From positions 1,178,001-1,242,000 of the forward strand of contig NZ_JAHLZY020000001.1 of NCBI RefSeq assembly GCF_018967865.2: 64,000 bases of DNA. The letters run 5' to 3'. The notes beneath the pieces are model-generated. The model was not told the origin of the DNA and did no database searches. It saw nothing but the letters and a program-made list of their open reading frames with translations. This stretch comes from Hymenobacter siberiensis (GTDB lineage: Bacteria; Bacteroidota; Bacteroidia; Cytophagales; Hymenobacteraceae). This document shows, piece by piece, positions 1 through 64,000 of the stretch; position 1 is the stretch's first letter, and every line of letters starts with the position of its first letter. Both the position numbers and the translations under genes were made by a program.

Positions 1-1
1 G

Positions 2-202
2 CGCTACGAGGAGGGCAGCGTGGGCCTGGCCTCGGCCGGCAAAGACACCGAGAGCTGCCAGTTCTTCATTACCCACACGCCCACGCCGCACCTGGATGGC
101 CGCTACCCCATTTTTGCCCAGGTAGTGGGCGGCATGGACGTAGTGCACAAGCTCGACATCGGCGACCAGATTCTGGGCGTGGAGCTGGTGGCGATGCCAT
201 AA
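2..202 (+). CDS. Cyclophilin-type peptidyl-prolyl isomerase, C-terminal part (5' end outside window)
   Basis: The reading frame is open from base 2 and ends at TAA 200-202, giving about 66 residues of a protein that starts before the window. Visible motifs are SVGLASAGKDTESCQFFITH, then HLDGRYPIFAQVVGGMDVV, which match the second half of the cyclophilin fold (the GSQFFIT-like strand and the LDG...FG-V--GMDVV region). The family interconverts cis and trans prolyl peptide bonds during protein folding. Localisation cannot be judged because the N-terminus is missing. A GTG at base 20 is internal and is not the start. Confidence 0.9.
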   Translation, partial: RYEEGSVGLASAGKDTESCQFFITHTPTPHLDGRYPIFAQVVGGMDVVHKLDIGDQILGVELVAMP

Positions 203-226
203 GCAATTTCGATAACGGCTGTCATT

Positions 227-316
227 GGAGTTGTTTAGCAAGTCACAAAAGGTCCCCGAACGGTCATGCAGCGCGCAGCGAAGCATGACCGTTCGGGGAC
301 TTTCTAAACAGCTTCA
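227..316. repeat. REP-like palindromic element, copy 1
   Basis: A perfect 18-bp stem (252-269 with 283-300, starting GTCCCCGAACGGTCATGC) is flanked by imperfect inverted arms, GGAGTTGTTTAG on the left and CTAAACAGCTTC on the right. Two more copies lie at 7070-7162 and 16786-16876, always between genes. It sits between the cyclophilin and mscS genes and could act as a terminator or mRNA stabiliser. Its repeated nature points to a REP or MITE-like family. Confidence 0.9.
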
Positions 317-349
317 TTATCAGCATTCTTTATTTTCTTTCAATTAATT

Positions 350-1108
350 ATGAATCAACTGACTAGCTACGCCCGGCAGTTCCAGGATATCGTTGTGCTC
401 TACCTGCCCCGCCTGTTCATGGCCGGGGTGGCGCTGATGGTGGGCTGGTGGCTCATTGGCTGGGCCAGCCGCGTTGTGGCCAAAGCCTCCCGGCACCTGG
501 ATGTGTCGTTGGCCTCGTTCCTGACCAGTCTGATTAACATCGTGCTCAAAGTGCTGCTGCTGATATCTGTGGCCGGTATGGTGGGTTTCGAAACCACGTC
601 GTTTGTAGCAATTTTGGGGGCGGCGGGGCTGGCGGTGGGGCTGGCGTTGCAGGGCACGCTGGCCAATTTCGCGGGCGGCGTACTCATCCTCATTTTCAAG
701 CCCTACGTGGTGGGCGATACCATTGAGTCGCAGGGTAAATCGGGCGAGGTGCGCGAAATCCAGATTTTCAATACCATCCTCGTCACCGGTCACGGCGATA
801 CCATCATCCTGCCCAACGGGGCCACTTCCAACAACGTCATCATCAATAAAACGGCCCAGAATAAGGCCCTGGTCGAAATCGTGGCCGACCTCGAAAACCC
901 CACCGACCTGGCCGCGCTACGCGCTTGGGCCATTCCGCTGATGGCGGCCGATGCTGACGTGCTGCCCACGCCCGCCCCGCAGGTCGTCGTCACTGCCCTC
1001 AAGCCGGGCGGCCTATCGGTAGCCTTCCGGGCCTACACGGCGGCCGGCTTCAGTGGCCCGGCCCAGGCGCGCCTCATCGAGCAGCTGCAGCAGGCGCTGG
1101 TTCGGTAG
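350..1108 (+). CDS. Small-conductance mechanosensitive channel (MscS family)
   Basis: The 252-residue protein has three predicted transmembrane segments near residues 17-38, 58-80 and 86-115. The third carries the glycine/alanine-rich pore helix of MscS (LGAAGLAVGLALQGTLANFA), followed by IFKPYVVGD, which begins the cytosolic beta domain. MscS proteins form heptameric inner-membrane pores that open under membrane tension and release solutes during osmotic downshock. Length is close to the minimal E. coli MscS type. The ATG at 350 follows an AT-rich stretch with no strong ribosome-binding site, as is usual in Bacteroidota. It appears to be a single-gene unit. Confidence 0.95.
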   Translation: MNQLTSYARQFQDIVVLYLPRLFMAGVALMVGWWLIGWASRVVAKASRHLDVSLASFLTSLINIVLKVLLLISVAGMVGFETTSFVAILGAAGLAVGLALQGTLANFAGGVLILIFKPYVVGDTIESQGKSGEVREIQIFNTILVTGHGDTIILPNGATSNNVIINKTAQNKALVEIVADLENPTDLAALRAWAIPLMAADADVLPTPAPQVVVTALKPGGLSVAFRAYTAAGFSGPAQARLIEQLQQALVR

Positions 1109-1371
1109 TGGGTGGGCTGCCCGGTACAACGGGTGTCGCAATGCTACGGGCCTCCAGTCATTGAAGAAGCTTCTGTGCCAGGAAAAAATCGGACGCTAAA
1201 GTCCGCAAGTGTGGTTATTCTCGTATCTATTAGCCTGGGGCTAACGGGCCGACTACTGCCCGGCTGAACCCCTTCTCGGCCAGTACCGCGCCCCCACTTG
1301 CCCAGGCAACGGCATTGTCGCTTACGCCGTTTTTATTCAATTACCGAAGAGCTTTTAGCTGACACATTCTT

Positions 1372-4300
1372 ATGACCCGTGCCGAGCTCGAAGTGGCGTT
1401 AGCCCAGCAGAAAACTGTGAATGCGGCCTTGCGCGCCCAGCTGGCGGTAGCCACCATGCCCTCTAAGGCGGCCTATGTGCCGCCCAGCCTGCTGGCTTAC
1501 GACGAGCAGCACACGGCTTTGGTGCTGACCAATAGCGCCGGCTATGTGCAGTGGGTAAACAAAGGCTTTACGAAGCTGTGCGGCCTGGAGCTGAGCGCGG
1601 TGGCCGGCCAAAAGCCAGACGCGTTCCTGCGCCCCAGCCTGCGCGATGAGGCCACGGTGGCGTACATCTGGGACAGCCAGATGCGTCGCGAGCCGTTTCA
1701 GTACGAGGTAATTAACCCGCGGCCGGGCGCTGATGGTTGGTTGCGCGTGAGCGTGCGGTCGGTGGCGGAGGCAGCCGATGGGGTGGTTCATTTCGTGGGC
1801 CTTCTCGAAGACATCACGGAGTGGAAACTGGCCCAGCTGCGGCTGGTAGACAGCGAGCGGCGCTTCCGCAACCTGGCCGAAAACGTACCCGGTGTGCTCT
1901 ACGAGTGGCAAAAAAAGGACGATGGCTCATTCTTTTTTAATTATGTGAGCCCCAAGGTGCAGGAGCTGTTCGGAGTGGTACCGTCCGAGCTCGGCCGTAT
2001 GACCGATTATATCCATCCGGACGAGCTGGAAGGGTTTCTGCAGACGCTCGACCATGCCACCCGCAACCGGGTTCCGTGGGAATACGAAGGCCGCATCGTC
2101 GTGTCCGGCCAGCCTGTCCGCTGGATGCGGGGTAATTCGATTCTGACCAGCTCCGGCCCCGACTGGGTAACGTACAGCGGAATTTTGCTCGATGTGACGC
2201 CCCTGAAACTAGCCGAAAGCGCCTTGCGCGAAAGCAGCCTGCGCCTGGAGCTGGCCATGCAGGGCTTCGGCGATGGGGCCTGGGAGATGAATCTGCATAC
2301 CCGTCAAATTACCTTTTCCTCGGAATACAGAGCCATGCTGGGGTATACCGAGGACGGCTTTTCCGACGAATACGAAACCTGGCTCGGGCACGTACACCCC
2401 GGCGACCTGGCGCAGGTGCTGGAAACAGCGGGGGCCTACGTGCAAACCGGCGGCAAAAGGGCCATCACCGAATACCGGATGCGCTGCCAGGACGGCAGCT
2501 ATAAGTGGGTGTTGAGCCGCGCCGCCATCACAGCCTGGGATAATACTGGCAAAGCACTGATTTTAAGTGGTTTGCAGAGTGACATATCGGCCCGAAAGGA
2601 TGCCGAGGAGGCGCTCGATACCTCCAACCAGCAGCTGGCCACGGTGATTGCGCACTTCCAGGACGGCTTGGTGCTGGAAGATGAAACCCGGCGCATTGTG
2701 TTCACCAACGAGGCATTTTGCCAGCTGCTGGAAATACCCTTGGTTCCTGCCCGGCTCCACGGCCGCAACGGGGGCTGGCTCACCGAAAGCTCGCGCAAAT
2801 ATGTCAAAAAGCCGCATCAGTACGTGGCGCGCATTGCGGCGCTGCTGCGCCGCCGCCAGCCCACTACCGGCGACATTATTCCGCTGCACGACGGCCGTAT
2901 CTTGTCCCGGGCCTTCACGCCCATCTTCGACGGTGACCGCTACATTGGCCACCTCTGGAAGTACGAGGACGTCACGGCCCGCATCAAAGCCGAAGAGGAC
3001 CTGAAGCGCCGCGAGGAAAAATACCGGGGCATCATCGAAAACATGTCGCTCGGGCTGGTAGAGGTCGATTTGAACGACCACCTGCTCTACGCCAACCAGA
3101 GCTTTTGCGACATGACTGGTTACTGTACCGAAGAGCTGACCGGCCTGCCCCTGTCGCCGCTGCTGCTCAGCGGCCCCGACCTGGAGCTGGCGGAGAGCAA
3201 GCTGCTCACCCGGGAGCACGGCATCTCCGATTCTTACGAAGTGGTGGTAACCACCAAAACCGGCGAGCGCAAGTGGCTGCTGATGAGCGGTGCCCCGCTC
3301 TACGACGAATACCAGCGGCTTATCGGCTCCATTGGCATCTACCTCGATGTGACGCCCCAGAAAAATCTCGAAGCCAGCCTGCGCGAAGCCAAGGTGCAGG
3401 CTGAAAGCAGTACCCAGGCCAAGCAGGATTTCCTGGCCAACATGAGCCACGAAATCCGCACGCCCATGAATGCCATTCTGGGCATGAGCCAGCTGCTGGC
3501 CAAGACCCCGCTGGCTGCCCCGCAGGCCAGCTACCTGCACGCCATCACGGCCTCGGCCGAAAACCTGCTCGTCATCATCAACGACATCCTCGACCTGTCG
3601 AAGATTGAGGCTGGCCAGCTGGCCATCGAGCACATCGGGTTCAGCCCCGGGCTCATCTGCGCCCAGGTCGAAAAGACCCTGCTATACAAAGCGGAGGAAA
3701 AGGGCCTCACCTTCATCACCACCCTCGACCCAGCCCTGCCCGAAGTAGTCCTCGGTGACCCCTACCGCCTCACCCAGGTGCTGCTGAACCTGGCCGGCAA
3801 CTCCGTGAAATTTACCGAGCAGGGCACGGTATGCCTGGGCTGTAGGTTGCTGGAGGGCGCTGATACGAAAGAATTGCTGGTCGAATTCACCGTGCAGGAT
3901 AGCGGCATTGGCATTGATGCCGAGTACCTGAACCATATTTTTGATGATTTCAGCCAGGAAGATTCTACCGTGACGCGGCGGTTTGGCGGCACCGGCCTGG
4001 GCCTGGGCATCAGCAAGAAGCTGGTGCACCTACTGGGCGGCGAGCTGCACATCGAAAGCCTGAAAAACCACGGCACCACCAGCCGGTTCACCCTGCGCCT
4101 GCCCGCGGGCAATGCCTGGCACCTCTCGCCGAAAGACCACGGCGACCTCGACTGCATGCAACAGGCGCTACAGGGCAAGCAAATTCTGCTGGTTGAGGAC
4201 AACCTGTTCAACCGCATGCTGGCCACCAGTTTCCTCACCAATGCCGGAATGACCGTGACGGAGGCCCCCAACGGCCAGGCCGCCGTAGAACTAGCCCGCA

Positions 4301-4563
4301 TCCAGGCCTTCGACCTGGTTTTGATGGACGTGCAGATGCCCATCAAAAATGGCTACGAGGCCACCCGTATCCTGCGGCAGGAGCTGGGCCTCGCCGTGCC
4401 CATCATCGCCCTCACTGCCAACGCCATTACCGGCGAGCGGGCCAAGTGCCTGGCCGCTGGTATGAACGACTACCTGACCAAGCCCTTTCAGGAATTCTCC
4501 CTCCTGAAAATGGTGTACGACTGGGTCGTGGCGGCTCAGCGGAGTTCCAATGGGCTTGATTAA
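1372..4563 (+). CDS. Multi-PAS hybrid sensor histidine kinase / response regulator
   Basis: The 1063-residue protein has no evident transmembrane helices, so it is probably a cytoplasmic sensor. I see five PAS/PAC units in succession, roughly residues 45-150, 165-285, 290-415, 420-545 and 550-670. A HisKA domain follows with phosphoacceptor His693 in NMSHEIRTPMN. Next is an HATPase domain with N box (LLNLAGNSVKFTE), G1 (DSGIGID) and G2 (FGGTGLGLGISKKL). The protein ends in a receiver domain with phosphoacceptor Asp986 (LMDVQMP) and conserved Lys1037 (LTKPF). No Hpt domain or partner regulator lies beside it, so the onward phosphotransfer partner is unknown. The multiple PAS domains suggest integration of several small-molecule or redox cues. 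The gene ends just before a strong hairpin. Confidence 0.96.
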   Translation: MTRAELEVALAQQKTVNAALRAQLAVATMPSKAAYVPPSLLAYDEQHTALVLTNSAGYVQWVNKGFTKLCGLELSAVAGQKPDAFLRPSLRDEATVAYIWDSQMRREPFQYEVINPRPGADGWLRVSVRSVAEAADGVVHFVGLLEDITEWKLAQLRLVDSERRFRNLAENVPGVLYEWQKKDDGSFFFNYVSPKVQELFGVVPSELGRMTDYIHPDELEGFLQTLDHATRNRVPWEYEGRIVVSGQPVRWMRGNSILTSSGPDWVTYSGILLDVTPLKLAESALRESSLRLELAMQGFGDGAWEMNLHTRQITFSSEYRAMLGYTEDGFSDEYETWLGHVHPGDLAQVLETAGAYVQTGGKRAITEYRMRCQDGSYKWVLSRAAITAWDNTGKALILSGLQSDISARKDAEEALDTSNQQLATVIAHFQDGLVLEDETRRIVFTNEAFCQLLEIPLVPARLHGRNGGWLTESSRKYVKKPHQYVARIAALLRRRQPTTGDIIPLHDGRILSRAFTPIFDGDRYIGHLWKYEDVTARIKAEEDLKRREEKYRGIIENMSLGLVEVDLNDHLLYANQSFCDMTGYCTEELTGLPLSPLLLSGPDLELAESKLLTREHGISDSYEVVVTTKTGERKWLLMSGAPLYDEYQRLIGSIGIYLDVTPQKNLEASLREAKVQAESSTQAKQDFLANMSHEIRTPMNAILGMSQLLAKTPLAAPQASYLHAITASAENLLVIINDILDLSKIEAGQLAIEHIGFSPGLICAQVEKTLLYKAEEKGLTFITTLDPALPEVVLGDPYRLTQVLLNLAGNSVKFTEQGTVCLGCRLLEGADTKELLVEFTVQDSGIGIDAEYLNHIFDDFSQEDSTVTRRFGGTGLGLGISKKLVHLLGGELHIESLKNHGTTSRFTLRLPAGNAWHLSPKDHGDLDCMQQALQGKQILLVEDNLFNRMLATSFLTNAGMTVTEAPNGQAAVELARIQAFDLVLMDVQMPIKNGYEATRILRQELGLAVPIIALTANAITGERAKCLAAGMNDYLTKPFQEFSLLKMVYDWVVAAQRSSNGLD

Positions 4564-4581
4564 TAGAGCCCGGTAAAAAAC

Positions 4582-4614
4582 AACGACATGCTGCGCGTAG
4601 TGCAGCATGTCGTT
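4582..4614 (+). terminator. Hairpin terminator after the hybrid kinase
   Basis: Perfect 13-bp inverted repeat AACGACATGCTGC / GCAGCATGTCGTT with a 7-nt loop, 19 nt after the kinase stop. It lies between convergent genes and may serve both strands. Confidence 0.8.
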
Positions 4615-4659
4615 TCATTGTTCAGGCCCAGCGCTAATAGCTGTGGCTGTGATGCCCCC

Positions 4660-5640
4660 TTAGCGGTTCACCAGTTTTAGGGCTCCCTCGCCGTAGCGGG
4701 CGCCCACCACCGGGTGGGCCGCCAGCAGAGCACGCAGCTGGTCCAAATCATCAGCGGTAAGCGCCACATCGGCCGCTGCGGCGTTCTCTTCGAGATATTT
4801 CGGCCGCTTGGTGCCCGGGATGGGGATGATGTGGCCATCCTGCGCCAGCAGCCACGCCAGCGCCAGCTGTGCCGTGCTGATGCCGCGCGCCTCGGCCAGC
4901 TGCCGCAGCCCGCCCACCAGCGGCGCGTTGGCATCGCCCACCTCGGCCCCGAAGCGGGGCATGCTGCGGCGCAGGTCCTGGTCGGCCAGCTGGGGGCCCA
5001 CGGCGGTGAGCAGCCCGCGTCCGAGCGGCGAAAACGGGACCAGGCTAATGCCCAGTTCCTGGCACGCCGGCAGAATATCCGCCTCCACATCGCGGGTAAA
5101 CATCGAATACTCTGACTGCAGCGCCGCGATGGGGTGCGTAGCTGCCGCCCGCCGCAACGAAGCCGCCGAAGCCTCCGACAGGCCCAGAAACCGCACTTTT
5201 CCGGCTTGTACCAGGGCGGCCATCGCGCCCACCATTTCCTCTACCGGTACGGCCGGGTCGATGCGGTGGGCATAGTACAGGTCGATGGTGTCGATGCCGA
5301 GGCGTTGGAGGCTGGCGTCGCAGGCGGCCGCTATGCGTTCGGGACGCACATCCACGGCCGAGCCGCCCGCCCCGTCGGCTACAAAGCCAAACTTGGTGGC
5401 CAGGAAAACGCGGTTCCGGTTGGGCACCAGCACCTGTCGCAGCAGCGTCTCGTTGGCCCCCAAGCCGTAGATGTCGGCCGTGTCCCAGAGTGTTACGTCC
5501 AGCTCCAGCGCCCGGTGCAGCGTAGCCACGGCCTCGCGCTCGTCGCTGGGGCCATAGGCATAGTCCGAGGCCATCGACATGCAGCCCAGGCCCAGGGCTG
5601 AAACGTGTTGGCCGGTGCGGCCCAGTTCGCGGGTTTTCAT
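4660..5640 (-). CDS. Aldo/keto reductase
   Basis: A 326-residue NADPH-dependent oxidoreductase with the TIM-barrel aldo/keto reductase signature. The catalytic tetrad is readable as Asp53, Tyr58 (DTADIYG), Lys83 (ATKFG) and His125 (YYAHRID). The cofactor end carries IPIPGTKRPKYLEEN. The opening KTRELGRTGQHVSALGLGCMS is typical of the YakC/AKR13-like branch. The physiological substrate is unknown; relatives reduce a variety of aldehydes. A small cupin gene lies 16 bp upstream on the same strand, so the two are probably co-transcribed. Confidence 0.95.
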   Translation of the reverse strand: MKTRELGRTGQHVSALGLGCMSMASDYAYGPSDEREAVATLHRALELDVTLWDTADIYGLGANETLLRQVLVPNRNRVFLATKFGFVADGAGGSAVDVRPERIAAACDASLQRLGIDTIDLYYAHRIDPAVPVEEMVGAMAALVQAGKVRFLGLSEASAASLRRAAATHPIAALQSEYSMFTRDVEADILPACQELGISLVPFSPLGRGLLTAVGPQLADQDLRRSMPRFGAEVGDANAPLVGGLRQLAEARGISTAQLALAWLLAQDGHIIPIPGTKRPKYLEENAAAADVALTADDLDQLRALLAAHPVVGARYGEGALKLVNR

Positions 5641-5656
5641 AAGGGTTATCAGCTGT

Positions 5657-6001
5657 TTATTTATCCTCGCGGCCGTGTACCTGGGCGGGCGGCGACGTAG
5701 CCTCTACGGCCGAAAAGCTTTCCAGAATTTTATAGGTGTGCTCCGTATTCTTGGGCACTACCCAGGAGTTGCCGGGCTCCAGCACCACCATCTGGCCGGC
5801 CAGGTGCAGCTCGGCCCGGCCGCTGAGCACGTAGCCCACGGTTTCGTATGGCCGCGTGGCCGGTGCTTTGGGTTCACCCGGCTGCTCGTTTTCCCACATG
5901 CGCATGGCGATGTGCGTGCCCGAGGCGAGGTATTTTTCGCCGTCGGGGCCGGTAGGGGAGTGCTGCGAATCGACTTTGGTGATGGAGGTATCGGCTGCCA
6001 T
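5657..6001 (-). CDS. Small cupin-domain protein
   Basis: The likely start is the ATG at 6001 (MAADTSITKVDS), giving 114 residues. A longer upstream extension is low-complexity and unlikely to be real. The core resembles a single cupin barrel: GTHIAMRMWENEQPG, then YETVGYVLSGRAELHLAGQ and the second motif GNSWVVPKNTEHTYKI, with Glu and His residues that could bind metal. Cupins of this size have varied roles, including small-molecule binding and stress-related functions. It precedes the aldo/keto reductase by 16 bp, and its start faces the divergent cysE gene across about 165 bp. Confidence 0.85.
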   Translation of the reverse strand: MAADTSITKVDSQHSPTGPDGEKYLASGTHIAMRMWENEQPGEPKAPATRPYETVGYVLSGRAELHLAGQMVVLEPGNSWVVPKNTEHTYKILESFSAVEATSPPAQVHGREDK

Positions 6002-6166
6002 GATGATGATGGAAAATGAGGGACGAAAAAAACAAGAGTATCTTTTGGCCCGGCGGCCGTAGCAGCCGGCGGGGTACTGGCTAAACGGCGAAGGCCGCCG
6101 CACCGTTGCGCCGCCGCCCAAAACCTTCCCCTGCCGCGCTGGTTAATTTTTCTGGTCATTTCGCTT

Positions 6167-7015
6167 ATGTTTTCCGCTCCCGTGCTTCCCCATTCCTTTG
6201 CCGAAGAGTTGGCTCGCGCCCACTCCGTGGCCCCCGACGCCCTGCCCGGAGCCGCCTTCTGCGCCCTCGCCGACGGTCTGCTCGCCCTACTTTTCCCGCA
6301 GCGTGCCGAACGCCCCCTGCCCACTGCCGATGCCGTCGAGGCCGAATTGCAGTACTTCCGGGCCGAGCTGGCCGCCCTGCTGGCCGGCGTACCGGCCCTG
6401 CCCGCCTCACCCGCCGCCCTGGCCGATGAGTTCACCGCCCAGCTGCCGGCCCTGCGGGCCGCCCTGCTGCGCGATGCCAGCGCCATCCTTGCCAGCGACC
6501 CCGCCGCCCAGGGCCTGCCCGAAATCATCAGCTCTTATCCCGGTTTCTATGCCACGGCCCTCTATCGGCTGGCTCACGCCCTGCACCAGCGGGGCCTGCC
6601 GCGCCTGCCGCGTCTGCTAAGCGAGTACGCCCACCAGCGCACCGGCATTGATATTCACCCCGGCGCGCACATCGGGCCGGCTTTTTGCATCGACCATGGC
6701 ACGGGTCTCGTCATCGGCGAAACGGCCATCATCGGGGCCAACGTGCAGATATACCAGGGCGTCACGCTGGGCGCACTCAGCGTCACCAAGGGCCTGCAGG
6801 GCACCAAGCGCCACCCCACCATCGAAGACCATGTGGTTATCTACGCGGGCGCTACCATTCTCGGCGGTAGCACCGTGGTAGGAGCGCATAGCATCATCGG
6901 CGGCAACGTATGGCTGACCGAAAGCGTACCCTCGCATTCGCGGGTGTATCACCGCGCCCACATCCAGATTTCGCGCAACGTTGACCCAGCCGCCGAGCTG
7001 GTATTTTCCATCTAG
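6167..7015 (+). CDS. cysE: Serine O-acetyltransferase
   Basis: A 282-residue enzyme that transfers acetyl from acetyl-CoA to L-serine, giving O-acetylserine for cysteine synthesis. The C-terminal half is a left-handed beta helix of hexapeptide repeats (IDIHPGAHIGPAFCIDHGTG, LVIGETAIIGANVQIYQGVT). It contains the DHGTG and IGETA motifs of SATs and the loop GTKRHPTIEDHV. The N-terminal helical domain (about residues 1-160) is alanine- and proline-rich. The ATG at 6167 follows a short AT-rich stretch. cysK lies downstream on the same strand, separated by a REP-like palindrome, so the pathway pair is adjacent. Confidence 0.95.
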   Translation: MFSAPVLPHSFAEELARAHSVAPDALPGAAFCALADGLLALLFPQRAERPLPTADAVEAELQYFRAELAALLAGVPALPASPAALADEFTAQLPALRAALLRDASAILASDPAAQGLPEIISSYPGFYATALYRLAHALHQRGLPRLPRLLSEYAHQRTGIDIHPGAHIGPAFCIDHGTGLVIGETAIIGANVQIYQGVTLGALSVTKGLQGTKRHPTIEDHVVIYAGATILGGSTVVGAHSIIGGNVWLTESVPSHSRVYHRAHIQISRNVDPAAELVFSI

Positions 7016-7069
7016 CAGTGAGTTGTGAGAAAGTGAGTAGGTGAATGATGGCCTTCAATCCATGCTATT

Positions 7070-7162
7070 GGAGTTGTTTAGAAAGTCACAAAAGGCACTC
7101 GAACGGTCATGCAGAGCGCAGCTCTGCATGACCGTTCGAGTGCCTTTCTAAACAGCTTCATT
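7070..7162. repeat. REP-like palindromic element, copy 2
   Basis: Same layout as the copies at 227 and 16786: GGAGTTGTTTAGAAAG arm, a long stem (GGCACTCGAACGGTCATGCA paired with its complement) and a CTTTCTAAACAGCTTC arm. The stem differs from the other copies at CCCC/ACTC with matching changes on the opposite arm. It lies between cysE and cysK. Confidence 0.9.
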
Positions 7163-7225
7163 ATATTCATCCTTACCTTCTTGCATTTCATTATTTCATT
7201 ATCTCACAACTCACTAATTCACCAC

Positions 7226-8149
7226 ATGAAAGCCAATTCCATCCTCGATACCATCGGCAATACGCCACTGGTGCGCATCAACCACCTTTTTGCCGCCACC
7301 CGCCCCGATGTGGAGGTGTGGATGAAACTGGAACGCGCCAACCCCGGTGGGTCCATCAAAGACCGCATTGCCCTGAGCATGGTTGAGCAGGCCGAGAAAG
7401 ACGGCATCATTACCAAAGACAGCCTGATTGTGGAGCCCACTTCCGGCAATACCGGCGTCGGCCTGGCTCTGGTGGCCGCCGTGAAAGGCTACAAGCTCAC
7501 CCTCGTAATGCCCGAAAGCATGAGCATCGAGCGCCGCCGCCTCATGGTTGCCTACGGGGCCAGCCTGGAGCTCACGCCCCGCGAAAAAGGTATGAAGGGT
7601 GCCATCGAAAAAGCCCAGGAAATTGTGGCCAACACGCCCGGAGCTTGGATGCCCATGCAATTCTCCAATCCCGCCAACCCTCGTATCCATGCCGAAACTA
7701 CGGCCCAGGAAATCCTGCGCGACGCGCCCGACGGCTTCGACTTTCACATCACCGGCGTGGGCACCGGCGGCCACATCACGGGCGTTACAGAAGTGCTCAA
7801 GCCGCATTTCCCCAATATGAAAACTTTCGCCGTCGAGCCTGAGACCTCGCCCGTCATCAGCGGCGGCGCCCCGGGGCCGCATCCTATTCAGGGCATCGGC
7901 GCGGGCTTCATTCCCGAAAACCTGCACGTCGACCTCCTCGACGGTACCATCCAGGTGTCGCAGGCCGAGGCCTACGAGATGACGCGCCGCGCCGCCCGCG
8001 AGGAAGGCATCTTTGTGGGCGTGTCGTCGGGCGCGTCGCTGGCCGCCATCGCCAAAAAACTGCCCGATATGCCCCAGGGCAGCCGCGTGCTCACCTTCTG
8101 CTACGACACTGGCGAGCGGTACCTGTCGGTCGAAGGCCTGTTTGTGTAG
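7226..8149 (+). CDS. cysK: Cysteine synthase (O-acetylserine sulfhydrylase)
   Basis: I choose the ATG at 7226 ([20 protein letters not shown]), giving 307 residues. The upstream in-frame extension runs through the REP palindrome and is hydrophobic noise. The PLP-binding lysine is Lys45 in NPGGSIKDR, the substrate loop is PTSGNTG (71-77), and the phosphate-binding loop is [10 protein letters not shown]. The enzyme replaces the acetyl group of O-acetylserine with sulfide to form cysteine. It follows cysE, the preceding step of the pathway, and ends at a strong terminator. Confidence 0.96.
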
Positions 8150-8168
8150 CCCCCACGTAGCCATCATA

Positions 8169-8205
8169 AAAAACGCCCCCGGAAATGATATCCGGGGGCG
8201 TTTTT
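8169..8205 (+). terminator. Intrinsic terminator of cysK
   Basis: Perfect 15-bp stem AAAAACGCCCCCGGA / TCCGGGGGCGTTTTT with a 7-nt loop, 19 nt after the cysK stop. A U-tract follows the stem on the plus strand and an A-run precedes it. Confidence 0.92.
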
Positions 8206-8224
8206 ATAGACTCAAACCTGAGAT

Positions 8225-8266
8225 AAAGAAAAAGCCCATTCAGGAAACTGAATGGGCTTTTTCTTT
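8225..8266. terminator. Bidirectional hairpin terminator with GAAA tetraloop
   Basis: Perfect 19-bp stem AAAGAAAAAGCCCATTCAG with its complement, closed by GAAA. It is A-rich on the left and T-rich on the right, so it can terminate both cysK read-through and the minus-strand tRNA-Ala that ends 16 bp away. Confidence 0.9.
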
Positions 8267-8281
8267 ATTCACTTCTTCAGT

Positions 8282-8354
<73 letters not shown>

Positions 8355-8485
8355 TGATTGGTCTTTTACCGCCGTGCCATTTGCGCTTTGGTTCGACAAA
8401 AGTACGGGCGAATATCGGTTTGGCAAGTCATGGGCGCATCTTTTTTGCTAAAAAGACGCAAGCATCAAATAATCAGCCACAAAAA

Positions 8486-8515
8486 AAGAGGGCAGGAATT
8501 TCTTCCTGCCCTCTT
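8486..8515 (-). terminator. Intrinsic terminator of the TonB-dependent receptor gene
   Basis: 13-bp stem AAGAGGGCAGGAA / TTCCTGCCCTCTT with a TTTC loop, just beyond the receptor stop codon on the minus strand. It is followed in that direction by a run of T (A-run 8481-8487 on the plus strand). Confidence 0.9.
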
Positions 8516-8539
8516 CGAGGCTACGCTAAGCCGGAAAGC

Positions 8540-11500
8540 TTAGTTAAAGATGTAGCGAACGCCCACCTGGCCCTGCCAGCGCGAGCTGATGCCAGTCACG
8601 TTGTCACGGAAAGTATCGGTCAGTTTCACACCGGGCGTTACGGTGTTATCAGCGTTTTTAACCGGATTGGTCAGATAAGGTAGCTCAAATACCGGCTGGC
8701 CGGCAGCATTGTAGCCATCAAACTTAAGCGGGTTGGTACGATTGGGCGACCTCAGGGTGCCCCAGTTCTTGTTCAACAGGTTGCCCACGTTGAAGACGTC
8801 GAGGCTAATCTGCAGGGTGTTGCGGTTTTCACCGATGTTGGTGAAGATGTCCTGCAGCAGACGGAAGTCCATCGTGTTCCACCATGGCAGCACAGCGCCG
8901 TTACGCTCGGCGTACTCGCCGCGGTGCTTGCTCAGGTAGCTGTCTTGGTTGATGAAGGCATCCAGGTCGGCAAACTGCTGAGATGCGGTATAAATGCCGC
9001 CACCCTGCGCCGTCGACAGGGTAATATCACGCAGGTTGATTTCGCCGGCGTTGCGTGGGATGTACATCAGGTCGTTTGAGTTCTGATTGTCACCGTTCAT
9101 GTCGCCCGAGTACACGTAGGAGTAACGGCCGGCGGGAGCAGCCTGGTAAAACAGCGAGAGCGTAGTGGCCAGGTGGCCTACATACTCTTTGCGGTACGAA
9201 GCCGAGGCAATAACGCGGTGCTGCTGCAGGAAGTTGGAGTAGCTCAGCACGTTGGCATTCGGGTCACCCGAAATCGAACGGTCGCGGAAGATGGAGGTGG
9301 CAATCGAGCCCCCGTCGTTCACCGAACGCGAATCCGAGTACGTGTAAGCCGCGCTCAGGTAGAAACCACTGCTGAACGACTTCTGCACCTGGGCCGTCAC
9401 GGCGTAGGAGTAGCCTTTGCTGGTGTTCTTCATCAGGATAGCATCCGTGATGTTGGGGTTAGTGGCTGACAAGCCACCCGCACCGCTGTAGAGGCGGTAA
9501 TTGGCAGTTTGCGCTGCCAAACCGTTAGTGACTGCGCCGAACGAATAGAAAATCGGACGGTTATCAGCGCCATTAGCACGGTTGAAAGGATTTGCCTCCG
9601 TGCCGGGCAGGTTCACGTTCTGGTGGTAAACGGAGTTGATGTCCTTCGTGTAGAAGGCTTCCAACGTACCAATTACGCCACCGAACAATTCCTGGTCAAC
9701 GGCCAGGTTGGTACGCCAAACCTGGGGGAATTTGAAGTCTGCATCTGTTACCGCCAGGTTGTACGAGGAGTTAGCGGCCGCACTCTGCGGACGGTAAGTT
9801 TCTACGTTGGGGTTGAAGTATGAAGGCGTACCCTGGCCGGAAGCGGCGTTCAAAGTACCGGAGCCAGTGTAGCTATAAGAGCCGAACTGGACGCCGTTGT
9901 TGCTGGCCTGGTTCGAGAGCCACACAAACGGTACACGACCGGTGAAGATACCCGTACCACCACGCAGCTGCGTTTTGCGGTCGTCGTTCACATCCCAGTT
10001 GAAGCCGGCGCGGGGCGAGAACAGAACGTTTTTCTTGGGCACAGAGCCCGTGTTAATCTTTACACCGTCGCGGAAAGTGAGGTTGGCAGCTACAGTGTTC
10101 TGCGTCAGTTCCGAGGTCAGGTAGGGTAGGTCGGCCCGGATACCATAGGTCACTTTCAGGTTGCTGCGGGGCGACCATTCATCCTGTACATACAAGCCGA
10201 GCTGAGCGGCCGTGATGTCGGCGAAGGGGAACGAGCGGTCCGAAAGGGCCGAATACTGCAGGTTGTAGCGCTGCGGGCCGGGACGCGTGCCGGTGAGGGG
10301 CGAGGTAGAAGGTGCGTAGCCGTTCGTGGCGTCGCCGCGGGTGTAGTTGAAGCCTGCCGAGGCGTAGAAGTCCTCCAGCGAGTTGAAGGAGTAGTTGCCG
10401 TAGTAGTTCGGGGCAAAGCCGTTACGGAACTTGTAGTATTCGTTGTAGGTACCTACCGTCACGTTATGCTTGCCGAGGTAAGCCGTGAAGTTGTCACCAA
10501 TCTGGTATACATCCGAGTTCAGCACGTTGAAAGCCGAGAAAGGCTCGTAGCCGAAAGAAGTCAGCGAATTGGTAGCCGAGATGCCACCCGTACCGCTGCG
10601 GCCCTCGGAGGTACCAATGTCAACCAGCGGGAAGATACCTCCCGAGCTTTCGCGGGAGTCGCGGAATGCCGAGTAGCCGGCCGTCAGGTTGTTCGAGTAT
10701 TTACCGCCGCCCAGCGTGCTGTTCAGCTCGGCAATAATCGAGTTCAGGTTGTTGTTGATGCGGTAGTATGACGACAGGTAGGGCAGGCCGTAGTACGACT
10801 GCGAGCGCTGACCGGCAATGGCACCGGAAGTGCTTGGCGGAATATCGGCGTACGACTTCAGGTAGTTGTACTTAATGTTGAAGCGGTTGTTGTTGTTGAT
10901 GTTCCAGTCGAGCTTAACCGTAGCCTTGTCGCTGTTCGACTTCAGCTGGTAGCCTTGGTACGGGCCGGGGTTGTAGCCGTACTGCGACTGCAGGAAGTTG
11001 CTGAGGAAGTCCAGGTCAGCACTTTTGGCCGTTGATACGGTGCCGCCCAGCGGGGGGGTAACACCAGGGTTGTTGTTGGCGGCGTAGTTGCCGGAAGGCG
11101 GGTCATTGCGACGCTCGCTTTCGCCGTTCACGAAGAAGAACAGCTTATCCTTGATAATCGGGCCACCTACGCGGAAGCCGATGTTGTTTAGGTTGAATTT
11201 GGAGTAGTCCGACGTTACATCGCCCACCTTACTACCTACCAGGTTCTGGTTGCGGTAGAAGTCGTAAACGGAAGCCTGAACCTTGTTCGAGCCCGAGCGG
11301 GTCACCACGTTGATACCAGCACCCGTGAACGAACCCTGACGCACGTCAAAAGGAGCAATGCTCACCTGAATCTGGTCGATAGCGTCCAGCGAAATGGGCT
11401 GGGCACCAGCCTGACCACCTACCGTCGACTGCAAGCCGAAAGCATTGTTGAAGATGGCACCGTCGATGGTGATGTTGTTGTAGCCGCTGCTACGGCCGCC

Positions 11501-12019
11501 GAAGCTCTGGCCGTTGGCCTGGGGCGTGAGGCGGGTAAAGTCGTTCAGCGAACGGTTCAGGGTGGGCAGACGCTCAATGGTTTCGCGCTGTACCGTGGTG
11601 CTGGCCCCAGTATGGTCGGCGTTCATCACCGGGTCGCGGCGGCCGCTCACCGTTACTTCGGTCAGCTCGGTGGTTGCGTCGTCCAGCTTCACGTCGAGAC
11701 GCTGGTTCTGGCCCAGGCTCAGGGAAATGCCCTCACGGGTAACGTCCTTGTAGCCTACGAACGTTACGCGAACTGTGTAAGGGCCACCCACGCGCATGTT
11801 CTGGATGTTGAAGCGGCCATCGGAGTTGGTGGGCGCCACGTACTTCGTGTTGGTGGGCGTATGAATGGCAATTACGGTGGCACCGGGCAGGCCCGCGCCG
11901 GTCTTATCGGAGATAACTCCGCTCATAGCTGCTGTGGTCGCGCCTTGGCTCCAGCCCAGTCGGGCCGTCAGGAGCATCAGCGCCAGCAGTAGCAAGTGGC
12001 GTAAACGTAAATTATTCAT
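8540..12019 (-). CDS. Oar-like TonB-dependent outer membrane receptor
   Basis: A 1159-residue protein beginning with a signal peptide (about residues 1-24, ending near LGWSQG). A carboxypeptidase-regulatory-like Ig domain follows (about 30-115, with GVISDKTGAGLPGATVIAIH). The plug domain (about 130-240) contains DGAIFNNAFGLQ and the VVTRSGSN segment. A long beta-barrel fills the rest and ends in aromatic GVRYIFN. This is the layout of Oar-type TonB-dependent transporters in Bacteroidota, which take up large ligands using ExbBD-TonB energy. There is no SusD partner next to it, so it is probably not a classical SusC glycan importer. The ligand cannot be inferred. A good TTG-N18-TANNTTTG promoter precedes it. 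Confidence 0.95.
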   Translation of the reverse strand: MNNLRLRHLLLLALMLLTARLGWSQGATTAAMSGVISDKTGAGLPGATVIAIHTPTNTKYVAPTNSDGRFNIQNMRVGGPYTVRVTFVGYKDVTREGISLSLGQNQRLDVKLDDATTELTEVTVSGRRDPVMNADHTGASTTVQRETIERLPTLNRSLNDFTRLTPQANGQSFGGRSSGYNNITIDGAIFNNAFGLQSTVGGQAGAQPISLDAIDQIQVSIAPFDVRQGSFTGAGINVVTRSGSNKVQASVYDFYRNQNLVGSKVGDVTSDYSKFNLNNIGFRVGGPIIKDKLFFFVNGESERRNDPPSGNYAANNNPGVTPPLGGTVSTAKSADLDFLSNFLQSQYGYNPGPYQGYQLKSNSDKATVKLDWNINNNNRFNIKYNYLKSYADIPPSTSGAIAGQRSQSYYGLPYLSSYYRINNNLNSIIAELNSTLGGGKYSNNLTAGYSAFRDSRESSGGIFPLVDIGTSEGRSGTGGISATNSLTSFGYEPFSAFNVLNSDVYQIGDNFTAYLGKHNVTVGTYNEYYKFRNGFAPNYYGNYSFNSLEDFYASAGFNYTRGDATNGYAPSTSPLTGTRPGPQRYNLQYSALSDRSFPFADITAAQLGLYVQDEWSPRSNLKVTYGIRADLPYLTSELTQNTVAANLTFRDGVKINTGSVPKKNVLFSPRAGFNWDVNDDRKTQLRGGTGIFTGRVPFVWLSNQASNNGVQFGSYSYTGSGTLNAASGQGTPSYFNPNVETYRPQSAAANSSYNLAVTDADFKFPQVWRTNLAVDQELFGGVIGTLEAFYTKDINSVYHQNVNLPGTEANPFNRANGADNRPIFYSFGAVTNGLAAQTANYRLYSGAGGLSATNPNITDAILMKNTSKGYSYAVTAQVQKSFSSGFYLSAAYTYSDSRSVNDGGSIATSIFRDRSISGDPNANVLSYSNFLQQHRVIASASYRKEYVGHLATTLSLFYQAAPAGRYSYVYSGDMNGDNQNSNDLMYIPRNAGEINLRDITLSTAQGGGIYTASQQFADLDAFINQDSYLSKHRGEYAERNGAVLPWWNTMDFRLLQDIFTNIGENRNTLQISLDVFNVGNLLNKNWGTLRSPNRTNPLKFDGYNAAGQPVFELPYLTNPVKNADNTVTPGVKLTDTFRDNVTGISSRWQGQVGVRYIFN

Positions 12020-12063
12020 GTTGAAAAAAGTTGGTGGAAACAGTGAGCTTTGTAAAAGCGGGA

Positions 12064-12092
12064 CAAAGGTACGACAGTGCCGAAAAGGCCAA
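12064..12092 (-). promoter_or_regulatory. Bacteroidota-type promoter of the TonB-dependent receptor
   Basis: On the minus strand, TTG at 12092-12090 is followed after 18 nt by TACCTTTG at 12071-12064. This fits the TTG / TANNTTTG consensus of the Bacteroidota primary sigma factor. It implies a leader of about 40 nt before the ATG at 12019. Confidence 0.75.
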
Positions 12093-12167
12093 TATTACGT
12101 AAATTTTACCATTGATTAATAGCCCCGGAATCAGGTGTTTGTCCGGCAAAGATAATGGCTGCATGCA

Positions 12168-12794
12168 TCATAGCCGGGGCCGCACGGCCCGAATGAACCG
12201 GCTGAGGTAATAATCAGACTCCAGACTGTTTTCGACAACGCCCAGCGAAGTCGACGCGTGAATAAAATCGACACCTTCTTCGTCGGCTACCGTCACCATT
12301 CCCACGTGGGTAATAGTGCGGCTGCCGGGCGAGCCCCCAAAAAATACTAAATCGCCGGGCTGTAAATCGGTGGATTTCACGGGGTCGCCCCACACGGCCT
12401 GCTCATTAGACGAGCGCGGAATAGTGACACCGGCCTCGCCAAAAGATAATTGCAGCAGGCCCGAGCAGTCGAGGCCCAGGCGCGTGGTGCCGCCGTATAG
12501 ATAAGGAGTGCCCTGATAGGAGCGGGCGGCCTCAATCACGGAGGCCAGGGTGCCGGTGGCGCTGCCCGCGCGGGCGGGGCGCTTGGTTACCACTTTGGTT
12601 TTGGCACCGTTGGGGGTGGCCCTTACGACCTTAGATTTGCCGGTCGGGCTTACCCGGCCGCCCTTTTTCAGGCGCACCATTTCGCGGGCCGAGCGGTATT
12701 GGCCGTCGCGATAGTTAAGCTTGCGGTGGCAGCTGGCTAACAAGGTCAAAGTCATCAGCAGCAGCGGTAGTATCTTCGTTGTCACCCTCCCCAT
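12168..12794 (-). CDS. NlpC/P60 (C40) lipoprotein endopeptidase
   Basis: With the ATG at 12794 the product is 208 residues. A TTG three codons upstream is possible but overlaps the promoter box. A hydrophobic leader ends in the lipobox LLASC, so it is probably an anchored lipoprotein. After a basic linker comes an NlpC/P60 domain with the catalytic Cys in LDCSG, His in ITHVGM and a third polar residue in FIHAS. Such enzymes cleave gamma-D-Glu-diaminopimelate bonds in peptidoglycan peptides during wall remodelling. It is transcribed divergently from the FAD oxidase gene. Confidence 0.9.
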   Translation of the reverse strand: MGRVTTKILPLLLMTLTLLASCHRKLNYRDGQYRSAREMVRLKKGGRVSPTGKSKVVRATPNGAKTKVVTKRPARAGSATGTLASVIEAARSYQGTPYLYGGTTRLGLDCSGLLQLSFGEAGVTIPRSSNEQAVWGDPVKSTDLQPGDLVFFGGSPGSRTITHVGMVTVADEEGVDFIHASTSLGVVENSLESDYYLSRFIRAVRPRL

Positions 12795-12800
12795 TGGCCG

Positions 12801-12808
12801 CAAAGATA
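12801..12808 (-). promoter_or_regulatory. -7 box of the NlpC/P60 gene
   Basis: TATCTTTG on the minus strand matches TANNTTTG. Transcription should begin near 12794, at or next to the ATG, which favours that start and suggests a leaderless or nearly leaderless mRNA. I see no clear TTG at -33. Confidence 0.55.
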
Positions 12809-12838
12809 GTTTACACGGCCTTTCTAGCTTTACCGCTC

Positions 12839-14260
<1,422 letters not shown>

Positions 14261-14270
14261 CATCTTGATA

Positions 14271-14317
14271 GTAAACGCCTGTCATCCTGAGCGTAGCGAA
14301 GGATGACAGGCGTTTAC
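14271..14317. terminator. Palindromic terminator between convergent genes (GTCAT family)
   Basis: Perfect 18-bp stem GTAAACGCCTGTCATCCT with its complement around an 11-nt loop (GAGCGTAGCGA). It lies 10 bp after the oxidase stop and 17 bp before the amidase stop. The core GTCATCCTGAGCGTAGCGAA resembles the palindromes at 227 and 21924, so it is both a repeat and a plausible two-way terminator. Confidence 0.85.
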
Positions 14318-14334
14318 TTCTCATTACAAGAGCT

Positions 14335-15990
14335 TTACGCCTGCACCGTCGGTAAAAGCTTTGGAGCTGCCCGCTTGTGCGTGGCCTGCTCATAGGCATA
14401 GCCCAGCGCCAACAGCAGCCCTTCCTGATAAGCCGACCCCACAAACGACAGGCCCACCGGCAGGCCCAGTACCTGCCCCATGGGCACGGTGAGGTGCGGG
14501 TAGCCCGCCATGGCCGCCGGCGACGAAAAATCGACGCCCGTCGAGTAATCGCCGTTCACCCAGTCGATGCACCAGGCCGGGCCGGTGGTCACGCCGATAA
14601 TGGCGTTGAGCTGCTGGGTTTTCAGCAGGCCGTCGATGGCTTGGCGGGCTCCGGTCACGGTTTTTTGCACGGCAGCCTTGTATTTGGGGTTATTCAGCCC
14701 GTCGGTAGCTTCGGCCCGAATGAGGGTTTCCTGCTGGAAGAACGGCATGGCCTCGGCGGCGTGGGCCTTGTTGTAGGCGATGACATCGGCCAGATTTTTC
14801 ATGCTGGCCCCAGCGTTGGCCAGGTATTTATTCACACCGTCCTTGAATTCATAGAGCAGCACATCAAATTCGGCCTCGCCCAGCGGGTTCACCAGCTTGT
14901 TCAGCTCTACTTCTACAATGGTGGCGCCCTGGGCCTTTAGCGCGGCCACGGCTTCTTTCAGCAGGGCAGCCACGGCGGGCGGGCCGTTGAGGTGGGATTT
15001 TTCCACGCCCAGGCGCTGGCCTTTCAGCGCATCCGGCTTGAGAAAAGCCGTGTAGTCGGTCAGATTGCCCTGGGGAATGGGCAGCCGGGCCGGGTCGGCG
15101 GGGTCGGGGCCGGCCAGCGCGCCCAGCAGGATAGCCGCGTCGCGCACGGTGCGGGCCATGGGGCCGGCCGTATCCTGCGTGCTCGAAATCGGGATGATGC
15201 CGCTGCGGCTCAACAGGCCCACCGTGGGTTTGAGGCCCACCAGGCCATTCACCGCCGCCGGCGATACCACCGAGCCATCCGTCTCGGTCCCAATGGCCAC
15301 GGCACACAAATTGGCCGATGCTGCGGCTCCTGAGCCCGAGCTGCTGCCGCTGGTGCTGCGGTCCAGCGCGTAGGGGTTACGTGTTTGGCGACCCCGGCTG
15401 CTCCAGCCGCTCACCGAGTGCGAGGACCGGAAATTGGCCCATTCGCTCAGGTTGGTTTTGCCCAGCAGCACGGCCCCGGCGGCCCGTAGCTTCTGTACGA
15501 TGAAAGCATCCTGCTTCGCTTTGTGCCCAATGAGTGCCGCCGCCCCGGCCGTGGTCATCATCTGGTCGCCGCTATCAATGTTGTCCTTAATAAGGACCGG
15601 AATGCCGTGCAGCGGGCCGCGCAGCTTGCCGGCCTTGCGCTCCTTATCGAGGCCGTCGGCAATGGTCAGGGCATCGGGGTTGGTTTCGATGACGGCGCGC
15701 AGCATCGGTCCGGCCTCGTTCAGGGCCTTGATGCGGGCCAGGTATTTTTCGCTCAGGCTGCGGGCGGTTTCGGTGCCTTTGACCATGCGGTCCTGCAAAT
15801 CGGCCACAGTCAGTTCCTGCAGCTCGAAATTGTCGGCCACACCGGTACCAGCTAGTGTTTCCGCCGCCGGAGCGCCGGCGGGCGCATCAGCGGTGGGCTT
15901 GTCGGGAGTAGTCTGACAGGCCACGGCGGGCAGGAGGGCAGCCGTAAGGGCCACGCGGGTACTTTGGTTGAGGAAAAGTCGACGGTCCAT
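14335..15990 (-). CDS. Exported amidase (amidase signature family)
   Basis: From the ATG at 15990 (MDRRLFLNQS) the protein has 551 residues. The N-terminus has an RR pair and a hydrophobic run ending in LLPAVAC, suggesting a lipoprotein, possibly Tat-exported. The amidase signature domain has a Ser-cisSer-Lys triad: Lys in IPVLIKDNID, the glycine/serine-rich STSGSSSGSGAAASAN, and the nucleophile region GTETDGSVVSPA. Members hydrolyse amides, including peptide amides and aryl acylamides. A GatA role is unlikely because of the export signal and absent gatB/gatC. A TTG three codons upstream is a weaker start. Confidence 0.92.
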   Translation of the reverse strand: MDRRLFLNQSTRVALTAALLPAVACQTTPDKPTADAPAGAPAAETLAGTGVADNFELQELTVADLQDRMVKGTETARSLSEKYLARIKALNEAGPMLRAVIETNPDALTIADGLDKERKAGKLRGPLHGIPVLIKDNIDSGDQMMTTAGAAALIGHKAKQDAFIVQKLRAAGAVLLGKTNLSEWANFRSSHSVSGWSSRGRQTRNPYALDRSTSGSSSGSGAAASANLCAVAIGTETDGSVVSPAAVNGLVGLKPTVGLLSRSGIIPISSTQDTAGPMARTVRDAAILLGALAGPDPADPARLPIPQGNLTDYTAFLKPDALKGQRLGVEKSHLNGPPAVAALLKEAVAALKAQGATIVEVELNKLVNPLGEAEFDVLLYEFKDGVNKYLANAGASMKNLADVIAYNKAHAAEAMPFFQQETLIRAEATDGLNNPKYKAAVQKTVTGARQAIDGLLKTQQLNAIIGVTTGPAWCIDWVNGDYSTGVDFSSPAAMAGYPHLTVPMGQVLGLPVGLSFVGSAYQEGLLLALGYAYEQATHKRAAPKLLPTVQA

Positions 15991-16117
15991 AAAGCGCAAA
16001 AACAGAGTAGGGGAGTAGCGGCCAGCTGCCGCCGGGTGGCAATAATACTGCCCGCCGGGAGCCCGACAACTATCGCTGTACCAACAAGTTTCTGGCCGGG
16101 CGTTTTCGGGTCAAAAC

Positions 16118-16146
16118 AAAAGCCAGTCCCGTGAGGAACTGGCTTT
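16118..16146 (-). terminator. Terminator after the acyl-CoA-binding protein gene
   Basis: AAAGCCAGT / ACTGGCTTT stem around a short GC-containing loop, 46 nt beyond the minus-strand stop. An A-run on the plus strand gives U residues in the minus-strand transcript. Confidence 0.7.
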
Positions 16147-16191
16147 CGCTATACCAATATAATGAGGGCAATAGCCTTTGAATAGAGCAGC

Positions 16192-16626
16192 TTATTTCGC
16201 CTGCTGGTCTTTCAGCTTGTCCTCGCCGCCATAAGGCGTGCCGGCCTTGATATCGCCGCGCAGTCCGCCGTGGTCGGTGGTTTTGGGGGCACCGGTCTGG
16301 CTGTCGGTGGGTACTTCGCTGGCTTCCGTGGCCGTTTTGGCGGCACCGGTTATTTCGGCCGTTTTGGCGATGTAGTGCTGCTTGGCTTCTTCTTCCGAAA
16401 CACCTTTAAACTGGTTCCAGGAGTCCCACTGGGCCTGCGAGAGGCCGGCGGGACCATTGGCCTGGTCGGCGGCGGTGGCGTCTACTTCGTCACTTTTCAT
16501 GTTGACGTCGCCTTCGGTGGCCTGCTTATACAAGCCGTAAAGCTCGGTCATGTGCTGGGCGGCCACGTCGCCGGGGAGGTTGTTTACTTGCTGGGTAGCG
16601 GCCTGAAATTGCTCGTTGATGTCCAT
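16192..16626 (-). CDS. Acyl-CoA-binding protein with acidic C-terminal tail
   Basis: A 144-residue protein whose first 90 residues match the acyl-CoA-binding protein (ACBP) fold. The readable landmarks are FQAATQQVNNLP, LYGLYKQATEGDVN, then WDSWNQFKGVSEEEAKQHYI, which hold the conserved YKQAT and W-AW-KG-S motifs that grip the CoA and acyl chain. ACBPs bind long-chain acyl-CoA esters in the cytoplasm and buffer or deliver them. They are common in eukaryotes and patchy in bacteria. Residues 91-144 form a polar, probably disordered tail rich in T, A, G and K. It appears to be a single-gene unit. Confidence 0.88.
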   Translation of the reverse strand: MDINEQFQAATQQVNNLPGDVAAQHMTELYGLYKQATEGDVNMKSDEVDATAADQANGPAGLSQAQWDSWNQFKGVSEEEAKQHYIAKTAEITGAAKTATEASEVPTDSQTGAPKTTDHGGLRGDIKAGTPYGGEDKLKDQQAK

Positions 16627-16785
16627 GGGGAGGGCTGAAAGAATGGTTGATTAATCGGTGCAAGGGGAGGAGTAGTCCGCCTGGCGGTGGGGAATAATGT
16701 TTTTTAGAAAGGTCGAATCAAAGGCAGGTTCGCCCACAAAATCCGCGAAATTCATTGAATCCAATAAATCCGCCGTTCAGACAAT

Positions 16786-16876
16786 GGAGTTGTTTAGAAA
16801 GTCACAGAAAGTCCCCGAACGGTCATGCAGAGCGCAGCGAAGCATGACCGTTCGGGGACTTTCTAAACAGCTTCAA
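16786..16876. repeat. REP-like palindromic element, copy 3
   Basis: GGAGTTGTTTAGAAAG arm, stem starting GTCCCCGAACGGTCATGC with its complement, and CTTTCTAAACAGCTTC arm. It is nearly identical to copy 1 and lies upstream of asnB, marking the left border of the polysaccharide locus. Confidence 0.9.
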
Positions 16877-16909
16877 TACCACGAGGCTGGCCTTTAGGTT
16901 GCGGGGTCG

Positions 16910-16917
16910 TACTTTTG
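16910..16917 (+). promoter_or_regulatory. -7 box of asnB
   Basis: TACTTTTG fits TANNTTTG and ends 9 nt before the asnB ATG at 16927, so the message would be leaderless or nearly so. No convincing TTG lies at the -33 distance. Confidence 0.5.
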
Positions 16918-16926
16918 CGGGCGACT

Positions 16927-18831
16927 ATGTGTGGAATAACTGGAGTATTTGCCTTTACGGAAACAGGTCGTCAGTCGCTGGCCAACCTGCAAGCGTCTAC
17001 CGACGCCATCATTCGCCGCGGCCCTGACTCGGAGGGCCACTTCGTCTACGACCAATGCGGTCTGGGCTTCCGCCGGCTGGCCATCCTCGACCTTTCGGCC
17101 GACGGCAACCAGCCGATGACCGACGCGTCGGGGCGCTATACCATTGTCTTCAACGGCGAGATTTTCAACTACCGCGAGCTACGCGAAAAGCTGATTAAGC
17201 GCGGCTGTACCTTTCATTCCCAGACCGATACGGAGGTTATTCTCCAGCTCTACATCATCGAGGGCCGCAGCTTTATCAAAAAGCTGAACGGCTTTTTTGC
17301 CTTCTCCATCTACGATAAGGAGGAAAATTCGCTGCTCATCGCCCGCGACCGGTACGGCGTGAAGCCCCTACTCATCTACCGCGACGAGGACAAGCTGTTT
17401 CTGGCTTCGGAGATGAAGTCCATGATGGCCCTGGGTGTGCCGCGCAAGCTCGATTTCGTGGCCCTGAGCCAGTATTTGCAGCTCAACTACATTCCCGGTC
17501 CCGCCAGCATTTTCAAGGGCGTGAAGAAGATGCTGCCCGGCCACTACCTGTATATCAAGAATAACAAGGTGGTGGGCAAGGCGTGGTATAAAATCCCCTA
17601 CGACCCCAAAAAAGTCGCCAAAAACAAGCTCACCTACGAGCAGCAGCAGCACAAGCTGGTCGACCTGATGGACGGGGCCGTGCAGCGCCGCCTCGTGGCC
17701 GACGTGCCCCTCGGCGCCTTCCTCAGCGGCGGCATCGACTCTAGCGTGATTACCGCGCTGGCCGCCCGCCACACGCCGCACCTCAACACGTTCAGCATCG
17801 GCTTCAAAGACGAGCCCTTCTTCGACGAAACCAAGTACGCCAACCTCGTGGCCGCCCGCCACAAGACCAACCACACGGTTTTCTCGCTCACCAACGACGA
17901 CCTCTACGAGCACATCCACAGCATGTTGGACTACCTCGATGAGCCATTTGCCGACTCCTCGGCTCTGGCCGTGTACATCCTCAGCCAACGCACCCGCCAG
18001 CACGTCACCGTGGCCCTGAGTGGCGACGGAGCCGACGAGATGTTCGGCGGCTACAACAAGCACATGGGCGAGTTCAAGGTGCGCCAGGGCGGCGTGAAGG
18101 CCGAGGCCGTCACGGCCCTGGGCTTCGTGTGGGACGCCCTGCCCAAGTCGCGCAATAGCTTCTTTGGCAACCGCGTGCGGCAGCTCCAGCGCTTCTCGCG
18201 CGGCATGACGGCCGGCGTGAAAGACCGGTACTGGGACTGGGCCAGCTTCGCCTCGGCCACCGATGCCAACACCCTGCTCAGCGCCGCCAGCCGCCGCAAA
18301 GTGGGCAAAAAAGCCGCCGCCAAGCGCCGCAAGGACATTCTGGAGCACCTGCACGCCGATGGCGACCTCAACGAGGTGCTGCTCACCGACATGAACCTGG
18401 TGCTGCCTTACGACATGCTCACGAAAGTGGACCTGATGAGCATGGCCAACTCCCTGGAAGTGCGCACGCCCTTCCTCGACTACAAAGTGGTCGATTTCGC
18501 CTTCTCCATCCCCGTCACCAGCAAGGTGGACGCCACGATGAAGAAGCGCATCGTGCAGGATGCCTTCCGCGCCGAGCTGCCCGTCGAACTCTACGACCGT
18601 CCCAAGCACGGCTTCGAAGTGCCCCTGCTGAAGTGGATGCGCGGCGAGCTGCGCAGCCTGATTGAGGACGACCTGCTGCGCGACGATTTCATCGAAGCCC
18701 AGGGCATTTTTGACGTGCAGGCCATCCGCGCCCTCAAAACGCAGCTGTTTTCGCGCAGCCCCGGCGATGTGCACGCCCGCATCTGGGGCCTCATCGTGTT
18801 CCAGACATGGTGGAAGCAGTACATGGCCTAA
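16927..18831 (+). CDS. asnB: Asparagine synthetase (glutamine-hydrolysing)
   Basis: The start is set by the N-terminal nucleophile: ATG at 16927 gives MCGITGVF, with Cys2 the class II glutaminase residue after Met removal. The product is 634 residues. The glutaminase domain covers about 1-200 (RRGPDSEG, GEIFNY, TDTEVIL). The synthetase domain has the ATP pyrophosphatase loop SGGIDSS (267-273). It transfers ammonia from glutamine to AMP-activated aspartate, or to a sugar carboxylate in some surface-polysaccharide loci. Position at the head of the sugar locus, 7 bp before a GT-C gene, makes the latter possible but unproven. Confidence 0.93.
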   Translation: MCGITGVFAFTETGRQSLANLQASTDAIIRRGPDSEGHFVYDQCGLGFRRLAILDLSADGNQPMTDASGRYTIVFNGEIFNYRELREKLIKRGCTFHSQTDTEVILQLYIIEGRSFIKKLNGFFAFSIYDKEENSLLIARDRYGVKPLLIYRDEDKLFLASEMKSMMALGVPRKLDFVALSQYLQLNYIPGPASIFKGVKKMLPGHYLYIKNNKVVGKAWYKIPYDPKKVAKNKLTYEQQQHKLVDLMDGAVQRRLVADVPLGAFLSGGIDSSVITALAARHTPHLNTFSIGFKDEPFFDETKYANLVAARHKTNHTVFSLTNDDLYEHIHSMLDYLDEPFADSSALAVYILSQRTRQHVTVALSGDGADEMFGGYNKHMGEFKVRQGGVKAEAVTALGFVWDALPKSRNSFFGNRVRQLQRFSRGMTAGVKDRYWDWASFASATDANTLLSAASRRKVGKKAAAKRRKDILEHLHADGDLNEVLLTDMNLVLPYDMLTKVDLMSMANSLEVRTPFLDYKVVDFAFSIPVTSKVDATMKKRIVQDAFRAELPVELYDRPKHGFEVPLLKWMRGELRSLIEDDLLRDDFIEAQGIFDVQAIRALKTQLFSRSPGDVHARIWGLIVFQTWWKQYMA

Positions 18832-18838
18832 TCCGCTG

Positions 18839-20413
18839 ATGGCGAATATGCTCTGGCGCGTGCGCCATTGGTGGCACCAGGTGGGCCGGCCGCAACGGCT
18901 GGCCCTTTTGGTTGGCGTGCTGGTCACGCTGGCGCGCCTCAGCCTGATTGGAAAGGGCACCATGGCTTTTGTAGATGAGTCGCGCTACGTCAACGCCATG
19001 CTGGGCCTGCGCGCCCTCGGCGAAGGCCACGGGCAGGAGTTTCTGCGCTACATCAACTCCATGGGGGCCCGGCCCGGCGACGGCATCTGGCGAGCCATTC
19101 CGGGCCTGGGCCAGGCCATCCTGCTGCTGGTCTTTGACCTGAACCCCAATGCCCCGCCCTCGCTGCAAGTACCGCAGGCGTTCAACGTGCTCATCGTGAG
19201 CCTGAATGCGCTGCTGCTATACCGCATCTACCGCCGCTTTTTTAGTGTTGGCCTAGCGCTGCTGGGCCTCGCGCTGTATTCGAGCCTGGTAAATACCAAC
19301 CTCTACCTGCGCCACCTGCTGCCCTACGACCATTCGCTGCTCTTCTTTTTACTGGCGCTTTTGGTGCTGCTTCGGCCTAAAGCGGCCGTCAGCTACAGGC
19401 TTCAGGCGCTGATAGGGCTGCTGGGTGGCCTCAGCTATGCCATTTATCCCGGCTACTTCATGGGCCCTATACTCTTAATGGCGCTGGTGTTGCTGGCTGG
19501 TTTTGGGGGTAAGAGCAATGATTGGCCGCGTTCTATAAAACTTGCTGTTATGCAGCTGGCCGGCCTTCTGGTGGTGCTATTGGCTTTTGAAGGCTTGGCG
19601 CGGCTGGGCCATACTTCGTACTGGGCCAGCAGCCGCTACATCGCTACTACGGTTACGCAGGGCAGCTTTGATGAGGGGTTTGTCTTCATTGGCAGCTACT
19701 TCCGGCAGGTGGAAGGCTGGCTCGGTATAAGCCTACTGGTGTTGTTCGGGGTGGGGTTGGGGCTTAGTGTGCGGTTATATTCATCAGCCAATGTTTCCGG
19801 TGCTGAACGAGGGCTGGCGCGCCTGCTCACGGCCGTTTTTCTGGTCTGGCTGGGCTATGCCTTGGTGGTGCAGGTGGGTCATAAGTTGGTGTTTTATGGC
19901 CGCACGCTGCACTTTTTTGTGCCCTTCATCATCATGGGCGCGCTGGTGGCGTTGCGCTCCGCTGGCCGCATGGTGCAGTCCCGCGCCTGGCTCTATTGGG
20001 GTAGTTGTAGCATTGCTTTAGGGCATTTCGGGGTTTTCCTGGTCGGCTACCTGGCCGTCGATTATCCCTGCGATGTCGCGTACCGGGCGGGCATCTTTGA
20101 TTACCAGCAGATTGCCGCCAGCCTGGTGAGTGTGTGCGACGAGGACCTGATGGCCTACCGGCTATTCGGTCCGCGCCTCCGCAGCCAGCTAACGCAAAAG
20201 GACTCTACGCCCGCTTTTCAACTACTGAATTTCGCTTACCTCTATCCCGTCACCTGTTACCGTCCCGCGCATCTGCGCCCCGGAAAAGTTGTGGCCGATG
20301 TGCCTTACTTTATGAAGTACCCGGCATACCAATTTGAAGGCCACAGCGCCCGGCAGCGGACTATTCTGCAAAATTACGAAGTTGATTTTCAGATTATAAC
20401 AAGTAATAATTGA
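18839..20413 (+). CDS. GT-C type integral membrane glycosyltransferase (GT39-like)
   Basis: From the ATG at 18839 the product has 524 residues with about ten predicted transmembrane helices. After the first helix comes FVDESRYVNAMLGLRAL, where Asp46-Glu47 matches the first-loop acidic pair of GT-C enzymes (ArnT, PMT, GT39). Such enzymes move a sugar from a polyprenyl-phosphate donor to a lipid or protein on the outer face of the inner membrane. A soluble C-terminal tail of about 130 residues follows the last helix. It starts 7 bp after asnB and is probably in the same operon. The acceptor is unknown. Confidence 0.8.
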   Translation: MANMLWRVRHWWHQVGRPQRLALLVGVLVTLARLSLIGKGTMAFVDESRYVNAMLGLRALGEGHGQEFLRYINSMGARPGDGIWRAIPGLGQAILLLVFDLNPNAPPSLQVPQAFNVLIVSLNALLLYRIYRRFFSVGLALLGLALYSSLVNTNLYLRHLLPYDHSLLFFLLALLVLLRPKAAVSYRLQALIGLLGGLSYAIYPGYFMGPILLMALVLLAGFGGKSNDWPRSIKLAVMQLAGLLVVLLAFEGLARLGHTSYWASSRYIATTVTQGSFDEGFVFIGSYFRQVEGWLGISLLVLFGVGLGLSVRLYSSANVSGAERGLARLLTAVFLVWLGYALVVQVGHKLVFYGRTLHFFVPFIIMGALVALRSAGRMVQSRAWLYWGSCSIALGHFGVFLVGYLAVDYPCDVAYRAGIFDYQQIAASLVSVCDEDLMAYRLFGPRLRSQLTQKDSTPAFQLLNFAYLYPVTCYRPAHLRPGKVVADVPYFMKYPAYQFEGHSARQRTILQNYEVDFQIITSNN

Positions 20414-20511
20414 CTTATAATCAGTGGTTTAAGGATAATATTATCCTGCTTATTCTTTGGCATGAGGCTAAGCGGTGGCAGGGAGTTTCGGTGGCGTGGG
20501 CCGTAAAGGCC

Positions 20512-20519
20512 TAAATTTG
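20512..20519 (+). promoter_or_regulatory. -7 box upstream of the UDP-glucose dehydrogenase gene
   Basis: TAAATTTG fits TANNTTTG and lies 38 nt before the ATG at 20557. The -33 region (TTTCGG near 20486) is a poor match. Confidence 0.5.
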
Positions 20520-20556
20520 CTCAATCAATTATTAATCTCTGCGCATTCCGCATCTT

Positions 20557-21897
20557 ATGAAAATAGCAGTTGTAGGCACCGGCTACGTCGGTTTGGTAAC
20601 GGGTACGTGCTTTGCCGAAGTAGGCATCGAGGTAACGTGCATTGATATCGACCAGAAAAAGATTGACAATCTCCACCAGGGCATTCTCCCGATTTACGAG
20701 CCGGGCCTGGAAGAAATGGTGACCCGCAACGTGGAAAAAGGGCGGTTGCACTTCTCCACCAACCTGGCTGAAGCCATCAAGGACTGCGACGTGGCCTTTA
20801 TTGCCGTGGGCACTCCTCCCGGCGAAGACGGCTCGGCCGACCTGAAATACGTGCTGGCCGTAGCCAAAGGCATTGGCGAGCACATGAATAACTATTGCGT
20901 CATCGTCACGAAAAGCACGGTGCCTGTGGGCACAGCCGCCAAAGTGCGTGCCGAACTCGCGAAAGCTCTGGCTGCCCGCAACGCAGACATTGAGTTTGAC
21001 GTCGCTTCCAACCCCGAATTCCTGAAGGAAGGTGCCGCCATCGACGACTTTCTGAAACCCGACCGCATTGTGGTTGGCATCGCTTCGGAGCGTGCCGAGG
21101 AAGTGATGAGCCGCCTCTACAAACCTTTTCTGCTCAACGGCCACCCGATTATCTTCATGGATATTCCGTCGGCCGAAATGACAAAATACGCGGCCAACTC
21201 CATGCTGGCCACCAAAATAAGCTTCATGAACGACGTTGCCAACCTGTGCGAAATCATGGGGGCCGACGTGAACATGGTGCGCCGCGGCATCGGCTCCGAT
21301 GCCCGCATCGGCACCAAGTTCATCTACCCCGGCATAGGCTACGGCGGCTCCTGCTTCCCCAAGGACGTGAAGGCGCTCATCAAAACCGCCCAGGAAAATG
21401 GCTACGACATGCAGGTGCTCCGCGCCGTGGAAAGCGTGAATGAAGACCAGAAATCGGTGCTTTTCAACAAGGTCAGCAAGCACTTCGGCGGCGACCTGCG
21501 CGGCCTGAAAATTGCCATCTGGGGTCTATCCTTCAAGCCCAAGACCGACGACATGCGCGAAGCACCCTCACTGGTTATCATTGAGAAACTGCTGGCCGCC
21601 GGCTGCACTGTCACGGCCTACGACCCCGTGGCCATGCCCGAAGCCAAGCACTCGCTTGGTGACAGCATCACCTACGCCAAGGACGAGTTCGATGCGCTGA
21701 TTGATGCCGACGCCCTGCTCATCGTGACGGAATGGCCCGAATTCCGGGTGCCCAACTTCAAAGTAGTGTCGCGCCTGATGAAGCAGCAGGTCATTTTCGA
21801 CGGCCGCAACATCTACGAGCCCGCCGAAATGAAAGAGCTGGGCTTCGTGTACCACTGCATCGGCATCAAAACCGACCATAAGGAGCCAGCTGCTTAA
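20557..21897 (+). CDS. ugd: UDP-glucose 6-dehydrogenase
   Basis: A 446-residue enzyme that oxidises UDP-glucose twice to UDP-glucuronate with NAD. The N-terminal Rossmann motif is MKIAVVGTGYVGLVTG. The middle has SNPEFLKEGAAIDDF and PDRIVVG. The catalytic Cys266 lies in GYGGSCFPKDVKAL. The C-terminal UDP-binding domain includes GLSFKPKTDDMREAPS. Length is typical. The next gene downstream encodes a UDP-glucuronate decarboxylase-like enzyme, so the pair probably makes UDP-xylose, with UDP-GlcA also available to transferases. Confidence 0.96.
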   Translation: MKIAVVGTGYVGLVTGTCFAEVGIEVTCIDIDQKKIDNLHQGILPIYEPGLEEMVTRNVEKGRLHFSTNLAEAIKDCDVAFIAVGTPPGEDGSADLKYVLAVAKGIGEHMNNYCVIVTKSTVPVGTAAKVRAELAKALAARNADIEFDVASNPEFLKEGAAIDDFLKPDRIVVGIASERAEEVMSRLYKPFLLNGHPIIFMDIPSAEMTKYAANSMLATKISFMNDVANLCEIMGADVNMVRRGIGSDARIGTKFIYPGIGYGGSCFPKDVKALIKTAQENGYDMQVLRAVESVNEDQKSVLFNKVSKHFGGDLRGLKIAIWGLSFKPKTDDMREAPSLVIIEKLLAAGCTVTAYDPVAMPEAKHSLGDSITYAKDEFDALIDADALLIVTEWPEFRVPNFKVVSRLMKQQVIFDGRNIYEPAEMKELGFVYHCIGIKTDHKEPAA

Positions 21898-21923
21898 TTT
21901 TTTGATAATGGACCTAGATAGCC

Positions 21924-22013
21924 CGTCATGCTGAGCGGAGTCGAAGTATCTCTACTGCGAAAGCATTCATTTACTATTGCGGTAGAGATGCTTCGACTCC
22001 GCTCAGCATGACC
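21924..22013. repeat. Long imperfect palindrome of the GTCATGCTGAGC type
   Basis: Two 35-nt arms (21924-21958 and 21979-22013), containing GTCATGCTGAGCGGAGTCGA and its complement, pair with two mismatches around a 20-nt loop. It lies between ugd and the decarboxylase gene and resembles other GTCAT palindromes in the window. It may reduce or process the downstream message. Confidence 0.85.
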
Positions 22014-22038
22014 GTTCTTTTAGCCTAACAACGATACT

Positions 22039-22995
22039 ATGACCAATACTTCCGAAGAAAAAAAGCGCGTCCTCATCACCGGCGGGGCCGGTTTCCTGGG
22101 CTCACACCTCTGCGACCGATTCCTGAAAGAGGGCTACCATGTGGTGGCGATGGATAACCTGATTACGGGTTCCCTCCAGAACATCGAACACCTGTTTGGC
22201 CGGCCTGATTTTGAATTCCACCAAGCGGATGTGAGCAAGTTCGTATTCGTGCCCGGCAAGCTGGATTACATTCTGCACTTCGCTTCGCCGGCCTCGCCTA
22301 TCGACTACCTCAAAATTCCAATTCAGACCCTGAAAGTAGGTTCGCTCGGCACGCACAACCTGCTGGGTCTGGCCCGGGTAAAAGGAGCCCGCATGCTCAT
22401 CGCCAGCACGTCAGAAGTGTATGGTGACCCGGAAATTCACCCCCAGGTGGAGGAGTACTTTGGCAATGTGAACCCCGTCGGCCCCCGTGGCTGCTACGAC
22501 GAGGCCAAGCGCTTCCAGGAAGCCATCACCATGGCCTACCACAACCACCACGGCCTGGAAACGCGCATCATTCGTATCTTCAACACCTACGGCCCGCGCA
22601 TGCGCCTCGATGATGGCCGCGTGCTGCCGGCCTTCCTCTCACAGGCCCTGCGCGGCGAGAACCTGACCGTATTTGGCGACGGTTCACAAACCCGCTCGTT
22701 CTGCTACGTGGACGACCTCGTGGAAGGCATCTACCGCCTGCTGCTCAGTGACTATGCGCTACCCGTGAACATCGGCAACCCCGATGAAATCACCATCAAG
22801 CAGTTCGGCGAAGAAATTGCCCGCCTCACCGGCGTCGAGTTCAAGCCGACCTACCAAGCCCTGCCCGAAAACGACCCGATGAAGCGCAAGCCGGATATCA
22901 CAAAGGCCAGAGAAATTCTGGGCTGGGAGCCCAAGGTGGACCGCGCCGAGGGCCTGCGCCGCACGCTGGAGTACTTTATGGAGCACGTCAAGTAG
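22039..22995 (+). CDS. UDP-glucuronate decarboxylase-like SDR (UDP-xylose synthase)
   Basis: A 318-residue extended short-chain dehydrogenase. The NAD-binding motif is [15 protein letters not shown]. The region [16 protein letters not shown] and the catalytic YxxxK in CYDEAKR match UXS enzymes, as does [20 protein letters not shown] converts UDP-glucuronate to UDP-xylose, and its substrate is made by the preceding gene. A dTDP-glucose dehydratase is less likely because of the ASPASP motif. The gene is followed by a gap of about 470 bp before the first amino-sugar operon. Confidence 0.9.
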
Positions 22996-23124
22996 GGGGC
23001 GAAACCTCATCCCCGGCCCCGGTTCGCTTGATGCGCGAAGCCCTAGGAGAGGGGGGCTTAGTAGGGTCTTGCTACGGGGTGTGGATTGCCAAGCCAGCGC
23101 TGTGCTTTACAAGGGAGGTATTAC

Positions 23125-23132
23125 TACCTTTG
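23125..23132 (+). promoter_or_regulatory. -7 box before the first amino-sugar operon
   Basis: TACCTTTG matches TANNTTTG in the 472-bp gap 22996-23467. If used, it would give an untranslated leader of about 330 nt before fdtA1. No clear TTG is at -33. Confidence 0.5.
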
Positions 23133-23174
23133 TGGCGTAGCAATGCCGGTATATTCGCGGGCTGAGCAGGACTG

Positions 23175-23230
23175 AACAAGCGACAGGCCGGTATAATCTT
23201 AGATTCTGTCGGTCTGCCGCTTCGCTTGTT
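23175..23230 (+). other. Possible structured leader RNA element
   Basis: AACAAGCG (23175-23182) pairs with CGCTTGTT (23223-23230). After a 5-6 nt bulge on the 3' side, CAGGCCG pairs with CGGTCTG (one G-U). It lies downstream of the TACCTTTG box. The remainder of 22996-23467 holds no supportable gene. A leader role in controlling the sugar operon is inference only. Confidence 0.4.
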
Positions 23231-23467
23231 TTAGGAGGAAACCCAGACGCAGGCGGGGAAGATGCTCAGGCTACGTGTACGGGCGAGACTGGCTTCAGGT
23301 ACGGTCCGGCTACGGTGCAGCTACGGCGCAGCCAAATAGTACGCTGTAAGGATACAGCAGGGGTGGGCGAAGTGAAGCTATGTTTGAAAAATGTAAGAAT
23401 AGTAACTTCCTGCTTTACCATCGAGACACCTTACCCATCGATACCTTTTCTCTGCACTCCGCTCAAT

Positions 23468-23878
23468 ATGGATAATCCTTTCCTCATCAACTTTCCCAAG
23501 CTCGGCGCGCCGGAGATTGGCTACATTTCCGTCACGGAGCAGCAGCAGCAGGTTCCCTTCGAAGTGAAGCGAATCTTCTGGACCTATTACACTCCTGAGA
23601 GCATCGTGCGGGGCCGCCATGCCCATCATGCTACCGAGCAGGTGCTGATTGCCGCTGCCGGGCGCATCATCGTCACCACCGAGCACGCCGACGGCACCAT
23701 TCAAACCTTTCGGCTCGAAGACCCTAACGTAGGGCTGTACGTGCCGCCGCACGTGTGGCACACCATGCAATACTCGCACTCGGCGGTGCAACTGGTGCTA
23801 GCCTCGGCTCCTTACAACGAGGCCGATTACATCCGCAGCTACGACGATTTTCGGCGCATATGGCAGGGCAAATCGTAG
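23468..23878 (+). CDS. fdtA: dTDP-4-oxo-6-deoxyglucose 3,4-ketoisomerase (FdtA/QdtA family), copy 1
   Basis: The ATG at 23468 (MDNPFLINFPKLG) gives 136 residues; upstream codons are non-homologous. It is a single cupin of the WxcM/FdtA family with PFEVKRIFWTYYT, RGRHAHHATEQVLIAAAG and the end motif EADYIRSYDDF. The enzyme moves the keto group of dTDP-4-oxo-6-deoxyglucose from C4 to C3, the first step to dTDP-Fuc3NAc or dTDP-Qui3NAc. FdtA and QdtA cannot be separated by eye. It overlaps the following acetyltransferase gene by 19 bp. Confidence 0.9.
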   Translation: MDNPFLINFPKLGAPEIGYISVTEQQQQVPFEVKRIFWTYYTPESIVRGRHAHHATEQVLIAAAGRIIVTTEHADGTIQTFRLEDPNVGLYVPPHVWHTMQYSHSAVQLVLASAPYNEADYIRSYDDFRRIWQGKS

Positions 23879-24810
23879 CCGTCGATGCCGCGCTGGTAGC
23901 GGCGCGGGCTGAGATGTTGGCACTGCACTCGCCGACGCATTTTCTGCGTGAGCTACCCCAGGCCCTGCAACAGCAACGCTACGGCACCGGAGCTGCGTTG
24001 GCCTTTGGCCGTCAGCCCGGCGAGGAAGTGCTGCCGATGCCGGGCGCAGCCGGGCAGTGGCTGCTCCAGCATCTGGCCTGGGATTCCGATTATTTCGAAA
24101 CGCCCACTTACCGCCTTTTTACTGGTTTGTTTGCTGATAATGAACGACTAGATGTAGCAAAGGCGGCGGTTGAGCTGCGACAGGAATTGGCCAGTCGCGG
24201 CCCGTACTATGCCTTCGGTGTGGTGCCGGCCGAAGACACCCGGCTGCTGCAAGCCCTGACCAGCGGTGGCTGGCAATTGATTGAAACCCGCCTGAATTTT
24301 TATTGCCCGGTGGCCTCCGCCGCGCTGCCACCGCCCGCCCCGGTGCGCCTGGCCCGGCCCGACGAAGCTGCCGCCATCGGCCGCATCGCCGCCGCCGCCC
24401 GCAATGACTACGACCGTTTCCACGCCGACCCGTGGTTTGGCCCGGCCCGTGCCGATGCCTTTCTGGCCCGCTACGCCGAGGCCGCCGTGGCCGGCACCTA
24501 CGCCGATGCCGTGCTGCTGCCCGACGAGCCGGACTTGCCCGTGGATGCCTTCCTGGCCATCGGCGACGCGCCCGTCGAGGCTGGGGTGCCGGGCAGTGGC
24601 CACTCGCGGGTATTGCTCACTGCCGTTGGCCCGGCCAATCGGGGCTGGCACTTTAAGTTGGTAAGCGAAACCGTGCGCCGCGCCGCTGCCCTATCTTTGC
24701 CCTACGTTTTGATGACCACCCAGGCAACCAACAAAGCCGTGTTTCGCACCTGCGAAAAGCTAGGCTTCCGGCTCGGCAGCACGACGCACGTACTGGCGTG
24801 CAGTGGATAA
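23860..24810 (+). CDS. GNAT-family sugar N-acetyltransferase (WecD-like)
   Basis: The ATG at 23860, inside the end of fdtA1, gives 316 residues. The N-terminal part carries LAWDSDYFETPTYRLF, like the WD-FF motif of dTDP-fucosamine acetyltransferases. The C-terminal GNAT domain has RPDEAAAIGRIAAAARNDYDR and an acetyl-CoA loop that is degenerate (VGPANRGWHFKL). Lying between a ketoisomerase and a transaminase, it probably N-acetylates the 3-amino-deoxysugar. This is notable because the second module uses a left-handed beta-helix enzyme for the same job. Confidence 0.75.
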   Translation: MAGQIVAVDAALVAARAEMLALHSPTHFLRELPQALQQQRYGTGAALAFGRQPGEEVLPMPGAAGQWLLQHLAWDSDYFETPTYRLFTGLFADNERLDVAKAAVELRQELASRGPYYAFGVVPAEDTRLLQALTSGGWQLIETRLNFYCPVASAALPPPAPVRLARPDEAAAIGRIAAAARNDYDRFHADPWFGPARADAFLARYAEAAVAGTYADAVLLPDEPDLPVDAFLAIGDAPVEAGVPGSGHSRVLLTAVGPANRGWHFKLVSETVRRAAALSLPYVLMTTQATNKAVFRTCEKLGFRLGSTTHVLACSG

Positions 24811-24893
24811 TTAAAAGGTTATGCACACCGGTAGTTAGCAGGCGTTTGGTCGGTCTGAGAGTATTTGTCAGCTTTCAAATTTAATGAGTTGTT

Positions 24894-25997
24894 ATGCAAG
24901 TCCCTTTTCTCTCTTTTCAGCCGCAGCACGTTCCCATCCGCGAAGAAGTGTTGGCCGCCGTCGCCCGCGTGTACGACTCGTACTGGTACGTGCTGGGCGA
25001 AGAAGTAAAGCAGTTCGAAGCTGACTATTCAGCCTTCAGCGGTGCGAAGCACACCATTGGCGTGGCCAACGGGCTGGACGCGTTGGTGCTGGCGCTGCGG
25101 GCCTTGGAAATCGGGCCGGGCGATGAGGTAATTGTGCCTTCTAATACCTACATTGCTACCTGGTTGGCCGTTACGCAGGTTGGGGCCACGCCGGTGGGGG
25201 TGGAGCCCGACCCCGCCACGAGCAATCTCGACCCGGCGCTGATTGCCGCCGCCCTCACGCCTCGGACCCGCGCCATCATGCCGGTGCATTTGTACGGGCA
25301 AGCGTGTCGCATGACGGAAATCATGGCCCTGGCCGCTGCCCATAACCTGCACGTAGTTGAAGATAATGCTCAGGCCCAGGGCGCGACTTTTGATGGCCGC
25401 GTCACCGGTAGTTTCGGTATTCTTAACGGTACCAGCTTCTACCCCGGTAAAAACCTGGGGGCCCTGGGCGATGCCGGGGCCATTACCACCAACGATTCTG
25501 CCCTGGACCAGCGTGTGCGCGTGCTGCGCAACTACGGCTCACAGCAGAAGTACTACAACGAAGTGGTGGGCTACAACTCCCGCCTCGATGAGCTGCAAGC
25601 CGCCGTGTTGCGTACCAAGTTGACCCACTTGGCCGGCTGGACGGCCCAACGCCGCGAAGTAGCGGCCCTCTACGACCGCCACCTGGCCGGCATTGCCGGG
25701 CTGCGCCTGCCGCACACCGCTCCCGGTGCTACCCACGTGTACCACCTCTACGTGGTCCATCACGCCCAGCGCGAGGCCGTGCAGCAGCACCTGGCCAGTC
25801 AGGGCATTGGCACCCTCATTCATTATCCCGTGCCTGCCCATCGGCAGCAAGCCTACGCGGCCCTTGGCCTGCCTGCCGGTACGTTCCCCATCGCCGAAGA
25901 GCTAGCGGCTACCTGCCTGAGCCTGCCCATGTGGCCGGGCATGACCGAGGACCACGTGGCCGCCGTGGCCGCCGCATTGCGCTCATTTGCCAATTAA
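24894..25997 (+). CDS. fdtB: dTDP-3-amino-3,6-dideoxyhexose transaminase (FdtB family), copy 1
   Basis: A 367-residue PLP-dependent aminotransferase of the DegT/DnrJ/EryC1 family. The PLP lysine is Lys186 in [18 protein letters not shown]. Other landmarks are [22 protein letters not shown] and EDNAQAQGA. FdtB/QdtB transfers an amino group from glutamate to the 3-keto sugar made by FdtA. A close paralogue lies at 34633-35733 and differs mainly by conservative changes and a less GC-rich codon choice. It is followed 81 bp later by a GtrB-like transferase gene. Confidence 0.93.
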   Translation: MQVPFLSFQPQHVPIREEVLAAVARVYDSYWYVLGEEVKQFEADYSAFSGAKHTIGVANGLDALVLALRALEIGPGDEVIVPSNTYIATWLAVTQVGATPVGVEPDPATSNLDPALIAAALTPRTRAIMPVHLYGQACRMTEIMALAAAHNLHVVEDNAQAQGATFDGRVTGSFGILNGTSFYPGKNLGALGDAGAITTNDSALDQRVRVLRNYGSQQKYYNEVVGYNSRLDELQAAVLRTKLTHLAGWTAQRREVAALYDRHLAGIAGLRLPHTAPGATHVYHLYVVHHAQREAVQQHLASQGIGTLIHYPVPAHRQQAYAALGLPAGTFPIAEELAATCLSLPMWPGMTEDHVAAVAAALRSFAN

Positions 25998-26078
25998 ACA
26001 GTAGCGTTTATCGGCACCGGGCGAGCCGCCAGTTGCCGGGCGTTTAGCGGCGACAATTGGTAAATTATATCTTGATAA

Positions 26079-27014
26079 ATGAGTAAGCTCTCCGTCATCG
26101 TCCCTTGCTATTTCAACGAGGACAATATCCCCGTCACGGTGCAGGAGTTGGTGGCTAACGAAGCCAATTTCCCCGCCGACGTCAGCTTCGAGTACGTGCT
26201 GGTGAACGACGGCTCCGGCGACGACACCATCGGGGCGCTGCAACGGGCGCAGGCCGCCTATCCCGGTAAAATCCGTATCGTCGATTTGGCCGCTAATGTA
26301 GGCTCCTACAACGCCATCGTGGCCGGCATGGCCCACGCCACCGGCGATTGCCAGGCCGTGATTACGGCCGATATGCAGGACCCGCCCGAGCTGATGGTGC
26401 AAATGTACGCGTACTGGCAAAAAGGTTTTAAGCTCGTCATCGGCAATCGGCAAGACCGCGAGGAAACCGGCCCCAGCCGGTGGTTCGCCCAGCTTTTTCA
26501 TTGGCTGATGAAGCACCTGGCGCTGAAAAACATCCCCGACGGCGGTTTCGATTTCGTGTTCTTCGACCGGCAGGTGAGCCAGCAGGTGGTGGCCATGCAG
26601 GAGCGTAACTCCAACGTGTTTTACCTGATGGTGTGGCTGGGATTTCCCTACGTTAACATTCCTTACGTGCGGCGCAAGCGCGAAATCGGGAAATCGCGCT
26701 GGACGCTGAGCAAGAAAATAAAGCTGCTCATCGATTCGCTCCTTGCCTTCTCTTTCGTGCCGGTGCGGGCTATATCGGTGGTGGGCTTGGCCCTGGGTTT
26801 GGTGGCGCTCATTTACGGTTTCTACATCATTGCTCTCCGCTTCGTCAGTCCCAGCGAGCCGCAGGGCTGGACTACGCTCATGGTGGTGGTGCTCTTTGTA
26901 TCAGCTTTTCAGATGGTGGCACTTGGTGTCATTGGCGAGTACGTGTGGCGCGGGCTGGATGCCGCCCGCCAGCGCCCACTCTACGTAGTGAAAGAAGTGT
27001 ACGAAGTAGGTTAG
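26079..27014 (+). CDS. GtrB/DPM1-like membrane glycosyltransferase (GT2)
   Basis: A 311-residue GT2 enzyme. The catalytic domain (about 1-220) has KLSVIVPCYFNEDNIPVTV, YVLVNDGSGDDT and ADMQDPPELM, where the ADMQD acidic motif binds metal and nucleotide sugar. Two C-terminal transmembrane helices (about 232-255 and 262-290) end in GEYVWRGLDAARQRPLYVV. Such proteins load a sugar from a nucleotide donor onto undecaprenyl phosphate, supplying GT-C enzymes. A decayed relative of its C-terminal part lies at 30163-30734. Confidence 0.92.
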   Translation: MSKLSVIVPCYFNEDNIPVTVQELVANEANFPADVSFEYVLVNDGSGDDTIGALQRAQAAYPGKIRIVDLAANVGSYNAIVAGMAHATGDCQAVITADMQDPPELMVQMYAYWQKGFKLVIGNRQDREETGPSRWFAQLFHWLMKHLALKNIPDGGFDFVFFDRQVSQQVVAMQERNSNVFYLMVWLGFPYVNIPYVRRKREIGKSRWTLSKKIKLLIDSLLAFSFVPVRAISVVGLALGLVALIYGFYIIALRFVSPSEPQGWTTLMVVVLFVSAFQMVALGVIGEYVWRGLDAARQRPLYVVKEVYEVG

Positions 27015-27250
27015 AAAAACGTAGCATCAACAAGACTCGGTTTCATTTGCCCAGTTTTGCCCAGTAAGGTCACAGTCATTCAATACTACACGTTTGAAAA
27101 TCGTGTAGAACAACAGAAAAAATCTTAGAAGTGATGAAAATCGATAGAAAGCTCGCGCTAAGTGCCAAGCCACTATATTTTAGCTAATAGCTGTCAGCTT
27201 TTATATTCATAACCAATTGATTACGCCGGTCTCATTGTTCGTTTAATTAG

Positions 27251-27532
27251 GGCTTAGCACTTACACCATTTATTTTATTGTCATACTTCAATCATCCAAC
27301 TGATGACGATTTTCATAACACGTTTTCTTTTAGAGAAAATGGGTTTGTAGATGGATGCGTACGGCTTTATCATAACTGGACCGGTCGGTATACAAGTATT
27401 CTGTTGTATGGCGCTTTTTTTAGTGTTCAATCTTTTGATACACTGTTGCTTAACACTAAAGTGGCGCCTGTATTTTTTATAGTGCTTCTGATATTGAGCG
27501 CTTGGTTCTTGTTCTCACCACTTAATCACTGA
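27251..27532 (+). pseudogene. 5'- and 3'-truncated membrane protein fragment (DUF6056-like)
   Basis: An open frame from 27251, after an in-frame stop, to the edge of the IS at 27529 has no ATG. It reads as half a transmembrane segment followed by SYFNHPTDDDFHNTFSF and LYHNWTGRYTSILLYGAFF. The DDF and NW-GRY motifs resemble the N-terminal region of DUF6056-type polysaccharide membrane proteins. No continuation exists beyond the IS, so this is a relic. The stretch 27015-27250 before it is AT-rich and holds only a 7-bp hairpin (27086-27108) and no gene I can support. Confidence 0.6.
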
Positions 27533-28654
27533 TGTTATGCGGTAGGTTTACGGGTTAAATTTACGTTTCTGCTGGTTATCATGCTGGATTTGTACACGGA
27601 TTATCTCATCAGTTCGACGGGCCAAACGTCGGCCACGGGCCTCTCGCGCCTCTTCGACGGACAGCTTAGTCACGACCAGGTGACGCGCTGGTTGAGCAGC
27701 GTGTACCTGGATTCGCGCCAGGTCTGGGCCCACGCCAAACCGCTCGTTCGACGGGCCGAGCAGGCGCTGGAAGCGGCTGATTTCGCCGTGCTGGTGGTCG
27801 ATGATTCGATTCTGGAAAAGGCCCACACCGGTGCCAACGCCCTGCTCTGTACGCATTACGACCACAGCCTGGGGCGGTATGTGAAAGGGCTCAATTTCGT
27901 GAGTCTGCTCTACGTCGCCGGCCCGCTCTCCGTGCCGATTGCCGTGGAGCTGGTCGAAAAAACACAGGCCGTAACGGACCCTAAAACGCAGAAAGTGAGC
28001 CAGAAAAGCCCGCTAACGAAGAATGAAATGCTCCGCGCCATGTTGCGCGTGGCCCTACCGGGGTGGCCCCAACAACAAGTGGCCTATCGCTACCTGCTGG
28101 CCGACAGCTGGTACGCCTCGGCCGAGAACATGAACCAGGTGCGCGAACTGGGCCACGATTTTATTTTTGCCCTACCCACCTCGCGCACCGTAGCCCGGAG
28201 CGAAGTGGGGCGCGGCAACGGCGAGTTTCAGGCCCTTGATACGCTGGTTTTCCCCGAGGGGCAGCCCCTGCGCGTCTGGCTGCGGGGCGTCGCGGAGGCG
28301 GTGCTCGTGGTCCGGCAAGTCTTTACCAACAAGGACGGCTCGCAGAGGGTGTTATATCTGGTGAGCAGCGATACAAGTTTGACCTGGGAACAAGTGACGA
28401 TAATCTATCAGAAAAGGTGGAAAATTGAGGAGTATCACAAATCGCTCAAGCAAAACACGTCGATGGGCAAGTCGCCCACGAAAACCATCGGAACGCAGGC
28501 CAATCATTTCTTCTCTTCTATCCTGGCTTACATCAAGTTAGAGAAGATAACCCGGCAATTAGGCATCGGCCATTTTCGCCTCAAAGCCCAACTTTATTTG
28601 CGCGGACTCAAAGCCATGCACTACATGTTGACCAAATTGGCTGCGTAACATCAG
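27529..28654 (+). mobile_element. Insertion sequence of the IS4/IS701 superfamily
   Basis: 12-bp terminal inverted repeats (CTGATGTTATGC at the left, complement CTGATGTTACGC at the right) bound a 1126-bp element with one transposase gene. I see no target duplication (left flank TTAATCA, right flank GTTGTTA). The disrupted gene does not resume, so a deletion next to the element is likely. Confidence 0.85.
27581..28648 (+). CDS. IS4/IS701-type DDE transposase
   Basis: A 355-residue DDE transposase filling the element. Candidate catalytic residues are the Asp in VLVVDDSILEKAH, the Asp in LLADSWYASAEN and the Glu in KRWKIEEYHKSLKQN, the last matching the Y-(2)-R-(3)-E-(6)-K motif of this superfamily. 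The gene is intact and its stop lies 6 bp from the right end. GC content is higher than that of the neighbouring sugar genes. Confidence 0.9.
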   Translation: MLDLYTDYLISSTGQTSATGLSRLFDGQLSHDQVTRWLSSVYLDSRQVWAHAKPLVRRAEQALEAADFAVLVVDDSILEKAHTGANALLCTHYDHSLGRYVKGLNFVSLLYVAGPLSVPIAVELVEKTQAVTDPKTQKVSQKSPLTKNEMLRAMLRVALPGWPQQQVAYRYLLADSWYASAENMNQVRELGHDFIFALPTSRTVARSEVGRGNGEFQALDTLVFPEGQPLRVWLRGVAEAVLVVRQVFTNKDGSQRVLYLVSSDTSLTWEQVTIIYQKRWKIEEYHKSLKQNTSMGKSPTKTIGTQANHFFSSILAYIKLEKITRQLGIGHFRLKAQLYLRGLKAMHYMLTKLAA

Positions 28655-28705
28655 GTTGTTAGACTACTAGTATAGTGCCCTTTTAAATTTTTACTTATAA
28701 TCATA

Positions 28706-30157
28706 ATGATTGCCGAATCCCCTTTCATAATGCCCTCAGTGTCTACTGCATTCCGTCTGTATTTGCGCTGTGTAATAGGAGTTTTTATCCTCGTTTTTAC
28801 TGGACTGCTTTTGTTTGGTTACCAGGGGCCAATTCCATATGATTTTGATGCGTACGGATATTGGTACCTTGCATCTCACTTTAACGATACTGGTCATTTT
28901 TCACTACTTAGCTTTGATTCAAGTCTACGGGGTTACCTCTTTCCACTAATCTTGATGGTACCCAGAATAGTAGTAGCTCACGGAGGAATGACACCTTCCC
29001 TAATGAGCATTTTGTTAGGGTCGTTACAGGCTGCTTTACTTTTTGGCTGGGTACTTCCCGCTCTTTATAACGCTGTCCGACCCGGAAGCATATTTTCACC
29101 CAGAAGACGTATGTTTTTCGCTGCACTTGGCTTGTTTTTCTGGGGAGGTTACTTTAATTATACACTCTCTGATTTTCCGGCTATGCTCGCTTTTAGCGGA
29201 GCACTGTTGTTACTGATAAGTAGTCAGCTACGTCCTTGGAATCTATTGTTTGCGGGGATATTACTGGGAGCCGCTCTTAATTTTCGACCATTTTTTCTTG
29301 TCAGTATACCACCCATGCTACTGCTTGCGGGATGCCCCACCCATAAAACAATCGGCTGGGGTATCCGTCTGCGCAATATACTACTGTTAACAATTGGCAT
29401 GGCTTTGCCCTTGCTGCCGCAGTGGCAAATAAATCGCATTAATTTTGGTCGTAATACTCCCTTAGTACTGGCACAAATCGCAGCAAAGGAAAGTAGTAAT
29501 CTTACTCTATTACAGCTGGGATGGGGCTTGAAGATGCAAAAAGTTGAAACCGCTTTTGGTAGTGCGCCTGGCGCACGCAATGCATTGGTCATTTATCGAG
29601 ACCCAAGGGCGGAGCAATTGTTAAGAGAGGCAGGTTACCAACAGACCGGTATTAAAGATGCCATATTTAAAAGCTTTGCCGAATACCTAAATGTGATTAT
29701 ATACCACCCAATTACAGCCGGGACCATCTACCTATCGCGGCTATTCAATGGGTTGGACCAACACCATAACACGCCTTATATCCGCCAGCCCATACAACAG
29801 TTTACGTGGCTAATGCCAACAGTCAATTATTCGATGTGGTTTGGGGTGTTATTGATACTCTGGAGATGCCGTACGAGGCTAAGGGCTATAAATCTTATTC
29901 AAACGATATCATTATTGGCGTGGCTCCTGCCTTGTATTATAGGATGTATAGTTGCTACTGAGAACCGCTTTTTGCTGCCTGCTCATCTGCTCTTATACGC
30001 AGTGCTATGCTTCGAGTGGCGTGCCGTGTTAGGCAGATGGCGAGAGCAGAATTGGCTGACTATTGGAATAGCTTTCGGGGCTTATGCTGGATTTGTTACC
30101 ATTTGCTTTGCCTTTTCTTGGGCTATACATCGACAGCAATTTCTTATTTTCGTGTGA
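28706..30157 (+). CDS. Polytopic membrane protein, GT-C glycosyltransferase-like
   Basis: A 483-residue protein with about ten hydrophobic helices. After the first helix, PIPYDFDAYGYWYLA holds Asp46 and Asp48 in the position of the acidic pair of GT-C enzymes. It probably transfers a sugar from a polyprenyl-phosphate carrier, but a flippase- or polymerase-like role cannot be excluded. Codon use is clearly more AT-rich than in the housekeeping genes, suggesting acquisition. A second ATG at 28730 is an alternative start. It lies directly downstream of the IS. Confidence 0.65.
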   Translation: MIAESPFIMPSVSTAFRLYLRCVIGVFILVFTGLLLFGYQGPIPYDFDAYGYWYLASHFNDTGHFSLLSFDSSLRGYLFPLILMVPRIVVAHGGMTPSLMSILLGSLQAALLFGWVLPALYNAVRPGSIFSPRRRMFFAALGLFFWGGYFNYTLSDFPAMLAFSGALLLLISSQLRPWNLLFAGILLGAALNFRPFFLVSIPPMLLLAGCPTHKTIGWGIRLRNILLLTIGMALPLLPQWQINRINFGRNTPLVLAQIAAKESSNLTLLQLGWGLKMQKVETAFGSAPGARNALVIYRDPRAEQLLREAGYQQTGIKDAIFKSFAEYLNVIIYHPITAGTIYLSRLFNGLDQHHNTPYIRQPIQQFTWLMPTVNYSMWFGVLLILWRCRTRLRAINLIQTISLLAWLLPCIIGCIVATENRFLLPAHLLLYAVLCFEWRAVLGRWREQNWLTIGIAFGAYAGFVTICFAFSWAIHRQQFLIFV

Positions 30158-30162
30158 GTGGT

Positions 30163-30734
30163 AAACACTGGTGTGGCTAGTTTACTTGTGTCAGCATCAC
30201 GTACATCCGCTGCAAGTACAATATTGGCGAGTCGCGGTAGACCCTTCCTGAAATAATCAAGTTGCTGGTTGATTAGCTGTTAACCTTCTCCTTTGTACTC
30301 ATTTGCGCCATTTCAGTGTTGGGCCTCATCTTAGGAGCTGTGGCCTTGTTCCACTCTACCCTACTAAAAATTTGTAAGTGTCCCAACAGCGTCTGAAGCC
30401 ACTTTTATTCAGTTTGTGTTCGCCTTCGGTTCATTCCGAAAAAGCCTCTAAAGGCTGAAAATCGAAGTTGAATGAGAGGCCGCGAGAGGCTTCGAAAAAA
30501 TAGTAGTGTAGAGTGGCCTTGTTCTACGGCCTCCATATTATCGCTCTCAAAATTGCCAATCCTAACGAGCCCGCCGGCTGGACTACGCTCATTGTGGTGC
30601 TGCTTTTCGTATCGGCTTTCCAGATGGTGGCGCTGGGGGGGATTGGTGAATACGTGTGGCGCGGACTGGACGCTGCCCGAAAGCGGCCGCTATATGTAGT
30701 GCGGGCAGTGAGCGGTCCGAATCAGAACAAATAA
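30163..30734 (+). pseudogene. Decayed C-terminal part of a GtrB-like GT2, split by a MITE
   Basis: The sequence aligns by eye with the C-terminal third of the 26079-27014 transferase. ITYIRCKYNIGESR corresponds to IPYVRRKREIGKSR. Two in-frame TAG stops follow at W and S positions, then TFSFVLICAISVLGL and GAVALF. A 162-bp insertion interrupts, and the frame resumes as YGLHIIALKIANPNEPAGWT through GEYVWRGLDAARKRPLYVV. A 2-bp deletion disturbs the region near 30170-30200. The N-terminal two thirds are missing. Confidence 0.85.
30353..30514. mobile_element. 162-bp MITE with IS4-family ends
   Basis: Terminal inverted repeats are ACTCTACCCTACTAAAAAT at the left and the complement of ACTCTACACTACTATTTTTT at the right. 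It is flanked by an 11-bp target duplication with one mismatch (GGCCTTGTTCC / GGCCTTGTTCT). The left end is identical for 19 bp to the right end of the IS4-family element at 60398-61595. It has no coding capacity, so it would need a transposase supplied in trans. Confidence 0.88.
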
Positions 30735-30750
30735 GCATCAATGAATACTA

Positions 30751-31947
30751 ATGAATACTACTACTGAAAGACAAGTGCCAGGAACTGCCTTGAAAGGCCA
30801 GTATTTTCCTGTTCTGACCGGCGTGCGGGCAATAGCCGCATACATGGTGTTTCTGTCGCATGATAATCCCTTTAACAGCGTTGGTCCCAAAAGCCTATTT
30901 CACGACGGCCTCTTCCACTTTTTTAGCGCGCTATCCATTGGGGTTTCCGTATTCTTTGTGCTGAGCGGATTCCTAATTACCGTTCGCTACGAGCAGAATA
31001 TTGAGTTGAGTTGGAAATGGGCCCGGCGGTATTTGCAAAATCGGGTGGCCCGAATTTACCCTATGTACTTTCTGGTAACCATCGCGACTCTGATTGGGAC
31101 AATTATAAATGCTGGGTACGACCCCTCACGCTTGTGGAAGTTTTATAATTTAAAAGATAAGTTCTTGGTTGTCTTTTTGAACCTCACCTTCCTGCGTGGT
31201 TTTTTCGACCGTTATCGGTTCACGATGGCAGGCCAGGGCTGGTCGTTGACGGTGGAGGAATGTTTCTACCTGAGCGCGCCATTTCTGCTGCTGGGGCTGA
31301 GGCGGAATCGGTGGCGGCTAGTGTTTTACCCAGTTATGCTCTTCGGGATTGGCATATTGCTGGTCGCAGTAGGCAGTAATTTCCCCGGGCAATTGCTTGG
31401 CTTTTTTGGCTCTGTCAAATTCATGCTTGACTGGACTTTCTTTGGGCGGTGCCTGGAGTTCTTGGCTGGTATGGGCATGGCATTGTACCTGCGCAAGTAT
31501 CCCGTGCAAGAAAAAAAAGGAGGACTTATTACTGTCTTGGGTATTATCTGGATGGCCCTCTGTATGGGTGCCATTTGCTTTTTTGAACGTAATACGCCCT
31601 ACGCAACTGCCGTATGGCATATGGACAACTACAGTTCGTTTTTAGTTAGGAATGCTATTCTGCCCGGTGGCATCGTGCTGTTCTTGTGGGGGCTGCTTCA
31701 CGAACAGAACTGGATGAGACGTATTCTGGAAACCCCACTGTTCGACTTGTTGGGAAAAAGCTCGTATTCTTTCTACCTCATCCATGTGGGCGTTCTTGAC
31801 TTCCTGCTGAATGATTACATCACGCACAATATTTTAGGCAAATTTATCATTATCAATCTAGTTGCCATTCTGCTTTACCGGTTTGTCGAGCACCCGATGC
31901 ATCTACTACTAAGGGTGCAACCCAAATTGTCGCTAAATTCGGATTAA
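30751..31947 (+). CDS. Acyltransferase family 3 membrane protein (OafA/YrhL-like)
   Basis: A 398-residue polytopic protein with the acyltransferase-3 landmarks FPVLTGVRAIAAYMVFLSHD, SVFFVLSGFLITVRY and GQGWSLTVEECFYL, ending in LLGKSSYSFYLIHVG and YRFVEHPMHLLLR. Such enzymes O-acylate surface sugars using acyl-CoA at the inner membrane. The last 11 residues (VQPKLSLNSD and neighbours) come from mobile-element DNA that starts at 31913, so only the extreme C-terminus was replaced and activity may survive. Confidence 0.9.
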   Translation: MNTTTERQVPGTALKGQYFPVLTGVRAIAAYMVFLSHDNPFNSVGPKSLFHDGLFHFFSALSIGVSVFFVLSGFLITVRYEQNIELSWKWARRYLQNRVARIYPMYFLVTIATLIGTIINAGYDPSRLWKFYNLKDKFLVVFLNLTFLRGFFDRYRFTMAGQGWSLTVEECFYLSAPFLLLGLRRNRWRLVFYPVMLFGIGILLVAVGSNFPGQLLGFFGSVKFMLDWTFFGRCLEFLAGMGMALYLRKYPVQEKKGGLITVLGIIWMALCMGAICFFERNTPYATAVWHMDNYSSFLVRNAILPGGIVLFLWGLLHEQNWMRRILETPLFDLLGKSSYSFYLIHVGVLDFLLNDYITHNILGKFIIINLVAILLYRFVEHPMHLLLRVQPKLSLNSD

Positions 31948-31950
31948 CTT
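31913..31950. repeat. Orphan terminal fragment of an ISKra4 element
   Basis: These 38 bp match the inverted complement of the right end of the ISKra4 copy at 47112-48375 (GGGTGCAACCCAAATTGTC, then CTAAATTCGGATTAACTT). They abut the left end of the next ISKra4 copy at 31952. They supply the stop codon of the acyltransferase gene. Confidence 0.85.
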
Positions 31951-31951
31951 G

Positions 31952-33182
31952 GGGTGCAACCCAAATTGTCGCTATGCCTGCCTGAGTGGGTTGCAGGGTT
32001 CAATGTGTTGTCGTACCAAGTGCCACCGATTACTCATCGCGCAAACGCGCAGGGTCAAGACCCGCTGTGCGCCGTTGTTGCTCCAGCGTTGCCCCGCCCG
32101 CTTTAAGCGCCGTTGCATCACCGTGCGGTGAGCGGATTCGATGGCCCCCGAGCCAATCAACAACCCGCGTTCGCGGTACGATTTATAATCCATCCGGTCG
32201 CGGTTTGATTGCAGGTACGCACCGACGGAATGGCGCAAGGCAGGGGCTATTTTCAACTGCTGGAGGTTTGTCAATAATTCGTCTAACTTACTATCTAATA
32301 GTAATTTGCGTTGTATATCAAACCAGTCGGCAGCCGCTTGTCCGGTCCCAAGACCCGCCTTTCCGGCTTGGCCAATGTGTTCCATGGCGTGGTAGAGGTC
32401 CAAAATCAGCGTTGCCTGCGGACACGTTTTTTTCATCAGCTGACGCAGCCACAGCGCCCCGTCGCTGATAAAAACCAGGTCGCGCCCCCGGCCGTTGTAG
32501 GGGGCGAGTTGCGTCGCTAATTTGATCCCAAACGCCGCCGCATTCCCTAGATGGTCCACAAAAACGGATGAGGCAATGTGCCCGCCCCGCTCCTCTACGG
32601 CGCTCGTTTGCAGGGCTGTAGCCGCAAATATGCGGCCCAGTTTCACTTCTTTGTAGCCTTCGTCAGTCAGCAGCATGGCCCCGTCCGCCTGCGCGTAGAC
32701 GACCCCCACGGCGGCGGCATCGTCGGCGGCCAGGTCTATAGCGTCGGCGATGGCCCCGCCGTAAAAGTGCGTCAGGCGGTCAATTTGGCTGGCCCCCACG
32801 GATAGGCCCAGCAACATTTCGACCAACGCGGCGGCCTGTTGATAGACCTCGAATTGCCCCAAAAAAACCAGTTTCTCCTGTAGGTAGGGGCTGATGCCAA
32901 ACCCGTTCGGATGATGGCTAAATGCCTGATTGTTCGCTATATGAATCTGACCAAAGCGGGTCGTTATCTTTTTTTACGGCGGTCAGCCGGCACAACGCCG
33001 ACGTTGCGCTCCAACACTTGACGGCCCAAATCCATCCAGATGGCTTCAAAGGATTTCTCGTAACCGTAAAACGTCGGCTGGATCGCAAGCGCCTGCAAAT
33101 CGTCGTATTTTTACTCGGCCAATGCCAGATATTCAGCCTTGCTCATGGTGGGGGTAGGTGCTGTTGTCATGACACAAGTTAA
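31952..33182 (-). mobile_element. ISKra4-family insertion sequence, copy 1 (right end lost)
   Basis: The left end GGGTGCAACCCAAATTGTC is intact. The body is nearly identical to copy 2. After ACACAAGTTAA at 33172-33182 the native right end is missing and a 133-bp MITE follows instead. Without a proper right end this copy is probably immobile. Confidence 0.85.
31972..33170 (-). pseudogene. ISKra4 transposase, copy 1 (split frame)
   Basis: The first frame starts at ATG 33170 (MTTAPT-type start) and stops at TAA 32964-32966, right after a run of seven A on the coding strand. The second frame runs to 31972. The catalytic half shows an Asp in YAQADGAMLL, Asp in FISDGALWLRQ, the LDLYHAMEHIGQAG motif and Glu in GLLIGSGAIESAH, as in ISKra4 DDE transposases. 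Joining the frames needs a shift at the A-run. In this copy the internal ATG of the second frame is ATA, so re-initiation there is not possible. Fusion by slippage or a dead gene are both possible. Confidence 0.8.
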
Positions 33183-33315
33183 GGGTGCAACCCAAATTGT
33201 TGCTTTCACCCTTCGGCAATAGTGCCGGATTTACCTTGTTATCGGCCCAGGCACCAACGGTGGTCCATTCAGCGTTACGCGCAGGGTTGGCAATGCGACA
33301 ATTTGGGTTGCACCT
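33183..33315. mobile_element. 133-bp MITE with ISKra4-like ends, copy 1 (reverse orientation)
   Basis: Begins GGGTGCAACCCAAATTGT and ends with the matching complement GGGTTGCACCT. The interior is the reverse complement of the elements at 35806 and 45529. There is no target duplication (left CAAGTTAA, right CCCGAATT). It sits exactly where the right end of ISKra4 copy 1 should be. Confidence 0.85.
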
Positions 33316-33355
33316 CCCGAATTCGACACAACCATAAAGCGGTCCATATTAGATG

Positions 33356-33487
33356 GGGTGTAATTCAAAACTACGCGCTGCCCTTTTCATGAGTCATCGG
33401 CCCTTGCCTCTGGGCTCCACTGAGGGCATCAGACACCAGCCCGAATTTCTGCTTGGCGGTGGCAGCGCGTAGTTTTGAATTACACCC
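33356..33487. mobile_element. 132-bp MITE of a separate family
   Basis: Long perfect inverted ends beginning GGGTGTAATTCAAAACTACG are flanked by the 9-bp target duplication TATTAGATG (33347-33355 and 33488-33496). It has no coding capacity. No related full element is visible in the window. Confidence 0.88.
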
Positions 33488-33582
33488 TATTAGATGCGTA
33501 ACTTTGTCTTTTATATCTCTGAATAATACACTGCAGCCAGACATTCGCTTCGTTGCGGTGTATTCTCACTTAGGTTTCGTTT

Positions 33583-34542
33583 ATGCAAAAAAAAGCAACT
33601 GTCATACATGTGGCAATAGCCTTCGATGAAGGGTACGTTACGCCCGTGTATGTACTGCTGACATCTGTTTTTCGCAACAACCAGGATTGCCCAATCCAGG
33701 TGCATGCCATTGCTACTGATGTGCCAGCGGCTGAAAAAGCAAACCTGGTGGCCTATGCCCGGCAGCAAGGGGGCGACATGCATTTTTATGATATTAGCCC
33801 GGAGGTGATGTATGGCTTCCCGGTACCTGGCCCTGACGAGCCGGAAGCCTACATAACATTAGCGGCTTATTATCGCCTGTTTTTTCCGCGTTTGATACCC
33901 CAAGATATTGAACGGCTGCTGTACCTCGACGTAGACATGCTCGTAATTGGCAGTTTACGGGAGGTATGTGAAACCGACCTTGGCGAGGCTGTCGTTGGGG
34001 CCGTGATGGAGGCAGAGGTACCCCTACGCGCTGAAATTGGAATAAACCGGCTCGAGGATTATTTCAACTCGGGTATGCTGCTCATGGATATGCCTAAGTG
34101 GCGTGACCAATTGATTACCGAGCAGGCAATACAGGTGATTATTACCCAGGCCGAAAAGTTGTTGTACCACGACCAGGATGCACTGAATGTAGTGTTCAAT
34201 GGGGGTTGGCATCGGCTTGATAGTCGCTACAACCTCATGAAAGCATACATTCCACATGACCTTCCAAAGCGAGAATACCGAAAGTTTCTGGCCGATAAAA
34301 TTATCATTCATTACAATGGCCGCAATAAGCCCTGGCACCGCGCCTGCGAAAATAAGCTCCGCTTTCTGTATTCGGAGTACCTTTGGCAGTCACCCAGCGC
34401 CAAAGCCGGGCAATTCATTATGAAAACGATTACCCGGCAAGGCATGGTGAACCTGTTGTATAGCAGGGCTTTGGAAACGTACTTCAACTACCCGGAGGTG
34501 GGCCAAGCATGGCGGAAGCTAAAGGCTGCGCTAGGACGGTAG
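33583..34542 (+). CDS. Glycosyltransferase family 8
   Basis: A 319-residue retaining transferase of the GT8 family (LgtC/WaaJ type). The N-terminal strand is VIHVAIAFDEGYVTPVYVLL. The metal-binding DVD motif is Asp116-Val-Asp118 in LLYLDVDMLVIG. YFNSGMLLMDMPKW and YHDQDALNVVFNG match later GT8 motifs, and IIHYNGRNKPWHRAC holds the C-terminal H-G-KPW motif. It adds galactose or glucose from a UDP-sugar to a growing lipid-linked chain. It is the first gene after the MITE cluster. Confidence 0.92.
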   Translation: MQKKATVIHVAIAFDEGYVTPVYVLLTSVFRNNQDCPIQVHAIATDVPAAEKANLVAYARQQGGDMHFYDISPEVMYGFPVPGPDEPEAYITLAAYYRLFFPRLIPQDIERLLYLDVDMLVIGSLREVCETDLGEAVVGAVMEAEVPLRAEIGINRLEDYFNSGMLLMDMPKWRDQLITEQAIQVIITQAEKLLYHDQDALNVVFNGGWHRLDSRYNLMKAYIPHDLPKREYRKFLADKIIIHYNGRNKPWHRACENKLRFLYSEYLWQSPSAKAGQFIMKTITRQGMVNLLYSRALETYFNYPEVGQAWRKLKAALGR

Positions 34543-34632
34543 CAAAATGTGAAAAGTAACTAACCCATTTTTTACCCAAAGCGTACTAATTATTTTGACT
34601 CCTGGCTGACCTGCTCGCGGTTTTTATAAAAC

Positions 34633-35733
34633 ATGAAGATTCCCTTTCTTTCCTTTACGCCCCAGCACGCTCCCATCCGGGAAGAAGTCCTGGCGGCCAT
34701 AGCAACTGTCTATGATTCGCAATGGTATGTACTTGGCCAGCACGTGCGGGATTTCGAAGCTGCTTACGGCGCTTTTTCTGGTGCCCGCTACTGCATTGGA
34801 GTTGCAAACGGTCTTGATGCGCTGCATATGTCGTTAGTGGCACTGGGTATTGGTCCCGGCGATGAAGTAATCGTGCCATCCAATACCTATATTGCCACTT
34901 GGTTGGCCGTCTCGTATGTCGGTGCCACGCCTGTACCGGTAGAGCCGGACCCGACTACTTACAACATTGACCCTCGCCGGATTGAGGCGGCCATTACGGC
35001 ACGCACCCGAGCTATCATGCCAGTTCATTTATATGGGCAGGCTTGTGAGATGACACAGATTATGGAAATTGCTCGGCGGCACAATCTGCTCGTAATTGAG
35101 GACAATGCCCAGGCACAGGGAGCCACTGCTCATGGAGGCCTGACGGGCAGCTTTGGCCACGCCAATGGAACCAGCTTTTATCCTGGAAAAAATCTGGGAG
35201 CCCTGGGTGATGCCGGCGCTATTACCACTAACGACGAAGCCCTGGCCCAAAAAATTCAGACGCTGCGCAACTATGGGTCCCAGCAGAAATATTATAATGA
35301 AGTCATCGGCTACAACTCCCGACTGGATGAGCTGCAGGCCGCAGCCTTAATGGTAAAACTGAAACATCTGCCCGAATGGACTCGTCAGCGCCAACAAGTA
35401 GCCCGCTGGTATGACGAGCAACTAGGAGGCATTGACGATTTGCAATTACCCGTTACTGCACAAGGCAGCACCCACGTCTTTCACCTCTACGTAGTGCGGA
35501 CCTCCCGGCGTGATGCGCTTCAACAGCATCTTATTACATCGGGGGTTGGTACACTCATTCATTACCCGGTCCCTCCGCATTTACAACAGGCCTACGCGCA
35601 CATGGGCATTGCCAAAGGCACTTATCCCATTGCAGAAGAACTGGCAGATACCAGCTTAAGCTTGCCTATGTGGCCAGGAATGACTGAAGAGCATGTGGCA
35701 ACTGTGGCCGCAAGTATTCGCAGTGTGTTATAG
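34633..35733 (+). CDS. fdtB: dTDP-3-amino-3,6-dideoxyhexose transaminase (FdtB family), copy 2
   Basis: 366 residues, closely parallel along its length to the copy at 24894. It shares [30 protein letters not shown] and the PLP Lys186 in [18 protein letters not shown]. It should perform the same amination of the 3-keto-6-deoxy sugar. Codon use is more AT-rich than in copy 1, pointing to separate histories rather than a recent duplication. It belongs to the second amino-sugar module with fdtA2 and fdtC, from which it is separated by a broken acyltransferase fragment. Confidence 0.93.
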
Positions 35734-35766
35734 GCATATGGCCCTCAAACAATTCTTCTGCGTTGA

Positions 35767-36162
35767 TTGGGGTCTGCATGGATGGGATATCTTGGGCGAA
35801 TTAGCGGGTGCAACCCAAATTGTCGCATTGCCAGCCCTGCGCGTAACGCTGAATGGGCCACCGTTGGTGCCTGGGCCGATAACAAGGTAAATCCGGCACC
35901 ATTGCCGAAGGGTGGAAGCGACAATTTGGGTTGCACCCGAATTAGCTATAGTTTTTACATCATGCAACTAGTTATCCTGGTCACCCTCGATACAGTTTGG
36001 GCAAGAGGGCTTTTGCCACGGGATGCTATATGGGTAATGCCATTGGTATTGCTTGTGAATCTACTCTCCGCTGTCATAATGTATGAAGTAGTCGAAAAGC
36101 GAATGTATAAGCACCTGCTTATGCTATTTGTTCCTGCAAAGCTTGAAGCTAAATATTTATAA
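35767..36162 (+). pseudogene. C-terminal acyltransferase-3 remnant carrying an in-frame MITE
   Basis: Without the insertion the frame reads GSAWMGYLGRIS-YSFYIMQLVILV and continues to FVPAKLEAKYL. The LGRISYSFYIMQ motif matches the final helices of acyltransferase-3 proteins (compare LGKSSYSFYLIH at about 31755). Only about 85 native residues remain, and an upstream in-frame TGA at 35764 ends homology. The MITE plus its 8-bp duplication add 141 bp, exactly 47 codons, with no stop in this frame. Confidence 0.85.
35806..35938. mobile_element. 133-bp MITE with ISKra4-like ends, copy 2
   Basis: Inverted ends GGGTGCAACCCAAATTGTC and complement, flanked by the 8-bp target duplication GAATTAGC (35798-35805 and 35939-35946). 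It lies inside the acyltransferase remnant. Confidence 0.92.
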
Positions 36163-36277
36163 GAGTTCGGTGGAGTAGCTCTTTTTTTCGTTTTTACTAA
36201 CTTATAGGTGTATTTCTGATTCTAAAGAAATTTAATCGATTTTAATGCTCGTAAGTACACAAATTTAAAATTTTCTG

Positions 36278-36688
36278 ATGTCTAAACCTCATATTATAAC
36301 TTTATCTAACATTGGTTCAACCGATATTGGACAACTAGTAGTTGCTGAGGGTGATAATTTGCCGTTTTCGATAAAACGTGCTTACTGGACCTTCGGAGTT
36401 CCGTCTAATAAAGTCCGTGGACACCATGCACATTACGAGTTGGAGCAGCTCATCGTCGCATTAAGCGGTGTCCTTGAAATGACGGTTGAAACGCCTGACC
36501 GATTACGTCATTCCTTTGTTCTCGACAACCCTGACAAGGTGCTCTATATTCCTCGTATGTGCTGGCGCGAAATAAAATTTGGCCCGGATGCCGTGTTGCT
36601 GTGCCTGGCCTCCATGGAATACGCGGAATCAGATTATATCCGCAGCTACTACGAATACGCGAAGCTAGTTGAAAATAATATGCTTTAG
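36278..36688 (+). CDS. fdtA: dTDP-4-oxo-6-deoxyglucose 3,4-ketoisomerase (FdtA/QdtA family), copy 2
   Basis: A 136-residue WxcM-like cupin with LPFSIKRAYWTFGVP, RGHHAHYELEQLIVALSG and the closing ESDYIRSYYEYAK. It shares the conserved HAH and DYIRSY motifs with copy 1 but differs widely elsewhere, so the two are not a recent duplication. They might make different isomers (Fuc3N or Qui3N series). It precedes the acetyltransferase gene by 44 bp. Confidence 0.9.
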   Translation: MSKPHIITLSNIGSTDIGQLVVAEGDNLPFSIKRAYWTFGVPSNKVRGHHAHYELEQLIVALSGVLEMTVETPDRLRHSFVLDNPDKVLYIPRMCWREIKFGPDAVLLCLASMEYAESDYIRSYYEYAKLVENNML

Positions 36689-36732
36689 ATTTTGAAATGA
36701 ATTCAATAGCCAAATAACAATTAAGGTCAACT

Positions 36733-37308
36733 ATGAATACTCAAAATTATTTTGTTCACCCTTCCTCGCTGGTAGAAACGACTGCCGTTGGCGAAGGCAC
36801 TACCATCTGGGCTTTTGTGCACTTGTTGGCGGGCGTTCGGGTAGGGCAAAACTGTAATATTTGTGACCATTGCTTTGCCGAATCGGGAGTGGTGTTAGGT
36901 AACAATGTGACGTTAAAGTGCGGTATTTACCTGTGGAATGGCACCACTTTGGAAGACGACGTGTTTGTTGGCCCTAACGTGGTATTTACTAATGATATTC
37001 ATCCAAGAAGCAAAAACCGGGACTATACCTTAAGGCCCGTTTTGGTGCGTAAAGGGGCTTCACTGGGGGCTAATAGCACCATTTTGGCCGGTACAACAGT
37101 AGGCCGGTATGCATTAGTTGGCATTGGTGCGGTAGTTACCCGCGACGTGCCAGATTATGCACTGATATACGGCAACCCTGCCCGGCAGCACGGGTGGGTG
37201 GACGAAACCGGCGAAAAGCTGTTAGCTGACGGACCTGGTTGCTGGCGTTCTGCCGATGGCCAGCGTACCTACTGCGAAACGGACCGCGGCTTGCAGCCTA
37301 AAGATTAA
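36733..37308 (+). CDS. fdtC: Hexapeptide-repeat sugar N-acetyltransferase (FdtC/QdtC/WbbJ type)
   Basis: A 191-residue left-handed beta-helix enzyme with repeats such as GTTIWAFVHLLAGVRVGQNC and GNNVTLKCGIYLWNGTTLED. VVFTNDIHPRSKNRD contains a candidate catalytic His. It should acetylate the 3-amino group of the dTDP-sugar made by FdtA2 and FdtB2, giving dTDP-Fuc3NAc or dTDP-Qui3NAc. It completes the second module. The C-terminal tail of about 30 residues is polar. Confidence 0.87.
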   Translation: MNTQNYFVHPSSLVETTAVGEGTTIWAFVHLLAGVRVGQNCNICDHCFAESGVVLGNNVTLKCGIYLWNGTTLEDDVFVGPNVVFTNDIHPRSKNRDYTLRPVLVRKGASLGANSTILAGTTVGRYALVGIGAVVTRDVPDYALIYGNPARQHGWVDETGEKLLADGPGCWRSADGQRTYCETDRGLQPKD

Positions 37309-37338
37309 TTAGTGTACATAGATTAATAAACCCACCTT

Positions 37339-38259
37339 ATGGATTTGCCCTTAGTTACAGTTGGCGTTGCCTCTTACAATAATGCTTCATATCTGCGGGA
37401 AACCCTTGAGAGTATTCGCTTGCAAACCTATCAGTGCGTAGAACTACTCATTGTTGATGATGCCTCGTCCGACGATTCAGTAACGGTAGCCGATACTTGG
37501 TTAGCAGTTCATCCAGAAGTAAATGGCCGGCTTATCCGGCATAGTACGAACCTAGGGGTTTGTCGAGTGTGTAATGATATTGTGACGCAATCGAAAGGTG
37601 AGTTCATTTGCATCATCGGCTCTGATGATGTGTACTTGCCTGATAAACTGGCTGTTCAAGTGCCTATATTGCTTAATTCTCCACCCGAAATCGGAGTGAT
37701 AACCAGTGCAATTGAGTTCATGAATAGCGAAGGGCAGACTATTCCACAACCGGATGACTTTGCTATTCCCCATCCGGAGGAGGTATATATCGTTTTGTTG
37801 AAGTCCTGTGTTATTGCTGCAATGGGTACGCTTGTACGGCGCTCGTGTTACGATAAAGTGGGGCTGTACGACGAGACGTTACCCTTTGAGGACTGGGACA
37901 TGTGGCTGCGGTTGGCAAAAGAGTACAAATTTCTTTACTCACCTAAAGTCAGCGCCCGCTACCGGCGTCATGCTAATGCGGCTTTTAATACACGCATGCG
38001 ACAGATGGAGGAAGGTTCTTTGGCGCTACTCGACAAACAACGCGGTTTTAGCCCCGAGGCTGATGCCGCCATCATTGTCCAGATGCGCCTTCGCTCAGAA
38101 CTGCTATACCAGATTGGTAGCCCGCAAGCCGCGTATTGGCTGCGCGTGCGCTGGCAGGACGACCACTCGCTGAAAAGCTGGGGACTATATATGTTGGCCA
38201 AACTGGGCGTGACCGGTCAGCAGGTAACCAAGCTGCAGCGACTGCTGGGGCGGCGGTAA
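37339..38259 (+). CDS. Glycosyltransferase family 2
   Basis: A 306-residue inverting transferase with a GT-A fold. It opens with PLVTVGVASYNNASYLRETL, followed by ELLIVDDASSDDSV and IIGSDDVYLPDKLA, where the SDD acts as the metal-binding acidic motif. FEDWDMWLRLAKEY supplies the ED-D-W catalytic-base region. No transmembrane segment is evident, so it works at the cytoplasmic membrane face on a lipid-linked chain. It starts 30 bp after fdtC and may transfer the Fuc3NAc-type sugar. Confidence 0.9.
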   Translation: MDLPLVTVGVASYNNASYLRETLESIRLQTYQCVELLIVDDASSDDSVTVADTWLAVHPEVNGRLIRHSTNLGVCRVCNDIVTQSKGEFICIIGSDDVYLPDKLAVQVPILLNSPPEIGVITSAIEFMNSEGQTIPQPDDFAIPHPEEVYIVLLKSCVIAAMGTLVRRSCYDKVGLYDETLPFEDWDMWLRLAKEYKFLYSPKVSARYRRHANAAFNTRMRQMEEGSLALLDKQRGFSPEADAAIIVQMRLRSELLYQIGSPQAAYWLRVRWQDDHSLKSWGLYMLAKLGVTGQQVTKLQRLLGRR

Positions 38260-38317
38260 TGTGGACTGTATGGGTTGGTCTAGGTAAAACAGACAATGAA
38301 CTAAGGTAGGTTGGTTT

Positions 38318-38728
38318 TCAGGTCGTGTTCAAATTGGTGGGGTAAGCGGTAGCCCAGACGGAGTGCCGACGGTCCAGGTTGAAGTAGGCGTCGAGGTAAT
38401 GGGCCACTTCCAGCCGGGCCTCTTCCAGCGAAGCAAAGGGGCTGCCGCCGGGCAGTAAATCAGTTTTGAGCGTGCTCCAGCCGGCTTCGGCCTGGGCATT
38501 GTCGAAGGGGTTGCCGGGCTGGCTGAAGCTGGGCAGCCCGTCCGCCTGGACAGTGCGGGCGCGGCAGGCGGCGCTGGTGTATTGGCTCCCATGGTCGGCG
38601 TGGACGATAAGCCCGGGTGCGGGCTGGCGCAACGTCAGGGCTTGTTCCAGCGCGTGGAGCACGAGTTCGGTGGGCATCTGCGCGGCCAGGTGCAGTGAGT
38701 GCTTGCGGCGGCGCGTATCGGGCAGGAT
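38318..38728 (-). pseudogene. IS3-family transposase (OrfB) C-terminal fragment
   Basis: A minus-strand frame open from about 38728 includes ILPDTRRRKHSLHLAAQMP and then a 119-residue stretch with IVHADHGSQYTSAACRA and AEAGWSTLKTDLL. The H-D-GSQY-S and E-W--LK motifs are those of IS3-group integrase-core transposases. The N-terminal half, the first catalytic Asp and OrfA are missing, and no inverted repeats are visible, so it is an immobile relic. Confidence 0.85.
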
Positions 38729-38860
38729 TTCTTAAATAACTTACCACTGGAAATCAGTCAGGTCCGTTTCGCACATCTTAGGTCGGATGAGGAAAAGGAA
38801 GTAACTTGGCTGATTTCTTTTTTCTACCAATTATGTGCAATGCCTAACAAACGCTTATAA
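38726..38860 (+). pseudogene. Small 3' gene relic of unknown family
   Basis: Starting at the broken edge of the IS3 relic, a plus-strand frame reads DFLNNLPLEISQVRFAHL, then RSDEEKEVTWLISFFYQLCA, and stops at TAA 38858-38860. Composition looks coding and there is no start codon, so it is probably the tail of a gene cut by the IS. I do not recognise the family. Bases 38861-39068 hold a hairpin and a promoter but no gene. Confidence 0.4.
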
Positions 38861-38947
38861 CTATTACATGTCTACTGGCGTACCACATACAGTGAAAATG
38901 CTGGGCCATAGCTTAATAAAACGACTTATTTTTAACCGTTTGGTGCG

Positions 38948-38979
38948 CTCTGAAAATGCGGATTGGTGCTTTTTCAGAG
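38948..38979 (+). terminator. Possible terminator before the ABC transporter operon
   Basis: CTCTGAAAA / TTTTCAGAG, a 9-bp stem with a 14-nt loop. It separates the relics from the next transcription unit. Confidence 0.5.
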
Positions 38980-38999
38980 TGAGCCACCTATTCGTTCCT

Positions 39000-39007
39000 T
39001 ACCTTTG
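39000..39007 (+). promoter_or_regulatory. -7 box of the flippase/glycosyltransferase operon
   Basis: TACCTTTG matches TANNTTTG and lies 61 nt before the ATG at 39069. No clean TTG is at -33. It would drive the run of genes from 39069 to 45349. Confidence 0.5.
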
Positions 39008-39068
39008 TAGGTAGTCAAGGGGATGAATAAGAGGCGCCGCCATGATATTCTTACAGTTATAGCATCAA

Positions 39069-40841
39069 ATGTTCAAAGGAAATATAGTAGCGGTTTCAAT
39101 TAGAAGCCTGCTGCACTACTTGTCGCCAGCAGAGAAAAGCCGGGCAATACTGATGTTCGTGCTTCAGATTATTGCTTCGCTGCTCGATGTGTTTGGGTTG
39201 GCATCTTTAGTGCCCGTAGTAATGCTGGCTTCAGAGCCCGGCTCGGTGCAGAAGTCAAAGTGGGCTTCGTGGCTCTATACCACAATGAATTTTCATACGG
39301 AAAAGGCCTTTCTGGTTTTTGCCATCTTGTTCATATTTAGTTTTTTTCTGTTAAAAAACATATTTACGAGTTGGATTAGTTACGCGCAAGTACGGTTTAT
39401 AGCTGATGTGGCCCTGAAAATTGTTGATAACCAATTTGAAAAATACACGACACTCCCTTTTTGGAAGTTTCAGGAAATAGGTACTGCGCGGGTGGCTAAC
39501 GAAGCGTTGGTAATACCGACATCCTATGTGAATGGCATCACGCGACAGATTTTTGTGCTTCTTTCCGAAGTAATAATTGTTTTTATTGTTGTGGTGGGTA
39601 TTTTGATATACCAGCCCATTCTCTTCGTGATTCTGGTAGTGACGCTAGTACCTACTACGGGCCTTATGTACCGGCTTCTTAAAAACCGGTCGCAGGAATT
39701 GGGGCATCAACTCGATAAGAATCGTCCCAAAGCCTATTCGATGGTGATGGATACATTCTCAGGTTTTGTGGAGTTGAAGTTAGCAAATAAGCTAGGTCGA
39801 TTTCGTGACCGCATTTTCGAAAATCAGCGGCTCATTCAAGGAATGGAGGCAAAAGCCTATTTGTACAACATGTTGCCTCTGCGGGTTATCGAGATGGTCG
39901 CTATACTGGCCATCGTCACCATATTTCTGTATTCACTTTTGTTGTCAGGCAATACCGCAAACCTGGTGACGCTTGTGGGGCTGTTTGCCGCTGCTGCTTA
40001 CCGCCTTATGCCTTCGGTCAATCGGGTTCTTTCGGCCTTGGTGACCATAAAGCAGAATTTCTACACCATGGAAGCATTAGAGGCATTCCGCGAAGCAGAG
40101 TGGCAAACCCACAAAGTACCGCAGAGTCCTACCATCGACTTTGACCATGCGATTGAGTTCAGTCACGTTTCTTTTGCCTTTCCAGGAACTGACAAGGTGG
40201 TGTTGCAGGATGTGAATTTCACGATAAAAAAAGGGGAAAAAATAGGCTTCATCGGTAGTTCCGGTTCTGGCAAAACAACCCTTATGAATTTGTTGCTGCG
40301 TTTTTATAGTCAGCAAGGAGGAGATATCAAAGTGGATGGAGTACCTCTCACTGCCGAATATACCGAGGCCTGGCACCGGCTAGTAGGCTATGTTAAGCAG
40401 GACACGTTTCTGATGGAGAGCTCACTGCGTGATAATATTGTGCTGGGGGAGGAGCACCCCGATGAGCAACGTTTGGCTTACGCACTGGAGCAGGCTTCGC
40501 TGGCAGATTTTGTTAAATCACTGCCGCAAGGTCTCGATACGCTCGCTGGGGAACGTGGGGCAAAACTATCTGGCGGTCAGCGGCAGCGAATCGGCATAGC
40601 CCGGGCTATGTATAAGCAAACGCAGATATTGGTGATGGACGAAGCCACTAGTGCTTTGGATAATCAGACCGAGCGAGAGGTGAATGAGGCTATTAATAAG
40701 CTTTCAAGTACTGACATTACGATTCTTATCATTGCTCACCGCATTACCACACTGCGGCAGTGTGACCGGATTTACGAGTTGAAGAACGGGCGCATAGCCG
40801 CCGTTCATACATACGATGAGCTGGTCGCCAAACACGTATAA
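39069..40841 (+). CDS. ABC-type lipid-linked oligosaccharide flippase (MsbA/PglK-like)
   Basis: A 590-residue half-transporter: a six-helix membrane domain (about 25-340) fused to an ATPase. Walker A is GSSGSGKTT (396-404), the signature is LSGGQRQR (500-507), and Walker B with the catalytic Glu is LVMDEATSA (Asp524-Glu525). The arrangement matches PglK and MsbA exporters that flip lipid-linked sugars across the inner membrane. Placed at the head of a run of glycosyltransferases and with no Wzx in the window, it is the best candidate for export of this repeat unit. Confidence 0.9.
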   Translation: MFKGNIVAVSIRSLLHYLSPAEKSRAILMFVLQIIASLLDVFGLASLVPVVMLASEPGSVQKSKWASWLYTTMNFHTEKAFLVFAILFIFSFFLLKNIFTSWISYAQVRFIADVALKIVDNQFEKYTTLPFWKFQEIGTARVANEALVIPTSYVNGITRQIFVLLSEVIIVFIVVVGILIYQPILFVILVVTLVPTTGLMYRLLKNRSQELGHQLDKNRPKAYSMVMDTFSGFVELKLANKLGRFRDRIFENQRLIQGMEAKAYLYNMLPLRVIEMVAILAIVTIFLYSLLLSGNTANLVTLVGLFAAAAYRLMPSVNRVLSALVTIKQNFYTMEALEAFREAEWQTHKVPQSPTIDFDHAIEFSHVSFAFPGTDKVVLQDVNFTIKKGEKIGFIGSSGSGKTTLMNLLLRFYSQQGGDIKVDGVPLTAEYTEAWHRLVGYVKQDTFLMESSLRDNIVLGEEHPDEQRLAYALEQASLADFVKSLPQGLDTLAGERGAKLSGGQRQRIGIARAMYKQTQILVMDEATSALDNQTEREVNEAINKLSSTDITILIIAHRITTLRQCDRIYELKNGRIAAVHTYDELVAKHV

Positions 40842-40943
40842 GTATCCCCCGGCGGCTAGCGGTGGGAACCATTGCCGGAAAAACACTGGTTCAGCACCCA
40901 GACAAAACGGCCGGTGGCTAATGAGAGAAGAAAAGCCCAAACA

Positions 40944-42143
40944 ATGAGAATACTGATTTCCACGTGGTCGTTGCAAGTAGGAGGGGGGGAGGTGCTGGCG
41001 ATGAACCTGGCCGCCGAGCTGCACCGCCGGGGCCACACCGTGTTTGTGTTCAATCAGCGGGCGGAGTTGATTGACCATGAACTAGTGGCTCGTCTGCTGC
41101 CACCGGAAGTGAAGGTATTATCAATGGCTGATAATCCGCTTACCTCCTTTTGGGCTTATAAAGTCAATGCGTTGCAACAGCGCTTGGGCCGGCCGGCCAT
41201 ATTCTATCGCCAGCGGCAGGAAGCCTACCTGGCAGCTTGCCTGCAACAGCACCGCATTGAATTGGTGAGCAGCCACGCCACGTTTTCGGATGCAATTTGT
41301 GCACCGGTCATCCAACGACTGGGCCTTCCAATGGTGATTACTGAGCACGGCGAATACAACAAATTCCTGTTTGAAGGCCGCTGCGATTTTCTGCCGGTAT
41401 TGCGTAGTGCACAGCGTATTCTGACCGTATCAAACTACTGCCAGCTCAATTTGGAACATGCTTTTTCAGACCTGCCACCCATCCAAACGGTTTACAATGG
41501 CGTGGTGACCAAGCCTTACGTGGCAGCCGATGTTCGCCGGGCATTGGGTATTTCGCCAGAGGCATTTGTGTTTGGTATGGTGGCACGCGGGATTGCCGAA
41601 AAGGGATGGGAATATGCCGTGCAGGCCTTTCGTACTGTGCGGGCATTAGCCCAGGAACGGCCAGTTCGGCTGGTGCTGGTTGGCGGCAGCGACTATTTAA
41701 AGCAGCTACAAGCTGAATGCGCTGCCGATACTGATATTCTTTTTACTGGGCAGGTGCCAAATCCTGATTTTTACATGGCTGGGTTTGATGTAGGATTACT
41801 CCCAACCTATTTCCGGGCCGAAGCGCTACCGCTGGCAATTATTGAATACATGGTTAGTGGCAAACCGTCTATTGCTACCCGAGTGGGAGGTATTCCAGAG
41901 CTATTAGAACCCACGAGCGGTCCCACGGGAATACTTATCGATGTAGACGCAGCTACATACATACCCAGCCTGGCTATGTTAACCGCCGCCATGCGCCAGT
42001 ATTACCTTGAGCCATCTCTTTACGCGGCCCATAAGAACAATGCGCTTGAAGCCAGTCAACGGTTTACAATGCCTGCTTGCGCCGCGCAGTACGAAGAAGC
42101 TTTTCAAACAGCTGTTGGTGCATCTCATTCTACTGCTGCCTAA
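40944..42143 (+). CDS. Glycosyltransferase family 4
   Basis: The ATG at 40944 (MRILISTWSLQVGGGE) gives 399 residues; codons upstream are not GT4-like. The N-terminal domain has GGGEVLAMNLAAELHRRGH. VYNGVVTKPYV and VARGIAEKGWEYAVQAF lead into the nucleotide-binding domain, and AEALPLAIIEYMVSGKPSIA is the E-x7-E type donor motif of GT4. It is a retaining cytoplasmic transferase. The next GT4 gene follows after 2 bp, implying translational coupling. Confidence 0.9.
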   Translation: MRILISTWSLQVGGGEVLAMNLAAELHRRGHTVFVFNQRAELIDHELVARLLPPEVKVLSMADNPLTSFWAYKVNALQQRLGRPAIFYRQRQEAYLAACLQQHRIELVSSHATFSDAICAPVIQRLGLPMVITEHGEYNKFLFEGRCDFLPVLRSAQRILTVSNYCQLNLEHAFSDLPPIQTVYNGVVTKPYVAADVRRALGISPEAFVFGMVARGIAEKGWEYAVQAFRTVRALAQERPVRLVLVGGSDYLKQLQAECAADTDILFTGQVPNPDFYMAGFDVGLLPTYFRAEALPLAIIEYMVSGKPSIATRVGGIPELLEPTSGPTGILIDVDAATYIPSLAMLTAAMRQYYLEPSLYAAHKNNALEASQRFTMPACAAQYEEAFQTAVGASHSTAA

Positions 42144-42145
42144 GG

Positions 42146-43453
42146 ATGAGAGTTCTATATACCACCTTGAATTTGCAGAAAGCGGGCTCGCACATCGTTG
42201 CGCTCACATTGGCTTCGGGCATGGCCGAGCAGCACGAAGTGTTTTATTTCAACCATGGTGAGCAGCTCGTGGATGCCGGCATGATAGAATCGTATCTCAG
42301 CCCAAAAGTCAGGCTGCTCGACATGACCGTTTTCCCCGTGCTGAATCGGGTACTGTGGAAGATGAACGGCCTGTTCAAGCGCCTGACGGGCTACGCCGGT
42401 TTTCACGAGGCCTGCAAGACACTGATTTTCTTCTATGTGCTCATCCGGCATAAGATTGACCTGGTGCATGGGCACGAGATATTAGTAGCGCATTCTCGGC
42501 TCACAAAAGTTGCCCGCTTCCTGTCGGTGCCTGTCGTCATTACCGACCACAACGGCTACACCATGTTGCTGAAGGTCGGTGATACCTCTTTTTACCCGTA
42601 CGCCAACAAGGCTAAGGCCATTGTGGCTGTATCAGAATACACCGCCCGGGTATTGAGGGAAGGCAACACTCACGATGACTCGGCGCAACTGAGAGCCTAC
42701 GGGGAAAAAGTGCTGGCCACCGACCACAAAGCCGAGTACGAAAGCCTGAAGGCCAAGCGCCCGGCGGCTCCGGCGGAGCGGCTCCGTACGCCCGTCACGA
42801 CGATTTATAACGGCGTCGTACGCCACCAGCAGCCGCTACCTGACGCGTCCGCTGTCCGACTAGCGTTGGGTATTCCCGCCGACGCGCTGGTGTTCGGCAT
42901 GATTGCCCGTGGCACCGAGCAGAAGGGCTGGCGCTTTGCCCTGGCTGCTTACCTGGAGCTGAAGCGCCGGTACCCGCAGCGCCACTTGGTATGGCTCTGC
43001 ATGGGCGAAGGGTCGTGCATCGACGAAATAAAAGCCGAGCTAGGCAGCCAGCATCCAGATATCATCTTCGTGGGCAGTGTTGATGACCCTCATTACTATA
43101 TGTCGGTTTGCGACGTTGGTTTGGTTCCATCCAGCTTCTCTGAAGGCCTGCCATTGAGTATAGTCGAGTTTTTTGAGCATCAGGTGCCAGTTATCGCCAG
43201 TGATTTATGTGGCATTCCGGAAATCATTACGCCAGCGGATAATGAACCAGGAGGCTTTCTTATTGAGATGGAAGAGGATTCTACTCCCCGCGTTTCAAGC
43301 TTGCTCCACCATATGGAGCAGTACGTTAACAATCCAAGCCTGCTGGCGCAGCACGGCAAGGCTGCTTTGCTTATCCGTTGCAGATTTGACATGGAGCAAT
43401 TTATAGCGTCTCACGAGCAGCTTTACACGAAAGTGTTAGCCGCTACCAAGTAG
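42146..43453 (+). CDS. Glycosyltransferase family 4
   Basis: The ATG at 42146, 2 bp after the previous stop, gives 435 residues. MRVLYTTLNLQKAGSHIV begins the acceptor domain. TIYNGVVRHQQ, ARGTEQKGWRFALAAYLELK and SFSEGLPLSIVEFFEHQVPV are GT4 donor-domain motifs. An insert of about 40 charged residues (near 195-235, with HKAEYESLKAKRPAAPAE) separates the domains. Arrangement suggests it adds the sugar next to that of the preceding enzyme. Confidence 0.9.
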   Translation: MRVLYTTLNLQKAGSHIVALTLASGMAEQHEVFYFNHGEQLVDAGMIESYLSPKVRLLDMTVFPVLNRVLWKMNGLFKRLTGYAGFHEACKTLIFFYVLIRHKIDLVHGHEILVAHSRLTKVARFLSVPVVITDHNGYTMLLKVGDTSFYPYANKAKAIVAVSEYTARVLREGNTHDDSAQLRAYGEKVLATDHKAEYESLKAKRPAAPAERLRTPVTTIYNGVVRHQQPLPDASAVRLALGIPADALVFGMIARGTEQKGWRFALAAYLELKRRYPQRHLVWLCMGEGSCIDEIKAELGSQHPDIIFVGSVDDPHYYMSVCDVGLVPSSFSEGLPLSIVEFFEHQVPVIASDLCGIPEIITPADNEPGGFLIEMEEDSTPRVSSLLHHMEQYVNNPSLLAQHGKAALLIRCRFDMEQFIASHEQLYTKVLAATK

Positions 43454-43459
43454 TCTACT

Positions 43460-44359
43460 ATGCAGGTTTCAATAATCATTATCAATTACAATACCTTTCA
43501 GCTTACCAGCGAAGCCGTCGAATCTATTATCAGGCATACCCATGGGGTTAGCTATGAGATTATTGTGGTTGATAATGCCTCCACGGAGTGCGACCCCGGT
43601 CTATTTGCACAGCGGTTTCCAACCATTAAACTGGTGCGCAATCCGGATAACTCAGGTTTTGCGAAAGGGAATAATCTCGGTATACGTCACGCTATCGGCG
43701 AAACTATTCTGCTTTTTAATAGCGACGCCGCTTGTTTGAATGATGCTGTGACACTGACCTATCAGGAGCTTATGGCAGATGCAAAACTAGGCCTGACTAC
43801 GGCTCGGCTGGAATATCCAGACGGACGGATACAACATTCCTGTGGCCGATTCCCATCCATCAACTTACAATTGGTGGAACTACTGCGCCTACAAAAATTT
43901 ATGTCGGCCGAACAGCGGGGCCGAATATTGCAAGGGGCCTTTTTTTCCCATGATGAGCCATTGTATCCTGATTGGGTGTGGGGTACCTACTATCATCTCA
44001 AACGAGGCGTAATTGATAAAATGCCTGGAGGTCAACTAGCCGATGATTTCTTTATGTATGCCGAGGATTTGCAGTGGAGCTATACCGTACGTAAGCTTGG
44101 CTATAATATAAAATACGTGCCCCAGGCCCGGGTAATGCACCATTTCTCACAAAGCACAAAGAAAGAAAAGCGTCTGAATCAAGGAAATATGATTCTGCAA
44201 AACGAAGATACCTTTCTTGTGCGTGAATACGGATGGGCTACTACAAAGGTCTACTACCTGACAAAAATGGCTAATTTCCTGTTAATGAGAGGTGCATCTG
44301 AACATCGCCAGCAAATGTTGCAGCAATACGGTAAGCTGCTACGGGGCCAACCGCTTTGA
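43460..44359 (+). CDS. Glycosyltransferase family 2 (rhamnosyltransferase-like)
   Basis: A 299-residue GT2 enzyme beginning 6 bp after the preceding GT4. Motifs are VSIIIINYNTFQLTSEAVES, IIVVDNASTECDPG, NSGFAKGNNLGIRHA and LLFNSDAACLND. The NSGFA-GNN-GI region is typical of the WbbL-type rhamnosyltransferase branch. DDFFMYAEDLQWSYTVRKLG carries the ED-D motif for the catalytic base. Donor specificity cannot be read from sequence. Codon use is AT-rich. Confidence 0.9.
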   Translation: MQVSIIIINYNTFQLTSEAVESIIRHTHGVSYEIIVVDNASTECDPGLFAQRFPTIKLVRNPDNSGFAKGNNLGIRHAIGETILLFNSDAACLNDAVTLTYQELMADAKLGLTTARLEYPDGRIQHSCGRFPSINLQLVELLRLQKFMSAEQRGRILQGAFFSHDEPLYPDWVWGTYYHLKRGVIDKMPGGQLADDFFMYAEDLQWSYTVRKLGYNIKYVPQARVMHHFSQSTKKEKRLNQGNMILQNEDTFLVREYGWATTKVYYLTKMANFLLMRGASEHRQQMLQQYGKLLRGQPL

Positions 44360-44449
44360 TTTTATATTCTCATTTTATTTGTGCTGTTGAGCAATATATT
44401 ATGTTGCGCCTGTTAGCTCCAAGTTTAAGTCACCTTTATTAGATTGATA

Positions 44450-45349
44450 GTGGATACTTCCGCCCCCTCAGTGCCTTTTTTCTCAATTGTTGTGCCTTGC
44501 TACAACCGGGCAGACATTGTTCGGGAAACCGTGCTAACCATCTTGAGGCAGGAGTACCAAAACTTTGAACTGATAATAGTCGATGACGGCAGTTGGGACA
44601 ACACCGCCGAAGTAGTAGCAACGATTGCCGACCCACGCCTTGCATATTACTACAAAGAAAACGGCGAGCGCGGGGCTGCCCGCAATTACGGTGCTCAGCG
44701 CGCGCGCGGCACCTACGTTAATTTCTTTGATTCCGACGACGAGATGTACCCGCGCCACTTGCTGGCCGTGTGCGAGTACCTGGCCAGGCACGGCGAGGTG
44801 GAAGTAGTACACACCGGCTATGAGATTATTGGAGCCGACGGCCACGTACTGGCCCGCGAAAACGATTTTAGCCGCCCTACCAACGAGGCCCTGATTGATA
44901 ACAACCACCTGGCCTGCAACACGGTGTTCGTGCGTCGCGATATCGCCCTGGCCAACCCCTTCGAGGAAGACCGCCGCCTGGCTTCTGCCGAAGACTGGGA
45001 ACTGTGGCTGCGCCTGGCCAGCGAGTACACTTTCCACAGCATCAGCGAATGCACTTTTTGCCTGCGCGAGCACGCCGGCCGCAGCCTCAACACCGTGGCC
45101 CCGGAAGCAGTACGGCAGCGCGACGAGCTTTTCGCTAACCTGATGGTCGCCAACGCGGCTTTCCGGCGGCGCTACGCTGGCCAGGTGGCGTACTTCGTGG
45201 CCAACCGCTACACCTTCATCACCCTGACGCTGGCGCTGGCCAAAAGTCGCCGCTTCGACACATTGCGTTACCTGGCCAAAGCATTGAGAGCCGACCCTAC
45301 CGTACTGTGGCGGCGGCGGTTTCTGGCTTCCGTGAAGCATTTATTGTAG
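44450..45349 (+). CDS. Glycosyltransferase family 2
   Basis: There is no ATG, and the likely start is GTG 44450 (299 residues), with TTG 44444 as alternative. Motifs: VPFFSIVVPCYNRADIVRET, ELIIVDDGSWDNTAEVV, GERGAARNYGAQRARGTYVN and FFDSDDEMYPRHL. ASAEDWELWLRLASEY is the catalytic-base region. No membrane anchor is visible. The second half is GC-rich while the 90 bp before the gene is AT-rich. It ends the run that begins with the flippase. Confidence 0.87.
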   Translation: MDTSAPSVPFFSIVVPCYNRADIVRETVLTILRQEYQNFELIIVDDGSWDNTAEVVATIADPRLAYYYKENGERGAARNYGAQRARGTYVNFFDSDDEMYPRHLLAVCEYLARHGEVEVVHTGYEIIGADGHVLARENDFSRPTNEALIDNNHLACNTVFVRRDIALANPFEEDRRLASAEDWELWLRLASEYTFHSISECTFCLREHAGRSLNTVAPEAVRQRDELFANLMVANAAFRRRYAGQVAYFVANRYTFITLTLALAKSRRFDTLRYLAKALRADPTVLWRRRFLASVKHLL

Positions 45350-45363
45350 CTGTTGTCTCGCGG

Positions 45364-45503
45364 TTGGCGCGGGGCTATGCTCTGTGACTTAGTGCTGCGG
45401 GTTTTCAACCCGTACCTCCGACCGAAATAGTTGCACTGAACCGTTCAACGATTGCAGACTGGAAGCCTGCGGCACTTTGGCACGGGGCACAGCCCCGCGC
45501 CAA
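45364..45503. repeat. 140-bp intergenic element with inverted ends
   Basis: TTGGCGCGGGGCT at the left pairs with AGCCCCGCGCCAA at the right. The interior has smaller dyads such as GCGGGTTTTCAACCCG. It has no coding capacity. It looks like a genomic repeat or small MITE, although only one copy is in the window. Confidence 0.6.
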
Positions 45504-45528
45504 TCGCCCCACCTGCATAACATCAGAT

Positions 45529-45661
45529 GGGTGCAACCCAAATTGTCGTATTGTCAGCCCTGCGCGTAGCGCTGAATGGGCCACCGTTGGTGCCTGGGCC
45601 GATAACAACGTAAATCCGGCACCATTGCCGAAGGGTGGAAGCGACAATTTGGGTTGCACTC
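45529..45661. mobile_element. 133-bp MITE with ISKra4-like ends, copy 3
   Basis: Ends GGGTGCAACCCAAATTGTC and complement GGGTTGCACTC, with the 8-bp target duplication CATCAGAT (45521-45528 and 45662-45669). It is inserted between the GT2 and GT61 genes, 57 bp before the GT61 start. Confidence 0.92.
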
Positions 45662-45718
45662 CATCAGATTGTAACTGGCACCGACAAGGTTGTCATCAAC
45701 GTAATTTGCCTATCAGCC

Positions 45719-46876
45719 ATGCGGGAGAGCATAAAAAAGACATTAAAGAAACTACTGCCGCTCGTTTTGCTGCGGCAGGTGCAACTGGCAGTAAATAAGG
45801 CCAGAATAAAAACAATTGATAAAATACGATTCCCAGAACAGCCTTTTCAACAAGCGGATTTTATTATCCGGCGCGACGATTATCCCTTTCGAATTTATAC
45901 GCCCGAAACGACCCATCTTGACGCGCGTCTGCGGCAGCAATTTGAGCAGGATAATATCGACTGGACGCAGGACGAATATTTGTTAATTTATGATAAGCCG
46001 TGCATTATCGAGCCACATTACGGGTGGGCTATGTCGCTCGAAAACAAGTTGATTTACCCTTCGTTGGGATTTAGCCGGGTTCCGTATTTGCCCAAGCCCG
46101 CTGGTAAAATAAAGAGGCTCTGTAACGCGCCGCTCGAAGAATACGCGGAATTGATATCGTTGCGCGACACGGGAGAAGAAAATTATTATCATTTCTACAA
46201 CGACGTATTGGCCAAGCTTTTTTTTCTGGAAGAAAAGCTGAAATTATTGCCGAGTGTACCGATTTTAATTAGTAAAAAACTTTACGACCGGGCCTATTTT
46301 CAGTATTTTCTGAGCCACCCGTATTTGCGCGACCGGCGTTGGGTAGTACAGGACACGCAATACATTCGTAGTCACCGAACTTATTTCTGTAAGCCACTGA
46401 CACACACGCCGCAGTTTTACTCGCGTATTCTGGACATGGTTCGTCCCGCAGACCGGCAGGAAACCAGCAGTCAAGACCGACGCATTTTTATCATGCGCAG
46501 CCCCAAGCGGCTACGTTTTGTGGAGAATAACGCCGAGGTTGCGAATGTGTGCCAAGAGCTTGGTTTTGAGACGCTTGATTTTGATGAATTGACGCTGCCG
46601 CAGCAAATTCGTATCATGCGGCAGGCCCGCTACGTGGTGGGTATTCACGGTGCCGGGTTAGCAAACATGCTGTTTCGGGGCGGACAGCCGATGGGATTAT
46701 TGGAAATTTACCCACCGGCCACTCATTTTCCTTTTCACTACATTTTAGTGGCAAATCAACTCGGCTTTCAGTACGACGGACTGATTGGACAACCGGGAAC
46801 GCAGGCTTTTTCGGGCGGATTTCGGGTAGATACCGACGAATTACGGCAGCGTTTGGAGGTGTTGCTACAACGCTGA
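45719..46876 (+). CDS. Glycosyltransferase family 61 (DUF563)
   Basis: The ATG at 45719 (MRESIKKTLKKLL) gives 385 residues, since codons upstream belong to the MITE flank. GT61 landmarks are RDTGEENYYHFYNDVLAKLF, RTYFCKPLTHTP, RRIFIMRSPKRLRFVENN and YVVGIHGAGLANMLFRGG, then LLEIYPPATHFPFHYI. Relatives include xylosyltransferases and GlcNAc transferases. A xylosyl activity would suit the Ugd/UXS genes, but this is inference. A paralogue truncated by an IS lies at 48376-48879. Confidence 0.88.
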   Translation: MRESIKKTLKKLLPLVLLRQVQLAVNKARIKTIDKIRFPEQPFQQADFIIRRDDYPFRIYTPETTHLDARLRQQFEQDNIDWTQDEYLLIYDKPCIIEPHYGWAMSLENKLIYPSLGFSRVPYLPKPAGKIKRLCNAPLEEYAELISLRDTGEENYYHFYNDVLAKLFFLEEKLKLLPSVPILISKKLYDRAYFQYFLSHPYLRDRRWVVQDTQYIRSHRTYFCKPLTHTPQFYSRILDMVRPADRQETSSQDRRIFIMRSPKRLRFVENNAEVANVCQELGFETLDFDELTLPQQIRIMRQARYVVGIHGAGLANMLFRGGQPMGLLEIYPPATHFPFHYILVANQLGFQYDGLIGQPGTQAFSGGFRVDTDELRQRLEVLLQR

Positions 46877-46954
46877 TTCGGGTATAACTATAACAAGGTT
46901 TGCTTGTGGACGTGGCCGGGAATGCTTGGTTCTGTTTTTTAGACTTGTTGCGAT

Positions 46955-47109
46955 CTATAAATCAGGTACTAAGTGAAAATTCCAGAGGCCAGCACAGACC
47001 TCTAATACATCATCATACAGTTGGTTATGGTGCAGTCTGATTCTATCGCTCAAAATGCGATATCTTTTTAAGCCGCCAATGGAATGTTCCACCTTAATTC
47101 GCTCTTTTG
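46955..47109 (-). pseudogene. IS5-family transposase C-terminal fragment
   Basis: On the minus strand the frame AKERIKVEHSIGGLKRYRIL, then SDRIRLHHNQLYDDVLEVCA, ends at TAG (46955-46957). The ERIKVEH--GGLKRYRI motif holds the catalytic Glu of IS5-type transposases (DDE_Tnp_4). It is cut at its upstream edge by ISKra4 copy 2, leaving about 51 residues. Confidence 0.85.
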
Positions 47110-47111
47110 CT

Positions 47112-48375
47112 GGGTACAACCCAAATTGTCGCTATTCCTGCCTGAGTGGGTTGCAGGGTTCAATGCGTTGTCGTACCAAGTGCCACCGATTACTCATCGC
47201 GCAAACGCGCAGGGTCAAGACCCGCTGTGCGCCGTTGTTGCTCCAGCGTTGCCCCGCCCGCTTTAAGCGCCGTTGCATCACCGTGCGGTGAGCGGATTCG
47301 ATGGCCCCCGAGCCAATCAACAACCCGCGTTCGCGGTACGATTTATAATCCATCCGGTCGCGGTTTGATTGCAGGTACGCACCGACGGAATGGCGCAAGG
47401 CAGGGGCTATTTTCAACTGCTGGAGGTTTGTCAATACTTCGTATAACTTACTGTCTAATATTAATTTGCGTTGTATATCAAACCAGTCGGCAGCCGCTTG
47501 TCCGGTCCCAAGACCCGCCTTTCCGGCTTGGCCAATGTGTTCCATGGCGTGGTAGAGGTCCAAAATCAGCGTTGCCTGCGGACACGTTTTTTCCATCAGC
47601 TGACGCAGCCACAGCGCCCCGTCGCTGATAAAAACCAGGTCGCGCGCCCGGCCGTTGTAGGGGGCGATTTGCGTCGCAAATTTGACCCCAAACGCCGCCG
47701 CATTCCCTCGATGGCCCACAAAAACGGATGAGGCAATGTGCCCGCCCCGCTCCTCTACGGCGCTCGTTTGCAGGGCTGTAGCCGCAAAAATACGGCCCAG
47801 TTTCACTTCTTTGTAGCCTTCGTCAGTCAGCAGCATGGCCCCGTCCGCCTGCGCGTAGACGACCCCCACGGCGGCGGCATCGGCGGCGGCCAGGTCTATA
47901 TCGTCGGCGATGGCCCCGCCGTAAAAGTGCGTCAGGCGGTCAATTTGGCTGGCCCCCACGGATAGGCCCAGCAACATTTCGACCAACGCGGCGGCCTGTT
48001 GATAGACCTCGAATTGCCCCAAAAAAACCAGTTTCTCCTGTAGGTAGGGGCTGATGCCAAACCCGTTCGGATGATGGCTAAATGCCTGATTGTTCGCTAT
48101 GTGAATCTGACCAAAGCGGGTCGTCATCTTTTTTTTTTCGGCGGTCAGCCGGCACAACGCCGACGTTGCGCTCCAACACTTGACGGCCTAAATCCATCCA
48201 GATGGCTTCAAAGGATTTCTCGTAACCGTAAAACGTTGGCTGGGTCGCAAGCGCCTGCAAATCGTCGTATTTTTGCTCGGCCAATGCCAGATATTCAGCC
48301 TTGCTCATGGCGGTGGTAGGTGCTGTTGTCATGACACAAGTTAATCCGAATTTAGCGACAATTTGGGTTGCACCC
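47112..48375 (-). mobile_element. ISKra4-family insertion sequence, copy 2
   Basis: Both ends are present: GGGTACAACCCAAATTGTC at the left and the complement of GGGTGCAACCCAAATTGTC at the right, spanning 1264 bp. There is no target duplication, and different relics (IS5 and GT61) lie on the two sides, so a deletion has occurred next to it. It is in the same orientation as copy 1, about 15 kb away. Confidence 0.9.
47132..48332 (-). CDS. ISKra4 transposase, copy 2 (two frames joined at an A10 run)
   Basis: OrfA begins at ATG 48332 (MTTAPTTAMSKAEY; ATG 48307 is an alternative) and continues past a run of ten A near 48129-48138 to a stop at 48078. OrfB overlaps it and runs to 47132. It contains the DDE-like motifs ADGAMLL, ISDGALWLRQ and GSGAIESAHR, plus LDLYHAMEHI. 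The A10 run is a classic site for transcriptional slippage or ribosomal frameshifting, which would fuse OrfA and OrfB into about 410 residues. OrfB also has an ATG just after the A-run, so separate initiation is possible. It appears undamaged apart from the frame change. Confidence 0.85.
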
Positions 48376-48879
48376 CACCGCACCTATTTTTGCAAGCCAC
48401 TGACCCATACACCACACTACTACCGCCGCATTCTGGAGATGGTGCGGCCTGAAGACCGGATTGGTACTGGCTCATATAACCGGCGGCTATTTATCACCCA
48501 CAGCCCCAAGCGGCTGCGCTTTATCGAGAATAATGCGGAAATAGCGGGTATTTGCCAGAAGATGGGCTTCGAAGTGTTGGACTTTGATGAATTAACTTTG
48601 CCGGAGCAAATTCAGGCTGTGGGACAGGCCCGCTACGTGGTGGGTATTCATGGGGCGGGCTTGGCTAACATCATTTTCAGGGGTGGCCGTCCCTTGGGGC
48701 TACTGGAGATTTATCCGCCCGCGACATATTTCCCCTTTCACAATATAATGTTGGCCAATCAGTTGGGTTATCATTGCGATGGCCTGATTGGTCTGCCAGG
48801 CTCTCAGCAATTTTCGGGCGGTTTCCGCGTAGACCCGACCGGGTTCCGCCAGCGCCTAGCAGCGCTGCTGCAACACTAA
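48376..48879 (+). pseudogene. GT61 glycosyltransferase, C-terminal remnant
   Basis: Directly after the IS the frame continues as HRTYFCKPLTHTPHYYRRIL, then RLFITHSPKRLRFIENNAEI and YVVGIHGAGLANIIFRGGRP, ending at 48879. It aligns without gaps to the last 165 or so residues of the GT61 at 45719. The N-terminal 220 residues are absent and are not found on the other side of the IS. It is probably nonfunctional. Confidence 0.88.
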
Positions 48880-48897
48880 CTATTGAGGCATTCTGCT

Positions 48898-50151
48898 ATG
48901 ACAACAACGTTCTCCACTAAAATTCTATTACTCATTCCAAACCTGGGGCTGGGGGGGGCGCAACGTGTATTTCACGACCATAGCGTGGAATTGGCCAAGC
49001 AATATGCTATAACCGAAGCCGTATTCAACCTGGAAGGCGGCGACCTGTACCCCAGCGGCAACCCGGTGGTGAGCCTAGACGTGAGCGGGGGAGGGGGCAC
49101 ACTGGCCAAAATCCAAAACTTCCGGCGGCGCATCAGCGGCCTGCGCCAACTGCGCGAGCGGCTGCAGCCAGCCGTGGTCATCAGTCACCTCGAAGGGGCC
49201 GACTATGTAAACCTGCTGAGCGGCGGCCCAGGCAAAACGATACTTTGTGTGCACGGCTCGAAGCTGCATGATGCCAACATTCGGGGGCCAGTGGGCTGGC
49301 TGCGTAAAAACGTGCTGATACCGCTGCTTTACAACCGGGCCGACCGTATCGTGACGGTGAGCCGCGATATTATTCCGGAACTCATCGAAGGGTTTGGGGT
49401 GAAGCCGAGCAAACTGCTGACCATCAATAATTTTTTTGAAGTAGCTCAGATTGAAGCGAAAAGTCACGAGCCTTTGTCGGCGGCCGAGGCAGCGGTGTAT
49501 GCTGCCGCACCGGTACTAGTGACTTCGGGACGGCTGACTCTGCAAAAAAATCAAGCCCCGCTGCTCGACTCTTTTGCGGCGTTGCTACGGCGGCAGCCAG
49601 CCAAGCTTGTTTTTGTGGGCGACGGGGAGCTGCGCGAGATGCTTACGGCACGTGCCCGCGAGCTGGGCCTGCGCGTGTACATTGCCTGGGAAAGCATGGC
49701 CCAGCTTACCCCCGACTACGATGTTTATTTTCTGGGTATGCAGCAAAACCCTTTCAAGTACCTGCGACCCGCCACAGCCTTCGTGTTTCCTTCCTCCTGG
49801 GAAGGCTTCCCGATGGCTTTGGGCGAGGCCATGATTTGCGGCCTGCCGGTGCTAAGTACCGACTGTCCTACCGGGCCCCGCGAAATGTTGGCTCCCGCTA
49901 CCGGGGCTCCCGCCACTCCCCTACGCCACGCCGAGCGCGGAGCATTTGGTATGTTGTTGCCCATGCTTACGCAGCCCGCCACGCTCGCTGCCGACCAGGC
50001 CGTGTGGACTGAGGCCATGGCCGCGCTACTCGCCGATGCCTCCGAGCGACAGCGCCTGGGCCGGCTGGCCCGCGAGCGTATGCAGGAGTTCACGCGCGAG
50101 CGTATTTTTGGGCAGTGGGTGCAATTGGTAGAGGAGGTGAGCCGTGGATAA
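48898..50151 (+). CDS. Glycosyltransferase family 4
   Basis: The ATG at 48898 (MTTTFSTKILLLIPNLGLGG) gives 417 residues. GLGGAQRVFHDHSVELAKQY begins the acceptor domain, TVSRDIIPELIEGFGV and VTSGRLTLQKNQAPLLDSFA follow, and FPSSWEGFPMALGEAMICGL is the donor-site motif with the two glutamates of GT4. The start lies 18 bp after the GT61 remnant, so it now depends on read-through or an unseen promoter. The next gene overlaps it by 8 bp. Confidence 0.92.
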   Translation: MTTTFSTKILLLIPNLGLGGAQRVFHDHSVELAKQYAITEAVFNLEGGDLYPSGNPVVSLDVSGGGGTLAKIQNFRRRISGLRQLRERLQPAVVISHLEGADYVNLLSGGPGKTILCVHGSKLHDANIRGPVGWLRKNVLIPLLYNRADRIVTVSRDIIPELIEGFGVKPSKLLTINNFFEVAQIEAKSHEPLSAAEAAVYAAAPVLVTSGRLTLQKNQAPLLDSFAALLRRQPAKLVFVGDGELREMLTARARELGLRVYIAWESMAQLTPDYDVYFLGMQQNPFKYLRPATAFVFPSSWEGFPMALGEAMICGLPVLSTDCPTGPREMLAPATGAPATPLRHAERGAFGMLLPMLTQPATLAADQAVWTEAMAALLADASERQRLGRLARERMQEFTRERIFGQWVQLVEEVSRG

Positions 50152-51292
50152 GCACTCTCCGCTGGTGCTCGTCGTCGATAACTCCCGCGCCGTGACTGGC
50201 GCACTCAATGCCATGCGCCACGCCACCGGCCCGTTGCGGCCGGGTATGCGCTTTGAGTATGTGTTGCCCACCGGCAGCACCGGCCGGGCCGTGCTGGAAG
50301 CCGATGGCTACGCGGTACACGAACTGCCGTTCGTGGAAATTAGTCGGCGCAAGGCCGATTTGCTACAGTATGTGCCGTTGTTGCTGCTCAATGGCTGGCG
50401 GCTTCATCGGCTGGCTCAAAAGCAGGGGGCACGCCTGGTACATCTCAACGATTTCTATAATCTCACGGGTTATGTGGCGCGGCTTTTTAGTCTTGGGCAG
50501 TTGCAGGTACTCACCCACGTGCGCTTTTTGCCTCAGACCTTGCCGCAGCCACTGGCCCGTACCTGGCGCTGGCTGGCTGAGCATGCCGCCCAGCAGGTGC
50601 TGTGCGTGTCGGAAGCCGTGCGCGTGTACTTCGCGCCCGATAATGCCAAGGTCCGTACTGTGTACGACCCCTTACCGGCGCGTGGCGAAGAGTTATCTCC
50701 GTACGCGGTAGCAGCCAGAGATGGTGTGCCCGTTCGGCTGCTCTATCTCAGCAACTATATCCAGGGGAAGGGCCAGAACTTTGCGTTGGAAGCATTTAAG
50801 TTCGCCCATGCCCGCAACCCCAATCTGCACCTGCACTTTGTGGGCGGCGACATGGGAATGGCAAAAAATCAGAAATTCCGGCAGGAGTTGGAAGGAGCTT
50901 CGAATGCAGCCGGCCTGGCCGAAGCCGTGCATTTTGACGGTTTCGCCGCCAACACGGAAGCTGCCATAAAAGCGCACGACATCGTGCTGAACTTCTCTGA
51001 GGCCGAATCGTTTTCCCTCACCTGCCTTGATGCGCTGTACTACGGCGTGCCGTTGATTGCCACCGATTGCGGCGGCCCGGCCGAGCTGTTCGAAAACGGA
51101 AAATCGGGCCTGCTGGTGCCTAACCGCGATGTGTCGGCCATGGCCGACGCGATGGTAACTCTAGCTGGCAATGAAGAATTGCGGCAGCAACTTTCGGTAG
51201 CTAGTCGTGCTTTTGTGAGGCAGAAATTTGCCCCTGCCCATACTTATGAGTTGCTAGCCGCATGCTACCAGCAGGTGCTAACGCGCTCCTGA
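50144..51292 (+). CDS. Glycosyltransferase family 4
   Basis: The GTG start at 50144 overlaps the previous gene by 8 bp, indicating translational coupling; the product is 382 residues. Motifs are RLVHLNDFYNLTGYVARLF, VLCVSEAVRVYF, YLSNYIQGKGQNFALEAFKF and NFSEAESFSLTCLDALYYGV (the donor-site glutamates). TDCGGPAELFENGKSGLLVP is also typical. It is a cytoplasmic retaining transferase acting next to the preceding GT4. An IS630 element begins directly after its stop. Confidence 0.92.
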   Translation: MDKHSPLVLVVDNSRAVTGALNAMRHATGPLRPGMRFEYVLPTGSTGRAVLEADGYAVHELPFVEISRRKADLLQYVPLLLLNGWRLHRLAQKQGARLVHLNDFYNLTGYVARLFSLGQLQVLTHVRFLPQTLPQPLARTWRWLAEHAAQQVLCVSEAVRVYFAPDNAKVRTVYDPLPARGEELSPYAVAARDGVPVRLLYLSNYIQGKGQNFALEAFKFAHARNPNLHLHFVGGDMGMAKNQKFRQELEGASNAAGLAEAVHFDGFAANTEAAIKAHDIVLNFSEAESFSLTCLDALYYGVPLIATDCGGPAELFENGKSGLLVPNRDVSAMADAMVTLAGNEELRQQLSVASRAFVRQKFAPAHTYELLAACYQQVLTRS

Positions 51293-51296
51293 AATA

Positions 51297-52440
51297 TGAC
51301 AAATGCGAAGTGAAATATAGTTGCATTGCACCAAACGCGTAGTTACATTCATTGCGAACAGGAATACGAATAAAGTCTTAAAATTGTGCCATGACGATTC
51401 GGCTTCTCAAGACTGAGCGACAGTTGTTGCGGCAGGCGCAACGCGCTTGCCGGGGCAAAGCCGGGTACGTGCCGGTGACGGCCCTGCTCATGCTCGACCG
51501 GGGTCGGGCCGTGGTCGCCGTGGCCGAAGACCTGGGCCTGGACCAGGCCACCGTTTACCGCTATGCCCAATCGTACCAGCTGCTGGGCTTGGTGGGGTAT
51601 CTCAAATCGGAGCAGCCCGGCTATTGGGGTCTGTTGACCAGCGCCCAGCTGGCCCACTTGTGCCAGCAAGTCAACACGCAGCTCTACACCGACTGCAAAG
51701 GCCTGCAAGCCTGGCTGCAGCGCACCTACGGCATTCCCTACTCCGTCTCAGGCCTGACCGACCTGCTGCACCGGCTGGGCTTCACCTACAAGCTCATCAC
51801 GCTCGTGCCCTGCCTGGCCGATGCCGAAGCGCAGGCCGCCTTTCTCGACGAGTTGGCCGTGCTCGAAACCCACGTCGAGCGGGGCGAGGCGGTGCTCTAT
51901 TACGCCGATGCGGCCCATCCCACCCACAACACACGCTGCACCCGCGCCTGGTGCGAAGCCGGCAAAGAATGGCCCCTGCTCACGGTCAGCGGCCGCGAGC
52001 GGGTCAATCTCAACGCCGCCCTCAATGCCTATGCCCCGACGCAGGTGCTGCTCGATGAGACCAGTTGCGTCAATGCCCAAAGCACCCGGCGCTTGTACGA
52101 GCAACTGCTGGCGGCCCACCCCGACAAGGCCCGCATTTACGTCGTTTGTGACAACGCCCGCTACTACAAAAACAAGGAGCTGCGGGCCTGGCTGGCCGAA
52201 AAGCCCATCTGCCAGGTGTTTCTGCCCCCCTATTCGCCCAATCTGAACCTGATTGAGTGCTTCTGGAAGTACCTGCGCCAGAAGATTATCAACACCACCT
52301 TCTACCGCACCAAAGGCCAGTTCCGCACCGCCGTGCTTGACTTCTTCACCCGGCTCCCCGAGTTCGGTCAAGACCTCGCGTCCTTACTAACCCGGAAATT
52401 TTATATTATCGCCGCGCAATTCACTTCGTAACAAGTATAA
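51297..52440 (+). mobile_element. IS630-family insertion sequence (ends approximate)
   Basis: A transposase gene is bounded by short imperfect inverted repeats sharing the core CGAAGTGAA (51305-51313, and complement near 52421-52429). TA dinucleotides lie outside both, fitting the TA target of IS630. Exact borders cannot be set by eye. Confidence 0.75.
51391..52431 (+). CDS. IS630-family transposase
   Basis: 346 residues. The N-terminal helix-turn-helix region includes AVVAVAEDLGLDQATVYRYA. The DDE core has Asp in VLYYADAAHPTHNT, Asp in VVCDNARYYKNKEL and Glu in YSPNLNLIECFWKYLRQKI, the usual IS630/Tc1-mariner pattern. The gene is intact and GC-rich compared with its neighbours. Confidence 0.93.
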   Translation: MTIRLLKTERQLLRQAQRACRGKAGYVPVTALLMLDRGRAVVAVAEDLGLDQATVYRYAQSYQLLGLVGYLKSEQPGYWGLLTSAQLAHLCQQVNTQLYTDCKGLQAWLQRTYGIPYSVSGLTDLLHRLGFTYKLITLVPCLADAEAQAAFLDELAVLETHVERGEAVLYYADAAHPTHNTRCTRAWCEAGKEWPLLTVSGRERVNLNAALNAYAPTQVLLDETSCVNAQSTRRLYEQLLAAHPDKARIYVVCDNARYYKNKELRAWLAEKPICQVFLPPYSPNLNLIECFWKYLRQKIINTTFYRTKGQFRTAVLDFFTRLPEFGQDLASLLTRKFYIIAAQFTS

Positions 52441-52448
52441 TTTCCCTT

Positions 52449-53519
52449 ATGCGCATCTTATTTCTCGTGCCTTATCCGCCCGGCCGGGCACCCTCCCAGC
52501 GTTTTCGCTTCGAGCAGTACCTGGATATCCTGACGGCCGCCGGGCACACCTACCAGCTGGCCCCGTTTATCTCGGTGGGCACCTGGAACATCCTGTACCA
52601 GCCGGGCCGCGCCGGGGCCAAGGCTTTGGGCATTCTGGGTGGTTTTGCCCGGCGGCTGGCGCTGCTGTTACGCGTGCCGCGCTACGATTTTGTGTTTGTG
52701 CACCGCGAGGCTGCGCCCGTGGGGCCACCCGTATTTGAGTGGATTATTAGTGAAGTACTGGGTAAAAAAATTATCTACGATTTCGACGATGCCATCTGGC
52801 TTGCTAATACTTCCGAGGCTAATAAAATAGCGGCCGGCATGAAGTGGCACCACAAGGTGTCCGCTATCAGTCGCTGGGCGTATAAAAACAGCTGCGGTAA
52901 TAGCTACTTAGCCAATTATGCCCGGCAGTTCAACCCCCGAGCCGTCGTTAACCCTACAACCATCGACACGGTGCATCTGCACAACCAGGTGCGCGACCAA
53001 GCCGCGCCCGGCCGCCTCGTCATTGGCTGGACCGGCACGCACTCTACCCTTAAGTACCTCGACCAGGTAGTGCCGGTGCTGGCCAAGTTAGAAGCCGAAG
53101 GACTGGATTTTGAATTCCGGGTCATCTCCAACCAGCCGCCGGCCTTCCCGCTGAAATCATTAGTGTACCTGCCTTGGCGTAAAGACACAGAAATAGCCGA
53201 CCTGCTGGGCTTTCACGTCGGCCTGATGCCACTTGAGGACGACCCGTGGGCCAAGGGTAAGTGCGCATTTAAAGCCCTGCAATACATGGCTTTGGGTGTA
53301 CCCGCGCTAGTATCGCCGGTTGGGATGAATACCGAAGTGGTGCAACATGGCCACAACGGCTTCGTTTGCGCTACTCCTGCTGATTGGGAGGCCAGCCTGC
53401 GCCAGCTCCTGGCTGATGCCAGCCTGCGCCAGCACTTGGGCGCGGCCGCCCGCACCACCATTGAGCAACGCTACTCGGTGCGTACCAATACCCCCAATTT
53501 CCTGAATCTTTTCAGCTAA
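52449..53519 (+). CDS. Glycosyltransferase family 4
   Basis: A 356-residue enzyme starting with MRILFLVPYPPGRAPSQRFR and containing FEQYLDILTAAGHTYQLAP. KIIYDFDDAIWLAN is a motif common in Bacteroidota GT4-like proteins of sugar loci, and LVIGWTGTHSTLKYLDQV and GLMPLEDDPWAKGKCAFKAL form the donor domain. The usual E-x7-E is replaced by the K-KCA-K-LQYMA-G form of this subgroup. It lies on the plus strand just after the IS630 and ends 8 bp from the convergent polymerase candidate. Confidence 0.88.
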   Translation: MRILFLVPYPPGRAPSQRFRFEQYLDILTAAGHTYQLAPFISVGTWNILYQPGRAGAKALGILGGFARRLALLLRVPRYDFVFVHREAAPVGPPVFEWIISEVLGKKIIYDFDDAIWLANTSEANKIAAGMKWHHKVSAISRWAYKNSCGNSYLANYARQFNPRAVVNPTTIDTVHLHNQVRDQAAPGRLVIGWTGTHSTLKYLDQVVPVLAKLEAEGLDFEFRVISNQPPAFPLKSLVYLPWRKDTEIADLLGFHVGLMPLEDDPWAKGKCAFKALQYMALGVPALVSPVGMNTEVVQHGHNGFVCATPADWEASLRQLLADASLRQHLGAAARTTIEQRYSVRTNTPNFLNLFS

Positions 53520-53527
53520 TCCTGCGC

Positions 53528-54889
53528 CTAGGCCCCCGCCAGACGGGGTACCCCGGCCATGCGCCGCTGCCCGGCCCTAGCGGCAGCCTGTGGCACTGTG
53601 ATACTTTGCAGGATATACAATCCACTCAGATAGAAGGGCATAAGTGGAATCTTATAGCGTACGAGCGTACCAAAATTGCCACTTGAAATCCCAACAGAAA
53701 TTGCAAAAATCAGGCTGAACACAAAGCACATGGTAAGTACAGGCACACTGCTTATCGCGCTGAGAGTTTTAAAGAACCCCACGCGCCAAAAGATGCGCAC
53801 CGTGAGCAGTATAAAGTATGAGGCCTCCAGGGCCGACAGCAGCATGGTCGGGTTGCGGGCTTCCCACAGGAATGGTCGGAACAACGAAACCACAATGGCT
53901 TGAGGTGCAAGTTTAGCCATACCGCTGAGGGTACCGTCCTGCTCCCCAATGTTGTAACCCGAACCCTGTTCTGATTTACTAACTTGCTGAAGGTAGTCGG
54001 CGGTGATTTTACTCTGCTCGCCGATTTTATCAAGGTTGAATCGAGCATCAGCAGCGGCCAGCTGCGACATGGCAAACAGAGCCACTATCCCTCCAACGCC
54101 CAGGAATAAGGGCTTGGCTACCCAGCGCACAGCCGCGCTCTTTATGTTGCGGGTGCTCTCGTTGAATACCCACAATAGTGCCGGGGGCATGAAAGCCAAC
54201 AGAATGTACGTCTTCATTGACAGAATAACCGCACTCATCATCACGCCCAGCACCAGACAGCGGATGATGTTCTTACGCTCAATAGCTCCACGGTAGAAGC
54301 AATAGAAAAGCCAGCCCAATGCGCCCAGACAGAGCGAGTCCTTCAATAGCCCCGAACCCCAGAAAAACACAGAAGGCAGGAAGAAAACAGCAATAGCTAA
54401 TTCCTTGTATACCTGTGGCCGTATTTTAGCAAATGTCATATACATCACCCACATGCCGCTGAACGTAACGGCGGCAAACAGGACAGCAATGACCGTATAA
54501 GTATAAAAGCTGAGCAGGGCAAATACAGCCGCGACCCGAACAACGAAATACTCGTTGCTACCGTGCCCAAACCACTGCATCCGTGAAACATACTTACTAA
54601 TAGCCGGAGTTATATCGCCGGAGGTGGTAACCAACTCTAGGCCCACTGCAAATGAATCGCCAAATGCATGGTAAATGATGCCGGCCTGATTGTAATAGTT
54701 ATTGGTATCGCCGCCGTATATCGTATAATACAATATACCAAGGACAATAGCCCCCACGATTTTAACCGTCAGAGCTGGAATAAAGTACTTTTTGGTATAC
54801 ACATTCGTCACCGAACCACGCACACCGTAGGCAATCCCATAAATGAGAGCCAGATAAAATGGGGTAATATATAAATCCTTTAGCTCCAT
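53528..54889 (-). CDS. Polytopic membrane protein, Wzy/EpsG-like polymerase candidate
   Basis: A 453-residue protein with about ten predicted transmembrane helices and a long periplasmic loop near residues 60-120 (YYTIYGGDTNNYYNQAG, SKYVSRMQWFGHGSNEYFVV). FFLPSVFFWGSGLLKDSLCL resembles the conserved segment of EpsG/Wzy-type proteins. In a glycosyltransferase locus this architecture fits a repeat-unit polymerase, but sequence alone does not prove it. It is on the minus strand with a TPR gene 10 bp upstream, likely one operon opposed to the surrounding genes. Confidence 0.7.
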   Translation of the reverse strand: MELKDLYITPFYLALIYGIAYGVRGSVTNVYTKKYFIPALTVKIVGAIVLGILYYTIYGGDTNNYYNQAGIIYHAFGDSFAVGLELVTTSGDITPAISKYVSRMQWFGHGSNEYFVVRVAAVFALLSFYTYTVIAVLFAAVTFSGMWVMYMTFAKIRPQVYKELAIAVFFLPSVFFWGSGLLKDSLCLGALGWLFYCFYRGAIERKNIIRCLVLGVMMSAVILSMKTYILLAFMPPALLWVFNESTRNIKSAAVRWVAKPLFLGVGGIVALFAMSQLAAADARFNLDKIGEQSKITADYLQQVSKSEQGSGYNIGEQDGTLSGMAKLAPQAIVVSLFRPFLWEARNPTMLLSALEASYFILLTVRIFWRVGFFKTLSAISSVPVLTMCFVFSLIFAISVGISSGNFGTLVRYKIPLMPFYLSGLYILQSITVPQAAARAGQRRMAGVPRLAGA

Positions 54890-54899
54890 AATACGCTGG

Positions 54900-56153
54900 C
54901 TAGGCCTTGCCGTTCTTTTTCAACCACATTTTAGCCTCTTTGTATTGTTCCGACTTATGGTCGGCTTTGTCGGCCACTACCGCGTAGTAGCGCTTGGCTG
55001 CCGTTAGGTCCTTTTCCTTTACTGCGATGCGAGCCAGGTTGGCATTGGCAAATAAATAAAATCCGCCGGCAGTCTCGCCTGTGCTTTCGGAAAACACGAT
55101 GCACCGTTGGTAATAGTCCTTGGCCTTGGCGATGTCGCGGTAGCGATTTTGCATTAGGTAACCCAGGAAGTAGCTGGCGTAGCGGCCGCTAATGCCTTCG
55201 TAACCCGGCATGCCCTTGTTAATCTTGTCCAGAATCTGGCGGCTCACCCGCTCGCAATCCGGGAATTCGCCCTGGTCATACGCCATAAAGGCGTAGAACC
55301 GCTGGAAATACCCGTTGTCCGGAAACCGGTTGGCTAAGTATTTTGCCACGGGCATGGCTTCTTCGGCATTGTTCTCCTCGTTCTTGAGGATGCCCATTAG
55401 AAATACCCGGGCCTCGGTAGCAGTATAAAAGCCATTGGCGGCCACGCTACGCAACTGTTGCAGTCCTAGTTTTTTATCACCCTTCGGGAAAAATAGTAGC
55501 ACCGGCTTGAGCAGGGTGTAATTATCGCCAATCCAGACCGAATAGTAGTTGAATAGTGCCTGCCCGAATTGGAATTCCGGACTCAAATCATTCGCTTCCT
55601 GACTCTTTCTAAGATAGTTGAGGGAGCGGCGGGCATCAACGGTGGCTTTGCGCCAATCGTGGCGCTCGCCGTGCAGTCGGGCCGAAAATCCATAGGAGGC
55701 AGAGAGGAAGAAGCTGGCTTCGTAGTTGTGATTATCCGCATCATAGAGCGCCTGGGCCTTGGTGACGGCCGTGTCCATGTAAGCGAAAAAGGGCTTGTCG
55801 TACTGCGTGCTCTGGAAGTTGGTAGGGCGAATTTTCCACCAGGTGCTCAGCCCCAGCATAAAATACGCCATGGGGTGGTTTGGGTAGCGGCGGCGCAGGG
55901 AGCGGAATTGCTTCTCGGCCTTGTCGAACTTGAAATTGTAAATGTTATCGACCGCGCCATCCAGCTCCGTCTGAATATCCTTATCCAGCAGGAGCCAGCC
56001 TTTGGTATCAATGGCCGAGGGCATCACGCCCACCGAATCGAGCGCCACCGTTTTCATCGGGGGCGGGGTGCGGATTGTATCAAGCGTTTGGGCCCTGCCC
56101 AGGAATGGTAGCATGAGCAGCCCCAAGCAGACACAAAACAGCGAACGCAGCAT
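54900..56153 (-). CDS. Exported TPR-like repeat protein
   Basis: The ATG at 56153 gives MLRSLFCVCLGLLMLPFLGR with a signal peptide ending near GRAQ, 417 residues in all. A longer upstream frame is noncoding in character. Helical repeats begin around residue 65 (NFKFDKAEKQFRSLRRRYPN, then AKAKDYYQRCIVFSE and DLTAAKRYYAVVADKA), fitting tetratricopeptide repeats. It is probably periplasmic and protein-binding. Tight coupling to the Wzy-like gene suggests a partner in polymer assembly or export, an inference. The last 10 bp gap leaves no room for a separate promoter. Confidence 0.8.
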   Translation of the reverse strand: MLRSLFCVCLGLLMLPFLGRAQTLDTIRTPPPMKTVALDSVGVMPSAIDTKGWLLLDKDIQTELDGAVDNIYNFKFDKAEKQFRSLRRRYPNHPMAYFMLGLSTWWKIRPTNFQSTQYDKPFFAYMDTAVTKAQALYDADNHNYEASFFLSASYGFSARLHGERHDWRKATVDARRSLNYLRKSQEANDLSPEFQFGQALFNYYSVWIGDNYTLLKPVLLFFPKGDKKLGLQQLRSVAANGFYTATEARVFLMGILKNEENNAEEAMPVAKYLANRFPDNGYFQRFYAFMAYDQGEFPDCERVSRQILDKINKGMPGYEGISGRYASYFLGYLMQNRYRDIAKAKDYYQRCIVFSESTGETAGGFYLFANANLARIAVKEKDLTAAKRYYAVVADKADHKSEQYKEAKMWLKKNGKA

Positions 56154-56246
56154 AGAATGAGAGTAGATAGCAGCCCCAAACCGTTGTTCTTCCAGCACGA
56201 ATTGGGAAGTAGAGGAAATGGGCCTGCTAAAGTACGGAGTTTGCCT

Positions 56247-56254
56247 TAGCTTTG
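56247..56254 (+). promoter_or_regulatory. -7 box of the M42 peptidase gene
   Basis: TAGCTTTG matches TANNTTTG, 20 nt before ATG 56274. On the other strand TACTTTAG (56233-56226) is a one-mismatch box for the divergent TPR gene. Confidence 0.5.
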
Positions 56255-56273
56255 GCCGTATTTCCTCTTGCTT

Positions 56274-57188
56274 ATGCACCTGCTCCACTCGCTTTGCCGC
56301 CTGCCGGCCCCCGCCGGCAACGAGGCTGCACTCACCAAATTTGTGCTTGATTACGTCCGGCAGCAGCAGGCTGCCTGGTTGCACCAGCCCCGGATTATCG
56401 CCGATGAGCGGTTCCAGGACTGCATTCTGCTGGTGTTCGGGAAGCCCCGTACGGCCGTTTTTGCCCACCTCGACAGCATCGGCTTCACGGTGCGCTACGG
56501 CCGGCAATTGGTACGAATTGGAGGCCCGCAGGCCGAAGCAGGTTACCGCCTGGTAGGAAAGGATTCGCAAGGAGAAGTAGACTGTACATTAACCGTTGAC
56601 GAAGAAACCGGGGAACTGGGTTACGCGTTCCACCGCGATATTGACCGGGGCACGGAGCTCACCTTCTACTGCGACTTCCGCGAAACGGCCACCACCGTGC
56701 AAAGCTGCTACCTCGATAACCGCCTCGGCGTGTGGAACGCCCTGCGCCTGTGCGAAACGCTGGAGCACGGCATTATTGCCTTTTCGTGCTGGGAAGAGCA
56801 CGGCGGCGGCTCTGTGGCCTATCTCGCCAAATACATTTACGAAACCTACGGCGTGCGCCAGGCCCTGATTTCTGATATCACCTGGGTAACTGAGGGCGTG
56901 CACGCCGGTCAGGGCTGTGCCATCTCGCTGCGCGACTCGCTCATTCCGCGCCGGGCGTACGTGGACCGTATCCGGGCCATCGCGGCCGATTCGGGCATCC
57001 CCCACCAGCTGGAGGTAGAAGGCAGCGGAGGCTCCGATGCCAAGGAACTGCAACACGCCGCTGCGCCCTGGGACTGGTGCTTCGTCGGCGCCCCTGAAGA
57101 CCATGTGCACTCGCCCGATGAGCTGGTATTCAAGAATGACATCGAAAGTATGCTGGCGCTCTATCAGGTGCTCATGGATAAGCTTTAA
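56274..57188 (+). CDS. M42-family metallo-aminopeptidase
   Basis: From the ATG at 56274 (a TTG lies two codons upstream) the product has 304 residues. The two-metal ligands of the M42/M28 fold are readable: His65 in VFAHLDSIG, Asp148 in CYLDNRLG, Glu174-Glu175 in CWEEHGGGS, Asp201 in [10 protein letters not shown] and His277 or His279 in EDHVHSPDE. These cytoplasmic enzymes trim N-terminal residues from peptides or cleave endoglucanase-like substrates by old annotation. It is a housekeeping-type gene inside the sugar locus. The gap 57189-57460 after it shows nothing I can name. Confidence 0.88.
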
Positions 57189-57460
57189 AATGATGTAGTA
57201 GTTGCATATTACCCAAAATTGCGTACATACGAAGCTATTCTGGAGGCGTCCTGAACAGCTTCATGGTTTCAGGGTTTTACTGAGCTTGTCGCTTATTACT
57301 CTTTAATAGTGCTGATGCGGGAAAAATGCTTATATGCTGTCGATAGCAATCCAAAGAAAGTGCCTGGAGCGAGGTTAGAGTTCTGTTCGTTTTTTGACCG
57401 GCTCGCGACAATCTAAGCAATTTTTCCGCATCATGTTTAATAGTTCAAATTAATTTTTAA

Positions 57461-58417
57461 ATGGACATCCCTCCCCCCATTTTTTCCATAGTAAGTCCGG
57501 TATATAGGACAGATACCATGATACCGGAGTTGGTAGCTCGCATTATTCGTAGTGTAACACCTCTCACAACTAATTTTGAGATTATATTAGTTGATGACCG
57601 TAGTCCGGATAAATCATGGGAGGAAATACAAACACAAGTGCATCTTGACTCTCGCGTGCGAGGGTTACGGCTCAGTCGCAACTTTGGGCAGCACCGCGCT
57701 ATTACAGCCGGCCTTGATTATAGCCAGGGCGAGTGGATAATAGTAATGGACTGCGACCTGCAGGACCGGCCCGAAGAGATACCAGCACTGCTCGCCAAAG
57801 CGCAGGAGGGATTCGATATAGTGCTGGCGCGCCGATTTGAAAGGCAGGATGGGGCGTTCAAAAAGCTTTTTTCTTATCTGTTTTACAACATACTAAGCTA
57901 TTTGACTGGTACACCGCAGGATAGCGCCATCGCCAATTTCGGTATTTATAATCGAAAAGTGATTAATGCCATTTGTGAATTGCGCGAAAGTACGCGTTAT
58001 TTCCCTGCTATGGCCCGGTGGGTAGGCTTTCGTGTTTCTACCCTCGATGTTGAGCATGCTGAGCGGCCTGAAGGAACAAGCAGCTATAATATCAAGCGGT
58101 TAGTTAATTTGGCATTGGATATTATACTGGCTTATTCTGATAAGCCTTTGCGGCTTACAGTGAAATTTGGCCTGCTGATATCGGCCACCTCATTCATTGG
58201 CACTATCTATATGCTATGGCAGGCTATTGAAGGCAAAATTCAGGTGCTTGGTTACGCTAGCCTTATAGTGTCTATTTGGTTTTTTTCAGGGCTAATAATC
58301 TTGATTATGGGAATTATTGGCCTGTATTTGGGTAAAACGTTTGAAGGAGTCAAAAACCGACCTATTTATGTGGTCGACGATTTCATCGGAAATGCTATAG
58401 CGCAACAAGAAGTATGA
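57461..58417 (+). CDS. GtrB/DPM1-like membrane glycosyltransferase (GT2)
   Basis: A 318-residue GT2 protein with two C-terminal transmembrane helices. Motifs: PIFSIVSPVYRTDTMIPELV, IILVDDRSPDKSWE, RNFGQHRAITAGLDYSQGEW and VMDCDLQDRPEEIP, where DCDLQD holds the metal-binding acids. KTFEGVKNRPIYVVDD closes the protein. It should charge undecaprenyl phosphate with a sugar for a GT-C enzyme. It overlaps the following acyltransferase gene by 4 bp (ATGA). Confidence 0.92.
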   Translation: MDIPPPIFSIVSPVYRTDTMIPELVARIIRSVTPLTTNFEIILVDDRSPDKSWEEIQTQVHLDSRVRGLRLSRNFGQHRAITAGLDYSQGEWIIVMDCDLQDRPEEIPALLAKAQEGFDIVLARRFERQDGAFKKLFSYLFYNILSYLTGTPQDSAIANFGIYNRKVINAICELRESTRYFPAMARWVGFRVSTLDVEHAERPEGTSSYNIKRLVNLALDIILAYSDKPLRLTVKFGLLISATSFIGTIYMLWQAIEGKIQVLGYASLIVSIWFFSGLIILIMGIIGLYLGKTFEGVKNRPIYVVDDFIGNAIAQQEV

Positions 58418-59136
58418 GTTCTGTTTTAGAGTTATTACCTTGGGATACGGAATTCCTGGGATATAAGGTGGGGCGGCTACAACCTACCGATTCAACATTA
58501 GTGACAGTAAACGAGCTGATTGGGGAAGCTCGCTTACAAGGCTTCCATCTCTTGTATTGGGCAGCAGACCCAACAGATGTCACTGCTGCTCATACTGCCC
58601 TTGCTATTGGAGCATATCTGGCTGACCAAAAGGTTACCTATGCTATGCCTGTCAAGGCGGGCGTAACACAGCAGTTAGGTCAAGGTATTGAAGTGGCCGT
58701 TGAGCTTTCTGCGCAGCTTGTATCGCTGGCTTTGCAGAGTGGTCACCACTCACGTTATCAAAATGACGCTAGATTTGCTCCCGATGTGTTTTTGAGGCTC
58801 TACACTCGCTGGATTGAAAACTCTGTTAATGGCAAGCTTGCACGTGAAGTATTGGTCTACCGAGCAGACCGGTCCGGCGAAGAACTGGGCATGATAACAT
58901 TAAACGTTAAGAATACTCGAGCTGATATTGGGCTTTTGGCTGTGGATGAGCGGACAAGAGGGCAAGAGATAGGCACTCGGCTAATAGACGCGGCTCATCA
59001 GCGTTCACATGCTTGGGGAGTTGAGGTTTTGCAGGTTGTAACTCAGGTTACCAATTCAGGGGCCTGTCGTTTCTACGAGCGCTGTGGCTTTCGCACCGAC
59101 TCTATAGTTCATATTTACCATATCTGGCTCCCATAG
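58414..59136 (+). CDS. GNAT-family acyltransferase, dTDP-fucosamine acetyltransferase-like
   Basis: 240 residues, translationally coupled by ATGA to the preceding GT2 gene. The N-terminal part has LLPWDTEFLGYKVGRLQ, the W-DT-F motif of WecD (RffC). The C-terminal GNAT core shows IGLLAVDERTRGQEIGTRL with the acetyl-CoA loop, then QVTNSGACRFYERCGFRTDS. With the WecE-like transaminase 2.5 kb downstream it likely acetylates dTDP-4-amino-4,6-dideoxygalactose to the Fuc4NAc precursor. The two are now separated by an IS stack. Confidence 0.82.
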   Translation: MSSVLELLPWDTEFLGYKVGRLQPTDSTLVTVNELIGEARLQGFHLLYWAADPTDVTAAHTALAIGAYLADQKVTYAMPVKAGVTQQLGQGIEVAVELSAQLVSLALQSGHHSRYQNDARFAPDVFLRLYTRWIENSVNGKLAREVLVYRADRSGEELGMITLNVKNTRADIGLLAVDERTRGQEIGTRLIDAAHQRSHAWGVEVLQVVTQVTNSGACRFYERCGFRTDSIVHIYHIWLP

Positions 59137-59255
59137 CAGTACTTTTTGAAAAAGCTTTTAAGTTACGAGTGAGGCCATATGCCGCCTGCGCATAATAGAC
59201 TGTTGTAGTACTCCCCAAAAGCTGGACAGGTTAAGCGGGCTAGCTTAGCTCGATT

Positions 59256-59540
59256 ATGACCCCAAAACGCACCCGCCGTCGCTATACGGCCGAGTTCAAA
59301 GCGGAGGTGGCGCTAGCCGCCCTCACCGAGCGCCAGCCATTGGCCGAGCTGGCCGCTCACTACCAATTGGCTACCGCTCAAATCACCCGTTGGAAGCTGC
59401 AACTGCGTGAGCAGGCCACCCAGGTTTTCACCGAAGCGCCTGCGGCCGGCATGCCCTTACCCGACGTCGAGCCCCTCTACGCGGCCATCGGTCGGTTGCA
59501 AATGGAAAACGCGCTGCTAAAAAAAACGCTACCCCGATGA
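59256..59540 (+). CDS. IS3-family transposase OrfA
   Basis: 94 residues beginning MTPKRTRRRYTAEFKAEVAL, a helix-turn-helix protein with LAELAAHYQLATAQITRWKL and a leucine-zipper-like end (LQMENALLKKTL). It binds the IS ends. It overlaps OrfB by 4 bp (ATGA), so OrfB can be reached by coupling or by frameshift. Confidence 0.9.
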   Translation: MTPKRTRRRYTAEFKAEVALAALTERQPLAELAAHYQLATAQITRWKLQLREQATQVFTEAPAAGMPLPDVEPLYAAIGRLQMENALLKKTLPR

Positions 59541-60421
59541 GCACGGCCCAACAACGGGTCCTGGTTCAGGCCTCGGACCCGGCCGGTAGCTCGGTCGCCG
59601 CTCGCTGCCAGGCCCTAGGCCTGGCCCGCAGCAGCTTCTACTACCAGCCCTGCGGAGAAAGTGCTTACAACCTGGAGCTCATGCGCCTGCTCGATGAGGA
59701 GTTTACCGACCACAACTTCAAAGGAGTGCTCGGCCTGCGCGACCACCTGCGCCTGGCCGGCCACGCCGTCAATGCCAAGCGCGTGCGCCGCCTCGTGCGC
59801 CTGATGGGCCACGAGCCGATTTATCCCAAACCGCGCTTGTCCATTCCTGGTCAAGGCGTTACGCCCTACCCGTACCTACTGCGGGACCGCCCGGCCACCG
59901 CCCCGAAGGAGGTATGGAGTACCGACATCACGTACGTGCCCATGGCCAAGGGCTTTCTCTATCTGGCCGCCGTGCTCGACTGGCACTCGCGCTACGTGCT
60001 CAGCTGGCAGCTCTCCAACACGCTCGACGTGGGCTTTTGCCTGCAAGCCCTGGGTGATGCGTTGCGCCATGCTCCGGCTCCCTACATCTTCAACTCCGAC
60101 CAGGGCAGCCAGTTCACCAGCCTCGCCTACGAACAAGCTTTGCTGGACGCCGGCTGCCGCATCAGCCGCGACGGCCGCGGCCGCGCCACCGACAATGCCT
60201 TCATCGAACGCCTCTGGCGCACGGTCAAATGGGAACATATCTATCTTATCCCGGCCGATGACGGCCAGCACCTGCACCAGCAATTAACCGCGTACTTTGC
60301 CTACTACAATCATCGCCGACCCCATCAAAGTCTCGGGGGCCAAACGCCCGCCCACGTCTACCAAACCAACACAACATTCAATCATAACAATATTACTACT
60401 CTACCCTACCATTTTAGTTAA
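59537..60421 (+). CDS. IS3-family transposase OrfB with altered C-terminus
   Basis: 294 residues. The HTH_21-type N-terminal part (SSFYYQPCGESAYNLELMRL) precedes an rve integrase core: Asp in EVWSTDITYVPMAKGFLYL, Asp in FNSDQGSQFTSLAYE and Glu in DNAFIERLWRTVKWEHIYL. HHRRPHQSLGGQTPAHVY is the usual tail. The original stop was TAA right after NHNNIT. The nested IS4 replaces it and adds TLPYHFS. Catalytic residues are intact. Confidence 0.9.
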   Translation: MSTAQQRVLVQASDPAGSSVAARCQALGLARSSFYYQPCGESAYNLELMRLLDEEFTDHNFKGVLGLRDHLRLAGHAVNAKRVRRLVRLMGHEPIYPKPRLSIPGQGVTPYPYLLRDRPATAPKEVWSTDITYVPMAKGFLYLAAVLDWHSRYVLSWQLSNTLDVGFCLQALGDALRHAPAPYIFNSDQGSQFTSLAYEQALLDAGCRISRDGRGRATDNAFIERLWRTVKWEHIYLIPADDGQHLHQQLTAYFAYYNHRRPHQSLGGQTPAHVYQTNTTFNHNNITTLPYHFS

Positions 60422-61595
60422 TTGATAAAGAGTTAGTTGGCAAATAATCCATCGAAACACGGCGTTCATGTTAGCAATGAAGGCCGGGTCAGTGCTGCGG
60501 CCGGGCCGCGTGTATTGCCGCAGAGCGTTGAGGCCGTGGCGGCTGAAACTGGCGCGTTTGTAGCCGTTGTTTTTGGTTTTGATGGGTTGCACCTTTTCGT
60601 GGAGCCAGGTGCCCACGCTGACACACAGCGCGTAGGCCAGGCTCACGAGGCCAACGAGTTTTTTGAGCTTGCCGCGGCACTGCAAATGCGTCCCGCGCAA
60701 GGCAAAGCCGCGCCCTTTCAGGTTCTGAAAACAGGCTTCGATGGTCCAGCGCTTGCGGTAGAACTGGCCCAAAAAAGCGACGTTGGCCGTGCCGAAAAGG
60801 AACAGGTACTCGCCCCCGGTCAGGGCCGTGACCTGCGCCCCGCCCCAGACCCCGTCGACCTGGCACGCGGCCAGTTGGCGGCACTGGCCCGGGTGCAGGC
60901 CCCAGTCGGCCACGGCGTGACGGCGGCCGTGGCGGTCGGTGAGCAAGTGGTGCTTGGGCAGGCGCATGACGAAGAAAATACCCTTGTCTTTGAGGTACTT
61001 GAACCACGCATGGCCCACAAATTCCCGGTCGCCCACCACCAACCCCACCCGGTCGGGGCCCAGTACCCGGAGGCAAAAATCCAGCAGCGCGGCGCGGTCA
61101 GCCGCATTGGAATTACCGCTGCGGTTGTCGAGTAATTCCCAGTACAGCGGCCAGTGGCAGTCGCCGCGGCCCACCGTGACGAGCAGAATGTTTACCTGGC
61201 ACTTGCCGAAGTCCCACTCCGTGCGGTCCAGGCACAGGCGCAGCTTGCCCGTGCCCGGCAGCAGGCCCACCAGCAGCACAGCCAGGGCCAGGTAATCCAG
61301 GTCGACCTCGCGAAAAAAGTCCTGGATGCGCGTCTCGTTCGAGGCCAGTTTTGCGCCGTCGTTGAGATGCTGCGCCACTTCGCAAAATTGTACGTTTCGA
61401 CTTTTGAAGAGACCCAGCACGAAGCGGGCAATGAACTTCTTGCGGGCCAGGTTCCGCACCAGCGGGGCCGAATGCAAAAGGGTCGTAATTTTGGCAACGA
61501 GGCAATGCTTCACGGGAAGGGGTGCTTTTGGCAGTTGAGGAACTACAAAGGTCGAACCTTCCCGTTTTTATGCCCGATTTTTAGTAGGGTAGAGT
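60398..61595 (-). mobile_element. IS4-family insertion sequence nested in the IS3 element
   Basis: Ends ACTCTACCCTACC and complement of ACTCTACCCTACT define 1198 bp, flanked by the perfect 11-bp target duplication ACAATATTACT (60387-60397 and 61596-61606). The insertion is at the stop codon of IS3 orfB. Confidence 0.95.
60401..61513 (-). CDS. IS4-family transposase
   Basis: 370 residues from a GTG start at 61513. The DDE core has Asp in LRLCLDRTEWDFG, Asp in LVVGDREFVGHAW and Glu in FYRKRWTIEACFQNLKGRGF, the last fitting the YREK signature of IS4. The gene runs almost to the element's left end and is apparently intact. It is the likely source of transposase for the 162-bp MITE at 30353. Confidence 0.93.
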   Translation of the reverse strand: MKHCLVAKITTLLHSAPLVRNLARKKFIARFVLGLFKSRNVQFCEVAQHLNDGAKLASNETRIQDFFREVDLDYLALAVLLVGLLPGTGKLRLCLDRTEWDFGKCQVNILLVTVGRGDCHWPLYWELLDNRSGNSNAADRAALLDFCLRVLGPDRVGLVVGDREFVGHAWFKYLKDKGIFFVMRLPKHHLLTDRHGRRHAVADWGLHPGQCRQLAACQVDGVWGGAQVTALTGGEYLFLFGTANVAFLGQFYRKRWTIEACFQNLKGRGFALRGTHLQCRGKLKKLVGLVSLAYALCVSVGTWLHEKVQPIKTKNNGYKRASFSRHGLNALRQYTRPGRSTDPAFIANMNAVFRWIICQLTLYQLTKMVG

Positions 61596-61633
61596 ACAAT
61601 ATTACTTAACAAGCCCCGCTAAAGTGTCCAGTT

Positions 61634-61664
61634 TTTGGGGAGTAGTACAATTCGACTATCTTTG
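61634..61664 (+). promoter_or_regulatory. Hybrid promoter of wecE: IS3-end -33 box plus native -7 box
   Basis: TTTG at 61634-61637, inside the IS3 right inverted repeat, is followed after 19 nt by TATCTTTG at 61657-61664, outside the IS. Both boxes and the spacing fit the Bacteroidota consensus. The ATG of wecE is 19 nt downstream at 61683. Confidence 0.7.
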
Positions 61665-61682
61665 TGTCTCAGCCCTTAATCT

Positions 61683-62825
61683 ATGGATTCTAGTATTCCC
61701 TTTAACAAACCTTACCTCTCAGGCAACGAAACCCGTTATATCGAAGAGGCTGTGCTATCCGGCAAAATTTCTGGTGATGGCATGTTTACCAAGCGGTGCC
61801 ACCAGTTTTTTGAGCAGCAGCTGGGTTTTAAAAAAGTTCTGCTGACTACATCCTGTACTGATGCTCTGGAAATGGCAGCTCTGCTGCTCGACATCAAACC
61901 CGGGGATGAGGTGATTATGCCATCTTACACGTTTGTGTCGACTTCCAATGCTTTTGTATTGCGGGGGGCACACATCGTCTTTGCCGATAGTACCGCCGAA
62001 AATCCTAATCTGGACCCTGCCCGATTAGAATCACTCATTACTGCTCGTACGCGCGCTATTGTACCCGTTCATTATGCTGGCATAGCATGTGATATGGACC
62101 CCATAATGGAGATTGCTAATCGGCATAATCTGTTTGTGGTAGAAGATGCCGCCCAGGCGATTGACAGCTACTATAAGGGAAAGGCTTTGGGCACGATTGG
62201 CCATTTAGCTGCTTTTTCGTTTCATGAAACCAAAAATATCATTTCGGGCGAGGGAGGAATGCTGGCCATTAATGACGAGCGGTTCGCTGCCCGTGCCGAA
62301 ATAATTAGAGAAAAAGGGACAAACCGGTCATCTTTTTTTCGTGGTGAAGTAGACAAATACGGATGGGTTGACCATGGCTCGTCGTTTTTGCCTTCGGATA
62401 TAATCGCAGCATTCCTGTGGGCGCAGCTTGAGAATTTGCGCGATATTCAGACTAAACGCGTAGCAATCTGGGAGCGCTACTATCGTGCACTGGAGCCCTT
62501 GGTAGCTATTGGGGTAGAAATGCCCTATGTACCGGATTTCGCAACCAAAAACGGGCATATGTTCTACTTGGTGTGCCGTAGCTTAGCGGAGCGTACCGCG
62601 CTAATCGAATACATGAAATCACAGAATATTAATCCGGTGTTTCATTATTTGTCGCTCCATACCAGCCCATTCTATTTCGAAAATCATGATGGCCGGGTGC
62701 TGCCCTGGGCAGACCATTATACCGACTGCCTGATTCGCCTGCCGCTTTACTATGAGTTGAGCACCGCGCAGCAAACCCGGATTATGGATGCCATTTTATC
62801 GTTCTATAAGCAGACGGGCTCATAA
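61683..62825 (+). CDS. wecE: dTDP-4-amino-4,6-dideoxygalactose transaminase
   Basis: A 380-residue PLP aminotransferase of the DegT/DnrJ/EryC1 family. IPFNKPYLSGNETRYIEEAV and SGDGMFTKRCHQFFEQQLG are typical of WecE (RffA). The PLP lysine is Lys184 in FSFHETKNIISGEGG, in contrast to YPGKN in the FdtB-type enzymes. It aminates C4 of dTDP-4-keto-6-deoxyglucose to give dTDP-Fuc4N, the substrate of the WecD-like enzyme upstream. The original link between the two genes is interrupted by the IS3/IS4 stack. Confidence 0.93.
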   Translation: MDSSIPFNKPYLSGNETRYIEEAVLSGKISGDGMFTKRCHQFFEQQLGFKKVLLTTSCTDALEMAALLLDIKPGDEVIMPSYTFVSTSNAFVLRGAHIVFADSTAENPNLDPARLESLITARTRAIVPVHYAGIACDMDPIMEIANRHNLFVVEDAAQAIDSYYKGKALGTIGHLAAFSFHETKNIISGEGGMLAINDERFAARAEIIREKGTNRSSFFRGEVDKYGWVDHGSSFLPSDIIAAFLWAQLENLRDIQTKRVAIWERYYRALEPLVAIGVEMPYVPDFATKNGHMFYLVCRSLAERTALIEYMKSQNINPVFHYLSLHTSPFYFENHDGRVLPWADHYTDCLIRLPLYYELSTAQQTRIMDAILSFYKQTGS

Positions 62826-62958
62826 ATCTATCTTTTTTGGGATTTGGTCGTCAGGCGAGCGCTGGGGCGGAAGACGTCAAGATGCGCCATTTCAGCAGTC
62901 TTTAGGCCAACGTTGGGCCGTTGCTATTCTTAAAGCAGTATTTATTAATTGCTACTAT

Positions 62959-64000
62959 GTCCGCACGCGCTGAAATGAATTCTGTTCGTTCCCCTTTTAG
63001 CTTCGCTAATGCGGTGTTACCGCTGTTGCTGACGGGAGGACTGGTATTAAGACTACTATTTCTGTGGGTTGGGGCAGGTATTTATTACAGAGGTAGCAGC
63101 CCATTTATTAACGGCGATACCGATTCTTTTACGCGGAGCTTCCTAAACCTGTGGCAGCACGGGGTGTATAGTTTCAATCAACTAAATCCGGAAGCTGCCT
63201 TTGGGCGCCTGCCGGGCTATCCTTTCTTCTGGGGTAGCCACTACCTGATTTTTGGGGAGCAGCACGTATATCAGGCGGTGGCATTCAGCCAGTGCCTGCT
63301 CGATACGGTGGCCATCTACCTGATTTATGCAACTGCCCGTGCACTGACGCATGATATTCGGGCAGCCTGGATATCAGCAGCACTATACGCTTGCTATCCA
63401 TTTGTGGTAGTGTGGCTTACGGTTTCAGGTTCGGAAGCTCTGGCTACTTTTGTAACTATCCTAACATTCTGGTGGTTGGCCACGCGCCCGGTCAGCGCCC
63501 GTAATGCGCTCATCGCTGGTCTGCTGGTTGGGGCCGGGCTGCTAGTGAGGGAGTACCTGGGGGCACTGTTGGTACCGGTCTTTATCTGGATATATTCAGC
63601 TAATAAGGGGTCGGGGAGCGTCATTCGGCTGAGCACGATGGCCGTAATGGGCTTCCTGTTGCTTTATGTGGGCTGGCCGGTCCGTAATTATGTTTTTCAG
63701 CATCGTTTCATATTGCTCAAGCCCACTACGGCAGGCTACGACCGGTATGCCGAGGATGTGAATACCGCCCGTGCGTGGGTGTACGGGTGGAGTCCGGACG
63801 CTGACGCCTATCTGGATGGCATTGCCGGTAAAGCGCCTCTTCCAGTCTTTCCACAACGGGTTTTCAAAGACAGTGCGGAGGGGGAACAGGCGCACCAGCT
63901 TTTTGCGCGGGCCCGGCAATGTGGTACTGGCTTCTACAATTGGCGCTATATGAAGCGCTATGACAGCCCTGCGAATTGCAATGCTGAGCTAGCCAGCGGA
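62959..64000 (+). CDS. GT-C type membrane glycosyltransferase (GT39-like), 3' end outside window
   Basis: The frame is open from ATG 62959 (MSARAEMNSVRSPFSFANAV; ATG 62977 is an alternative) to the last base, at least 347 residues. The first transmembrane helix is followed by SPFINGDTDSFTRSFLNLW, with Asp54 and Asp56 in the place of the GT-C acidic pair. GRLPGYPFFWGSHYLIFG and further hydrophobic helices follow. It resembles dolichyl-phosphate-mannose transferase-like proteins of Bacteroidota. The partner of the GtrB-like gene at 57461 might supply its polyprenyl-sugar donor. Confidence 0.8.

Follow-up and report, generated by a model that had tools for sequence, protein, structure and literature searches.

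An insertion sequence end completes a promoter-like sequence upstream of wecE in Hymenobacter siberiensis, probably at an older promoter core

In a 64,000-nucleotide stretch of Hymenobacter siberiensis DNA (hereafter the window), the gene for a WecE-like aminotransferase is preceded by the end of an insertion sequence (IS) which carries a TTTG at the spacing of a Bacteroidota −33 element. A sequence-only reading of the window took this arrangement for a new promoter formed by the insertion. The −7 box in question lies in host DNA, however, and boxes of the same kind stand before wecE in many relatives that lack the IS, such that a newly made promoter is a less likely reading than the survival of an older −7 core. 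On balance, therefore, the comparison favours a wecE promoter that is older than the IS and of which the IS replaced the upstream half.

The order of events would be as follows. A promoter of the Bacteroidota housekeeping type would already have served wecE, with its working core, the −7 box TATCTTTG, in the stretch that separates wecE from an upstream GNAT acetyltransferase gene. An IS3-family element would then have inserted 7 nt upstream of TATCTTTG, displacing the native upstream half, and an IS4-family element would later have entered the IS3-family element. By chance, the IS3 inverted repeat holds a TTTG 19 nt from the box, such that the junction now reads as a full consensus promoter, with the promoter itself most likely retained and perhaps modestly strengthened.

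The junction and the nested insertion sequences

Direct reading of the sequence places TTTG at 61634–61637 on the forward strand, inside the IS3 right inverted repeat, followed by a 19-nt spacer (61638–61656) and then by TATCTTTG at 61657–61664, also on the forward strand. A further 18 nt separate the box from the wecE ATG (61683–61685). The right end of the IS3-family element (...GTGTCCAGTTTTTGGGGAGTAGTACA) terminates at 61649, 33 nt 5' of the ATG, and TATCTTTG is wholly within the host flank, with 7 nt between it and the IS. The box fits TANNTTTG, the −7 box near the gene start, and also TAHHTTTG. In other words, the IS end carries an outward-facing upstream element, and the flank a correctly spaced downstream element 19 nt on, as in a hybrid promoter. 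In this regard the N19 spacing given by the sequence-only reading is exact, and a model of the empty site, in which the two flanks are joined to leave a GNAT–wecE spacer of 100 nt, has no TTTG at N15–25, in agreement with its claim that the IS end supplies this element. Its count of 19 nt from box to ATG corresponds to 18 intervening bases. Likewise, the transcription start that it expected near 61671 would move to 61669–61670 with a box-to-start spacing of 4–5 nt, the value used for Flavobacterium johnsoniae.

The IS3-family element and the IS4-family element nested within it together span 2446 bp (59204–61649, forward strand), as judged from inverted repeats, OrfA and OrfB, and other copies in the genome. 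The IS3 inverted repeats, TGTAGTACTCCCCAAAAGCTGGACAG and TGTACTACTCCCCAAAAACTGGACAC, begin with TG and end with CA as in the IS3 family; OrfA (59256–59540, a helix-turn-helix protein with domain HTH_Tnp_1) and OrfB (59537–60421, with the rve integrase core) overlap, and the family profile NF033516 scores 228.8 bits against a cut-off of 160. The earlier assignment to IS3 is thus right for the element at 59204–61649 but needs one correction, since this is a nested pair that contains a complete IS4-family element (60398–61595, minus strand), identified from NF033591, its ends and its target duplications. The transposase frame of the latter (60401–61513, minus strand) scores 154.1 bits against the NF033591 cut-off of 152, the ends are ACTCTACCCTAC, and an 11-bp target duplication, ACAATATTACT, stands at 60387–60397 and 61596–61606. 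The IS4-family element entered at the OrfB stop codon of the IS3-family element, so that OrfB is 7 residues longer than in another copy.

Target duplications of the IS3 family are short, about 3 bp. None is present at the wecE copy (left TGT, right ATT), and, by eye, a 3-bp duplication stands at two of the six two-ended IS3 copies compared in this genome (CAA at one, ACC at the other). Without a target duplication, part of the flank may be missing. Two other copies in the same genome share 99% identity with the wecE copy, and its match to a copy in a second genome of the species rounds to 100%; from this near-identity the insertion at wecE is probably recent. An intact wecE therefore does not demonstrate that the gene is expressed or used.

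The TTTG-bearing repeat occurs in 61 stretches of public genomes, including metagenome-assembled genomes (MAGs) labelled Planctomycetota, Phycisphaerales and Verrucomicrobia, labels which can be wrong. With the same repeat in distant MAGs, a TTTG that evolved as part of an IS promoter is a less simple explanation than a site for the transposase. At the junction of an IS circle, no TANNTTTG is evident by eye at N18–21.

wecE and its neighbour

The wecE-like gene (61683–62825, forward strand) encodes an aminotransferase of 380 amino acids with the Pfam domain DegT_DnrJ_EryC1, which exceeds the curated WecE cut-offs of both PRK11706.1 (573.9 bits against 375) and TIGR02379.1 (536.1 against 434.85). 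The GNAT acetyltransferase upstream (58414–59136, forward strand) falls below the curated WecD cut-offs, with 98.8 bits against 219 for PRK10975.1 and 64.6 against 195.1 for another profile, and is for this reason termed WecD-like only, and not WecD. The claim that the insertion split wecE from an operon mate is borne out insofar as 11 of 49 IS-free loci have a GNAT homologue that terminates no more than 100 nt before wecE; the IS pair thus sits between probable former operon mates.

wecE upstream DNA in related genomes

A protein match to wecE is present in 96 of 99 genomes, many of these matches being distant paralogues. Upstream DNA was read at 50 wecE loci, the window included; three genomes of the same genus with good matches were left out. 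The IS end seen here is absent from all 49 other loci. Eighteen of the 50 (window included) carry TANCTTTG no more than 60 nt from the ATG, and, of these, only the window has a TTTG at N17–23, with none in the 17 IS-free loci. Among the 42 same-genus IS-free loci, a set from which the window and a locus whose contig ends inside the gene are excluded, 13 have TA[CT]CTTTG, 17 have TANCTTTG and 21 have TANNTTTG no more than 45 nt from the wecE start; none of the three is found within that distance at any of six loci from the same order. These counts do not represent independent cases, as the relatives share ancestry. As background, TA[CT]CTTTG lies within 45 nt of the start in 10 of 534 open reading frames in 0.8 Mb of this genome, and 400 permuted motifs gave a mean of 0.14 of the 42 loci; the best of them, with 14, is simply this box displaced by one base, and the runner-up has 4. 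The gap of exactly 18 nt between box and ATG seen in the window recurs in six relatives.

A box that lies in host DNA, and that recurs without TTTG in IS-free relatives, most likely reflects a promoter that wecE already possessed. We infer that the box works, that it drives wecE transcription and that it predates the IS in this lineage. Against this reading, the exact box is present in four of the 11 loci with a GNAT homologue ending within 100 nt upstream, and is missing from the four loci closest by protein identity, some of which have near variants. An IS-free allele of this lineage was not found. The same-species genome G099 lacks wecE, a statement that rests on a search with a best match of 34% and not on a comparison that scored 40 of 136 candidates.

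Several features of these loci stand apart from the argument. The lack of a close wecE in G099 indicates that the surface-sugar gene set (57461–62825) varies within the species. Two of the four closest loci have TATCTTGC and TATTTTGT upstream of wecE, which resemble the TAnnTTGY box reported for an alternative promoter class linked to lipopolysaccharide genes in Flavobacterium psychrophilum (PMC9723704). In four other loci only 8 nt lie between the end of the −7 box and the wecE ATG, a gap which would yield almost leaderless mRNAs.

Chance and read-through

A different account, possible if rather doubtful, is that the match is a coincidence without function, with wecE dependent on read-through that begins in the IS or further upstream, or not expressed at all. 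The chance level of the pattern lends this some weight. The window has two copies of the exact TTTG-N19-TANNTTTG, where 100 shuffles average 0.15 and one of them reached two; the copy not at wecE, with a TATTTTTG box, is at 48362–48392. By itself, TANNTTTG shows no clear excess in the window, with 41 occurrences where shuffles average 31.8 and 7 of 100 have at least 41. Across the genome, the looser TTTG-N18..20-TANNTTTG has 36 matches against 20 in the reversed control, so that about half are due to chance, and the stricter TAYCTTTG box with TTTG at N19 has 8 against 1. The match of TTTG and box therefore exceeds chance, but such a pattern is not in itself a promoter. Moreover, a terminator scan of 58400–61750 gave one site, below the shuffle mean of 4.0, with no clear hairpin that would block read-through, and the probably recent age of the IS3 copy means that an intact wecE is not proof of use. 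Against coincidence, the box recurs at the same place in the genus well above background, and read-through would have to cross 2.4 kb that include a transposase gene on the opposite strand.

No sigma-70-type promoter was found in a scan of 58400–61750. A whole promoter within the IS near wecE was likewise rejected: TAATTTTG at 61486, the only other forward-strand TANNTTTG from 58778 to 61656, has no TTTG at N19.

The weight of the −33 TTTG

The second alternative, which we consider unlikely, is a true hybrid, in which the host half is too weak by itself and the TTTG of the IS created or strongly raised wecE transcription after the operon was split. The consensus N19 spacing and the empty-site model without TTTG speak for it, as does the existence of known IS/host fusion promoters. 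It also draws support from the genus at large, since in 61 genomes TTTG lies at N18–21 of TAYCTTTG in 977 of 22,374 cases against 405 at N10–13 (reversed controls 213 and 238, respectively), a 2.4-fold enrichment over the spacing control which suggests that TTTG at this position may matter more than assumed.

Set against this, the box is kept without TTTG in the IS-free relatives, and only one of 78 IS ends in the genus makes the pattern. The element is also infrequent at boxes in this genome, where TTTG is at N18–21 of TAYCTTTG in 17 of 340 cases. Among 33 boxes near the starts of open reading frames in 864 kb of the genome, wecE excluded, not one has TTTG at N18–21, and four have TTG. The −33 TTTG is thus real but uncommon in the genus, even at likely real boxes. 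TTTG belongs to the Bacteroides fragilis promoter consensus as described in the review PMC9330008; in F. johnsoniae promoters it is far less apparent, and according to PMC7366714 a −33 element could not be identified there. Taken together, these comparisons suggest that the TTTG at wecE probably gives some help, while the promoter does not owe its existence to it.

The same IS ends elsewhere

Among 120 genomes of the genus there are 78 such IS ends, in 28 genomes, and the window holds the one end with TANNTTTG at N17–22 of the TTTG. In a set of 92 distinct flanks (window included; ends with less than 60 nt of flank dropped), boxes stand at N19 (the window), N20 (locus L085), N43 and N69. In a set of 65 usable ends, after two with short flanks had been dropped, one, again L085, has a box at promoter spacing. 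Without the window, the case for an excess of boxes at promoter distance from IS ends is unconvincing (2 of 92 with it). L085 (5032–5541) is from a Bacteroidetes MAG, and has a related IS3-family end 8 nt upstream of TACCTTTG, which is N20 from TTTG and is followed by a fluoride riboswitch (5444–5507, RF01734, 52.4 bits) and a crcB gene (5032–5415). It is likely to be a second promoter in which an IS end replaces the upstream half. The broader proposal, that Bacteroidota use the ends of this IS family as portable −33 elements, with insertions just upstream of −7 boxes tolerated or favoured, would fit L085 and the fact that two of the four boxes near the 92 ends are at N19–N20; a single extra case does not establish a trend, and we regard this proposal as highly improbable.

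Comparison with known systems

If the promoter at the junction is indeed active, it offers a natural test of the importance of the −33 TTTG in this branch of Bacteroidota, since one gene with a similar box can be compared in the presence and absence of TTTG. The junction also carries a caution, in that a full consensus promoter spanning an IS end and its flank is not necessarily the work of the IS, and IS-free relatives should be checked first. The literature searched contained no paper on Hymenobacter together with an insertion sequence and a promoter, or with wecE.

Fusion promoters between IS and host are already known, and one is listed for Bacteroides in a table of the review PMC9330008. 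As described there for the IS3-family elements IS911 and IS2, the upstream element comes from the right end of the IS and the downstream one from the flank, at the correct spacing, which is the arrangement at wecE. The IS911 −35 element, however, serves the transposition cycle through a junction promoter (PMC9330008), and the putative wecE promoter is, unlike those of IS911 and IS2, of the Bacteroidota −33/−7 type, with a box that recurs in relatives without the IS. ISBf1 (IS21-like) at cepA in B. fragilis, the case listed there among fusion promoters, is similar in that an IS end adjoins a gene in a Bacteroidota host, and differs in the IS family, in the gene and in its link to a phenotype (PMC9330008). 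Other Bacteroides IS elements, such as IS1186 at cfiA, also lie upstream of a gene in Bacteroidota; there, the IS carries a whole outward promoter, whereas at wecE the −7 box is host DNA. Finally, the wecE junction resembles the Bacteroidota housekeeping promoter, TTTG and TANNTTTG, in having both elements at consensus, 19 nt apart, and departs from a typical one in that its −33 half lies within a mobile element.
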